Position numbers and translations under genes: made by a program
Shown: piece after piece, positions 1 through 36,530 of the stretch
How the letters are laid out: the number at the start of each line of letters is the position of its first letter
Position numbering within the stretch: the stretch's first letter is position 1
Notes under the pieces: model-generated
Seen by the model: the letters and a program-made list of their open reading frames with translations, nothing else
Told to the model about the DNA's origin: nothing
Database searches by the model: none
Assembly (NCBI GenBank): GCA_030603745.1
Contig: JAUVXE010000017.1
Span: forward strand, 1 to 36,530
Direction: 5' to 3'
Length of the DNA stretch: 36,530 nucleotides
From: Coriobacteriia bacterium
Lineage (GTDB): Bacteria > Actinomycetota > Coriobacteriia > Anaerosomatales > SLCP01

Positions 1-183
1 CCCGCGCCCGCCTCGCCCGCGACACCCGCCGCGCCCGCCGGCGACGCGTCGCCGCCCTCAGCGGCCGCGCGGCTCCTCGCGCGGGCGGGCGCCTTCGAGT
101 CGGGACTCCTCGCCTGGGCGACCGCGTGCTCGGCGATCGGCGTGCTCGGCGTGCTGCTCCTCATCCTCGCCGCGCGCGGGTAG
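1..183 (+). CDS. C-terminal end of an unidentified membrane protein (5' truncated by window)
   Basis: Frame 1 is open from the first base to a TAG at 181-183 and encodes 60 residues. The visible part is a Pro/Ala-rich linker (PAPASPATPAAPAGD), a short amphipathic stretch, and a hydrophobic segment close to the C-terminus containing LGVLLLILAARG, which reads as a final transmembrane helix followed by a charged end. Pro/Ala linkers before a terminal helix are common in high-G+C envelope proteins, but the family cannot be named from this fragment. Its last 23 bases overlap tail-to-tail with the AlkD-like gene on the other strand. Confidence 0.55.
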   Translation, partial: PAPASPATPAAPAGDASPPSAAARLLARAGAFESGLLAWATACSAIGVLGVLLLILAARG

Positions 184-880
184 CCGCGGCCTTCTCACGC
201 AGCTCGCGCGCCGCGTTGCGCCCGGTCGTGCGCGCCGCGCGCTCCGGGGAGGCCGCGAGCTCGTCCGCGAGCGCGAGGGCCTCGTCGGCGAGCCGTCCGC
301 CGCGCTTGCCGATCGCCCGCAGCGCCCACTCCACCCCCTTGCGCACCATCGGACGGCCGTCGCCGGACTCCCGTCTCACGAGCGCGAGCAGGGGGACGAA
401 CTCCTCGGAGGGGGCGTCTTTGGCATGGACGGCGAGTTGGGCGGCGAGGACGAACGCCGCGCGCTTGACGAACAGCTCCTCGCGCGCCGCCCACCCGTGC
501 GCGAGCTCCCAGGCGTGCGGCGAGCGGCGCAGCAGGTTCGAGCAGAGCTGGTCGCAGACGTCCCACGAGTCGACGTCGAGCGCCCACGCCTCGGCCTGCT
601 CCCGCGTCACGAGCGAGGGCTCGTCCACGATCGCCGCCATGATCCGCGCTTCGTGCACGCCCGAGTCCCACAGGCACGCGGCCACCTCATGCCGCCACGC
701 GCCCTCGCGCCGCCGTCCGGCGCACGCCTCCTTCACCAGGGCACGCGCCTCGGCCACGGTCACCCCGAGTGTGCCTTCCGAGGAGATCCCGTAGCGTGCC
801 ATCCCCGCCACGTTCGCCGGGTCCGCGCGCTCGCGGAGCGCGGCGAGCAGCGCGGAACAGGTGGCGCGGGCGTCGTCCAC
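161..880 (-). CDS. DNA alkylation repair protein, AlkD-like HEAT-repeat glycosylase
   Basis: 239 residues, close to the usual AlkD length of about 235. AlkD enzymes excise N3- and N7-alkylated purines without flipping the base. The landmarks line up with Bacillus cereus AlkD: the early RYGIS segment (29-33) matches the KMYGV region, SWDVCD supplies W106 and D110 with the same four-residue spacing as AlkD W109 and D113, R140 in VKRAAFVLA matches R148, and W185 in GVEWALRAIGKR matches W187. The body is nearly all helical, as expected of HEAT-like repeats. The start is GTG with a GGAGG ribosome site five bases upstream. The gene diverges from the nitroreductase. Function as a repair glycosylase is inferred from these residues. 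Confidence 0.88.
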   Translation of the reverse strand: MDDARATCSALLAALRERADPANVAGMARYGISSEGTLGVTVAEARALVKEACAGRRREGAWRHEVAACLWDSGVHEARIMAAIVDEPSLVTREQAEAWALDVDSWDVCDQLCSNLLRRSPHAWELAHGWAAREELFVKRAAFVLAAQLAVHAKDAPSEEFVPLLALVRRESGDGRPMVRKGVEWALRAIGKRGGRLADEALALADELAASPERAARTTGRNAARELREKAAATRARRG

Positions 881-896
881 GAGGGCCTCCGGGTGT

Positions 897-923
897 TTGG
901 TCGGGCACCGGTCGGGATAGAAT
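897..923 (+). promoter_or_regulatory. Candidate promoter of the nitroreductase-EamA pair
   Basis: TAGAAT at 918-923 is a good -10 hexamer (5/6 to TATAAT). A weak -35, TTGGTC, lies at 897-902 with a short 15-base spacer. The predicted transcript start near 930 leaves a leader of about 65 bases before the ATG at 995. On the other strand TACATT (926-921) overlaps it and could serve the divergent AlkD gene. Read by eye only. Confidence 0.35.
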
Positions 924-994
924 GTACCCGCACCCCGGGTCTGGCGGCCCTACGCCCGCCGGACCGCACCGCGCCGCCAGACTCAGGAGGCCCC

Positions 995-1810
995 ATGACC
1001 GTCCTCTCGCTCGCCGACGCCCCGTTCGACCGCTGGCTCGAGGCCGCGCGCGACCGGCGCTCCCGTCGCTCCTTCGACGGGACGCCCCTTCCGGCCGAGG
1101 CCCTCACCGCGCTCGCCGAGGCGGCCGAGCGCTGGCGTCCCGCCGAGGCCACCCGGATCGTACTCATCGAGCAGGCGTCCGAGGCCCTCTTCAAAGGCAT
1201 CGTGGGCGGGTACGGCCGCATCACGGGCGCTCCCTCCGCGCTCGCGATGATCGGCGCGTCGGAGGGCGCGGACGCGCAGGTCGCCACCGGGTACGCCGGC
1301 GAGGCGGTCATCCTCGAGGCGACGGCGCTCGGAATCGGCACGTGCTGGGTGGGAGGCATGTTCGACTCCGCCGCCGTGGCCCGCCATGTCGAGCTCGGCG
1401 CGGGCGAGCGCGTGCTCGCCATCTCGCCCCTCGGCACGCCGCTCGAGAAGGTCTCGACCACCGAGCGGCTCGTCTATGGCATGAAGAAGCCCAAGCCGCG
1501 CAAGCCGGTCGCCGAGATCGCGCCGGGCGCGGAAGCGGGTGGCTGGCCCAGCTGGGCCCGGCCCGGGGTGGAGGCCGCCCGGATCGCGCCCTCGGCCCAC
1601 AACCGGCAGCCGTGGCGCTTCCGCGCCGACGGCGGCGAGGTGGTGGTGGCCTTCGACGGTCCGGAGGCGCGCATCGTCTCCAAGCGCCTCGACTGCGGGA
1701 TCGCGATGCTCCACTTCGAGCTCGCGGTCCGCAAGGCGGGCGCGTCGGGGACGTGGCAGGTCCTGAGTCACCGCTCCGACGTCGCGCGCTTCACGCTGGG
1801 CTCGGCGTAG
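995..1810 (+). CDS. Nitroreductase family protein (TM1586-like, fused two-half form)
   Basis: 271 residues from ATG 995, which has AGGAGG four bases upstream; the frame is open further upstream but without codon character. The N-terminal half carries the nitroreductase entry motif RRSRRSFDG (about 18-26) and GIGTCWVGGMF near 115, followed by ISPLG. The C-terminal half repeats the pattern with APSAHNRQPWRF around 200, the FMN-binding type motif found at the N-terminus of ordinary nitroreductases. This fused-pseudodimer arrangement fits the putative TM nitroreductase family (PF14512), expected to bind FMN and reduce an unknown substrate with NAD(P)H. The next gene starts directly after its stop, so the two are probably cotranscribed. 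Confidence 0.8.
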   Translation: MTVLSLADAPFDRWLEAARDRRSRRSFDGTPLPAEALTALAEAAERWRPAEATRIVLIEQASEALFKGIVGGYGRITGAPSALAMIGASEGADAQVATGYAGEAVILEATALGIGTCWVGGMFDSAAVARHVELGAGERVLAISPLGTPLEKVSTTERLVYGMKKPKPRKPVAEIAPGAEAGGWPSWARPGVEAARIAPSAHNRQPWRFRADGGEVVVAFDGPEARIVSKRLDCGIAMLHFELAVRKAGASGTWQVLSHRSDVARFTLGSA

Positions 1811-2737
1811 TTGGAGCCCGACGCCTGGCGGCGCGAGCCGTGGACGTGGGCCGCGATCGTGGTCTCGCTCCTCCTGTGGGCCTCGGCGTTCGCCGGGATC
1901 CGTGCGGGACTCGAGTCCTACGGTCCCGGCCAGGTCGCGCTGTTGCGGTTCGCGACCGCCTCGGCGGCGTTCCTCGTCTACGCGACCCTCACGAGGATGC
2001 GCGCGCCCGACCCGCGTGACCTGCCGCGCATCGCGCTCGCGGGGTTCCTCGGCATCACCGTCTACCATGTGGCGCTCAACTTCGGCGAGATGACGGTGAC
2101 CGCCGGCGCGGCGAGCCTCATCATCTCGGCGAGCCCGATCATCACGGCGCTGCTCTCCGCGTTCCTGATCCGCGAGCGGCTCTCTGCGCTCGGCTGGGCG
2201 GGGATCGTGGTGTCGTTCCTCGGCGTGGCGCTGATCTCGTTCGGGGAGGGGGGCCACCTCGAGTTCGAGCCGGGGGCGGCGCTCGTGTTCCTCGCGGCCA
2301 TCGCCACCTCGCTCTACTTCGTGGCGTCAAAGCGCCCGCTCCGCCGCTATACGGCGCTCGAGTTCACCGCGTACGCGATCTGGGCGGGAACGGTGCCGAT
2401 GCTCGTCTTCGCGCCCGGCCTCGTCACGCAGATGGCCGAGGCGACCCCCGCCGCGACCTGGGCCGTGCTCTACATGGGCGTCTTCCCGGGCGCGGTGGCG
2501 TACGCGCTGTGGTCCTACGCGCTCGCGCGCATGCCCGCCTCGGTGCTCTCGACGTTCCTCTACTTCCAGCCCGTCAACGCCACGCTCATCGCGTGGGTCT
2601 GGCTCGGCGAGGTGCCCGCGACCCTCGCGCTCGTCGGCGGCGTGATCTCGCTCGCCGGCGTCGCGGTCGTCAACACGCGGGGCCGCTCGGCCGCTCGGAC
2701 TCGCCCGTCCGCGGACCGGAGCGCTACGGACGGGTGA
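1811..2737 (+). CDS. EamA/DMT-family transporter
   Basis: 308 residues from a TTG codon that abuts the TAG stop of the nitroreductase, so translational coupling is likely. The protein has ten predicted membrane spans in two five-helix EamA repeats: the first begins with LLLWASAFAGIRAGL and FATASAAFLVYA, the second with YFVASKRPLRRYTALEFTAYA. The conserved PVNATLIAWVWLGE segment near helix 9 is typical of the family. DMT exporters move amino acids, nucleosides or small drugs out of the cell; the substrate cannot be read here. The last 14 bases overlap tail-to-tail with the permease gene on the minus strand. Confidence 0.9.
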   Translation: MEPDAWRREPWTWAAIVVSLLLWASAFAGIRAGLESYGPGQVALLRFATASAAFLVYATLTRMRAPDPRDLPRIALAGFLGITVYHVALNFGEMTVTAGAASLIISASPIITALLSAFLIRERLSALGWAGIVVSFLGVALISFGEGGHLEFEPGAALVFLAAIATSLYFVASKRPLRRYTALEFTAYAIWAGTVPMLVFAPGLVTQMAEATPAATWAVLYMGVFPGAVAYALWSYALARMPASVLSTFLYFQPVNATLIAWVWLGEVPATLALVGGVISLAGVAVVNTRGRSAARTRPSADRSATDG

Positions 2738-3896
2738 GCGCCACGCGCAGTCGCCACGCGCCGAGCGCGTAGACCACGACCGCGAAGCCGGCGAGCACCC
2801 CGAGCTCCGGCAGGATGTCGACGATCGTGCCGCCGCGCATGATGAGCGTCTCGAACGCCCGGATGCCCCACGCGTGCGGGGTGAAGTGCGCGATCCGGTA
2901 GAGCGTGGGCGAGAAGATCTCCATGACCATGAGCGGCACCATCGCTCCGCCGAGCGCGCCGAGGCCGATGCCGAGGACCACGCCGATCCCGCCCGCCTGC
3001 TCAGCGTTCTTCAAGGTCGAGCCCATGAGCATCGCGGTCCCCGAGGCGCCGAGGGAGAACACGAGCAGCACCGCGACCGCGCCGAGCGGGTCGCCCCACG
3101 AGACGCCGAACATGAGCGCCGTCCCGGCCATGATGAACACGCCCTGCAGGAGCGCGACCGACAATCTGCCGAGACCCTCGCCGAGCAGGATCGTCCGGGC
3201 CGCGGTCGGGGTGGCGAGCATGCGCGCCGACACGCCGAGGCGACGTGATTCGATGAGCGCCGTGGAGCCGGTCATCGACGTCAGGAAGACGAAGAGCAGC
3301 AGCTGCGTATAGGCCCCGAGCTGGAACTGGCCGAGCTGCTCGAACGGATTGAGGTCGCCCACCACGCTCGTCTCGACCTCGATCCGGGCGACCTCCTCGG
3401 TCGCGGTTCGGGCCGAGGAGACCGCCTCGCTGTGCGCGACCCCGGTGCGCTCGACGGCGAGGGACGCCGCGCGCAGCAGCGCGCCCTGCTCGATGAGCAC
3501 CGACTCGATCGTGTTGCGCAGCGCCTGTGCCGAGGCGTCCGGGCCTGAGACGTACTCGATGGTGGCGCGCTCGCCGCGGGCGAGCACCTCGTCGTAGTCG
3601 CTCGGCACGAGGACCGCCGCGTCGAGGCCGCCCCGTTCGACCGCGAGCACGAGCGCGTCGGCGTCGTCCCACTCGCTGTACGTGATGCCTTCGATCGCCT
3701 CGATCCCCTCGGCGATCCCGGCGGCGAGCGGGCCCGCGTCACCCACGAGCACCCCCACGCGCGGCTCGAACCCGCCGCCGAACGCCGCGCCGAGCACGAG
3801 GATCAGCATCATCGGCAGCATGAAGACGAAGAAGATGTTGGAGCGGTCCCGCAACAGCAGGGTCACCGCGGTGCGTGCGATCACGAGCGCCTTCAC
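2724..3896 (-). CDS. ABC-2 type transporter permease (second permease of the exporter)
   Basis: 390 residues starting at GTG 3896, whose bases overlap the TGA of the upstream permease as GTGA. The frame stays open to about 4031, but codon character and the coupling favour this start, and GGAG sits just before it. Architecture: one N-terminal membrane helix (IFFVFMLPMMLILVLGAAF), a large extracytoplasmic segment of roughly residues 35-190, then five C-terminal helices ending with VLAGFAVVVYALGAW. This is the ABC2_membrane_3 (YhgE/NatB-like) layout. Together with the other permease and the ATPase it should form a heterodimeric exporter; the substrate is unknown. Confidence 0.88.
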   Translation of the reverse strand: MKALVIARTAVTLLLRDRSNIFFVFMLPMMLILVLGAAFGGGFEPRVGVLVGDAGPLAAGIAEGIEAIEGITYSEWDDADALVLAVERGGLDAAVLVPSDYDEVLARGERATIEYVSGPDASAQALRNTIESVLIEQGALLRAASLAVERTGVAHSEAVSSARTATEEVARIEVETSVVGDLNPFEQLGQFQLGAYTQLLLFVFLTSMTGSTALIESRRLGVSARMLATPTAARTILLGEGLGRLSVALLQGVFIMAGTALMFGVSWGDPLGAVAVLLVFSLGASGTAMLMGSTLKNAEQAGGIGVVLGIGLGALGGAMVPLMVMEIFSPTLYRIAHFTPHAWGIRAFETLIMRGGTIVDILPELGVLAGFAVVVYALGAWRLRVALTRP

Positions 3897-5104
3897 CGCT
3901 CCACCGCCTTTCGCATGAACGGCCAGGCGACGCCGCCGGTGAGCACCCCGAACGTGAGGAGCGCCGCCACCGCCGGGTAGACCGCCGAGATCTCGCCGCC
4001 GCGCAGGTCGCCGAGGCCGCGCAGGAACCACGCGTGAGGGGTGAGCAGGCTGAGCGTCTCAAGCACTCCGCCCACCTGCGACACCGAGAAGAACGTCCCG
4101 CCGAGGAACGCGAGCACGAGCGAGATGATCGCCTGGAAGTTCTCGGCCTGTGCCTGCGTCTTGGCGGTCGCCGCGACCACGCCGAGGATGCCCATCGCAG
4201 ACACCACCACCGAGACCACGAGCAGCGCGACCCCGGCCGGGTGCCCCCACTCGGCGCCGAGCAACAGCGTGGTCGCCACGACGAGGACCGTCATGCTCAC
4301 GATGCCGAGCGCGAAGGAGGTGAGCGCCTTGCCGCCGATGATGGCCCGCCGGTCGATGGGTGCGGCGAGCAGCCGCTCGAGCGTGCCGCTCTTGCGCTCC
4401 TCGAGCAGGCCGCTCACCCCGAACGACACCGTGAAGAAGAGGAAGAACACCGACATGCCCGCCGCGAGGTAGGTCGTCTGCGGCAGCTGCTTGGTGGCCG
4501 CGGTCACGTCCTCGAGCGCCACCGGCAGCTCGGTCGCGGCGGCCTCGTCGGCGAGCGCCGCGACCGCGTCGGGGTCCGGCGGCGCGCCGTCGTGCGCGAG
4601 CGCGGTCCGCACCGCGACCTCGACCGCCCCCACCTCGGAGGCGAAGCCCTGCGCGACAGAGTAGGCGACCTGGCTCGAGAGCTGGGTCCCGGCGCTGCCG
4701 ATCACCACGATCTCGCCCCCGCGCCCCGACGTGACCCGCTCCGAGAGCCCCTCCGGCAGCACGAACGCCGCGCTCGAGCGCTCGCCCTCGTCATCACCGG
4801 CGAACGGGTCCGACCCGCGCGCGACCCGCTCGGTCGCCTCCTCGGCCGAGGAGACCTCCGTGATCGTCGCGATGCCCTCCTCCTCGAGCGCGCCGAGGAG
4901 CTCGACGAAGGCGTCCGCGATCGGGCCGCCGTCCTCGTTCACCACGGCGTACTCGGCGTGGAAGGTGCCGCTGTCGAGCGGCCCGAACACGAAACTGAAG
5001 ATGAACGCGAGCCCGAGCGGGGCGAGGATCCCGTAGATGAACACGGACCGGTCCCGCATCCGCTGGGAGAGGTCCTTGCGTGCGATGAGCAGCGCGGTCC
5101 GCAT
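3893..5104 (-). CDS. ABC-2 type transporter permease (first permease of the exporter)
   Basis: 403 residues from ATG 5104. The start lies five bases after the ATPase stop and begins MRTALLIARKDLSQRMRD, the typical cytoplasmic lead-in of this family. It has one N-terminal helix (GILAPLGLAFIFSFVFG), a long extracytoplasmic region of about residues 45-220, then five or six C-terminal helices including FFLFFTVSFGVSGLLEE. It is a paralogue of the following permease, with the same layout and similar LLEERKSGTLERLLAAP-type segments. Gene order ATPase, permease, permease is that of NatAB/Drr-like exporters. A sodium, drug or peptide substrate is possible; none can be chosen. Confidence 0.88.
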   Translation of the reverse strand: MRTALLIARKDLSQRMRDRSVFIYGILAPLGLAFIFSFVFGPLDSGTFHAEYAVVNEDGGPIADAFVELLGALEEEGIATITEVSSAEEATERVARGSDPFAGDDEGERSSAAFVLPEGLSERVTSGRGGEIVVIGSAGTQLSSQVAYSVAQGFASEVGAVEVAVRTALAHDGAPPDPDAVAALADEAAATELPVALEDVTAATKQLPQTTYLAAGMSVFFLFFTVSFGVSGLLEERKSGTLERLLAAPIDRRAIIGGKALTSFALGIVSMTVLVVATTLLLGAEWGHPAGVALLVVSVVVSAMGILGVVAATAKTQAQAENFQAIISLVLAFLGGTFFSVSQVGGVLETLSLLTPHAWFLRGLGDLRGGEISAVYPAVAALLTFGVLTGGVAWPFMRKAVER

Positions 5105-5109
5105 CGCGG

Positions 5110-6060
5110 TCAGTCCCTGAGCGCGCGGCCGGTGAGGTGGAGGAAGACCGCCTCGAGGTCGGGCTGGTCGACGTCCACGCTCGTGACGGTCGCGTCCGCC
5201 GAGGCGGCCACGCCGAGGATCCGGGCGAGCGCGCCGGCCGCCCCCTCCACGATGAGCTCGAGCCCGCCGTCGGCGACATCGGCCTGTCTGACCGGCTCGA
5301 GGGCGACGAGCGCCTCGGCCGCCGCGTGGAGGTCGCCGGTCGCGGTGAGCCGCACGCGGTCGTGCTCGCCCACGAGCCGCACCAGCTCTGCGCGGGTCCC
5401 CTCGGCGACGATCCTGCCGTGGTCGATGATGCCCACCCGGTCGCAGAGGCGCTCGGCCTCCTCCATATAGTGGGTGGTGTAGAGCACGGCCATGCCCTCG
5501 GTCCCGAGGTGCTCCACGCTCTCGAGGATCGCGTTGCGGCTCTGCGGGTCGACGCCCACCGTGGGCTCGTCGAGCACGAGCAGCTTGGGGCCGTGCAGCA
5601 GGCCGATCCCGATGTTGAGCCGGCGCTTCATGCCGCCGGAGAACTCGCCCGCCTTGTCCCCGGCGCGGTCGGCGAGCTCGATGATCGCGAGGACCTCGTC
5701 GGTGCGCCTGGCGAGCTCGGCCCCGGTGAGCCCGTAGAGCCTCCCGAAGAACACGAGGTTCTCCCGCGCGGTCAGGTCGGGGTAGATCGCGAGGTCCTGC
5801 GGCACGTAGCCGATCGACTGCTTGGCGGTCACGCTCCTCGGCGTGAACGGCTCGCCGAGGAGCAGCACCTCGCCGCCGTCGCGCTCGAGCAGCCCGCACA
5901 GCATCGCGATGCTCGTGGTCTTGCCCGCCCCGTTCGGGCCGAGGAGCCCGTAGGTCTCGCCGGCCGCGATCTCGAATCCCACGTCATCGACGGCGACGAG
6001 GTCGCCGAATCGCTTCCGCAGTCCTGAGCAGGACAGGACGGGTGTCGGATCGCTCGCCAC
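5110..6060 (-). CDS. ABC transporter ATP-binding protein (DrrA/NatA-like)
   Basis: 316 residues from GTG 6060 with AGGAG five bases upstream. All ATPase motifs are present: Walker A GPNGAGKTT (41-49), Q-loop Q88, signature SGGMKRR (141-147), Walker B LLVLDEPT (160-167) and H-loop H197. After the ATPase core, about residues 230-316 form the small C-terminal domain (DUF4162-like, ending AVFLHLTGRALRD) common to DrrA-type exporters. It powers the two permeases encoded directly downstream. An imperfect promoter and a perfect 14-base dyad lie in the 47 bases between this gene and the acylphosphatase, so the transporter may have its own control. Confidence 0.95.
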   Translation of the reverse strand: MASDPTPVLSCSGLRKRFGDLVAVDDVGFEIAAGETYGLLGPNGAGKTTSIAMLCGLLERDGGEVLLLGEPFTPRSVTAKQSIGYVPQDLAIYPDLTARENLVFFGRLYGLTGAELARRTDEVLAIIELADRAGDKAGEFSGGMKRRLNIGIGLLHGPKLLVLDEPTVGVDPQSRNAILESVEHLGTEGMAVLYTTHYMEEAERLCDRVGIIDHGRIVAEGTRAELVRLVGEHDRVRLTATGDLHAAAEALVALEPVRQADVADGGLELIVEGAAGALARILGVAASADATVTSVDVDQPDLEAVFLHLTGRALRD

Positions 6061-6071
6061 GGTGGCTCCTC

Positions 6072-6102
6072 TCAGCAGGTGCTGACTCCCTGACGGATGA
6101 TA
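6072..6102 (-). promoter_or_regulatory. Candidate promoter and operator dyad of the ABC exporter operon
   Basis: On the minus strand TATCAT (6102-6097) is a -10-like hexamer. Just downstream, between it and the ATPase ribosome site, lies the exact inverted repeat TCAGCA-GG-TGCTGA (6072-6085 on the plus strand). The -35 is poor (GGTTCG at 6124-6119, 16-base spacer). A dyad placed between transcript start and ribosome site is where a local repressor would act, but no regulator gene adjoins it. Confidence 0.4.
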
Positions 6103-6107
6103 CCGCT

Positions 6108-6389
6108 TCAGCGGATGGCGAACCCGGCGATGCCTTCCGCGGGGCCGGGCTCGACCTCGACGCTCTCGACCGCCGCTCGTTCAGGACCCGTCCGGCACCA
6201 GGCGACAGCCGCCTCGACCGCGCCGGGGCTCCCCTCGAAGACCGCCTCGACGCGGCCGTCGGGCAGGTTGCGCACCCAGCCGTCGACACCGAGCCGCCGC
6301 GCCGCGGCCCGCGTCTCCGCCCGGAAGAAGACCCCCTGCACGCGCCCGCTCACGAGCACCCGCGCGCGCGTTCGCTCACCCTGCGCCAT
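6108..6389 (-). CDS. acyP: Acylphosphatase
   Basis: 93 residues, the standard acylphosphatase length. The enzyme hydrolyses the carboxyl-phosphate bond of acyl phosphates. The catalytic arginine is R23 in the phosphate-binding loop GRVQGVFFR and the catalytic asparagine is N41 in [12 protein letters not shown], the same numbering as in classical acylphosphatases. The chain ends FAIR after a GPAEGIAGF strand. It lies upstream of the ABC exporter genes on the same strand with a 47-base gap. Acylphosphatase placement is usually neutral, so no functional link to the exporter is claimed. Confidence 0.95.
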
Positions 6390-6584
6390 CCGATCCCGCC
6401 TCCGCTCGAGGGCCCGGCCGTTCGCCGCGACCCGCTCCCCGTGTCTATTCCCCTTGCGGACCCGGCGCCGTTACCCGCCCGACACCGGACGTCATCCGCG
6501 CGTCACGGGGGCGCCACCGCCGCATCATCCCCGCTGCCGAAGATGAGGACATCGCATCGCCCGCACGGTCTTGGAGGTCTTCCG

Positions 6585-6815
6585 GTGGCACGCGCCAAGC
6601 ACATCCTGATAGCGCTCGGACTCCTGCTCGTCATCGGCGGGGGCGGCTCCGCGGTGGCGAACAACGCCGCCGAGGTCCCCCCGATCGTCATCGCGCGCGA
6701 GGCCGAGGCGGTCACGCGGGCGGTCCGCATCTGGCTGGGGAAGCCCGTTCCCGGGCCGCGCCCCGCCGGGGCGCCCGCGACCGACGTGGTAGCATACGTC
6801 GTGCACGGTCGATAG
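6585..6815 (+). CDS. Small membrane-anchored or secreted protein, unknown
   Basis: 76 residues from GTG 6585, chosen because GGAGGT lies at 6573-6578, six bases upstream. The N-terminus is positively charged (ARAK) followed by a strongly hydrophobic segment with LIALGLLLVIGGGG, reading as a signal anchor or signal peptide. The rest is a short extracytoplasmic tail of mixed charge with a PGPRPAGAPA stretch. No domain is recognised. It precedes the hemolysin III gene by 21 bases and may be in the same transcript. The strong ribosome site supports it as real. Confidence 0.6.
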   Translation: MARAKHILIALGLLLVIGGGGSAVANNAAEVPPIVIAREAEAVTRAVRIWLGKPVPGPRPAGAPATDVVAYVVHGR

Positions 6816-6836
6816 GATGCCGAGGCAGGTGCCGAC

Positions 6837-7511
6837 GTGGAGAACACCGCAGTACAGCAGGGTCGCCGGATCCCTCACGGCTACTCGTTGGGCGAGGAGA
6901 TCGCCAACAGCGTGACGCACGGCCTCGGCGTGGTTGGCGGCATCGTCGCGCTCACGCTGCTCGTGACGTTCGCGGCGCTCTTCGGCGACGGGCGCCACCT
7001 CGCCGGCGCCATCGTCTTCGGCGCGACGCTCGTGCTCCTCTACACCGCGTCCACGCTCTATCACAGCTTCCCCTGGCCGCGCGTGAAGCATGTCTTCAAG
7101 GTGCTCGACCACGCGGGGATCTACCTGCTCATCGCCGGAACCTACACGCCGTTCACGCTCGTCACGCTCCGCGACGACGGCGGCTGGCTGCTCTTCGCCG
7201 TGGTCTGGACGCTCGCGATCGCGGGGGTCGCGACCGAGGCGTTCTGGCCCTACCGGCCCAAGTGGCTCTCGGTCGCCGTCTACCTCGGCATGGGTTGGCT
7301 CGTGGTCCTCGCCGCCCGCCCGCTCGCCGCCAACATCGATCCGGTGGGCCTGTGGCTCCTCGTCGCCGGCGGGCTCGCTTACACCCTCGGCACCGTCTTC
7401 TATGTGGCCAAACGCATCCCCTACACGCACGCGGTGTGGCACCTCTTCGTGCTCGCCGGGACCACCTGCCACGTGCTCGCGGTGCTGATCGCGGTCATCC
7501 CCTCGGCCTAG
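6837..7511 (+). CDS. Hemolysin III family protein (PAQR/YqfA-like)
   Basis: 224 residues from GTG 6837, with seven predicted membrane helices. The family landmarks are all there: EIANSVTHGLG (H28), LLYTASTLYHSF (S72, H76), VLDHAGIYLLIAGTYTPF (D91, H92) and the C-terminal HAVWHLFVLAGTTCH (H198, H202, H212). These Ser/His/Asp residues form the zinc site of the PAQR/alkaline-ceramidase superfamily. Bacterial members affect membrane lipid homeostasis; hemolytic activity is known for only a few. It probably shares a transcript with the small protein upstream and the FNR-type reductase 22 bases downstream. Confidence 0.94.
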   Translation: MENTAVQQGRRIPHGYSLGEEIANSVTHGLGVVGGIVALTLLVTFAALFGDGRHLAGAIVFGATLVLLYTASTLYHSFPWPRVKHVFKVLDHAGIYLLIAGTYTPFTLVTLRDDGGWLLFAVVWTLAIAGVATEAFWPYRPKWLSVAVYLGMGWLVVLAARPLAANIDPVGLWLLVAGGLAYTLGTVFYVAKRIPYTHAVWHLFVLAGTTCHVLAVLIAVIPSA

Positions 7512-7533
7512 TCGCCCGGCGGCGGGAGGTGTC

Positions 7534-8244
7534 ATGGCGCGTTACGAGGTCAGCGTGGTCGACGTGGTGCGCAGGTGCCCCGATGTGCTCTCGGTCCGCC
7601 TCGAGAAGCCCGAGGGGTACCGCTACCTCGCCGGCCAGTATCTGACCCTCGGCCTGCGGACCGTCGGGGGAGGCGTCGAGCGCAAACCGTTCACCCACTC
7701 CTCTGCGCCGCACGACCCCCATCTCGAGGTGACCACGCGGCTGAGCGACTCGGCGTTCAAGGCCGCCTTCGAGCGGCTTGGGCCGGGCGACACGGTCACG
7801 ATCGCCGGCCCGGCCGGGCGGTTCCGCGTGCCCGCCACCGTGCGCAAGGTCGCGTTCCTGGCGGGCGGCGTGGGGATCACGCCGGTCATCTCGATGCTCC
7901 GCTCCTGGGCCGAGGAGGGCGGCGGACCCGACTCGGTCGTGCTCTTCTACGGGAACCGGGAGCAGGGGTGCGTCCCGTTCGCCGAGGAGCTCGCCGCGCT
8001 TGGGACGGGGACGCTCGACGTGGTGCGGGTGCTCGAGGCGCCGCCTGAGGAGTGGGCAGGCGAGCGCGGCCTGATCACGCCGGAGACGGTCCGCCGCCAT
8101 ATCGATCCGGCCGGGGGGTGGCTGTTCGCCGTGGCCGGGCCGCCGGTGATGGTGAGCGCGATGGAGGCGTGCCTCGACGAGCTCGGGGTCCCCGGGGAGC
8201 ATCGGCTGGTGGAGCGGTTCGGTCCGTCCTCGGCCGCGCGGTGA
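7534..8244 (+). CDS. FAD/NAD(P)-binding oxidoreductase (ferredoxin-NADP reductase type)
   Basis: 236 residues from ATG 7534 with GGGAGGTG upstream. The N-terminal beta-barrel (about 1-100) has the flavin motif RKPFTHSSAP (50-59), a variant of RxYSxxS. The Rossmann-type half has GGVGITPVISML (from 111), YGNR (139-142) and AGPP (201-204). There is no fused ferredoxin or globin domain, so the protein is a stand-alone reductase that moves electrons between NAD(P)H and an unidentified acceptor. The C-terminus, RFGPSSAAR, replaces the usual aromatic end. It follows the hemolysin III gene closely. Confidence 0.88.
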   Translation: MARYEVSVVDVVRRCPDVLSVRLEKPEGYRYLAGQYLTLGLRTVGGGVERKPFTHSSAPHDPHLEVTTRLSDSAFKAAFERLGPGDTVTIAGPAGRFRVPATVRKVAFLAGGVGITPVISMLRSWAEEGGGPDSVVLFYGNREQGCVPFAEELAALGTGTLDVVRVLEAPPEEWAGERGLITPETVRRHIDPAGGWLFAVAGPPVMVSAMEACLDELGVPGEHRLVERFGPSSAAR

Positions 8245-8329
8245 AGCGGGGCGCGCGGCGAGGGGTATAGAGGGTGTATCCCGGGTGCGCGCCGGAGCGC
8301 AGCCGATCCGCAGACCAAGGGGGACCACG

Positions 8330-8743
8330 ATGGAACTGATGACGAGGACGTGCAAGTTCGAACGGATGAACGTCGAGCGGCTGTTCGCGCGGGGGTTCGT
8401 GGTGATGGGCGGCGTGTTCTGGGTGGCCGCCACCTTCAGCGCCGACTACTTCTACAACCGCATCGGCCTGACCGAGTCGGTCGCGAGCGCTCTGCTTCCC
8501 CTCGGCATCACCGTGCTCGCCCTCGCCGTCGGCTGGTTCTACGAGGTCCTCGCCTCGGTGCTGCTCTATGCGGGCGCGGTGGCGATGGTCGTGTGGGGCG
8601 TCATAGCCGGGTGGGAGTCCGGCGTGTGGATGACGATGAGCGCGGTGCTCATCGGCCCGACGCTCCTCGCCGCCACGCTGTTCCTGCTCGCGTCACGCAT
8701 GCAGACGATCTGCTCGCTGGAGGGACACCCCGACGTCGCGTGA
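8330..8743 (+). CDS. Unknown membrane protein with three or four helices
   Basis: 137 residues from ATG 8330, preceded by an A/G-rich AAGGGGG; the frame is open to 8285 but without a better ribosome site. After a short basic N-terminus there are hydrophobic segments at about residues 22-40, 50-70, 72-92 and 103-125. The protein keeps several aromatic residues in helix 1 (FSADYFYN) and a cytoplasmic end with one Cys (TICSLEG). I do not recognise the family. A TATAGA at 8266-8271 could be its -10 element. A perfect hairpin at 8775-8806 ends the transcript. Confidence 0.7.
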   Translation: MELMTRTCKFERMNVERLFARGFVVMGGVFWVAATFSADYFYNRIGLTESVASALLPLGITVLALAVGWFYEVLASVLLYAGAVAMVVWGVIAGWESGVWMTMSAVLIGPTLLAATLFLLASRMQTICSLEGHPDVA

Positions 8744-8774
8744 GCGCCGCCCGGTCCCACGGCTGGAGATGAAC

Positions 8775-8806
8775 AGAGCGCCCCTCCCGGCCGGGAGGGG
8801 CGCTCT
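8775..8806. terminator. Perfect 32-base palindrome, bidirectional terminator
   Basis: AGAGCGCCCCTCCCGG is followed immediately by its exact reverse complement, so 16 pairs can form on either strand (about 14 plus a GGCC tip). It lies between the convergent membrane-protein gene (ending 8743) and the slyD-type gene (ending 8858). The run after the stem on the plus strand is only mildly T-rich (TGTGTT). Confidence 0.85.
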
Positions 8807-8857
8807 TGTGTTCCGGGTGCGGCGCGGGACCGGCGACGCCGAACGCCGCGTGGGCGG

Positions 8858-9283
8858 CTACTCGGCGACGACCTCGACGAGCTCGATCTCGAAGGTGAGC
8901 ACCTTGCCTGCGAGCGGGTGGTTGAAGTCGAGCGTGACGTCGTCCTCGGCGATCTTGGTGATCGTCGCGGCGAGCTGCTCGCCGTTCGGGCCGAGGAGCT
9001 GCACGACGCCGCCCTCGTAGGGGTCCTGGGCGAACGCGGTGATCGGTACCACCTGGATCGCCTCGTCGTGGTAGGGCCCGTAGGCCTCATCGGGAGCGAT
9101 CGTGACCTCGGTCTTCTCGCCCACGGCGAGGCCGGTGACCGCGCTCTCGAAGCCGGGGATCACCTGGCTTTCGCCGAGGGTGAACTCGAGCGGGTCGCTC
9201 CCGGTGCTCGAGTCGAACTCGGTGCCGTCCTCGAGCGTGCCACGGTAGTGCACGCGGACCTTGGTACCTTCCTCATGCGGCAT
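8858..9283 (-). CDS. SlyD-like FKBP-type peptidyl-prolyl isomerase
   Basis: 141 residues from ATG 9283, with AAAGGAG eight bases upstream; the open frame continues further but the upstream residues are arginine-rich noise. FKBP core: KVRVHYRGTLEDGTEFDSS (8-26) and ESQVIPGFESAVTGLAVGE (38-56). Between about 68 and 120 is the insert-in-flap chaperone domain typical of SlyD (AYGPYHDEAIQVVP), and the fold closes with DFNHPLAGKVLTFEIELVEV (119-138). It lacks the His/Cys-rich metal-binding tail of Escherichia coli SlyD. Role: prolyl isomerisation and folding assistance in the cytoplasm. A GGATC-GCG-GATCC dyad adjoins the ribosome site. Confidence 0.94.
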   Translation of the reverse strand: MPHEEGTKVRVHYRGTLEDGTEFDSSTGSDPLEFTLGESQVIPGFESAVTGLAVGEKTEVTIAPDEAYGPYHDEAIQVVPITAFAQDPYEGGVVQLLGPNGEQLAATITKIAEDDVTLDFNHPLAGKVLTFEIELVEVVAE

Positions 9284-9378
9284 TCGCTGCCACTCCTTTC
9301 GGATCGCGGATCCAGGCCGGGTGCGATCCCGGCGCTGCCGTACCACCCTACCGCATCGTGCCGAGGTCCGCGACACGA

Positions 9379-9400
9379 CCGGCCCGGCACCCCGGGCCGG
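9379..9400. other. GC-only hairpin in the divergent slyD / winged-helix spacer
   Basis: CCGGCCCGG, loop CACC, then CCGGGCCGG: nine perfect pairs. It sits in the 312-base gap between the slyD start (9283) and the winged-helix gene (9596). No T-run follows on either strand. The rest of 9284-9480 shows the slyD ribosome site, a GGATC-GCG-GATCC dyad at 9301-9313, and ACCCTA at 9345-9350 (TAGGGT on the minus strand) as a possible slyD -10. Confidence 0.4.
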
Positions 9401-9483
9401 CCTGGCCGTTCGACCGTTCATGAAGCCGCCCGTCGGAGCCGGTGACCGTTCGGATGCTCAGAAGAGCCGCCCATCCGCGCTCT

Positions 9484-9512
9484 GTGTAACACAACAGCGT
9501 GTACGCTACACT
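9484..9512 (+). promoter_or_regulatory. Promoter overlapped by two operator-like dyads
   Basis: Two short inverted repeats stand exactly 15 bases apart: GTGT-A-ACAC (9484-9492) and GTGTA-CGC-TACAC (9499-9511). The second overlaps TACACT (9507-9512), which reads as a -10 hexamer; the -35 position (GTGTAA, 9484-9489) lies inside the first. Dyads on both promoter elements directly ahead of a winged-helix gene fit autorepression. The transcript would start near 9519 and have a leader of about 77 bases. Confidence 0.5.
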
Positions 9513-9595
9513 CTAGCTGCCATAAGAGACCGTCGGCAGGGGCAGGGCGGGGCGCCAGGAGGTGGCGCCGGCCCTTCGAGGGACAGGGACGACGC

Positions 9596-9952
9596 GTGTA
9601 TGACCTTGAGGGGGTTCTCGGACCTTCGATCATCCAGTTCGTGGAGCGCCACGTCCGGTCGCTCCTGACCTGGGACATCCTGGTGTTCTTCCACCGAAAC
9701 CCTGAGGCGGTCCTGGACTCCGCCGGCCTCGCCTCGCGCCTGGGGCGTCGCGTCGAGGAGGTCGAGCCGGAGGTCGAGGCGCTCTGTGCAGGCCGCGTCC
9801 TGCAGTGCGCCGGGGGGCTGATCCGCTACCGTCCCACCGAGGAGATGCGCACCACGATCGCGGCGTTCGTCGAGGCCTGTCAGGACCGTGGGCGGCGCCT
9901 CGCGCTCATCGCGCTCGTGCTCCACAAGATCAATCCCAACTCGCAGCAGTGA
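9596..9952 (+). CDS. Small winged-helix-type protein, possible transcription regulator
   Basis: 118 residues from GTG 9596, with GAGGGACAGGGAC upstream. An N-terminal helix (about 10-22) is followed by a helix-turn-helix-like block: helix TWDILVFFHRNPE (25-37), DSAGLASRLGRRVEEVEPEV (41-60), then LCAGRVLQCAGGLIRYRP, which reads as the wing (63-80). A charged C-terminal helix follows (TTIAAFVEACQDRGRRLALI). The pattern LA.RLG..EEVE..VEALC.GRVL is that of MarR/ArsR-like winged helices. I cannot assign a family. The paired dyads over its promoter suggest it may control itself. The next gene, a CNNM protein, has its own leaderless-looking promoter. Confidence 0.7.
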   Translation: MYDLEGVLGPSIIQFVERHVRSLLTWDILVFFHRNPEAVLDSAGLASRLGRRVEEVEPEVEALCAGRVLQCAGGLIRYRPTEEMRTTIAAFVEACQDRGRRLALIALVLHKINPNSQQ

Positions 9953-9990
9953 CCTTGCAGGGGCGGCGTCCTGTTATCGGCGCGATATCC

Positions 9991-9999
9991 TGGTAATCT
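9991..9999 (+). promoter_or_regulatory. Extended -10 of the CNNM gene; leaderless transcript predicted
   Basis: TGG-TAATCT at 9991-9999 is an extended -10. Only seven bases separate it from the ATG at 10007, so the transcript should begin at or next to the start codon. The bases before the ATG (CTTCTCCTC) are pyrimidine-rich and hold no ribosome site, which agrees with a leaderless mRNA, a common mode in actinobacteria. Confidence 0.55.
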
Positions 10000-10006
10000 T
10001 CTCCTC

Positions 10007-11350
10007 ATGGGAACCTACACGACCGAACTGCTGCTGGTCCTCGGACTCATCGTCCTGAACGGCTACTTCGCCGCCTCCGAGATCGCGCTCATCAGCGTGC
10101 GCAGGGCGGTGCTCAAGAAGAAGGCGGACGCGGGACACCCCGCGGCCAGGGCGGCCATCGAGCTCACCGACGACCCCTCGCGGCTGCTTGCGACCATCCA
10201 GATCGGCATCACGATGGTCGGCTTCCTCGCCTCGGCGACCGCGGCCGTCAGTCTCGCCGCCCCACTGGCGGAGTGGCTGCGCTCCTTCGGCAACGCGTGG
10301 CTCTCGAGCGTGTCGCAGGGGCTGGCGATCCTGCTCGTCACCTTCACCATCGCCTACATCACGCTCGTCTTCGGTGAGCTCGCGCCTAAGCGGCTCGGGC
10401 TGCAGCGCGCCGAACGGGTGTCGCTGCGCGTCTCGCGCGTCGTCCTCTTCCTCGCGCGACTTCTCAGCCCGGTGGTCTGGCTGCTCGCCCGTTCGACCGA
10501 CGTCGCCGGCAGGCTTCTCGGCGTGAAGGGCAAGGGCGGCCAGGAGGGCGTCACGGAGGAGGAGATCAAGCTACTCGTCACCGAGCAGGGGACCTTGCTC
10601 GAGGAGGAGAAGCGGATGATCCACGAGATCTTCGAGCTCGGCGACACCGTCGCGCGCGAGGTCATGGTCCCCCGTGTCGACGTGGTGTTCGTCGAGGACA
10701 CCCGCACGATCGGCGAGGCGTTGCACCTCTTCCGCACGCGGGGATTCTCGCGGCTGCCGGTGGTCCACGAGGACGCCGACAGGGTGGTGGGGGTGGTCCT
10801 GCTCAAGGACCTCGTCGGACCCGCTGCCGAAGGGCGCCTCGGCGATCCGCTCACCGACCATCTGCGGCCCCCGGTGTTCGTGCCGGAGACCAAGCCGATC
10901 CTGCCGCTCCTCTCCGAGATGCAGCGGCTTCGCAACCACATGGCGATCGTGGTGGACGAGTACGGGGGCACCGCCGGCATCGTCACGATCGAGGACATCG
11001 TCGAGGAGATCATCGGTGAGGTGGCCGATGAGTTCGACCCGGACCTGCGGTTCGTGACCGAGCTCGGGCCGGGACGGTGGGTGGTCGACGGACGCCTGCC
11101 GGTCGAGGACGCGCGCGAGATGGGGCTTCCGGTGGAGGAGTCCGACGAGTACGAGACCGTCGCCGGATGGATGCTCGTGCGTCTTGGGCATATACCGGTT
11201 CCGGGAGAGCGCGTCGAGCACGAGGGCGTGAGCTTCCAGGTCCAGGCGGTCCGCAGGAGGCGGATCGCCCGACTGCTCGTGTCCCGCGACGGGACGCCGG
11301 CGGAGGGGGCCGCCCCGGAGGCGGCCGGGCCGCGGGTGGACGAGGAGTGA
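10007..11350 (+). CDS. CNNM/CorC family membrane protein (hemolysin C-like, CBS domains)
   Basis: 447 residues from ATG 10007. Domains in order: CNNM (DUF21) membrane domain at 1-175 with three or four helices, including LNGYFAASEIALIS (17-30) and the TMVGFLASATAAV segment; two CBS motifs at about 218-275 and 282-336, with FSRLPVVHEDADRVVGVV in the first and MAIVVDEYGGTAGIVTIEDI in the second; and a CorC_HlyC C-terminal domain at about 350-425. Relatives take part in magnesium or cobalt handling through nucleotide binding at the CBS pair; hemolysin in the family name is historical. It heads a run of six genes spaced by four bases or fewer or overlapping, apart from one 33-base gap. Confidence 0.93.
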   Translation: MGTYTTELLLVLGLIVLNGYFAASEIALISVRRAVLKKKADAGHPAARAAIELTDDPSRLLATIQIGITMVGFLASATAAVSLAAPLAEWLRSFGNAWLSSVSQGLAILLVTFTIAYITLVFGELAPKRLGLQRAERVSLRVSRVVLFLARLLSPVVWLLARSTDVAGRLLGVKGKGGQEGVTEEEIKLLVTEQGTLLEEEKRMIHEIFELGDTVAREVMVPRVDVVFVEDTRTIGEALHLFRTRGFSRLPVVHEDADRVVGVVLLKDLVGPAAEGRLGDPLTDHLRPPVFVPETKPILPLLSEMQRLRNHMAIVVDEYGGTAGIVTIEDIVEEIIGEVADEFDPDLRFVTELGPGRWVVDGRLPVEDAREMGLPVEESDEYETVAGWMLVRLGHIPVPGERVEHEGVSFQVQAVRRRRIARLLVSRDGTPAEGAAPEAAGPRVDEE

Positions 11351-11352
11351 GC

Positions 11353-11901
11353 ATGGGACAGAAGACGCTCTATCGCAGCAGGACCGACCAGATGCTCGGC
11401 GGCGTGTGCGCCGGCATCGCGGACTACTTCGGGATCGACCCGACGGTGGTGCGACTGGTGGCGGTCTTCCTGCTGCTCGCAAGCAATGTCGCCGTCGTGG
11501 TCGCCTACGTCGTGCTCTGGGTCGTCGTCCCCGAGGAGCCGTCGGGCGTCCCGGTCGAGGGAGGGGTCAGCACCATGTCCGATACCGAGACCCCGGGCCG
11601 CACCAGCGTGCCCGGACCCGACAGCCCGCCACCGCCACCGCCCCCGGGGGTCGCGCCGCCGCTCGATGCGGCCGGGGCCTCCGCCCGGCCGACCCCGACC
11701 CCGGCCCCTGCAGCGCCCGCGCACACGGCTCCCGCCCGCCAGGGGCGGGGCGGCGTGTGGTTCGGGGTGGCGCTGATCTTCGTGGGCGCCGTGCTGCTGG
11801 CGCAGATGTTCGTGCCGGCGCTGTCGTTGTGGCAGTTCTGGCCGGTCATCGTGATCGTCGCGGGCGTGCTCATGGTGTTCGGCCGAGGGGGGCGGACGTG
11901 A
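11353..11901 (+). CDS. PspC domain protein with C-terminal LiaF-type membrane segment
   Basis: 182 residues from ATG 11353, two bases after the CNNM stop; GAGGAG of the ribosome site lies within the previous coding end. The PspC domain (about 4-62) reads LYRSRTDQMLGGVCAGIADY then FGIDPTVVRLVAVFLLL and a membrane helix. A Pro/Ala/Thr-rich linker follows (about 75-133, with a run of eight prolines interrupted once). The C-terminus has two short membrane helices (GVWFGVALIFVGAVLLA and FWPVIVIVAGVLMVF), the DUF5668/LiaI-like pattern. PspC proteins sense or transmit envelope stress at the membrane. Stop and next start overlap by one base (TGATG). Confidence 0.9.
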   Translation: MGQKTLYRSRTDQMLGGVCAGIADYFGIDPTVVRLVAVFLLLASNVAVVVAYVVLWVVVPEEPSGVPVEGGVSTMSDTETPGRTSVPGPDSPPPPPPPGVAPPLDAAGASARPTPTPAPAAPAHTAPARQGRGGVWFGVALIFVGAVLLAQMFVPALSLWQFWPVIVIVAGVLMVFGRGGRT

Positions 11902-12821
11902 TGACGCTCAAGCGCGTGCTCGAGGGCGTGACCCTCATCCTCATCGGCGTGATCCTGCTTCTCAACACGACCGGCCAGCTTCCGTGGTCGGTCTGGTGGT
12001 CCGTGCTCAGCCTCTGGCCGCTCCTGCTCGTCGCGGCCGGCCTCGACATCGTCGCCAAGGGGCTGGACACCGAGTGGCTCCGGGCGCTGTCGAGCCTGCT
12101 CGTGATCGCCGGGCTCGTCGTGGGCGCGTTCGTGCTGCCGGTCACCGGCGGTCCGTGGGGACTCGGCTGGATGGTGGGCCCCGCGAGCGACTTCGAGGTC
12201 GCGACCGACCGGCCGGCGCGCGTGAACGAGGGCCGGGCGGTCCTCAGGGGCGGCGCCGGCACCTACACCGTCGCGGCCGGCTCGGCGGACGAGCTCGTGC
12301 GCGTGAGCGGCCGGGGCGCGTTCGGCGAGCCGCGGGTGGACGTCGAGACCACGGACCGTCGTGCCGATGTCACGATCTCCGCCGAGGAGGGCCGCGCGTG
12401 GATGCCGCACATGGGTGGCGCGACCCGCGCCGACGTCCGGCTCTCGCCCGAGGTGGTGTGGGACCTGCGGATCGAGACGGGCGCGGTCGACCTCGACGTC
12501 GACCTCGAGGAGGTCCCCATCTCGGCGCTCGACGTGAGGTCGGGGGTCTCCTCGGCGACCGTGAGACTGGGTGAGCCGGCAGGGAGGGAAGAGGTCCCGG
12601 TGCGAGTGCGGGGCGGCGTGTCGAGCTTCACGCTGCTGGTGCCCCGGGGCGTGCCCGCGCGGATCGAGGGCGCCGCGGGCCTGTCGAGCATCGACGTCGA
12701 CCGGGCCTACACGCGCCTCGGCGGCGATCGGCGCGTCTGGCAGTCCGATGACTGGGGCCGCGGCGGCTACGACATCCGGTTCGAGGCCGGCGTGTCGAGC
12801 GTGACGGTGCAGACGTACTAG
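11901..12821 (+). CDS. LiaF-like envelope-stress protein (membrane domain plus beta-rich domain)
   Basis: 306 residues from ATG 11901, overlapping the previous stop as TGATG. The N-terminal 85 residues hold about four hydrophobic segments (GVTLILIGVILLLNTTG, WPLLLVAAGLDIVAKG, LLVIAGLVVGAFVLP), the LiaI-LiaF transmembrane pattern. Residues 95-306 are a beta-solenoid-like region with recurring GVSS turns (GVSSATV, GVSSFTL, GLSSIDV, GVSSVTV), matching the toast-rack/DUF2154 domain of LiaF-type cell-wall-antibiotic-response proteins. Flanking PspC genes suggest all three work together at the membrane. No LiaRS two-component pair is present in the window. Confidence 0.85.
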   Translation: MTLKRVLEGVTLILIGVILLLNTTGQLPWSVWWSVLSLWPLLLVAAGLDIVAKGLDTEWLRALSSLLVIAGLVVGAFVLPVTGGPWGLGWMVGPASDFEVATDRPARVNEGRAVLRGGAGTYTVAAGSADELVRVSGRGAFGEPRVDVETTDRRADVTISAEEGRAWMPHMGGATRADVRLSPEVVWDLRIETGAVDLDVDLEEVPISALDVRSGVSSATVRLGEPAGREEVPVRVRGGVSSFTLLVPRGVPARIEGAAGLSSIDVDRAYTRLGGDRRVWQSDDWGRGGYDIRFEAGVSSVTVQTY

Positions 12822-12839
12822 CGCGGGCCGCGGCCCGCG
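12822..12839. repeat. Perfect 18-base GC palindrome between envelope genes
   Basis: CGCGGGCCG is followed at once by its reverse complement CGGCCCGCG, beginning at the base after the LiaF-like stop and ending 15 bases before the next start. The ribosome site GAGGAG follows it directly. It could lower downstream translation or protect the upstream message end. Confidence 0.6.
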
Positions 12840-12854
12840 AGAGGAGTGGGGACT

Positions 12855-13340
12855 GTGAGCGGTGGAGGACAGGGGCAGAGCCGTCCCGAGGCGCGGGGCG
12901 CCTACGTCGTCATCGGAGTGGTGCTGATCGTGGTGGGGCTCGGGTTGCTCGCGGGCGTCCCGCTGTTCGGGTGGTCGTGGGGCGCGCTCTCCAACGTGAT
13001 GCGGGAGGTGCGCCAGGTGGGCTGGCCGCTGGCGGTGGTCCTCCTCGGCGTGGCGATCATCGTCTACAGCCGTCGCCCGGGGGCGCGCCTGCCCTCGAAG
13101 GAGGCCCGGCTCACGCGCTCCCGCGACAAGAAGATGATCGCGGGCGTGTTCGGCGGGCTGTCCGACTACTTCGGCGTGGACGTCACGGTGCTCCGGATCG
13201 CCTTCCTCGCGGTGGCGTTCCTCTTCGACCTGTGGGGGCCGTTCATCGTGGGCTACATCGCGGCCGCAGTGATCGTGCCCATGGCCGCGGAGCGCCTCGT
13301 GCCGACGCCGGACGAGCCGGTCTGGCCCGAGAAGGGGTGA
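12855..13340 (+). CDS. PspC domain protein, C-terminal PspC form
   Basis: 161 residues from GTG 12855, chosen because GAGGAG ends eight bases before it; an in-frame GTG at 12846 overlaps that ribosome site. Two N-terminal membrane helices (YVVIGVVLIVVGLGLLAGV and GWPLAVVLLGVAIIVY) are followed by a basic linker and a PspC domain at about 92-150: LTRSRDKKMIAGVFGGLSDY, FGVDVTVLRIAFLAVAFLF, then GPFIVGYIAAAVIVP. The order of membrane pair and PspC domain is the reverse of that in the PspC gene at 11353. The amidohydrolase starts four bases after its stop. Confidence 0.88.
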   Translation: MSGGGQGQSRPEARGAYVVIGVVLIVVGLGLLAGVPLFGWSWGALSNVMREVRQVGWPLAVVLLGVAIIVYSRRPGARLPSKEARLTRSRDKKMIAGVFGGLSDYFGVDVTVLRIAFLAVAFLFDLWGPFIVGYIAAAVIVPMAAERLVPTPDEPVWPEKG

Positions 13341-13344
13341 GCGC

Positions 13345-14283
13345 GTGACGCGCCTGGCCCCGGCACCGCCGACCCGCGTCGGGGACGTGGTCGACGCTCA
13401 CTGCCACCTGTTCGCCATCGCGATCTTCGAGGAGTACGTCGCCGCGCACCCCGAGGGGGCCCCGCGGTTCCGCGAGGCGCTCAAGGAGCGCAAGTTCGGC
13501 CGCCGCGGCGAGTCGATCCCGGACATGCCCGCCGAGGAGATGGCGGCATGGTACGCGCGGCGGCTCGCCGACGCGGGGATCGCCAAGGCGCTCATCGTCT
13601 CCGTGGTCCCCGACAGCGAGTACACGCGTCGGTTCATCGGCGCGGCCAACGGGCACATCCACGCGCTGTGCAACCTCGACCCGCGTGACCCGGGCGCGCC
13701 GGCGCTGCTCGAGCGTGAGATGGCCGCGGGCTTTCGCGGCGTGAAGCTGCTGCCGGTCAACCGGTGCTTCCGCCTCTCCGACCCGGCGTGCCGTCCACTC
13801 TTCGAGAAGGCCGCCGAGCTCGGCGCGCCGATGATCGTGCACTACGGGGTCACGGTCGATCCCGGCGGGGACCTGCGCTACGCCGACCCGATCGACCTCT
13901 CGCCGGTGGCCCGCGACTTCCCCGAGGTCACCTTCGTGGTCGCGCACTTCGGCGCCGGCTACCTCGACCAGGTGCTCAAGGTCGCCTACCAGTGCCCCAA
14001 CGTCGCCATCGACTCCTCGGGGACGAACAACTGGATGGACTCGATGGCCGTGCCCATGACCCTCGCGCAGGTGTTCGAGCGCTCGATCACCGCGCTCGGC
14101 CCCGAGCGGGTGCTCTTCGGGACCGATTCGGGCACGACCGGCCCGTACCGCTCGTGGATCGCCTACCAGCAGCGCGAGACGTTGCGCGGGCTCGGGCTGC
14201 TCGAAGGCGACCTCGATCTCGTGCTGCGCGGCAACGCCGTGAGGATCTTCGACCTCGACCGTCCCGGAGGTGAGCAGGCATGA
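13345..14283 (+). CDS. Amidohydrolase family protein (Amidohydro_2, metal-dependent TIM barrel)
   Basis: 312 residues from GTG 13345 with GAAGGGG upstream. Metal and catalytic positions of the Amidohydro_2 (PF04909) family are visible: DAHCHL (H19, H21), GVKLLP with K134 on the strand-4 position, PMIVHYG (H166), VVAHFGAGY (H201) and LFGTDSG (D261). Family members are decarboxylases or hydrolases of aromatic and small-ring acids; the substrate is not evident. The end overlaps the methyltransferase start as ATGA, so the two are translationally coupled. Confidence 0.86.
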   Translation: MTRLAPAPPTRVGDVVDAHCHLFAIAIFEEYVAAHPEGAPRFREALKERKFGRRGESIPDMPAEEMAAWYARRLADAGIAKALIVSVVPDSEYTRRFIGAANGHIHALCNLDPRDPGAPALLEREMAAGFRGVKLLPVNRCFRLSDPACRPLFEKAAELGAPMIVHYGVTVDPGGDLRYADPIDLSPVARDFPEVTFVVAHFGAGYLDQVLKVAYQCPNVAIDSSGTNNWMDSMAVPMTLAQVFERSITALGPERVLFGTDSGTTGPYRSWIAYQQRETLRGLGLLEGDLDLVLRGNAVRIFDLDRPGGEQA

Positions 14284-15119
14284 CCGGACCGCGGCAGGGC
14301 GGTGTGGAGCCCGCACGCGACTACGACCAGATGGTGGACTGGGGCAAGCGCCTCGGTCGCGAGGAGCCGTTCTTCCGGGGGCTCTTCGCCGAGGCGGGCG
14401 TGCGACGCGTGGTCGACGTGGGCTGCGGCAGCGGTCAGCACGCGATCATGTTCGCGGGCTGGGGGCTCGAGGTCGCGGGCGTCGACCCGAGCGGGCCGAT
14501 GCTCGCGCAGGCGAGGGACAACGCGCGGGCGGCGTCGGTGGGCGAGCCGGGACTGCGCTTCGTCGAGGGCGGTTTCGGCGAGGTCGAGGCGCTCCTCGGC
14601 GGAGGATGGGACGCGATCGTGACGCTCGGCAACGGGCTTCCGCACGTCGACGGGCCCGCGGGGCTCGCGGCCACGCTCGCCGACTTCGCGGCGGCGCTCA
14701 GGCCGGGCGGCGTGGTCGTGCTGCACCTGCTGAACCACCGGCGGCTGCTCGACGGCCGCATCAGGATGCTGCCCGCGGTGCTGCGCGAGACCGAGGAGGG
14801 CGACCGGGTGTTCCTGAAGGTCCTCGACTACGTCGAAGACGGGATCATGTTCGACTTCGTGACGCTCACGCGCGACGCCGAGGTGGGGCCGGGGGCGGAC
14901 AACGCGTTCACCTACGACGATCCGGCCGCGACCGGATGGCACCTGCGCTCGCGCCGGTCGGTCCACACCGCGCTCCCCGTCGACCTGCTCGAGGACGCGC
15001 TCGACGGTGCCGGGTTCACCGGGGTGCGCGCTCTCGGCGACCACACGGGCCGCGCGCTCGACGTCGGCGCCGACGAGTCGGTCATCGTCGTCGCGCGACG
15101 GGCGGGCGAGGAACGCTAA
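14280..15119 (+). CDS. Class I SAM-dependent methyltransferase
   Basis: 279 residues from ATG 14280, overlapping the amidohydrolase stop by four bases. Motif I is VVDVGCGSGQH (44-54), followed by the acidic end of strand 2, VAGVDPSGPM (66-74), and a strand-4 motif DAIVTLGNGLPHV near 115-127 in place of the usual D.V. core. The remaining part includes LRPGGVVVLHLLN, typical of the Methyltransf_25 fold. The substrate is unknown; coupling to the amidohydrolase suggests both act on the same compound or pathway. Confidence 0.88.
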   Translation: MTGPRQGGVEPARDYDQMVDWGKRLGREEPFFRGLFAEAGVRRVVDVGCGSGQHAIMFAGWGLEVAGVDPSGPMLAQARDNARAASVGEPGLRFVEGGFGEVEALLGGGWDAIVTLGNGLPHVDGPAGLAATLADFAAALRPGGVVVLHLLNHRRLLDGRIRMLPAVLRETEEGDRVFLKVLDYVEDGIMFDFVTLTRDAEVGPGADNAFTYDDPAATGWHLRSRRSVHTALPVDLLEDALDGAGFTGVRALGDHTGRALDVGADESVIVVARRAGEER

Positions 15120-15133
15120 GGGCCGCGCGCGGC

Positions 15134-15154
15134 GGGCGGAGCGGCGCCGCGCCC
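15134..15154. terminator. GC hairpin between convergent methyltransferase and maf genes
   Basis: GGGC (15134-15137) pairs with GCCC (15151-15154), and GCGGC (15141-15145) with the adjoining GCCGC (15146-15150). A second self-complementary block, GCCGCGCGCGGC, lies at 15123-15134. No T-run follows. The 42-base convergent gap holds nothing else. Confidence 0.4.
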
Positions 15155-15161
15155 GTGCGCG

Positions 15162-15848
15162 TCAGGGGCAGGAGGCGCCGGCGACGAGCCGCGGCCCGAG
15201 CTGGCAGCGCGCGTGGCGAGCGGCGTCGCACGCGGTCACCGGCGCGGTCGGCCTCGGCAGGCCGAGGGCGTCGCGGGAGCGACAGAGCGCCAGGAAGACG
15301 TGGCACAGCGGGATGCCGGCCACGTTCTGGTAGCACTGGTCGGCGTCGACCTCGGCGAGATGGCTCTCGATGTTGTAGGCGCCCGCGCACCCGAGGACCT
15401 CGCCCTTCGCGAGCCACGCCTCGACCGTCTCGGCGGCAAGCTCGCGCATCCGCACCGGGGTGACGACCGAGAACGTCTCCGGCGCGGTGGCGTCGGGCGC
15501 GAGCAGCGCGACGCCGGTGGCCACGCGGTGCGTGCGGCCGGAGAGCGCGGCGAGCATCGCGCGGGCCTCGTCGAGGTCGGTCGGCTTGCCGAGCACGCGG
15601 TCGCCGTCGACCACCACGGTGTCGAGCGCGAGGATCGCGCCGGTCGTGCCCGCGGCACGGGCCGCGACCGCCTTCTCGGCGGCGAGCGCCGCGACGAGCG
15701 CGGGCGGGTCGGCGGCGAGCGGGCCGTCGATCTCCTCGGCGGTGTCCGTGACGGTGCACGCGTAGGGCACCTCGAGCATCGCGAGGAGGCGGCGTCGGCG
15801 CGGCGAGGCCGAGGCGAGCGTGAGCGGGGTGTCGGCGCGCGGGGTCAT
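15162..15848 (-). CDS. maf: Maf family nucleotide pyrophosphatase
   Basis: 228 residues from ATG 15848. Maf proteins hydrolyse dTTP, UTP or modified nucleotides to monophosphates and limit misincorporation. The N-terminal signature is LTLASASPRRRRLLAMLEV, and the catalytic strand is ALDTVVVDGDRVLGKP with D at about 75. Later conserved parts are LSGRTHRVATGVALL and GCAGAYNIE. The ordinary Maf length is near 190-200; this one carries a C-terminal extension of about 30-40 residues with several cysteines. A -10 element seven bases before the ATG implies a leaderless transcript. It diverges from the HEAT/HD-GYP operon. Confidence 0.92.
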   Translation of the reverse strand: MTPRADTPLTLASASPRRRRLLAMLEVPYACTVTDTAEEIDGPLAADPPALVAALAAEKAVAARAAGTTGAILALDTVVVDGDRVLGKPTDLDEARAMLAALSGRTHRVATGVALLAPDATAPETFSVVTPVRMRELAAETVEAWLAKGEVLGCAGAYNIESHLAEVDADQCYQNVAGIPLCHVFLALCRSRDALGLPRPTAPVTACDAARHARCQLGPRLVAGASCP

Positions 15849-15855
15849 GGGGGCG

Positions 15856-15893
15856 ATGATAGCACCCGCGCCCGGCGCCGTAGCGCCTATAAT
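15856..15893. promoter_or_regulatory. Divergent promoters of maf (-) and the HEAT/HD-GYP operon (+)
   Basis: Minus strand: TGC-TATCAT (15864-15856) is an extended -10 seven bases ahead of the maf ATG, predicting a leaderless mRNA. Plus strand: TATAAT (15888-15893) is an exact consensus -10, with a predicted start near 15900 and a ribosome site GAGGAGG before GTG 15929. Neither has a clear -35. The two -10 elements are only about 26 bases apart, so the polymerases would exclude each other. Confidence 0.6.
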
Positions 15894-15928
15894 GGGAGAC
15901 GCCCCGCCACCTTGCCGAGGAGGACCAG

Positions 15929-18076
15929 GTGTCCGGCCCCACACAAGCAGCCGCCGTGCCCGTGGCGGTCGAGCGGTTCGTGAAGCAGCTCGTCATCACC
16001 CACAAGGCGGTGGCCCTCTATCCTCCGGCGAGCTCGATCCCGCGCGAGAACGCCGCCGACGCGGTGGCCCTGCTCGAGGCGCTCCTCGTCGAGCGGCCCG
16101 AGATGCGCCTCGGGGTGACCAAGGACGCGCTCGTCCACGGCGGGCTCCCCGTCTTCGCCGGTCAGGCGGCGTTCGTCGCGTTTGCGCAGGAGCTCTACAA
16201 CCGCACCGTGTCGGAGGTGCGCTTCCACGCGGGCGTGACCGCCGAGGGGCTCGTCGCCTTCCTCGGCGCGATGCGCGTGCCCCTCGGCGAGCTCGCGTCG
16301 ACGGGAGGCATGAGCGCGCGCCTGTGGGACGCGGGAGTGGACGCGATCACGGTGCTCGAGGCGGTCACCACGGTGATCGACCAGGGCGAGCTGGCGGACG
16401 CCGAGGACGAGGGCGCACCGTGGCCGCCGCCGGCCTCGCGGATCGACGAGCTGCTGGCCGAGCTCGGCGCGGGGATCGCGCGCGACCGCCGCACGCTCGT
16501 GCGGGTGGTGCTCGACGCCGAGGTGACCGCCGCGTACCTCGGCGAGGCGTTCGCGCGCCACGAGGGCGACCCGCTCGCCGCCGCGCGCGAGATCGACATC
16601 GTCGGGCTCGCCCGAGCGGCCGACCGCCACGCGGGCGATTCGCGGGCCGAGGCGCTCCAGGCGCTCGCCGACGCGGTGCGCGCGCTCGACCTCGCGGACC
16701 GCCGGGCGCTCATCGCCGGCCGCCTCCTGCCCGAGGCGCGCACGGACGAGTCGGTCGCCGCGCTCGTGCGCCAGATGGGCGTGGACGCGGTGTGCCGCTC
16801 GCTCGTGGAGGGCCTCGGCGAGAGCGACGTCTCGAGTGACGCGCTCGCGCGCGCGCTGCGAAACCTCGCGCTGATCAGCATGGCGGGACGCGACGAGATA
16901 CTGAACTCCTCCGGCGCGGCGATGCGCGCGGCCGGCTTCTCCGAGACCGCCGTGGACGCGGTGCTCGAGCAGGTCGCTCCCTCGCGGCTCGTGGAGCGCG
17001 AGCACGCGGGCGAGGCGCGCGCCGAGGCCGCGGTGAGCTCGATCATGCAGCTCGTGGATCTCGCGCCCTCGGTGACCGGGCGTGCCGACGAGGACCCGGC
17101 GCTCGCCGCGCTGCGCGACGAGGCGCGGGCGGGCATCACCGACGGCGACGTCATGGGCGCGCTCGTGACGGTGGCGACCGCCGAGACGGACGAGGCCGGG
17201 TTCGCGCAGTCGATGGACGGGCTGGAGGCGGGGCTCGAGCTGCTCATCGAGCGCGGTGAGTTCGCGGTGGCCGCGGATGCCGCCGAGGCCCTGCTCGCGG
17301 CCGCCGAGCAGGCCGAGGGGGAGCGCTCGGAGCGGCTCGTGGCCGCGGTCGGCCGCCTGGCGGGCGCCGCCGAGATGCGCTCCGTCCACGAGGCGCTCCG
17401 CATCTACCGCAAAGGCTCGCCCGAACACGAGGCGTGCCTGCGGCTGCTCGCCGCCCTCGGCACGCTCGCGATCGACCCGCTCCTCGAGGTGCTCGCCGAC
17501 GAGCCGGATATGGCGGTCCGCAAGTCGCTCGTCGAGCTGATCTCGACGATCGCTGACCGCCACATCGACGAGGTGGGCGAGCGCGTGACCGACGGCCGCT
17601 GGTACGTGGTGCGAAACGTCGTCTCGATCCTCGGCGCGACCCGCCGGGCAGAGATCGTGCCGTTCCTCGGCAGGACGATCCGTCACGCCGACGGCCGCGT
17701 GCGGCGCGAGACGATCCGCGCGCTCGCCGGGGTCCCGGCCGCGCTCGCCGAGACGATGCTCGCCGCCGCGCTCGAAGACGACGACCCGCAGAACGTCCAG
17801 CTCGCCGCCCGCTACCTCGGCAGCAGGCGCTCGCACGCGGCCCTGCCGGCACTCGAGCGCGTCGCGCGAGGCGAGGGGCGCGGCAGCCGGGAGCACGGGC
17901 CGCGGGTCGAGGCGATCGAGGCGCTCGGGACGATCGGCGACCCGGCCGCGCTCGCCACGCTGCGCACGCTCGCGGGGAGGAAGCGCCTGCTCGGCGGGGG
18001 TCGGGGCAAGAGCGTGAGCGCGGCGGCCGAGGCGGCCATCGAGGCGATCTCGGTGGCGGGGAAGGAGCAGCGATGA
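15929..18076 (+). CDS. HEAT-repeat protein with N-terminal module shared with the HD-GYP neighbour
   Basis: 715 residues from GTG 15929, preceded by GAGGAGG. Residues about 13-130 form a mixed alpha/beta module (VALYPPAS, LVHGGLPVFAG, VSEVRFHAGVTAEGLVAFL) that resembles the N-terminus of the next protein. The middle, about 150-490, is helical and Ala/Arg/Glu-rich with weakly periodic helices. From about 500 to the end are clear HEAT repeats: LLAALGTLAIDPLLEVLADE, VRKSLVELISTIADRH, VRRETIRALAGVPAAL, AALPALERVARGEG and AIEALGTIGDPAAL. No signal peptide or membrane helix is visible, so it is probably a cytoplasmic scaffold. It overlaps the HD-GYP gene as ATGA. Function unknown. Confidence 0.82.
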   Translation: MSGPTQAAAVPVAVERFVKQLVITHKAVALYPPASSIPRENAADAVALLEALLVERPEMRLGVTKDALVHGGLPVFAGQAAFVAFAQELYNRTVSEVRFHAGVTAEGLVAFLGAMRVPLGELASTGGMSARLWDAGVDAITVLEAVTTVIDQGELADAEDEGAPWPPPASRIDELLAELGAGIARDRRTLVRVVLDAEVTAAYLGEAFARHEGDPLAAAREIDIVGLARAADRHAGDSRAEALQALADAVRALDLADRRALIAGRLLPEARTDESVAALVRQMGVDAVCRSLVEGLGESDVSSDALARALRNLALISMAGRDEILNSSGAAMRAAGFSETAVDAVLEQVAPSRLVEREHAGEARAEAAVSSIMQLVDLAPSVTGRADEDPALAALRDEARAGITDGDVMGALVTVATAETDEAGFAQSMDGLEAGLELLIERGEFAVAADAAEALLAAAEQAEGERSERLVAAVGRLAGAAEMRSVHEALRIYRKGSPEHEACLRLLAALGTLAIDPLLEVLADEPDMAVRKSLVELISTIADRHIDEVGERVTDGRWYVVRNVVSILGATRRAEIVPFLGRTIRHADGRVRRETIRALAGVPAALAETMLAAALEDDDPQNVQLAARYLGSRRSHAALPALERVARGEGRGSREHGPRVEAIEALGTIGDPAALATLRTLAGRKRLLGGGRGKSVSAAAEAAIEAISVAGKEQR

Positions 18077-19509
18077 GCGCGGGACCGCGCGGCCAGGGCG
18101 TCTCGTTCTCCGCGAGCCAGCTTCGCCGGGTGCGGGACCTGCTCACCCGCCTCTACGCGGCCCGCCGCACCGCCCGTTTCTACCCCGCCGACCACCAGGC
18201 GACGGTCGCCGGGGTCGCGGAGCTCAAGGCCGTGATCGAGCGCTTCCACCAGGAGGGCGTGGACATCGCGCTGACCTTCCACGAGGGCGAGCTCATCTTC
18301 GGCGACCAGATCATGCCGCAGGAGAGCATCCTGTTCGACCAGCTGATCCGCGAGATGGGCTCGCTGGGCATCGGCAGTCTCGAACTCGTCAGGGGCCTCA
18401 GCGCCGCCGAGCTGACGCGCGCGATGTCGGTGCTCGCCACCGACCCGCTCGAGGTCGAGCGCCGGGGAGGGATCGCCCGCCTGGCCGAGGAGGCCGACCT
18501 CAAGCACGTGCGCATCGGCAAGGTGCGCGCCATCGAGCGGGCGCCGGCCGAGGGCGACGAGGCCGAGCGCGCGCAGGCGGCCTACCGCGGCGCCATCGAC
18601 CTGATGCGCGAGATCGACGAGCTCGTGCGGCGCAACCGCGAGATCGGGACCGCCCGCATCAGGGGCGTCGTGCGGGGGCTCACCGAGAGCGTGCTCGAGA
18701 ACCGGGGCGCGATGCTCGAGCTGACCGGGCTCAAAGACCACGACGAGTACACCTTCTACCACTCGGCGAACGTCTCCATCCTCTCGCTCGCGCTCGGCTC
18801 CACCATCACCGACGATCCGCGCTTCCTCGCCTCCCTCGGCGTGGGGTCGCTCCTGCACGACGTGGGCAAGATGACCATCGAGCCGGAGGTGCTCAACAAG
18901 CCGGGGGCGCTCACGCCCGAGGAGTGGGCGGAGATCCGGCAGCACCCGGTGTCCGGAGCGCGCACCGTCGCACGGATCCCGGGGCTCGACATGTCGGCGA
19001 TCGTGGTGGTCCTCGAGCACCACATGCGCTACGACGGCTCCGGCTACCCGGAGCGCACCCCGCGCTCGCCGCAGCATCTCGCCTCGCGGATCGTCGCGGT
19101 CGCCGACGCCTACGACGCCATGACCTCGCGCCGCTCCTACAGCGCCGCCCGGATGCACGACGAGGCGATGGAGCTGCTGGTCAAAGGGGCGGGGACCGCG
19201 CTCGACCCGGCCCTCGTGCGGCTGTTCGTGAACATGATGGGCGTCTACCCGCCCCGTTCCGTGGTACGGTTGAGCGACGGGGCCACCGCGGTGGTCGCCC
19301 GCCCCGGGGCCGGCGACCCGCTGCGTCCCGTGGTCAGGGTCGTCTCGACCCCGGCCGGCGAGATGGTCGAGCCGTACCGTCTCGACCTCGCCGAGGAGGG
19401 CGCGCCGCAGATCGCGCGCACCGTGGACCCGACGGACCTGAACATCGACATCGACGAGTATCTCCGTGAGCGCGACGTGGCGCTCCGGGGCGAAACGACC
19501 CCATCCTGA
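18073..19509 (+). CDS. HD-GYP domain protein, probable cyclic-di-GMP phosphodiesterase
   Basis: 478 residues from ATG 18073, overlapping the HEAT gene stop. Residues about 20-155 are the N-terminal module resembling that of the upstream protein (ARFYPADH, ELIFGDQIMP, LVRGLSAAELTRAM). The HD-GYP domain, about 205-390, has its metal residues: H230 in FYHSANV, H262-D263 in LHDVGKM, H291, H316-H317, D345, and the hallmark DGSGYP (321-326). The third position of the usual HHE is methionine. A C-terminal segment (about 395-445, VRLSDGATAVVARPG) is of the type often found after HD-GYP. No membrane helix is visible, so signalling is likely cytoplasmic. Degradation of c-di-GMP is inferred from the family. 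Confidence 0.92.
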   Translation: MSAGPRGQGVSFSASQLRRVRDLLTRLYAARRTARFYPADHQATVAGVAELKAVIERFHQEGVDIALTFHEGELIFGDQIMPQESILFDQLIREMGSLGIGSLELVRGLSAAELTRAMSVLATDPLEVERRGGIARLAEEADLKHVRIGKVRAIERAPAEGDEAERAQAAYRGAIDLMREIDELVRRNREIGTARIRGVVRGLTESVLENRGAMLELTGLKDHDEYTFYHSANVSILSLALGSTITDDPRFLASLGVGSLLHDVGKMTIEPEVLNKPGALTPEEWAEIRQHPVSGARTVARIPGLDMSAIVVVLEHHMRYDGSGYPERTPRSPQHLASRIVAVADAYDAMTSRRSYSAARMHDEAMELLVKGAGTALDPALVRLFVNMMGVYPPRSVVRLSDGATAVVARPGAGDPLRPVVRVVSTPAGEMVEPYRLDLAEEGAPQIARTVDPTDLNIDIDEYLRERDVALRGETTPS

Positions 19510-19517
19510 GAAAGGAC

Positions 19518-22283
19518 GTGGCCGAGACCGTGTCTTCCACCCCTGCGCGCCGTCCCCGTACGCTCACCGTCATCGTGTTCGTCGTGCTCTTCTTCGGCCT
19601 GCCGTTCCTGGCGTGGCTCGCGACGTTCCTCACCGACTACCTGTGGTTCGTCGACCTCGGCCAGGAGGAGGTGTTCGTCACGACCCTCGTGAGCCGGGTG
19701 GCGACCGGCCTGGCGTTCGGGGTGGCGGCGTTCCTGCTCTTCTTCGTGAACGCGCGGATCGCGCGCTCGATGGCACCGCGGGCGGTCCTGCTGTCGGCGA
19801 GTGGCGAGATGCCGCCGCAGTTCGAGGAGTTCGTGGCGCAGCTGCGCGGCACGCTCGGGCCGATCGTCGACAAGGTCGTGCTCTGGGGCTCGGCCGGTCT
19901 CGCGCTCATGCTCGGGCTCGCGATGTCGGCCAACTGGGACCTCATGCGGCTCGCGCTCGGCGCGGTGCCCTTTGGCGTGACCGACCCGCAGTTCGGGCGC
20001 GACGTGTCGTTCTTCATGTTCACGCTGCCGGCGCTCCGCGCCATCGCGGACTGGCTCACCCCGCTCCTCGTGCTCGTCACGGCGTTCACCGCGGTGGTGC
20101 ACCTCGTGGACGGCGCCATCCAGCCGTGGGCCCGGCTCAAGGGCTTCGCTCCCCACGTCAAGGCGCACCTCTCGGTCCTGCTCGGCCTGATCGTGGCGAG
20201 CCGGGCGTTCGACTACTACCTGCGCATCTTCGAGCTCAACTTCTCGCCGAGGGGGCAGGTCACCGGAGCCTCCTACACCGACGTGAACGCGCAGCTCCCG
20301 GCGTTGCGGATCCTCATCGCGATCGCGCTCGTCTCGGCGGCCGCGCTCCTCGTCAACATCCGCTTCAAGGGCTGGCGCCTGCCGATCATCGCGCTCACGG
20401 TCTGGGTGGGGGCCTCGTTCCTCGCCGGCAACCTCTATCCGAGCCTCATCCAGCAGTTCCGCGTGGCGCCCAACGAGGCCTCCGCCGAGGCGCCCTACAT
20501 CGCCCGCAACATCGAGGCCACGCGCGCGGCCTACGAGCTCGAGGACGTCGAGACCAGGCCCTTCCCGGCCGCCGAGACCCTGACCGCCGAGGATGTCGTG
20601 GCCAACGAGGACACGCTCGACAACGTGCGCCTGTGGGACCCCAACATCGCGGGGCAGACCTACCGCCAGCTGCAGGTCATCCGGACGTACTACGAGTTCG
20701 CCGACGTCGACATCGACCGCTACGAGGTCGATGGCCGCATGCGGCAGGTTCTCGTGTCCGCCCGTGAACTGGACACCTCCCAGCTCGCCGAGCAGGCGCA
20801 GACCTGGCTCAACCAGCACCTCGTCTACACGCACGGCTACGGCCTCGTGATCAGTCCGTCGAACGAGGCGGACAGCCGCGGGTTCCCGAACTTCTGGGTG
20901 GGCGACATCCCGCCCGAGTCGATCGAGGGTCTCGAGGTCGAGCAGCCGGCGATCTACTTCGGCGAGATGACGCGGGACTACGTGATCACGAACACCGGGA
21001 TCGCGGAGTTCGACTACCCGGTGGGCGAGGGGCGCGCCGAGACGTTCTACGAGGGGGAGGCCGGCGTGAAGGTCGGCTCGTTCCCGCGCCGCGCCGCGTT
21101 CGCGCTGCGGTTCGGGGCGCCGCAGATCGTCTTCAGCCAGTACATCGACTCGGAGAGCCGGGTGCTGTTCGATCGCGACATCCTCACGCGCGTCGAGAAG
21201 CTCGCGCCGTGGCTCACGCTCGACAGCGATCCCTATCCCGCTCTCGTCGACGGCCGCATCGTGTGGATCGTCGACGCCTACACCACCTCGAACCGCTACC
21301 CGTACTCGCAGTACTTCCGTGGCGTGAACTACGTCCGCAACTCGGTGAAGGTCACCGTCGACGCCTACGACGGCACGACCACGCTCTGGGGCTTCGACCC
21401 CTCCGACCCGATCCTCCAGGCGTGGCAGGGCATCTTCCCCGGCCTCATCACCGCCGAGGCGGAGATCCCCGACGCGATCCGCCGCCACTTCCGCTACCCG
21501 GAGGGCCTCTTCGCGCTGCAGGCCGAGGTCTACAAGACCTACCACATGACCGACCCGCGCGACTTCTACAACAAAGAGGACGCGTGGGAGCTGCCCGGTG
21601 AGCGGGAGGGCAGCCCCATGGAGCCGTTCTACGTGCTGATGCGGCTGCCCGGCGAGGTCACCGAGGACTTCCAGATGATCCAGCCGTTCACGCCGCGCAA
21701 CCGCGACAACATGATCGGCTGGATGTCGGTCAAGTCAGACCCCGAGGACTACGGCAAACGGGTCGTCTACACCTTCCCGCAGGGGCGGGTGATCCTCGGC
21801 CCTGAGCAGGTGGGCGCGCGGATCAACCAGGACGACGTCATCGCGCCGCAGCTCACGCTCTGGAGCCAGCGCGGGAGCGACGTGATCTTCGGCAACATGC
21901 TCGTGGTGCCGCTCGAGGACTCGATCGTCTACGTGCAGCCGCTCTACCTGCAGGCCGAGCAGACGGCGATCCCCGAGCTCGTGCGGGTGCTCGTGGTCTA
22001 CGGCGACAAGGTCGAGATGGCGACCGACCTCGAGGCCGCGCTGCTAGCGGTGTTCGGTGAGCGGCCCGCCGGCGAGCCCGGCCCCGGCGAGCCCGGCGCT
22101 CCGGGAGTGCCTGCCGACGCCGCGCGCGCCGCCGAGCTCTACCGCCAGGCGATCGACGCGCAACGCGCCGGCGACTGGGCGGAGTACGGGCGGCTCATCG
22201 AGGAGCTCGGTCGCGTGTTGCAGGAGCTTTCCGGGCCGGTCGTGCCCGCGGCTCCCTCTGCCGAGGAGACCGTCACGCCCTAG
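19518..22283 (+). CDS. UPF0182 family membrane protein
   Basis: 921 residues from GTG 19518; a GTG at 19530 is equally possible, because AAAGGA at 19511-19516 is too close to the first and far from the second. The first third holds about seven membrane helices, beginning VIVFVVLFFGLPFLAWLAT, with the family's WFVDLGQEEVF loop after helix 1. The rest is a large extracytoplasmic region with long conserved blocks (VRLWDPN, YYEFADVDIDRY, EFDYPVGEG, YPYSQYFRGVNYVRNSVKV, VMRLPGE). The C-terminus has a Pro/Gly/Glu linker and an acidic helical end. UPF0182/COG1615 proteins occur mainly in actinobacteria and some cyanobacteria; their function is not established. It lies nine bases after the HD-GYP gene. 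Confidence 0.93.
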   Translation: MAETVSSTPARRPRTLTVIVFVVLFFGLPFLAWLATFLTDYLWFVDLGQEEVFVTTLVSRVATGLAFGVAAFLLFFVNARIARSMAPRAVLLSASGEMPPQFEEFVAQLRGTLGPIVDKVVLWGSAGLALMLGLAMSANWDLMRLALGAVPFGVTDPQFGRDVSFFMFTLPALRAIADWLTPLLVLVTAFTAVVHLVDGAIQPWARLKGFAPHVKAHLSVLLGLIVASRAFDYYLRIFELNFSPRGQVTGASYTDVNAQLPALRILIAIALVSAAALLVNIRFKGWRLPIIALTVWVGASFLAGNLYPSLIQQFRVAPNEASAEAPYIARNIEATRAAYELEDVETRPFPAAETLTAEDVVANEDTLDNVRLWDPNIAGQTYRQLQVIRTYYEFADVDIDRYEVDGRMRQVLVSARELDTSQLAEQAQTWLNQHLVYTHGYGLVISPSNEADSRGFPNFWVGDIPPESIEGLEVEQPAIYFGEMTRDYVITNTGIAEFDYPVGEGRAETFYEGEAGVKVGSFPRRAAFALRFGAPQIVFSQYIDSESRVLFDRDILTRVEKLAPWLTLDSDPYPALVDGRIVWIVDAYTTSNRYPYSQYFRGVNYVRNSVKVTVDAYDGTTTLWGFDPSDPILQAWQGIFPGLITAEAEIPDAIRRHFRYPEGLFALQAEVYKTYHMTDPRDFYNKEDAWELPGEREGSPMEPFYVLMRLPGEVTEDFQMIQPFTPRNRDNMIGWMSVKSDPEDYGKRVVYTFPQGRVILGPEQVGARINQDDVIAPQLTLWSQRGSDVIFGNMLVVPLEDSIVYVQPLYLQAEQTAIPELVRVLVVYGDKVEMATDLEAALLAVFGERPAGEPGPGEPGAPGVPADAARAAELYRQAIDAQRAGDWAEYGRLIEELGRVLQELSGPVVPAAPSAEETVTP

Positions 22284-22400
22284 GCGGACAGGTGCCACGA
22301 GCGCGCGATCGCGACCGTCCGGGCCCCGCGAGGGCCCGGACGAGCCCGTTCCTCGGCGGTTCGCGCCCGACGCCCCCCGTTACCCGGCCGTTACCAGGAA

Positions 22401-22430
22401 GTGGCATCGTGGCACGCGCTCTGCTATAGT
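22401..22430 (+). promoter_or_regulatory. Promoter of the rlpA-like gene
   Basis: TGC-TATAGT at 22422-22430 is a strong extended -10. GTGGCA (22401-22406) matches TTGACA in four of six positions with an 18-base spacer. The predicted start near 22437 leaves an unusually long leader of about 330 bases before TTG 22769. Confidence 0.65.
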
Positions 22431-22436
22431 CTCCCC

Positions 22437-22768
22437 TTGTTGCCAGAGTGTGAAGGCGCCCGCCGGGGCGTTGCGGCCGCGAGACGATCGGGGCGGCCGC
22501 ACGGACCGACGCCCGGGGCGCACGATGAACCCGATCGGATCGGCCGGGTCCGTGTCAGTCAGACGCGGGCGACCGAGAGTGACTTGCAGACGAGGTCCAC
22601 GCCAACAGCATACTCGTGCTCATGGCATGAGGCGGCGGCCGTACGGCCCCCCGTGCCGGTGCGAGGCAGCTTCCCACTCTTTTCCAGTTCTACCTTCCCG
22701 GGGATACCCCTGTGCCCCCGACGCCTCCGCGCCCGCCGCCTGTCCTGTATCCGGACTCGGAGGTCTCA
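22437..22768 (+). promoter_or_regulatory. Long structured 5' leader of the rlpA-like gene, possible riboregulator
   Basis: About 330 bases without a convincing reading frame. Stems visible by eye include TGCGGCCGC (22471-22479) with GCGGCCGCA (about 22492-22500), CGCCC-GCCG-GGGCG (22459-22472), ACCCG with CGGGT around CCGATCGGATCGG (about 22529-22549), and CTCATG-G-CATGAG at 22619-22631. The last 130 bases are pyrimidine-rich and less structured, ending in the ribosome site GGAGGT (22759-22764). In actinobacteria, genes for RlpA- and Rpf-like wall proteins are often behind cyclic-di-AMP riboswitches, but I do not find the conserved ydaO core here. The 118 bases from the UPF0182 stop to the promoter show nothing else. 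Confidence 0.4.
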
Positions 22769-23419
22769 TTGAGTTCCAGCAAGAAGAAGATCATGGTTCC
22801 CGTTCTCGCCGCGTTCGCGACGGTGGGGACCCTCGCGATGACCGCAGCCGCCCTGCTCGCTGCCGGCATCGTCCCGGCGACCGTCGCTGACGCGGCGCCC
22901 GCCGACAGCCCGTCGGACACGCTCGGCGTGGGCCTGCGGGTCGCGTCGCTCGACGGCGAGCACCTCGCCGCCGACGAGAAGGTCGCGGTGGCCGAGGCGC
23001 CCGTGCCCGAAGCCATGCTCACCGCCCAGCAGCGCGTCCAGGCGCCGCTGCCCAAGCCCAAGCCCGCGCCCAAGCCCGCCGCGCGGCCTGCCGCCAAGCC
23101 CGCCGCCCCGGCTCCGAGCCGTGCGGGCGACACGAGCGGCTGGCAGTCCGCCAAGGCGTCCTGGTACGGCCCCGGCTTCTACGGCCGCACGACCGCGAGC
23201 GGCGCGGTCCTCACCGAGAACATGATGAACGTCGCGCACCGGTCGCTGCCCTTCGGCACCAAGATCCAGTTCGAGTACAAGGGCCGCACCGCGACCGCCG
23301 TGGTCAACGACCGTGGCCCGCACATCGCCGGCCGCGTGTTCGACCTCGGTCCCGGGACCGCCAAGGCCCTCGGGTTCGGCGGCGTGGGCACCGTGAAGTA
23401 CCGCGTCCTCGGCAGGTAG
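22769..23419 (+). CDS. Secreted RlpA-like protein with double-psi beta-barrel domain
   Basis: 216 residues from TTG 22769, selected because GGAGGT ends four bases upstream. N-terminus SSSKKKIMVPVLAAF starts a signal sequence with hydrophobic core to about residue 33 and a possible cleavage near VADAAPA. A Lys-Pro-Ala linker of repeated KPKPAPKP units (about 91-115) could span or bind the wall. The RlpA-like double-psi barrel occupies about 125-216: ASWYGPGFYGRTTASG, NVAHRSLPFGTKI, VVNDRGPHIAGRVFDLGPG. RlpA-type domains act as lytic transglycosylases or peptidoglycan binders. The long leader and isolated promoter point to conditional expression. A hairpin terminator follows. Confidence 0.92.
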   Translation: MSSSKKKIMVPVLAAFATVGTLAMTAAALLAAGIVPATVADAAPADSPSDTLGVGLRVASLDGEHLAADEKVAVAEAPVPEAMLTAQQRVQAPLPKPKPAPKPAARPAAKPAAPAPSRAGDTSGWQSAKASWYGPGFYGRTTASGAVLTENMMNVAHRSLPFGTKIQFEYKGRTATAVVNDRGPHIAGRVFDLGPGTAKALGFGGVGTVKYRVLGR

Positions 23420-23458
23420 TGCAGGCGCCGCTCGCCCGGACGTACGCATGCGAACCAC

Positions 23459-23489
23459 ACGGAGCCGGTCCCGCGAGGGCCGGCTCCGT
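23459..23489 (+). terminator. Hairpin terminator after the rlpA-like gene
   Basis: ACGGAGCCGG (23459-23468) pairs perfectly with CCGGCTCCGT (23480-23489). The loop TCCCGCGAGGG can add CCC/GGG pairs with a bulged T and a GCGA tip. CGCTTTGG follows, so the T-run is short. Confidence 0.8.
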
Positions 23490-23558
23490 CGCTTTGGGGT
23501 ACCTTAATACGTGGCGTGACGACCACCGGATACGACCCTGACCACGGAGGTGACGCAG

Positions 23559-23906
23559 ATGGCCGAGGAGCCCGGGACCGGCGCCGGCAGCGTACCCGAG
23601 GAGCGCACCGTCTTCGACGCGGCCGCCGACCTGCTCCAGACACTCGTCGACTGGCTGCGCCAGGAGGCCGAGGCCATCGTCCGCGAGAAGATCGTGCTCC
23701 CGCTGCAGAAGCTCGGCCTGACCCTCGCCTCGGGGATGGCCGCGGCCGCGCTGCTCGTCTTCGGCCTGTGCTTCATCGCCGTCGGCCTGCTGCTGCTGCT
23801 CGCGCAGTGGCTCACCTGGCCCGGCGCGCTGCTCGCCATCGGCGGCGTGCTCGTGCTCGGCTCGGCGGTCTTCACCGCCCTCAAGACCAGGAACCTGCAG
23901 CGATGA
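23559..23906 (+). CDS. Holin-X-like phage holin family membrane protein
   Basis: 115 residues from ATG 23559, eight bases after CGGAGG; an in-frame GTG at 23550 overlaps that site. An acidic N-terminus is followed by an amphipathic helix (FDAAADLLQTLVDWLRQEAEAI) and two hydrophobic hairpin helices, ASGMAAAALLVFGLCFIAVGLLLLLA and WPGALLAIGGVLVLGSAVF cut by LTW. This matches the actinobacterial putative holin-X/phage_holin_3_6 family (PF07332), which is chromosomal and not tied to prophage. The actual role is unknown; relatives often sit with YtxH-like and DUF3618-like genes. The stop lies in an ATGA shared with a possible earlier start of the next gene. Confidence 0.82.
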   Translation: MAEEPGTGAGSVPEERTVFDAAADLLQTLVDWLRQEAEAIVREKIVLPLQKLGLTLASGMAAAALLVFGLCFIAVGLLLLLAQWLTWPGALLAIGGVLVLGSAVFTALKTRNLQR

Positions 23907-23920
23907 CCGGGGAGGGCCCG

Positions 23921-24127
23921 ATGTCAGACCGCACGCTCACCGTAGATGACGTCAAGCGCCGCGCCGAGGAGGTCCGCGACCTCGCGGTCCACGAGGTGAG
24001 GCAGGCGACCGCCGCCGACCCGGCCAAGCTGCTCGCCGCCGGCGTGCTCGGCGTGCTCGTGATCGCGTCGGTCGCCTACTACCTCGGCTCGCGGAAGTGC
24101 CCGGCTTGTGGGCCCGCGGAGCTCTGA
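23921..24127 (+). CDS. Small single-span membrane protein, unknown
   Basis: 68 residues from ATG 23921, which has GGAGGG four bases upstream. An alternative ATG at 23903 overlaps the holin-like stop (ATGA) and would add six residues. The N-terminal half is a charged helix (VDDVKRRAEEVRDLAVHEVRQ) followed by AADPAKLLAAGVLGVLVIASVAYYLGSRK, one membrane helix cut at the AADPAK boundary, and a short tail with the pair CPAC. This layout resembles DUF3618-like or holin-linked small proteins. No function can be given; the CPAC tail could bind a metal or form a disulfide. Confidence 0.7.
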   Translation: MSDRTLTVDDVKRRAEEVRDLAVHEVRQATAADPAKLLAAGVLGVLVIASVAYYLGSRKCPACGPAEL

Positions 24128-24167
24128 GACGGCTCCCGGCCCGCGCGACCGTGTCCACGGCCCTGCC

Positions 24168-24587
24168 GTGCCCGGTCCGCTCATCGAGCGGGTCACGGTA
24201 GGGGAGCGTACGCTCGAGGCGCTCGTCCGCATCCCGCCCGGCCTGCCGCTGCGCACCTCGGCCGTGCCCGGTCTCGCCGAGGAGGTCCTCGCCGCGCTCC
24301 CCGGCATCCGCCGTCATCGCTGCCGGTGCGGCTCGGCCCACGGCATCGTCGCCGAGCTCGCCGACACGGAGGCCGCGCACCTGCTCGAGCACGTCGCGCT
24401 CGAACTGATGGCCGAGGCGGGCTCGCCCCGCACGCTCGCCGGCGAGACACGTTGGGACTTCGCCGCCGACGGCCCGCGGACCTTCCGTGTCACGCTCGAG
24501 TACGTCGACGACCTCGTGGCGCTCTCGGCGCTCCGCGAGGGCGCCGCGCTCGTGGGGCGGCTGCTGGGCGGCGGGCCCGCGCGTTGA
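24168..24587 (+). CDS. Stand-alone protein resembling the cyanophycin synthetase N-terminal domain
   Basis: 139 residues from GTG 24168; the frame is open back to GTG 24108, and neither start has a good ribosome site. The sequence follows the pattern of the CphA N-terminal domain: a VPGLAEEVLAALPGIRRH.C segment (about 33-51), a short Gly/Ala loop with HGIVAEL, then the strongly CphA-like block AAHLLEHVALELMAEAGSP (about 69-87), a GETRWDF strand and FRVTLEYVDD. In CphA this domain precedes ATP-grasp and Mur-ligase domains, and the EHVALEL stretch is highly conserved. Here neither catalytic domain is attached. The call is by memory of motif and needs a profile search. Confidence 0.65.
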   Translation: MPGPLIERVTVGERTLEALVRIPPGLPLRTSAVPGLAEEVLAALPGIRRHRCRCGSAHGIVAELADTEAAHLLEHVALELMAEAGSPRTLAGETRWDFAADGPRTFRVTLEYVDDLVALSALREGAALVGRLLGGGPAR

Positions 24588-24613
24588 CCGCCCGGCCGCA
24601 CCGGTGCTACCCT
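24584..24613 (+). promoter_or_regulatory. Promoter of the T-box / aminotransferase / ddl transcript
   Basis: TTGACC at 24584-24589 (5/6 to consensus) and TACCCT at 24608-24613 with an upstream TG (24605-24606) are separated by 18 bases. The predicted start near 24620 gives a leader of 300 bases, the usual size for a T-box leader. The -35 overlaps the last bases of the preceding gene. Confidence 0.75.
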
Positions 24614-24619
24614 TCGCCC

Positions 24620-24890
24620 TAACCTCGGCCGAGCGCCTGAGGCGAATACGATCCACCGAGGACGTGAGGGAAGAGGGCGCCATCAGCCCGGCCACCCCTC
24701 CGAAGTCCCCCGCCAGGGCGGCCCGCCGAGACGGCCGCCGGAAGCGGGTCGGCGCCGGACCGGTATACCGGCACTTCGAGGCCCGCACCGTCGGGCGCGC
24801 GACCAGCACCGCGGGTCGCACGCAGCGGCACCGCGGGCGAAGATAGGTGGTACCGCGACCAGCCCCTCGCCCTATCAGGGAGGGGCTTCT
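24620..24890 (+). promoter_or_regulatory. T-box riboswitch (tRNA-sensing transcription attenuator)
   Basis: The T-box AGGTGGTACCGCG is at 24845-24857. The antiterminator folds exactly as in known T-boxes: GATAGG (24842-24847) pairs with CCTATC (24871-24876), the bulge is TGGTACC (24848-24854), and GCG (24855-24857) pairs with CGC (24868-24870). The competing terminator pairs AGCCCCTC (24861-24868) with GAGGGGCT (24880-24887) and is followed by TCTGTGTTT. TGGT pairs with a tRNA ending ACCA, so the discriminator base is A. A short stem I may be CCTCGG (24623-24628) with CCGAGG (24656-24661) around a CGCC-TGA-GGCG hairpin; its 3' loop, 24645-24655, could hold the specifier, but AUC, ACG and UAC cannot be told apart by eye. 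Confidence 0.93.
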
Positions 24891-24919
24891 GTGTTTCCGG
24901 ACACGTAAGGGGTGTCGCG

Positions 24920-26191
24920 ATGGGTACCGCGAGGATCGTCTTCGACCGCTGGGACGGCCGCTACGCCGGCCGCATGGCCGACGTGCGCTCGAGCGCCGTC
25001 CGCGACCTGTTCGCCGCGGCGAGCAGGCCCGACATGATCAGCTTCGCCGGGGGGATGCCCGATCTCTCCGGGGTGCCCGCCGAGGCGGTCGCGGGCGCCG
25101 CCCGCGACGCGGTGCTGCACGAGGGAGCGTGCGCGCTCCAGTACGGCTCGAGCGAGGGTCGCCCCGCGCTGCGCCGCACGATCGTCGAGCTCATGGCCGA
25201 GAGCGGAGTGCGCCTGGCGGCCGACGACGTCATCGTGACCGCCGGCGCCCAGCAGGGACTCGACCTGCTCGCCAAGACCTTCCTCGACCCCGGCGACACC
25301 ATCATCTGCGAGGGCCCCACCTACGTGGGCGCGATCCAGGCGTTCAGCGCCTACCAGCCCGAGATGGTCTGCGTGCCCATGGACGACGACGGCATGCGCA
25401 CGGACCTCCTCGAGGCCGAGCTCGTCCGCCTCGGCCCGCGCGGGGCGAAGTTCATCTACACGATCCCGAACTTCCAGAACCCCGGCGGCGTCACCCTCGT
25501 GCCCGAGCGGCGGCGTCGCCTGCTCGAGCTGGCGCGCGCCTACGACATCCCGGTGATCGAGGACGACCCGTACGGGCGGCTGCGCTTCGAGGGCGGGCAC
25601 GTCAAGCCGCTCCGCGCGCTCGACCCCGACGTGATCTACCTCGGCACCTTCTCGAAGATCTTCGCGCCCGGCCTGCGCCTGGGCTGGATGACCGCGCCGA
25701 GGCCGATCCTCGCCAAGGTGCTCCTCGCCAAGCAGGCGGCCGACCTGTGTGGCTCGGCGTTCGCGCAGGTCACCGCCGAGCGCTACTTCGCCGGCACGCG
25801 ATGGCGCCGCGTGCTGCAGGGTCTCACGCGCACCTACGCCGAGCGGCGCGACGCGATGCTCTCGGCACTCGAGGAGCACTTCCCGGCAGAGGTCCGCTGG
25901 ACGCGGCCCGAGGGAGGCTTCTTCGTCTGGGTCGAGCTGCCCGAGTTCCTCGACGCCGGTTCCCTGCTCGCCGAGGCGGTCGAGCACGGGGTGACGTTCG
26001 TGCCGGGCTCGGCGTTCTACCCTGACGGCCGCGGGCGCAACTGCATGCGGCTGGCCTTCTGCTACGCTGAGCCCGAGGCCATCGCCGAGGGTATCCGCAG
26101 GTTGGCCGAGGTGATCGAGGACCGCCTCGGCCTGTATCGGGCGTTCATCGACGCGGGCGCGCTGCCCGCTCACGGGGAGGGTGCGGCATGA
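24920..26191 (+). CDS. PLP-dependent aminotransferase, class I (LysN/MocR-type fold)
   Basis: 423 residues from ATG 24920, 30 bases after the T-box terminator. It has the fold-type I aminotransferase residues: N187 in PNFQNPGG, D215 in VIEDDPYGRLRF, Y218, the PLP-binding lysine K246 in GTFSKIFAPGLRLGW, and R253. Opening motifs are ISFAGGMPD (40-48) and LQYGSSEGRPALR (73-85). Closest relatives by pattern are 2-aminoadipate, branched-chain or aromatic aminotransferases of the LysN group. Control by a T-box says it makes or recycles an amino acid sensed by its tRNA. It overlaps the ddl start as ATGA. The substrate is not settled. Confidence 0.92.
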   Translation: MGTARIVFDRWDGRYAGRMADVRSSAVRDLFAAASRPDMISFAGGMPDLSGVPAEAVAGAARDAVLHEGACALQYGSSEGRPALRRTIVELMAESGVRLAADDVIVTAGAQQGLDLLAKTFLDPGDTIICEGPTYVGAIQAFSAYQPEMVCVPMDDDGMRTDLLEAELVRLGPRGAKFIYTIPNFQNPGGVTLVPERRRRLLELARAYDIPVIEDDPYGRLRFEGGHVKPLRALDPDVIYLGTFSKIFAPGLRLGWMTAPRPILAKVLLAKQAADLCGSAFAQVTAERYFAGTRWRRVLQGLTRTYAERRDAMLSALEEHFPAEVRWTRPEGGFFVWVELPEFLDAGSLLAEAVEHGVTFVPGSAFYPDGRGRNCMRLAFCYAEPEAIAEGIRRLAEVIEDRLGLYRAFIDAGALPAHGEGAA

Positions 26192-27147
26192 GCGGCACAC
26201 AGAAGATCGCGGTGCTGATGGGCGGCCGCTCGCTCGAGCGGGAGGTCTCGCTCGTCAGCGGCAAGCGGGTCGCCGAGGCGCTCTCCGAGCGGGGCTACCG
26301 CGTGCTCGCGCTCGACGTGACGCCGGATCTCGTGGAGACGCTCCGCGCCGAGCGGCCGGACGCCTGCTACATCGCGCTGCACGGCAAGTACGGCGAGGAC
26401 GGCACGATCCAGGAGCTGCTCGAGTTCCTCGGCATACCGTACACGGGGCCGGGGGTGACGGCCTCGGCGCTCGCGTGGGACAAGTCGGTGGCCAAGCGGC
26501 TCTTCGCGGCGGCGGGCATCCCCACGCCGCCCTGGATCACGCTCACGGCCGACGCCTTCAAGGAGATGGGGGCGGCGACCGCGCTCGACCTCGTGCCCGA
26601 GGCGGTGGGCGAGTTCCCGCTCGTCGTGAAGCCGTCCAAGCAGGGCTCCGCGCTCGGGCTCGCGCGGGTCGCCTCGGCCGAGGAGCTCCCCGAGGCGCTG
26701 CTCTCCGCGCTCTCCTTCGGCGAGGCGGCGGTCGTCGAGAGGTGGGTCGAGGGCACCGAGCTCGCGGTCTCCGTGCTCGACATCGACGGCGCCCCGGTGG
26801 TGCTGCCGCCGGTCGAGATCGTGGCCAAGAGCGGGCTCTTCGACTTCTCCGCGATGTACACGGCGGGCGAGACCGACTACTACGTGCCGGCGCGCCTGGC
26901 CGAGGAGACCACCGCCGAGGTGCTCCGCCTCGCGCGCGAGGTCCACGCGCTGCTCGGCTGCCGGGACGTGAGCCGTGCCGACATGGTGGTCGACGCCGAG
27001 GGCGGCGTGTGGGTGCTCGAGTGCAACACCTCGCCGGGGATGACCGAGACCTCGCTCCTGCCCATGGCGGCCGCCGCGCACGACATGACCTTCCAGGATG
27101 TGGTAGAACAAGTGGTGCGTGCCGCGCTCGGCCGCCGCGAGCGGTGA
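26188..27147 (+). CDS. ddl: D-alanine--D-alanine ligase
   Basis: 319 residues from ATG 26188, coupled to the aminotransferase. It joins two D-alanines for the peptidoglycan stem peptide, using ATP. Ddl landmarks: GGRSLEREVSLVSG (12-25, E17 in the position of DdlB E15), IALHGKYGEDGTIQELLEFL (62-81), GIPYTGPGV and SALAWDK (82-99), the glycine loop KPSKQGSALGLARV (148-161), and NTSPGMTETSL near the end. Two departures from Escherichia coli DdlB: GSS of the loop is GSA, and the omega-loop YEAKY is FSAMY, keeping the tyrosine but replacing the lysine with methionine. Length is normal. Confidence 0.93.
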   Translation: MSGTQKIAVLMGGRSLEREVSLVSGKRVAEALSERGYRVLALDVTPDLVETLRAERPDACYIALHGKYGEDGTIQELLEFLGIPYTGPGVTASALAWDKSVAKRLFAAAGIPTPPWITLTADAFKEMGAATALDLVPEAVGEFPLVVKPSKQGSALGLARVASAEELPEALLSALSFGEAAVVERWVEGTELAVSVLDIDGAPVVLPPVEIVAKSGLFDFSAMYTAGETDYYVPARLAEETTAEVLRLAREVHALLGCRDVSRADMVVDAEGGVWVLECNTSPGMTETSLLPMAAAAHDMTFQDVVEQVVRAALGRRER

Positions 27148-27263
27148 GTGCCGAAGGGCGGCCCGCGATTCGGGTACATAGGTAAGTGCCGTGCGCGCGG
27201 CGGGGTGGTCGCGTGCGCCGGCGAAGACAGGTCAGACACCCTCGACGACGGAGGTGCGCAACG

Positions 27264-27758
27264 ATGGGATACGACAGGCGTGGCGGTAGCGTGTTCGGGG
27301 CGTTCCTGCTCGGCGGCATGGTCGGAGCCGTCCTCGGACTGCTGTTCTCGCCCCGTTCGGGCAAGGAGAACCGTGAGATGATCACGGACATGGCCCACAA
27401 GTACATGGACGAGGGCAAGGACCTCTACGAGACCGGCCGCGCGCGGGTCACGGAGGTCTACGAGACCGGCGTCTCGGGCGCCACGGAGAAGGCCGAGGAG
27501 CTGCGCGGCAAGATCGACCAGGCGCGCGAGCGGCTCAAGGAGCAGGTCGAGCACACCTCCGAGATCGCGCGCGAGAAGGTCGGCCAGGTCGTGCCCGCCG
27601 CGAAGGAGCAGGTCGCCAAGGCCGGCGACGCGGCCAAGCAGGGGATCGACACGGCGCAGACCAAGGCCGCCGAGACCCTCGACCTCATGGGCGAGAAGAG
27701 CAAGAAGGCCGTCGACGCCGCCGCCGGCGCCGCGGAGGACGCCGTCTCCAAGTCCTGA
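27264..27758 (+). CDS. YtxH domain protein with LEA-like amphipathic helices
   Basis: 164 residues from ATG 27264, eight bases after GGAGGT. The first 30 residues hold the YtxH (PF12732) motif, a Gly-rich membrane helix FGAFLLGGMVGAVLGLLFSP followed by RSGKENREM. The rest, about 45-164, is almost entirely helix-forming with an 11-residue-like pattern of Ala, Lys, Glu and Asp (AKEQVAKAGDAAKQGIDTAQ), as in LEA and apolipoprotein-like stress proteins. It likely anchors at the membrane with a long flexible or coiled helical tail. Related proteins are induced by general stress. The 116-base gap before it shows no clear promoter. Confidence 0.85.
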   Translation: MGYDRRGGSVFGAFLLGGMVGAVLGLLFSPRSGKENREMITDMAHKYMDEGKDLYETGRARVTEVYETGVSGATEKAEELRGKIDQARERLKEQVEHTSEIAREKVGQVVPAAKEQVAKAGDAAKQGIDTAQTKAAETLDLMGEKSKKAVDAAAGAAEDAVSKS

Positions 27759-27783
27759 TACGCTGCACCACACGAAGGTGATC

Positions 27784-27814
27784 CGGGCCGGCCTCGTTCG
27801 CGACGGCCGGCCCG
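27784..27814 (+). terminator. Strong GC hairpin with TTCG tip after the YtxH gene
   Basis: CGGGCCGGCC (27784-27793) pairs with GGCCGGCCCG (27805-27814). Inside, TCG and CGA pair around a TTCG tetraloop with one bulged C. No T-run follows (TGACGTG), so it may be a weak terminator or an mRNA end stabiliser. Confidence 0.6.
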
Positions 27815-27856
27815 TGACGTGTCGGTGATCGTAGGCCGAGGAAGGGCTGACACCTG

Positions 27857-28588
27857 ATGATGCTGAGCGAGTTCGAGGACCTCGCCGTCATCGACGCGAA
27901 GGGGCGCGTGGCCGGGCGGGTCACGCGCGTGCTGTTCGACGGCGCGACGCCGGCGCTCGTGGGCTTCGAGGTGCGCATGCGCCCGCTGGCCTACCTCATC
28001 GACCGCCCGCTGCGCTACGTCCCCCGCACCGGCGTCACCCTCTCGAAGCGCGGACTCACGCTCGTGCCGCCCGCTCGCCTCGAGAGGGCGCGGGGCCGCG
28101 CCGGCGGCATCGAGTGGGACGCGACCGTGGTGTGGTCGGGGATGCCCGTGGTGAGCGAGTCGGCCGCGCCCGGCGAGGATCCCCTCGGCGTGGTGAAGGA
28201 CGTCGATCTCGGGGCCGAGGGACGCGTCCGGCGGCTCGTGCTCTCCCGCGGGGCCACGAGTGACGTGGCGGTGGGGATCCGCGAGATCGACGGCGAGCGG
28301 GTGCTCGGGTTCGCCGGAGGCGCCGTGCGCGTGGCCGACGAGGTCGCGCGACCTCAGTTCAGCGGCGGGGTCGCGGCGGGGGCCGGCAAGACCGCGGCGG
28401 TCGCGAAGGTGCGGGCCGAGCAGGCGGCGGTGGGCGCGGTGCGCGCCGCGGCGGCAGCCACGCGAGCCGCGAGGCGCAGCGGGATCGGCAAGCGGGCCTC
28501 GGCGTCGTGGAAGGGGTTCGCCGAGGGCCTGCGCGAGGGCTACGCGGACGACGAGCGGAGCGATGACGCGAAAGGGGACCGCTCGTGA
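27857..28588 (+). CDS. PRC-barrel domain protein
   Basis: 243 residues from ATG 27857 (or the adjacent ATG 27860), preceded by GAGGAAGGG. Two PRC-barrel-like segments are visible: residues about 1-75 (AVIDAKGRVAGRVTRVLFDG, VGFEVRM) and 88-155 (GMPVVSESAAPGEDPLGVV, VRRLVLSRGATSDVAVG). A basic Ala/Arg-rich C-terminal tail (about 170-243) has no clear fold and could bind RNA or DNA. PRC-barrels occur in RimM and in many envelope or photosystem proteins as protein-docking domains. Its stop overlaps the GNAT start as GTGA. Role not defined. Confidence 0.8.
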   Translation: MMLSEFEDLAVIDAKGRVAGRVTRVLFDGATPALVGFEVRMRPLAYLIDRPLRYVPRTGVTLSKRGLTLVPPARLERARGRAGGIEWDATVVWSGMPVVSESAAPGEDPLGVVKDVDLGAEGRVRRLVLSRGATSDVAVGIREIDGERVLGFAGGAVRVADEVARPQFSGGVAAGAGKTAAVAKVRAEQAAVGAVRAAAAATRAARRSGIGKRASASWKGFAEGLREGYADDERSDDAKGDRS

Positions 28589-29235
28589 GCCGGCGCCTCT
28601 CGCCGCTCGGCGCCGCCGATGTCGCGCTCCTCTCGCCGACCTGTGAGGGGTGCGTGTTCTGGGAGTCCGACGACCGCCTCGAAGTGCGCTGCGGCGCCGG
28701 GTGCGACCCGGGGATGCAGCGCGAGTGGTTCTCGCGCGTCCATGCCGAGTGGGGCGAGTGCGGGCGGGTGGCGCGCGAGGGCGAGGACGTCCTCGGCTTC
28801 ATCAAGTACGCGCCGGCGCGCTACTTCCCGCAGGCGCGGCACCTGCCGGTGGCGCCGCCCGACTGGAACGCGCCGCTCATCACCTGCATGCACATCCACG
28901 ACGAGGCGCGCCGGCTCGGCCTCGGCAGGCTGCTCCTGCACGCCGCGCTGCGCGACCTGCAGTCGCGCGGGGGACGGTGCGTCTACGCCTACGCCTTCAA
29001 CGGCGCGCCGGACATCGGCTTCACGCCGATGGTGGGCGAGGCGTTCCTCACGCGGCATGGGTTCGTCGTCGATCGTCCGCATCCGCGTTACCCGCTGCTC
29101 CGCATCGACCTGCGCTCGCTCGCGTCGCTCACCGAGAACCTCGAGTCGGTGCTCGAGTCGCTCCGCATCCCGCTGCCCGGCGCGCGCCGGGTCCCCACGC
29201 CCTCGATCGAGATGAGAGGACTTGCCGATGAGTGA
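28585..29235 (+). CDS. GNAT family acetyltransferase with Cys-rich N-terminus
   Basis: 216 residues from GTG 28585, coupled to the PRC-barrel gene. The acetyl-CoA site is the GNAT motif A in DEARRLGLGRLLLHAAL (about 105-121), followed by GFTPMVGEAFLTRHGF. The N-terminal part has cysteines in CEGCVFWES and VRCGAGCDPG (about 20-42), unusual for a plain GNAT. This N-terminal pattern recurs, by memory, in a group of actinobacterial GNATs of unknown substrate. It may bind zinc. It overlaps the YbaK gene by eight bases. Confidence 0.8.
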   Translation: MSRRLSPLGAADVALLSPTCEGCVFWESDDRLEVRCGAGCDPGMQREWFSRVHAEWGECGRVAREGEDVLGFIKYAPARYFPQARHLPVAPPDWNAPLITCMHIHDEARRLGLGRLLLHAALRDLQSRGGRCVYAYAFNGAPDIGFTPMVGEAFLTRHGFVVDRPHPRYPLLRIDLRSLASLTENLESVLESLRIPLPGARRVPTPSIEMRGLADE

Positions 29236-29749
29236 CCCCAGCCGTGACGCCCGCTCCGCCGAGGCCCCCGCGGGTGGCCGCAAGGTCCGCTCGGCCGACC
29301 GCGTGCGCGCCTGCCTCGACCGTGCCGGGCTCGCCGAGGGGATCGTGACGTTCGAGCAGTCCACCAAGACCGCGCAGATGGCCGCCGACGCGATGGGGTG
29401 CGAACTCGGGCAGATCGTGAAGTCGCTCGTGTTCGTCGCGGGCGACCGGGTGGTGCTTGCGCTCGTGGCCGGCGACCGTCGGGGCGACTCGCGCGCGATC
29501 GCTGAGATCGCGGGCGCAAAGGAGGCCCGCTTCGCCGACGCCGAGACGGTCCGCACCGCGACCGGGTACGCGATCGGTGGCGTCTCGCCGTTCGACCTCC
29601 CGCCGGACCTCATGGTGCTCGCCGACGACTCGCTTGCGCGCTTCGACATCGTCTATCCGGCCGCCGGCACGCCCTCCTCGATGGTGCGCATGGAGCTCGC
29701 CTGCCTGCTCGAGCTCTCCAGGGCGCGGGTGGCACGGATATCGCAGTGA
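29228..29749 (+). CDS. YbaK/EbsC family aminoacyl-tRNA deacylase (ProX-like)
   Basis: 173 residues from ATG 29228; GAGAGGA is seven bases upstream. YbaK-type proteins deacylate mischarged tRNAs such as Cys-tRNA(Pro) or Ala-tRNA(Pro). Signature segments: STKTAQMAADAMGCELGQI (45-63) leading to the essential lysine K65 in VKSLVF, LVAGDRRGDSRAIAEI, GYAIGGVSPFDLP (113-125) and YPAAGTPSSMVRME. The domain fills the protein, with a 40-residue leader. Length is usual. Whether it edits in trans with a prolyl- or other tRNA synthetase cannot be told. Confidence 0.9.
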   Translation: MSDPSRDARSAEAPAGGRKVRSADRVRACLDRAGLAEGIVTFEQSTKTAQMAADAMGCELGQIVKSLVFVAGDRVVLALVAGDRRGDSRAIAEIAGAKEARFADAETVRTATGYAIGGVSPFDLPPDLMVLADDSLARFDIVYPAAGTPSSMVRMELACLLELSRARVARISQ

Positions 29750-29759
29750 CCGTGAGGAC

Positions 29760-30887
29760 ATGAGCTCCTACCGCGTGACACCCCCTCGCACCAGCGCCGA
29801 CCCGTCGCGACTCTACCTCTCGGTCGCGACCGTGCTCGCCGCCGCCGTGCTCGCCGTCTCCGTCCCCTCCATGGCCCCCGAGGTCACCGTGGGGTCGGAG
29901 CCGCACCGCGTCCCGCAGGGCGCGACCGTCGCCGACCTCGCCGAGGCGGGCGTGCTCGAGGCGGTGCCGGGAGACCTCATCGACGTCGAGGGCGAACCGC
30001 TCACCCTCGGCGGAGGGGGCGAGCCGGTCTTCTTCGTGAACGGCCGCCAGGTGCCCGCGCGCACGCTGCTCTCCGACGGCGACCGGGTCTCGGCGCGGCG
30101 CGGCGGCGATCTGAGCGAGTCGACCGAGGTCACCCGCACCACCATCCCGATCCCGTTCGAGAAGGCCGGAAGCGGGCCGCTCATCTCGCTCGAGAGCCCC
30201 GGCTCGGTCGGCGTTCGCGAGACGGTCGTGGGCGTGGTCTCAGGCAAGGTCGTCTCGGTCCGCGACGTCGAGCCCGCGCAACCGATGGTGGTCCGCCGAT
30301 GGGTGCCCGATCCCGGCGCGCGGGTGGTCGCGCTCACCTTCGACGACGGCCCGTGGCCCGGGCAGACCGACCGCATCCTCGACATCCTCGCCGAGCACGA
30401 GGTTCGTGCGACCTTCTTCCCGATCGGCTACCTGACCGACCGCCACCCCGGCGTTGCGCGTCGGATCGTCGCCGAGGAGCACGTGATCGGCAATCACACC
30501 GCCGGCCACATCGTGCTCACGCGGCAGGGCGCGGACACGGTGCGGACCCAGATCGCCGGCGGCGCCGAGGTGCTCGAGCGGGTGACCGGGGTGCGGCCCA
30601 CCTGGTTCCGGCCGCCGGGCGGCGGCATGAGCCCCACCGTGCTCACGGAGGCCGACGCCCTCGGCCAGAAGCTCGTGATGTGGGACGTCGACCCGCAGGA
30701 CTGGCGGCGCCCCGGCGCCGAGGCGATCCGGGACGACATCCTCGCCAACGTGAAGCCGGGCTCGGTCGTGCTGCTGCACGACGGGGGCGGCGACCGCGCC
30801 CAGACCGTCGCGATGCTCCCCGGGCTGATCGAGGAGCTCAAGGCGCGGGGCTACCTGTTCGTGACCCTCGACGAGCTGCGCCGCTAG
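29760..30887 (+). CDS. Membrane-anchored polysaccharide deacetylase (NodB domain) with N-terminal beta domains
   Basis: 375 residues from ATG 29760, which has GAGG three bases upstream. One N-terminal signal anchor (LSVATVLAAAVLAVSVPSM, about 20-38). Residues about 45-180 form a beta-rich region with a repeat-like VPQGATVADLAEAGVLEAVPGD start, possibly a small beta-grasp or wall-binding unit. The NodB domain (about 185-375) has all five motifs: ALTFDDGPWPG (D195, D196), GNHTAGH (H246, H250), RPPGG (R284), a WDVDPQDW motif 4, and LLHDGGG (H340). It should remove N-acetyl groups from peptidoglycan or another surface glycan. Its TAG overlaps the convergent stop as CTAG. Confidence 0.92.
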   Translation: MSSYRVTPPRTSADPSRLYLSVATVLAAAVLAVSVPSMAPEVTVGSEPHRVPQGATVADLAEAGVLEAVPGDLIDVEGEPLTLGGGGEPVFFVNGRQVPARTLLSDGDRVSARRGGDLSESTEVTRTTIPIPFEKAGSGPLISLESPGSVGVRETVVGVVSGKVVSVRDVEPAQPMVVRRWVPDPGARVVALTFDDGPWPGQTDRILDILAEHEVRATFFPIGYLTDRHPGVARRIVAEEHVIGNHTAGHIVLTRQGADTVRTQIAGGAEVLERVTGVRPTWFRPPGGGMSPTVLTEADALGQKLVMWDVDPQDWRRPGAEAIRDDILANVKPGSVVLLHDGGGDRAQTVAMLPGLIEELKARGYLFVTLDELRR

Positions 30888-31486
30888 CGGCCGGGGCGGC
30901 TCGAGGCGCGCAGGGTGCGCGTGGGCGTGACGAGCACGTCGAGCACCGCGTCGTGCGGGTCGCAGGGGACCGTGGAGAGCACCTGCCCGTCGAACGCGTA
31001 CCCGACCCTGAGCGCGCGGCCGAGCAACGGGAGGAGCCGGTCGTAGTAGCCGCCGCCGTGGCCGATCCGCTGACACGTCGCGTCGAACGCCACGCCGGGC
31101 ACGATCACGATGTCGACCTCGTCGGGTTCCACGAGCGGGGCGTCAGCGGCCGGCTCGGGGATGCCGAACGCGCCGGGTGAGAGGTCGCACGCGCGCGGCG
31201 CGAGGTGGAGCGTGAGGCGCTGGGGGCCGGTCACGCGCGGGTAGGCGACGCGCGCGGGGGGCTCGAGGGCGCAGAGCGCCGCGACCGCCGGCGCCGGGTC
31301 GAGCTCCTCGGCGGAGGCCGCGTAGGCGAGCACGGTGAGCTCGCGGCCCGGGCTTCGCAGCTCCGGGAGCGCGAGCAGCCGGTCCGCGGCGTGGCGGGCG
31401 AGGAGGGCACGCTGCTCGGGGAGCACGTTCTGGCGTGCCGCCCGCCCCCGCAGGCGGGCCGAGGCCTTGTCCGGCACCGCGCTCAC
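30884..31486 (-). CDS. 5-formyltetrahydrofolate cyclo-ligase
   Basis: 200 residues from GTG 31486, whose first bases overlap the HAD stop as GTGA. It converts 5-formyl-THF to 5,10-methenyl-THF with ATP. The family signature GHGGGYYDR lies at 142-150, preceded by GAFGIPEP (105-112) and DIVIVPGVAFD (125-135). A basic N-terminus (ASARLRGRAARQ) matches the R...R start of these enzymes. Length fits. Convergent with the deacetylase, sharing the four bases CTAG as both stop codons. Confidence 0.92.
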   Translation of the reverse strand: MSAVPDKASARLRGRAARQNVLPEQRALLARHAADRLLALPELRSPGRELTVLAYAASAEELDPAPAVAALCALEPPARVAYPRVTGPQRLTLHLAPRACDLSPGAFGIPEPAADAPLVEPDEVDIVIVPGVAFDATCQRIGHGGGYYDRLLPLLGRALRVGYAFDGQVLSTVPCDPHDAVLDVLVTPTRTLRASSRPGR

Positions 31487-32394
31487 GCGAGCTCGCTCCG
31501 GGCGGCGAGCCATGCGTCCGCGAGCTCGGCCCACCCCTCGCCGCGCCGCGCGCGAGTGGCGGCGATGTTGGCGCGGGTCGAAGCGGCCTCGAGCACGCGC
31601 GCGTCGTCGAGCGCGTTTGCGACGAGCACCCCGAGCCCCACGGCGTCGGCCATCTCGACGTCGGTGGCCGAGTCGCCGATGGCGAGCGCGTCGGCGGGTT
31701 CGAGGCCGCGCCGCGCGAGGTCGCGCGAGATCGCGTCGGACTTGTGCACCCCCTGGGGGATGAGGTGGTAGGCGTGCACCTCGGCCACGCCGCGCAGCGT
31801 GTGGACCGGCGGGTTGATGACGCCGTTGTCGACGATGCGCACCGGAAGCTCGAGCGTGTCGAGCGCGGACTGCGCCTCGGCAAGTGGCACGTTGCCGCGA
31901 AGCACGTGCGTGGCCTCACGGTTCAGGTGCCACGGCGCGTGCTCCTCGATGCGGCCCGGGAATGCCCGGCGGAGCAGCTCGAGCGCGCCGGCCCGCGTGA
32001 TCGCCTCGTAGGGGGTCTCGCCCTCACGGAGCGCGTCTTTGTTCCAGTCCCCGGTGAAGTAGAGCGGCGCCTCGCCTCTGCCGGGCACGATCACGCAGCC
32101 CACCTCGGCGATGTAGGAGTCCCAGCCGAGGAGCCGTGCGACCTCGAGGAGCTGCCAGCGGTTGCGGCCCGAGCAGATCACGCAGGTGAGCCCAGCGCGG
32201 TTGAGGTCGACCACCGCGCGGACGGCGGTGAGTGAGGGGGCGCCCTCCGCGCTCGCGAGGAGGCTCGCGCCCGGGCCGAGGAGGGTGCCGTCGAGGTCGG
32301 TGTAGAGGACGCTCGCGCGGCTGAGCGCCGCCGGTGCGAGCGGGTGGGAGTCGAGCGAGGGCGGGGCTGCGGGTGCGGCTGCGGGTGCGGGCAT
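31483..32394 (-). CDS. HAD superfamily hydrolase (Cof-type / mannosyl-phosphoglycerate phosphatase-like)
   Basis: 303 residues from ATG 32394, with GAGGAG five bases upstream. HAD motifs: I DLDGTLL (33-39), II CSGRNRW (74-80), III K218 in GVHKSDAI, and IV GDSATDVEMADAVG (240-253). The long cap (about 85-205) makes it a Cof/C2-type phosphatase, acting on sugar or nucleotide phosphates. The first 25 residues are Pro/Ala-rich and probably disordered. It is the first gene of a two-gene unit with the cyclo-ligase. Its likely promoter lies at 32453-32483, in the start region of the RHS gene. Confidence 0.88.
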   Translation of the reverse strand: MPAPAAAPAAPPSLDSHPLAPAALSRASVLYTDLDGTLLGPGASLLASAEGAPSLTAVRAVVDLNRAGLTCVICSGRNRWQLLEVARLLGWDSYIAEVGCVIVPGRGEAPLYFTGDWNKDALREGETPYEAITRAGALELLRRAFPGRIEEHAPWHLNREATHVLRGNVPLAEAQSALDTLELPVRIVDNGVINPPVHTLRGVAEVHAYHLIPQGVHKSDAISRDLARRGLEPADALAIGDSATDVEMADAVGLGVLVANALDDARVLEAASTRANIAATRARRGEGWAELADAWLAARSELA

Positions 32395-32452
32395 GGGGCT
32401 CCTCGGCGGGTGGAGGCGGAGCGCTCGAAGTCGCGAGCGGCGTTCGTGAAGG

Positions 32453-32483
32453 ATTCTACCCGCACAGGCGGGCATCGGGGCAA
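32453..32483 (-). promoter_or_regulatory. Candidate promoter of the HAD / cyclo-ligase pair
   Basis: On the minus strand TAGAAT (32458-32453) is a good -10; TTGCCC (32483-32478) is a possible -35 with a 19-base spacer. A short hairpin CCCGC-ACAG-GCGGG lies between them. The region also contains the open start of the RHS frame, so the HAD promoter marks how close the RHS insertion comes. Confidence 0.45.
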
Positions 32484-32488
32484 GCGGG

Positions 32489-35400
32489 GTGAGCGTTGAT
32501 GAACGTGGGAGTCAGGGCATCAGACCTAAGACCGCCCCGGCCACGCACGGTGAGCGCACCGACTACGAGTTCGTGGTCGTGCCCTACAACGACACCGCAG
32601 GCGAGGCGACGTTTGCGGAGTGCGCGAGTGCGCTGACGGCGATAGACAATCGCACCGTCAGCGTGAACGACGATCCCCGCCACACAGCGTTCGACCTCGA
32701 CGAGATCCTCACCGACAACGCGACGATCGAGCTCGACTCAGGCGCGCTCACCCTTGAGAACACCGACCTCGATATCGCGTCGTGGGGTCCGGACGCGTCT
32801 CTCTCGCGTCACTACTCCTCGTCGGACACCGGGGAGGGGAGCTTTGCGCGCGGATGGCGCTTCGACTTCGAGCGCAGGCTGAGCATCCACGAGACCGGCG
32901 CGGTCTACCTTGATGAGAGTGGTGACTGGCACTCGTTCAGGTCGGCCGGAGGCATGTATCACGGTCCGGTGGGCTACCATGCAGAGCTCGAAGAGCACGA
33001 CCCGCTGATCGGCGCGACCACCTACACGCTCACCTTCAAGGACCGCTCGTTCCTCACGTTCGACAACGACGGCATCCTGATCGCCGAGACCGACAAGAAC
33101 GGCCAGTCCACAGGCTATACCTACGCCCCGAACCCGCACTCGCCGGACACGATCACGATCACCGCGTCCAACGGGCAGAGCATCGCCGTCGAGCTCGACG
33201 CGGCGGGCCGCGTGCGGGCTGCCTCCTATAGTGCTGGGGGCGTGACGCGGGAGGTGCGCTACGAGACGACCGGTACCGGAGGCGACGAGGTCGCGACCGT
33301 CACGTTCTACCCCGGGCAGGCCGACGAGTTCACGGTCCGCTACACGTACGGCAACGGCCGGATCATCGCTATCGACATGCCCGGACGGACCTTCGCCGGA
33401 GTCGAGCCGAGGTGGGATGTCGACTACGCCGCTGTCACCGGGAAGACCATCGGGCTGACCGCGCCCGCGCACTCCCCGGGGCTGCGGCCGACACTTGGGA
33501 TCGGCTACTACGAGGATCCCGACACCAGCCTCGACCGTGCGAGCATCACGAGGTCAGCCGAGGTCAGCGGCACGGTGCAAAGTGTCGTCGTCGATTACGC
33601 CTGGAACCCGACCGGCACACTCGCCTATCGCACCGACGACCGTCTTGCCGGGCAGCCCGAGCAGCGGTGGACCTACGAGTACTCGAGTACGAACGAACCC
33701 ATCCGTGAGACGGCGCCGTCAGGCAAGCAGCTCCAGCGCCTGCTCGACGTACGCGGCAACGTCGAGATCGAGTACGACGAGGACCATCACGTCACGCTCT
33801 ACGAGTATGACGAGCACGACCAGGTCAAGAAGAAGATCGATCCTCGCGGCAACACGACTCACTACACCTACACGCACGAGGGCAACCTGAAGTCCGAGAA
33901 ACGTCTCCTCGAGATCGGACCTGGCGGAGAGATGCGCTACTCCGAGACCGAGTGCGTCTACGACTCCAACGGGAGAAGGACGCTTGAGCGCACGCTTCTT
34001 GAAGGCGACCGCTGGCTCGCGACCGAAAGCGACTACACCGGTTCGCTCACAGACCAGCCCACCAAAGTGACTCAGGTCGCCCAGGTCAAGAGCGGCTCGA
34101 CGTTCAGCGACTCGCCCATCACCCTCGGCGGGGGCGCAACGGTAGCGGGCATCGTCTCCGAGACCGCGTACGACCCGTTCGGCAACGTCACCTTGCGAAA
34201 GGACGCGAACGGTCTCGTCACGTTCTCAGATGCGGCCTACTCGACAGGCGGCAAGCTCACGCGCTCGCGTGATGTCGAGGGAGTGCTCACCGAGAACGTC
34301 TACGACGCGCTCGGGCGTCTGACCGAGACGAAGTCGACCGTGGCGGCCAACGAGCATGGGCCGACAGTGGCCAACTGGAACCGGACCCAGATCGATCCCG
34401 AGGGTCGCACGGTCCGTGAGGAGTCTTTGGCCGCCAACGGTGCGGTCAATACCTGGACCGACTACCGCTACGACGCGCTCGGACGCAAGATCCGCACCAT
34501 CGATTCTGTGGCCGGCACGTCGGCCACGTGGTACAACGCCCGTGGTCACGCGGTCGCCACGTGGGAGCCGGACGTTTGGGACGAGGCGGCTCCCGATCTC
34601 GAGAAGGCCACGCGGGCGGTCTATGACGTCGATGGCCGCGACGTGCGTGCGATCGACGCGGGCAAGCCTGACTCCGCAGCCGTCATCAAGGAGTACCGGG
34701 CTGACGGACTCATCCTGAAGCTCACCCAGGCCGACGGCAGCTGGGTGAGCTACGAGTACGACGAGGGCGGCAACCAGACCGCCGAGATAGCACCCACCGA
34801 GACGCAGGGCACCCTCGCCCGCGCCGAGATGCGCTACGACGAAGGCGGGCGGCTCATCGAGAGTGAGTCCGCCGAGGGCATGGTCACCCGGACGTACTAC
34901 GATCGCGCGGACCGTCCGATCAAGGTCGTCTCGGTCGAGTTCGACGGGGTCGACGAATACGAGACAGTGGCCACCGAGAGCGTCTTCAACGAGCTCGGCT
35001 GGGAGCTCTCCACCACCGATGCCGACGGCGTCGTCAAGCAGTCGCAATACGATGCGCTCGGCAACGTGGTGCAGGAGAAGACGCTCGGGGACGGCGGCTC
35101 CGTGGTCACGACCGTCGACTTCGAGTACGACGTGAAGAAGCGCCTCAAGAAGAAGTCCACGGCCGAACACGGCGGCGTCAACACGGTCGAGTACGGCTAC
35201 GATCCGTTCGGGCGCGTAGTCGCCGAGGACCACATCAAGGCGGGCGCGACCTCGAAATCGGTTCGCACCCGGTATGACGAGTACGACCGTGAGACCCGCA
35301 TCGAGGACCTGAAGCGCGGGATCGTGCGCGAGTACGACTTCGCCGGGGCAGGCAAGAAGAAGTCGATCGAGACCCTCACGTACGGCAGCGTCGTGACGGC

Positions 35401-36530
35401 TGTCACCTTCGACGAACTCGATCGCGAGACGACGAGCACCGCGATGTTCTCGCTCGCGCCGGATGCGGTCGAGGTCTCGCGCGCCCTTGCGTGGAACGGT
35501 GCGAAGAACCTGCCGGTCACCTCCACGCTCAAGATCGGTTCCGGCACGTGGGCGACCAGCTACACCTACGACGACGGTGACAAGCTCACCTCAATCACCG
35601 GCGGCATGTGGGACCTAGGAGGCGTGAGCGTCGAGTACAACGAGGCCGCCGCCACCAAGAAGCTCGACACCGTCGCACTGCCGTGGGGCGGAGCTACTAC
35701 GCGGACCTTCGAGTACACCACCGCGGGCCGTCTTGGGAAGGCGGTCGTCTCACCGACCCGCTCGATCCTCTACACCTGGGATGCGAACGGTACCGGCAAT
35801 CTCGAGAAGGTCGTCGACGGTGGTGTCACCACGAGCCTGACCTACGCGGGCGGTCAGCTCGCGACCTTGGCCAGGGGAGGTGTGGTCACCACCTACGGCT
35901 TCGACGAGGCGGGTCGGCGCGACCTCGCCAACACGCCAGGCGTGGGCTCCGAGCACATGACCTGGACGGGCGAGGACCGGCTCGCCACCTGGACGCGCAC
36001 GGACGCGTCCGGCGCCACCGCCGCTTCTGCCGCCTACGCCTACGACGGCGACGGGCAGCGCGTCTCGGCCACCGTCACCGCGCCTTCGCCGTGGAGCGAG
36101 GCATCGGTCGAGACCACCTACACCTACGGTTGGGACGCGCTTGAGCTTCGCTGGGCCAAGGCGCAAAGCGCCGAGACAAGCGCCACGCTCACCTACCTCT
36201 TCGACGAGTCGGACCGCCCCTTCGCCGCCGCCTACGAGGTCGAGCGCTCAGGCGAGACCACCTCTGCCGTCTTCGGCCTGCTCCTCACCGACCACGGCGA
36301 CGTGGTGGGGCTCGTAGACGCCGGTGGCGAGCAGTTCGCCCGCTACACGTACGGTCCCTTCGGCGAGGCCGAGGAGACGACAAGCCGCGCGACCGGTGCC
36401 CTGAGCGCCACGCTCGCCGCAGAGATCACCGCCTTCCAGCCGCTGCGCTACGCCGGCTACTGCTACGACCCGTGGTCTTCCGCCTACTACCTCCAGGCCC
36501 GCTACTACGACCCGGCAACCAAGCAGTTTC
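32489..36530 (+). CDS. RHS/YD-repeat protein, 5'-truncated and cut by the window at its RHS core
   Basis: One reading frame is open from 32450 to the last base; GTG 32489 is the first start codon but has no ribosome site. There is no signal peptide. Residues about 25-50 (TDYEFVVVPYNDTAGEATF) look like the end of a fibronectin-III or similar domain, suggesting the true 5' part is missing. From about 106 comes an RHS entry segment (SRHYSSSDTGEGSFARGW), then many YD repeats (YDPFGNV, YDALGRL, YDALGRK). The window stops in the RHS core LRYAGYCYDPW..AYYLQARYYDPATKQF, which normally ends with a DP motif and a variable toxin. RHS proteins form cocoons that carry toxins in contact-dependent killing. 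Confidence 0.88.
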   Translation, partial: MSVDERGSQGIRPKTAPATHGERTDYEFVVVPYNDTAGEATFAECASALTAIDNRTVSVNDDPRHTAFDLDEILTDNATIELDSGALTLENTDLDIASWGPDASLSRHYSSSDTGEGSFARGWRFDFERRLSIHETGAVYLDESGDWHSFRSAGGMYHGPVGYHAELEEHDPLIGATTYTLTFKDRSFLTFDNDGILIAETDKNGQSTGYTYAPNPHSPDTITITASNGQSIAVELDAAGRVRAASYSAGGVTREVRYETTGTGGDEVATVTFYPGQADEFTVRYTYGNGRIIAIDMPGRTFAGVEPRWDVDYAAVTGKTIGLTAPAHSPGLRPTLGIGYYEDPDTSLDRASITRSAEVSGTVQSVVVDYAWNPTGTLAYRTDDRLAGQPEQRWTYEYSSTNEPIRETAPSGKQLQRLLDVRGNVEIEYDEDHHVTLYEYDEHDQVKKKIDPRGNTTHYTYTHEGNLKSEKRLLEIGPGGEMRYSETECVYDSNGRRTLERTLLEGDRWLATESDYTGSLTDQPTKVTQVAQVKSGSTFSDSPITLGGGATVAGIVSETAYDPFGNVTLRKDANGLVTFSDAAYSTGGKLTRSRDVEGVLTENVYDALGRLTETKSTVAANEHGPTVANWNRTQIDPEGRTVREESLAANGAVNTWTDYRYDALGRKIRTIDSVAGTSATWYNARGHAVATWEPDVWDEAAPDLEKATRAVYDVDGRDVRAIDAGKPDSAAVIKEYRADGLILKLTQADGSWVSYEYDEGGNQTAEIAPTETQGTLARAEMRYDEGGRLIESESAEGMVTRTYYDRADRPIKVVSVEFDGVDEYETVATESVFNELGWELSTTDADGVVKQSQYDALGNVVQEKTLGDGGSVVTTVDFEYDVKKRLKKKSTAEHGGVNTVEYGYDPFGRVVAEDHIKAGATSKSVRTRYDEYDRETRIEDLKRGIVREYDFAGAGKKKSIETLTYGSVVTAVTFDELDRETTSTAMFSLAPDAVEVSRALAWNGAKNLPVTSTLKIGSGTWATSYTYDDGDKLTSITGGMWDLGGVSVEYNEAAATKKLDTVALPWGGATTRTFEYTTAGRLGKAVVSPTRSILYTWDANGTGNLEKVVDGGVTTSLTYAGGQLATLARGGVVTTYGFDEAGRRDLANTPGVGSEHMTWTGEDRLATWTRTDASGATAASAAYAYDGDGQRVSATVTAPSPWSEASVETTYTYGWDALELRWAKAQSAETSATLTYLFDESDRPFAAAYEVERSGETTSAVFGLLLTDHGDVVGLVDAGGEQFARYTYGPFGEAEETTSRATGALSATLAAEITAFQPLRYAGYCYDPWSSAYYLQARYYDPATKQF
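33790..35230 (+). repeat. YD/RHS peptide-repeat region inside the RHS gene
   Basis: Degenerate repeats with core YD...G/R. Readable units include YEYDEHDQ (near 33797), YDPFGNV (34169), YDALGRL (34301), YDALGRK (34469), YDVDGRD (34621), YDEGGNQ (34757), YDEGGRL (34834), YDRADRP (34900), YDALGNV (35047), YDVKKRL (35126) and YDPFGRV (35201). TACGACGCGCTCGG is repeated exactly at 34301 and 34469, and nearly so at 35047. Such repeats build the RHS beta-sheet shell. Confidence 0.85.

Follow-up and report, generated by a model that had tools for sequence, protein, structure and literature searches.

A HEAT-repeat protein and an HD-GYP-domain protein that begin with the same module are encoded by an old, co-inherited gene pair

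Results

The locus and its genes

The window analyzed here, the whole stretch of 36,530 nucleotides whose positions are used below, is one contig (G000:C28) of a high G+C Coriobacteriia genome of 2.14 Mb that is 98% complete. It carries three genes on the + strand, read in the same direction, for a HEAT-repeat protein (orthologue A, single copy in this genome), an HD-GYP-domain protein and a UPF0182 membrane protein:

15888-15893, + strand: TATAAT, possible -10 box in the divergent gap of ~80 bases to maf (seen by eye; no matching -35; absent from the consensus scan)
15929-18076, + strand: HEAT-repeat protein, first gene of pair A, 715 aa (GTG start, GAGGAGG just before it; Pfam)
15962-16369, + strand: shared module in the HEAT protein, residues ~12-147 (hhalign; AF2; profile match G000:C28:15947-16369, E 6e-46)
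17135-18073, + strand: C-terminal HEAT solenoid, residues ~403-715 (Pfam HEAT_2; AF2; VIA-align to alphaRep HEAT proteins, Z ~20)
18073-18076, + strand: ATGA start-stop overlap of the HEAT and HD-GYP genes, 4 bases (sequence)
18073-19509, + strand: HD-GYP protein, second gene of pair A, 478 aa (Pfam; AF2 model)
18112-18522, + strand: shared module in the HD-GYP protein, residues ~14-150 (hhalign; AF2; profile match, E 6.2e-48)
18730-19215, + strand: HD-GYP domain; metal ligands H230, H262, D263, H291, H316, H317 and D345 kept, as is K266; M at 318 (HHM, not HHE); S357 in place of PmGH K317
19518-22283, + strand: UPF0182 membrane protein, order-specific third gene of the operon, 921 aa (GTG start; Pfam)

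The preliminary description of this DNA had correctly reported the ATGA overlap; the nine bases that it placed before UPF0182 are in fact eight (19510-19517), counted from the HD-GYP stop codon to the GTG. On the opposite strand, maf as listed (15162-15944) shares 16 bases with the HEAT gene, and its conserved start is more likely an ATG near 15848, which leaves the divergent gap with the TATAAT. A consensus promoter scan reported only one site, downstream from UPF0182. The region farther upstream (10007-15119) encodes CNNM/CorC-like, LiaF-like and PspC envelope-stress-type proteins, an amidohydrolase and a methyltransferase, in a synteny conserved across the order. Also conserved near the three genes in the order is a short standalone protein matching a cyanophycin-synthase-like N-terminal domain (PF18921; 24108-24587, + strand).

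Pfam recognizes HEAT_2 (PF13646) in three stretches of the first protein (E 3.5e-11, 43.7 bits against a cut-off of 27.7), HD_5 in the second (E 2.5e-25) and UPF0182 (PF03699) in the third (E 1.6e-290, 966 bits, residues 18-782, profile 2-770 of 770), and it finds no domain in the N-terminus of either the HEAT or the HD-GYP protein. The C-terminal solenoid of the HEAT protein, supported by Pfam and by an alpha-solenoid model, is common to HEAT_2 and PBS-lyase-type HEAT repeat proteins, whereas its N-terminal module matches no HEAT or other Pfam family.

A homologous module at both N-termini

The preliminary description had proposed that the HEAT and HD-GYP proteins start with the same module, with profile comparison and fold prediction as the checks. 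Using profiles built from 22 HEAT and 20 HD-GYP orthologue N-termini, hhalign aligned the two with 97.84% probability (E 6.7e-13) over 131 gapless columns at 15% identity, whereas controls with reversed profiles and with eight unrelated neighbour families gave 0.07% to about 8.2%. Among the other pairs of paralogue groups (see below) most match well, the weakest being HD_C versus HD_X (47%). Two-sequence BLASTP of the N-termini gave no match (E 5), which we do not count as a refutation because the profile comparison is decisive; moreover, a sequence search with the HD-GYP N-terminus reaches HEAT N-termini directly in several genomes (e.g., G003:C1:1512414, E 5.3e-8).

AlphaFold, with only the window plus a few database loci as input, models both modules with pLDDT mostly 70-95 and with helices (H) and strands (E) in the same order. 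There are ten elements in the HD-GYP module (H14-36, H42-60, E65-70, E73-76, H86-97, E102-105, H111-121, H125-130, H134-140, E146-149) and eleven in the HEAT module, where one hairpin strand is split off (H12-30, H36-53, E58-63, E68-70, E73-75, H80-91, E94-100, H105-114, H119-124, H128-134, E140-144). The two N-termini are one homologous alpha/beta module of about 135 residues, as had been proposed, although the HEAT part (~12-147) is slightly longer than the residues 13-130 first given.

When 19 diverse module members were compared with Pfam, no family matched more than one of them (best E 0.025), and a PDB sequence search with the module profile returned chance-level matches, the best being a designed protein (E 0.01). 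We leave the fold of the module alone unnamed because the HD-GYP and HEAT parts take up the whole-model matches from Foldseek and VIA-align. Past the two initial helices, the order of strands and helices resembles that of STAS domains, a likeness that we do not take as identity.

An old gene pair, inherited as a unit

The HEAT protein is present in 67 genomes of the sampled class, all belonging to the window's order, and the HD-GYP N-terminus likewise in 67. A module profile search of the window's genome returns exactly four proteins, two from pair A and two from another HEAT/HD-GYP pair, located on contig C8. Gene neighbourhoods (up to 20 kb) resolve three paralogous pairs in the order: A, which is accompanied by UPF0182; B, divergent from A at about 5 kb and seen nowhere in the window's family; and C, located elsewhere. 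The HEAT gene comes first and the HD-GYP gene second in all A, B and C loci examined that contain both genes, and the genes as called overlap by 4 bases in 18/21 A, 5/6 B and 6/15 C loci. In the trees of both the HEAT and the HD-GYP protein, A, B and C each form one clade with full support, and neither tree shows any sign of partner exchange between them; the pairs therefore duplicated and diverged as units.

Pairs are also found outside the order: 28 in 28 genomes of the phylum sample, with 1.7-2.3 kb from module to module. The spread beyond the phylum, seen in a few genomes, comprises two pairs in each of two Eisenbacteria-type genomes searched whole (one of them Candidatus Eisenbacteria) and one pair in an acidobacterium. 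Thus the HEAT and HD-GYP genes are kept together elsewhere, across phyla (the preliminary description had proposed this check for all three genes), and they constitute an old gene pair that is inherited as a unit. As to a second conserved neighbour, no consistent gene accompanies the pairs outside the order (SecA and GH18 twice each; Rrf2, UDP-glucose dehydrogenase and a methyltransferase once each). The GH18 glycosidase gene directly follows the HD-GYP gene in two lineages (L135:6782-7957, L136:2712-4007), and SecA has this place in L139 and L146.

The association is asymmetric. Outside the order, every module HD-GYP gene read with a readable flank has a HEAT gene just upstream, and 45 module genes of the phylum sample lie outside any detected pair. 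Of these, nearly all that were read encode lone HEAT proteins of about 760-1270 residues, and stand singly, with no neighbour that recurs; about a dozen genomes carry such genes but no detected module HD-GYP. One apparently unpaired gene (G191) really belongs to a pair whose HEAT gene has no detectable module, and another (G382) is cut by the contig end. Hence HEAT repeats are the primary companion of the module: A module HD-GYP is accompanied by a HEAT partner, but a module-HEAT protein need not have an HD-GYP one. Other lineages of the phylum have single-chain fusions in the order GGDEF-AAA-module-HEAT (L147:4021-8193, - strand, 1390 aa; L161:6591-10454, + strand, 1287 aa).

These data bear on the chief alternative to a HEAT/HD-GYP complex, namely that each protein uses the module independently, as a sensor or homodimerisation domain, the genes being adjacent through a common signal without contact between their products. 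Lone module-HEAT proteins are common elsewhere in the phylum, so the module needs no HD-GYP partner encoded alongside, and its position between AAA and HEAT in the GGDEF fusions resembles that of an exchangeable sensory domain. However, the presence of a HEAT gene directly upstream of module HD-GYPs, wherever the flank was readable, and the trees without partner exchange speak against separate use, and strict coupling with overlapping genes usually means a complex. We therefore regard separate use as rather unlikely, and a HEAT/HD-GYP complex as plausible.

The HD-GYP active site differs between the paralogues

We compared the module HD-GYPs with characterized structures, following the residue numbering of PmGH (PMC4159591). 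All 21 pair-A sequences keep the equivalents of H189, H221, D222, K225, H250, H276, H277, D305, R314 and the GYP Tyr; the HD dyad and metal ligands (H189, H221, D222, H250, H276, H277 and D305) are thus complete both in the window protein and across pair A (21/21). PmGH E185 is replaced by Tyr in paralogues A and C. A Tyr at this position is expected for two-metal HD-GYP sites. The canonical HHExxDGxGYP motif is not intact: The window protein reads HHMRYDGSGYP, and the Glu is absent from all readable module HD-GYPs, which have Met, Gln or Ile instead. The DG of the motif is kept in 14/21 pair-A sequences, and the K317 equivalent is Ser in all of them. In paralogue C, the catalytic, metal-binding His of the HD dyad is replaced by Tyr in 19/19 sequences (LLYDxGK, not LLHDxGK), and the DG Gly by Leu or Met. 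Paralogue B lost the GYP Tyr in 5/7 sequences and the R314 equivalent in all. The second module HD-GYP of the window's genome, which also reads LLYDxGK, belongs to pair C (L075:7934-9553, - strand; G000:C8:47933-49552).

Since no paralogue retains the HHE Glu and the R314 and K317 equivalents vary, c-di-GMP hydrolysis by module HD-GYPs is uncertain; because of the missing Glu, we call the window protein an HD-GYP-domain protein and not a proven phosphodiesterase. Judging from these residues, the pair-A protein, with its two-metal ligand set, may be an active, perhaps slow, phosphodiesterase, and activity of the pair-B protein is doubtful. The pair-C protein is almost certainly inactive as a catalyst and, given the loss of the catalytic His, probably a c-di-GMP receptor or a pure regulator.

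The best structural matches of the HD-GYP model are HD-GYP proteins, including c-di-GMP-bound DvhD. Paralogue A has the HD-GYP fold of PmGH (4mcw), PA4781 (4r8z) and DvhD (9rbz), with the metal ligands H189, H221/D222, H250, H276/H277 and D305, K225 and the GYP Tyr; it differs from them in the E185-to-Tyr change, in the replacement of the HHE Glu by Met, Gln or Ile, in its N-terminal module and in the HEAT gene directly upstream. The best match of all is Bd1817, an unconventional HD-GYP protein of Bdellovibrio (3tm8/3tmb; Z 23.8, rmsd 3.1, 222 residues), over a range that reaches the N-terminal part: Whole-model alignments place residues 32..390 on 4..306 of one chain and 29..391 on 19..307 of another, and other alignments begin at residue 87. 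By sequence, the match to Bd1817 covers only the HD part (profile 207-372). Bd1817 was reported to be inactive (PMC4159591).

The window's genome encodes 14 GGDEF and 12 HD_5 domains, the two module HD-GYPs scoring lowest among the 12. It also contains a tandem cluster of c-di-GMP proteins, three adjacent genes whose open frames of about 780-820 aa each combine GGDEF with HD_5 (G000:C2:186641-192094). The c-di-GMP link of the preliminary description thus holds in part: The HD-GYP domain, the GGDEF and HD_5 content of the genome and the two GGDEF-fused module proteins elsewhere speak for it, and the absence of the HHE Glu leaves the activity uncertain. An alternative is that the HD-GYP half is no c-di-GMP protein at all, its metal site serving another substrate or a structural switch, with the pair as a general scaffold. 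The loss of the Glu in all readable members, the Ser at the K317 position throughout A, the losses in B and C and the low HD_5 scores would fit such a protein. Yet the metal ligands and GYP Tyr are fully conserved in A, the closest structures are HD-GYP proteins with c-di-GMP-bound DvhD among them, and GGDEF is fused to module-HEAT proteins elsewhere, which makes this alternative, in our judgment, improbable.

UPF0182 is an order-specific neighbour

The window protein is a full-length, in itself unremarkable member of the UPF0182 family (PF03699, COG1615), and only its operon position is lineage-specific. It directly follows the pair-A HD-GYP gene at constant spacing in 61/65 genomes of the order. 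Two of the four exceptions are contig ends (G147, G089). In the other two UPF0182 is missing: G059 (94% complete; L148) keeps the pair and the full neighbourhood synteny, and in G143 (L150) the locus runs 6.8 kb beyond the pair without it. Pairs B and C lack UPF0182, as do all 28 pairs outside the order (0/28 adjacent), most of whose genomes encode it elsewhere; where a genome outside the order has both module and UPF0182, the two are listed on separate contigs or >100 kb from each other. In the phylum sample, UPF0182 occurs in 197/296 genomes, most of them without the pair, and the module in 45. UPF0182 and the pair are therefore independent of each other, and the conservation of the three genes together, which the preliminary description had wished to see across genomes, holds for the order and does not extend beyond it.

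Even within the order the adjacency carries limited weight, because maf, methyltransferase, amidohydrolase and RlpA-like genes, with no evident link to the pair, are conserved around it as well. Despite its constancy in 61/65 genomes, a functional complex of all three proteins, in which the HEAT/HD-GYP unit would control the membrane protein, is the least supported reading and very improbable in view of this flanking conservation, the distribution of both partners and the two losses of UPF0182. The earlier suggestion that the pair possibly acts on UPF0182 is thus weak, and a role of UPF0182 as general target finds no support. UPF0182 joined the pair-A operon in one order, where it may be co-regulated or a lineage-specific client. 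No published test of UPF0182 function was found in the accessible part of the open-licence literature.

Discussion

The HEAT and HD-GYP proteins begin with the same module, and their genes have been passed on and duplicated together in several phyla; this points to a joint function. We give an even chance to the view that they are the two halves of one c-di-GMP signalling unit, brought together by their homologous modules. The HEAT protein would be a solenoid scaffold that docks a client, and the HD-GYP protein a divergent partner that senses or cleaves c-di-GMP. The most likely role of the module would be to join the two by hetero-association of homologous domains, possibly beside homodimers, and the HD-GYP half, by binding or cleaving c-di-GMP, would then alter which client the HEAT solenoid docks on. 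Of this picture, the module homology, the gene order, the co-inheritance and the active-site residue patterns are shown, and the contact, the role of the module, the ligand and the regulation of a client are inferred.

Searches of the open-licence literature returned no report of HEAT/HD-GYP pairs. The parts are of known kinds; their combination, the module and the co-duplication of putatively active and dead pairs appear undescribed. Only tentatively do we propose a widespread, undescribed class of two-protein c-di-GMP switches, in which a HEAT scaffold and an HD-GYP protein would act through an unnamed module, with an enzymatic pair A and a dead receptor pair C side by side in one order and GGDEF-fused versions elsewhere.

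Known partners of HD-GYP proteins are, to our knowledge, few. In this case, a likely partner is encoded alongside, carries the common module and is co-inherited, so that the search for a target reduces to a simple pull-down. Pfam has no entry for the module despite its occurrence in several phyla. Paralogue C, predicted to be dead throughout, beside the metal-competent A offers a natural comparison of receptor and enzyme roles, and the pair as a whole opens a way to study HEAT-repeat proteins in bacterial second-messenger signalling.

Follow-up and report, generated by a model that had tools for sequence, protein, structure and literature searches.

We identified a leader RNA (about 24620–24919) that lies downstream of a conserved promoter and ahead of an overlapping aminotransferase–ddl gene pair in a Coriobacteriia contig, analysed here as a window of 36,530 nucleotides; all features described lie on the forward strand. 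The leader is likely to be a transcription-attenuating T-box specific for tRNA-Ala(GGC), a response to tRNA being predicted from its sequence. Judged on sequence and covariation, it represents a real T-box whose occurrence at orthologous loci exceeds chance.

Promoter and gene pair

The promoter, TTGACC-18-TACCCT (24584–24613), matches 8 of 12 consensus positions and overlaps the preceding gene at its stop codon. It had been placed ahead of the T-box by a first-pass annotation of the DNA, and is borne out by a permissive search, which recovered a TTGAC-type −35 element and a −10-like box in 41/41 comparable leaders; a strict promoter scan did not report it. The first gene (24920–26191) encodes a PLP-dependent class I/II aminotransferase of 423 residues (PF00155, 5.9e-33). 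Its closest solved chains are an aminotransferase II homologue and multiple-substrate, alpha-aminoadipate and alanine-glyoxylate aminotransferases, and no NCBIfam model among the best 25 matches listed scored above its own cut-off. The second gene (26188–27147) encodes a D-alanine--D-alanine ligase of 319 residues (Ddl; NF002378, 338.2 bits versus a cut-off of 243; PF07478 and PF01820). The two reading frames overlap via ATGA (26188–26191), in agreement with the coupled pair annotated earlier. Among relatives with a locus long enough to show it, nearly all have ddl 3' of the aminotransferase gene. Alanine dehydrogenase and alr are encoded elsewhere in the same genome, and none of its exact T-box motifs lies at either gene; alanine production thus does not depend on this T-box switch alone.

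Conservation and distribution of the leader

An exact T-box core is present upstream of the aminotransferase gene in 56 of 60 orthologous loci, corresponding to 42 distinct leaders. Three of the remaining loci (L033, L051 and L055) lack the exact motif, and the fourth (L064) is cut by the end of its contig, inside the gene. We aligned 41 leaders, leaving out L019, whose contig ends. In the consensus fold 93.2% of 1944 cells are paired, compared with 83.2% for shuffled and 40.0–51.5% for slid alignments, and changes on both sides occur at 33 of the 48 pairs. RNAalifold recovered the same helices unprompted. The single-sequence fold is not unusual and, the sequence being GC-rich, is uninformative (z of −1.55, with 8 of 100 shuffles as good); its optimum differs from the proposed fold.

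A covariance model built from the aligned leaders (R1), supplied with a structure that excludes the pseudoknot, matched 57 of 69 Anaerosomatales genomes (E ≤ 0.01, one match each) in a search that included its own training sequences. All of these matches except one (56/57) lie 10–181 nt upstream of the aminotransferase gene on the same strand. The leader is eroded or lost in four genomes (G013, G026, G039 and G015). Outside the order R1 gave two borderline matches only, in G143 (E=0.008) and G309 (E=0.0013), the latter falling inside a coding ORF. Another candidate, GGTGGCACCGCG at C20, lies inside a coding region and is not a T-box.

The first-pass annotation had pointed to Rfam T-box models as a check. 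RF00230, which has a membership cut-off of 93 bits, matched neither the leader, which is below detection (up to E=10), nor the loci of 15 relatives, and Rfam as a whole returned chance matches to unrelated families only, whether at the gathering threshold or, for the leader, at E values of up to 10. In the same genome RF00230 matched the trpE, ilvD and ileS T-boxes end to end and that of pheS in the antiterminator part only. On our reading of the leader, the T-boxes of an entire order escape the standard RNA model.

Stem I and the specifier

Stem I (24660–24708) comprises a basal helix GGAC/GUCC (24660–24663/24705–24708), a second helix G-U-GAGGG/CCCUCC (24664–24670/24696–24701), an internal loop and an apical hairpin GGGC-loop-GCCC (24675–24689). 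Across the 41 leaders the three helices are 96.3%, 100% and 100% paired and show changes on both sides; covariance of Stem I in relatives was a condition that the earlier annotation had set for its reading, with Stem I placed elsewhere. With regard to a kink-turn (GA motif) at the base, the 5' side is conserved, reading GUGA in 40/41 leaders and CUGA in L031, which supports a continuous helix, and a 3' GA is not conserved. No AGAGA/UGxRA pair, the signature of a double T-loop, occurs in the roughly 49 nt of Stem I. The canonical S-turn, AGUA opposite GAA, is not seen in either Stem I or Stem II, where the loops are AAGA/RGCCAC and CAG/GGAA, respectively.

Comparative folding, which had been suggested as a means of fixing the specifier, places the specifier loop at AAGA (24671–24674, invariant) opposite R-GCC-AC (24690–24695), with GCC as the probable and CCA as a less probable frame. 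The proposed alanine specifier, GCC (24691–24693), is preceded by a variable purine (24690) and followed by A24694, in keeping with the published preference for a purine after the specifier (PMC7583486). GCCAC is invariant in 41/41 leaders, and GCC is the sole invariant triplet in a specifier-like position. The genome encodes tRNA-Ala(GGC) with discriminator A, which fits the UGGU bulge of the antiterminator and agrees with the discriminator that the first-pass annotation had read from that bulge. The bulge rule also holds for the trpE T-box, with a UGGC bulge and a tRNA-Trp that has discriminator G.

That annotation had doubted alanine because it put Stem I in the wrong place. Its candidate Stem I loop (24645–24655) is a poorly conserved 5' linker, and the Ile, Thr and Tyr specifiers drawn from this stretch were dropped since it is not conserved across the order; the discriminator U of tRNA-Thr in this genome, from two Thr tRNAs read, is also a misfit to UGGU. 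A GCC had been seen only within the hairpin GGGC-GCCATCA-GCCC, and was rejected as specifier since the hairpin loop (24679–24685) varies in sequence and length among the leaders. The invariant GCC is a second one, just 3' of this hairpin, and comparative folding restores alanine as the best-supported specificity.

An extra nucleotide, C24695, stands between A24694 and the helix whose register is fixed by L031, and so the specifier could be CCA (24692–24694), with tRNA-Pro(UGG) as the effector of the same T-box. With the loop ending at C24695, the default frame of TBDB, positions 2–4 from the end of the bulge as given in PMC7778990, would yield CCA; tRNA-Pro(UGG) is encoded, and Pro tRNAs have discriminator A. 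We nevertheless consider proline unlikely, as the next base would be C, contrary to the purine preference, and neither the aminotransferase nor ddl belongs to proline metabolism. Furthermore, in a comparison within the genome the specifier stands a single base ahead of the C run in each of the other four T-boxes, with AUC-A (ileS), GUG-U (ilvD), UGG-G (trpE) and UUC-A (pheS) at the equivalent position. The frame is not fixed through a T-box of the same architecture and another specificity, because R1 finds no second member in the genome (next match E=0.35).

It is improbable that the specifier lies elsewhere, in the linker (24645–24655), the Stem I apical loop (24679–24685) or the IIA loop, and reads another amino acid. 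A weak AAUA..CAC pattern persists in the linker among close relatives, and the IIA loop contains an invariant UA; however, the linker is not conserved order-wide, the apical loop is variable, and the F-box pseudoknot accounts for the IIA loop.

Helices between Stem I and the T-box core

The transcript starts with a short hairpin CCUCGG..CUGAGG (24623–24642), the shape of which recurs while its sequence is not conserved; in the minimum-energy fold of that stretch of the window, CCUCGG pairs elsewhere. Stem II (24709–24748) is built on a base helix CCCGC/GCGGG, in which 99.5% of cells are paired and both sides show changes, and ends in a variable apical hairpin, which is just 76.5% paired. Its internal loop, CAG (24714–24716) opposite GGAA (24740–24743), is conserved and purine-rich and differs from the S-turn consensus; GGAA is found in 40/41 leaders, with AGAA in L057. 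The Stem IIA/B pseudoknot (24749–24772) combines IIA (GCCGG/CCGGC) with the pairing of CGG (24750–24752) and CCG (24760–24762), for which L031 has the compensated variant AGG/CCU. The F-box is CCGGUAU in the window and CCGUUA in many relatives. Stem III, GGCCCGC..GCGGGC (24780–24839), is flanked by GAG and GAAGA, and is 89.5% paired with changes on both sides at 7/7 pairs.

The antiterminator and terminator

The T-box core AGGUGGUACCGCG (about 24845–24857) takes part in alternative antiterminator and terminator folds. In the antiterminator (24842–24876), the 7-nt bulge UGGUACC, with UGGU at 24848–24851, sits between helices A1 (GAUAGG/CCUAUC) and A2 (GCGA/UCGC). The competing intrinsic terminator (24861–24896) is a hairpin of AGCCCCUC and GAGGGGCU followed by the U-rich tail UUCUGUGUUU; the local energies in the window are −23.4 kcal/mol for the terminator versus −11.8 kcal/mol for the antiterminator. 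The foldable switch and bulge recognized in the first-pass annotation are therefore confirmed, as is antiterminator covariance in relatives. A1 and A2 are 100% paired in the 41 leaders, although this conservation stems partly from selection, the leaders having been chosen by the T-box motif, and one A1 pair is C-G in 20 leaders, U-A in 20 and U-G in one. A terminator-like hairpin with a U-rich tail is present in 41/42 leaders; the one that fails the rule (L048) still has the usual hairpin visible in its sequence, but a longer hairpin scored higher.

The presence of an intrinsic terminator implies that the leader should act on transcription. Translational control by a sequestered Shine-Dalgarno sequence, as in actinobacterial ileS T-boxes, would suit the short Stem I, which PMC7583486 describes as typical of translational T-boxes. 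We regard it as very improbable, since the alternative hairpin in the window has the U-rich tail of a terminator, as in nearly all leaders, and does not include the Shine-Dalgarno-like AAGGGG that precedes the ATG. Least probable of all is that the leader only resembles a T-box and is a plain attenuator or binds a protein. This would agree with the empty Rfam result and with tRNA binding being a prediction, but not with Stem III, the F-box pseudoknot and a T-box core whose 7-nt bulge is flanked by two helices, all of which recur with compensatory changes.

Proposed mechanism

In the T-box model, RNA polymerase would start at the TTGACC/TACCCT promoter, and GCC, displayed in the compact Stem I internal loop, would pair with the tRNA anticodon, GGC. 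Bracing of the codon–anticodon helix, instead of by the missing elbow contact, is probably provided by the Stem II loop CAG/GGAA, which the IIA/B pseudoknot would position. The ACCA end of an uncharged tRNA would pair with UGGU, so that GAUAGG holds CCUAUC and polymerase reads into the aminotransferase and ddl genes; with alanine-charged tRNA the terminator hairpin (24861–24887) would win. Low alanine charging would then raise Ddl together with the aminotransferase, which is perhaps alanine-forming, and the supply of D-Ala-D-Ala would be tied to the alanine state of translation. The first-pass annotation had connected a T-box with wall-precursor supply; the T-box at the aminotransferase–ddl pair is supported, and its link to wall-precursor supply is plausible. 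A translation signal, probably alanyl-tRNA charging, would thereby be linked to the step that completes D-Ala-D-Ala synthesis. A literature search, mostly without subscription journals, found no paper on a T-box before ddl.

Comparison with known T-boxes

The leader shares with T-boxes in general the antiterminator with its 7-nt UGGNACC bulge, the competing terminator and the IIA/B pseudoknot with an F-box, and its proposed Stem I specifier matches an encoded tRNA with a fitting discriminator, GCC being more probable than the CCA frame. Like class I T-boxes (the B. subtilis tyrS type, here trpE, ilvD, ileS and pheS), it combines a transcriptional switch with an internal-loop specifier, UGGN bulge, F-box pseudoknot and Stem III. 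In contrast to class I, it lacks the double T-loop, for which PMC7583486 gives the consensus AGAGA/UGxRA, and the AGUA/GAA S-turn in Stem I or II, and it is below RF00230 detection. It has a UGGU bulge, discriminator A and probable tRNA-Ala specificity in common with the alaS T-boxes of B. subtilis and C. acetobutylicum as presented in PMC4695836. The alaS leaders, in which a GA motif, an S-turn and an AG bulge are drawn, use GCU and act on alanyl-tRNA synthetase, whereas the compact leader described here probably uses GCC and controls an aminotransferase and Ddl.

The closest resemblance is to class IV of the four-class scheme outlined in PMC10482949, for which Actinomyces odontolyticus ileS is the example. 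As in that definition, Stem I is of intermediate length and has no interdigitated double T-loop, and a side bulge separating two of its helices holds the proposed specifier; Stem II, IIA/B and an antiterminator-type core are shared as well. In class IV a Stem II S-turn docks on the codon–anticodon helix, and in Stem II the leader has the conserved purine-rich CAG/GGAA loop, which departs from the S-turn consensus. Class IV is described there as mostly translational, whereas the window leader carries an intrinsic terminator, together with an apparent Ala (GCC) specifier, the CAG/GGAA Stem II loop and a downstream aminotransferase–ddl pair. Its sequence thus marks it as a compact T-box variant, missed by Rfam, that resembles class IV but has a terminator. 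We tentatively suggest, with slightly less than even confidence, that these leaders form a separate transcriptional class restricted to one actinobacterial order, without double T-loop and S-turns, in which a compact AAGA/GCC loop, with a new Stem II motif (CAG/GGAA) as its brace, reads tRNA-Ala and sets D-Ala-D-Ala supply through alanyl-tRNA charging. In published accounts, short T-boxes are mostly translational, and the double T-loop is generally required in transcriptional ones, because the tRNA has to be captured within the short time that polymerase allows. A conserved short T-box with a terminator makes this rule testable.

A conserved T-box leader precedes the aminotransferase-ddl pair

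The window lies within contig C28 of a 2.14 Mb genome (completeness 98.5%), whose nearest named relatives are MAGs of Anaerosomatales and Coriobacteriia. The aminotransferase ORF (24920-26191, PF00155) and the Ddl ORF (26188-27147) share an overlapping ATGA, which bears out the coupled pair proposed in the first-pass annotation. The sequence of the second ORF identifies it firmly as Ddl (NF002378, 338.2 bits against a cut-off of 243). The first shows likenesses to archaeal/thermophile multi-substrate, alpha-aminoadipate and alanine-glyoxylate aminotransferases, and among the matches listed none of 25 NCBIfam models rose above its own cut-off. For the gene directly upstream (24108-24587) the only match is the cyanophycin synthetase N-terminal domain (PF18921), and a tblastn hit to this gene precedes the aminotransferase in many relatives. 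The window also holds a large UPF0182 membrane protein gene (19518-22283, PF03699, 1.6e-290).

Ahead of the leader (about 24620-24919) stands a promoter, TTGACC-18-TACCCT. The transcript opens with a short hairpin (24623-24642); most leaders have one here, but in sequence these are unrelated. Stem I (GGAC-GUGAGGG-AAGA-GGGC-(loop)-GCCC-R-GCC-AC-CCCUCC-NNN-GUCC) and Stem II (CCCGC-CAG-(hairpin)-GGAA-GCGGG) are followed by IIA/B, Stem III, the antiterminator (GAUAGG-UGGUACC-GCGA...UCGC-CCUAUC) and the terminator (AGCCCCUC...GAGGGGCU-UUCUGUGUUU), and AAGGGG precedes the ATG. Local fold energies favour the terminator (-23.4 vs -11.8 kcal/mol for the antiterminator), which fits the expectation for a default-off switch.

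The upstream motif [AT]GGTGGTACCG[CT]G is present before the start in 56 of 60 orthologous loci, representing 42 distinct leaders; the exact motif is absent from L033, L051 and L055, and the end of the contig truncates L064. We aligned 41 leaders over two spans, both starting at Stem I, one ending with IIA/B (A1) and the other with the terminator (A2), and RNAalifold recovered the leader helices unaided. The nested fold pairs 93.2% of its 1944 cells, compared with 83.2% in shuffles (none of 500 reached 93.2%) and 40.0-51.5% with slid partners. The first-pass annotation had called for such comparative folding, and its outcome supports the T-box fold: the three Stem I helices, the Stem II base and both antiterminator helices (GAUAGG/CCUAUC and GCGA/UCGC) are 96-100% paired, with changes on both sides in 33 of the 48 pairs of the fold. 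Pairing is lower in IIA (88.7%), Stem III (89.5%) and the hairpin at the tip of Stem II (76.5%). The 93.2% leaves aside the IIA/B pseudoknot, for which the leaders listed can be read as pairing CGG to CCG (UCG in L023), or AGG to CCU in L031.

The specifier

Four further T-boxes of the genome, whose downstream genes are evident, served as controls, each under the Rfam gathering score, the pheS match being confined to the antiterminator part. They precede genes that we take, from our own reading of the translated ORFs, to be trpE (L001, contig C3, UGG-G), ilvD (L002, C3, GUG-U), ileS (L003, C2, AUC-A) and pheS (L004, C24, UUC-A). In all four the specifier stands one base ahead of the C-rich strand, as located by alignments for ileS, ilvD and trpE and from plain sequence for pheS. 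In the internal loop all 41 aligned leaders have GCCAC without exception, preceded by a varying purine (A or G), and the control placement gives GCC-A (GCC, 24691-24693) as the candidate specifier. The rival frame, CCA-C, begins one base later; compensatory changes in L031 set the helix one base on and leave C24695 unpaired, a caution on the GCC-A frame, but CCA-C lacks the purine after the codon that structures favour, according to PMC7583486. For GCC-A, the genome encodes tRNA-Ala(GGC) with an ACCA end, and the bulge rule holds for trpE (bulge UGGC, tRNA-Trp discriminator G). Alanine dehydrogenase and alr are encoded elsewhere in the genome, neither beside an exact T-box motif; thus, the switch would not govern the whole alanine supply.

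Distribution and erosion of the leader

R1, a covariance model built from the aligned leaders, has one strong match in the genome of the window. Over 296 class genomes (E<=0.01) 58 match, comprising 57 of 69 order genomes and one borderline outsider, and in a 396-genome phylum sample matches are confined to order members and one coding ORF. Within the order, 56 of the 57 matches sit 10-181 nt upstream of the aminotransferase on the same strand; in the other genome, G046, no aminotransferase turned up at 1e-80. R1 goes unmatched in six of the 62 order genomes that have an aminotransferase hit: two carry gene fragments (G010, G011), one reaches the end of its contig (G014) and three have an eroded or lost leader (G026, G039, G015). 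G026 (L220) and G039 (L221) keep promoter and terminator around a garbled middle, and in G015 (L222) nothing of the leader is left, not even the terminator. G013 (L033/L223) still has its promoter, Stem I as far as the specifier, and its terminator, the stretch between specifier and terminator being gone. We read these four cases as natural erosion. The gene pair is more widespread than the leader, standing without the motif in other Coriobacteriia (L065-L069, L086).

Comparison with known T-boxes

Among the open-licence papers searched we found none on a T-box ahead of ddl, and the alanine T-boxes that we came across in PMC4695836 and PMC11477304 target alanyl-tRNA synthetase. Transcriptional T-boxes generally require a long Stem I (PMC7583486). 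In the four-class scheme, as given in PMC10482949, class IV has an intermediate-length Stem I without the double T-loop and a side-bulge specifier, and is mostly translational, for example ileS. The window leader shares this Stem I layout, whereas it carries a terminator.
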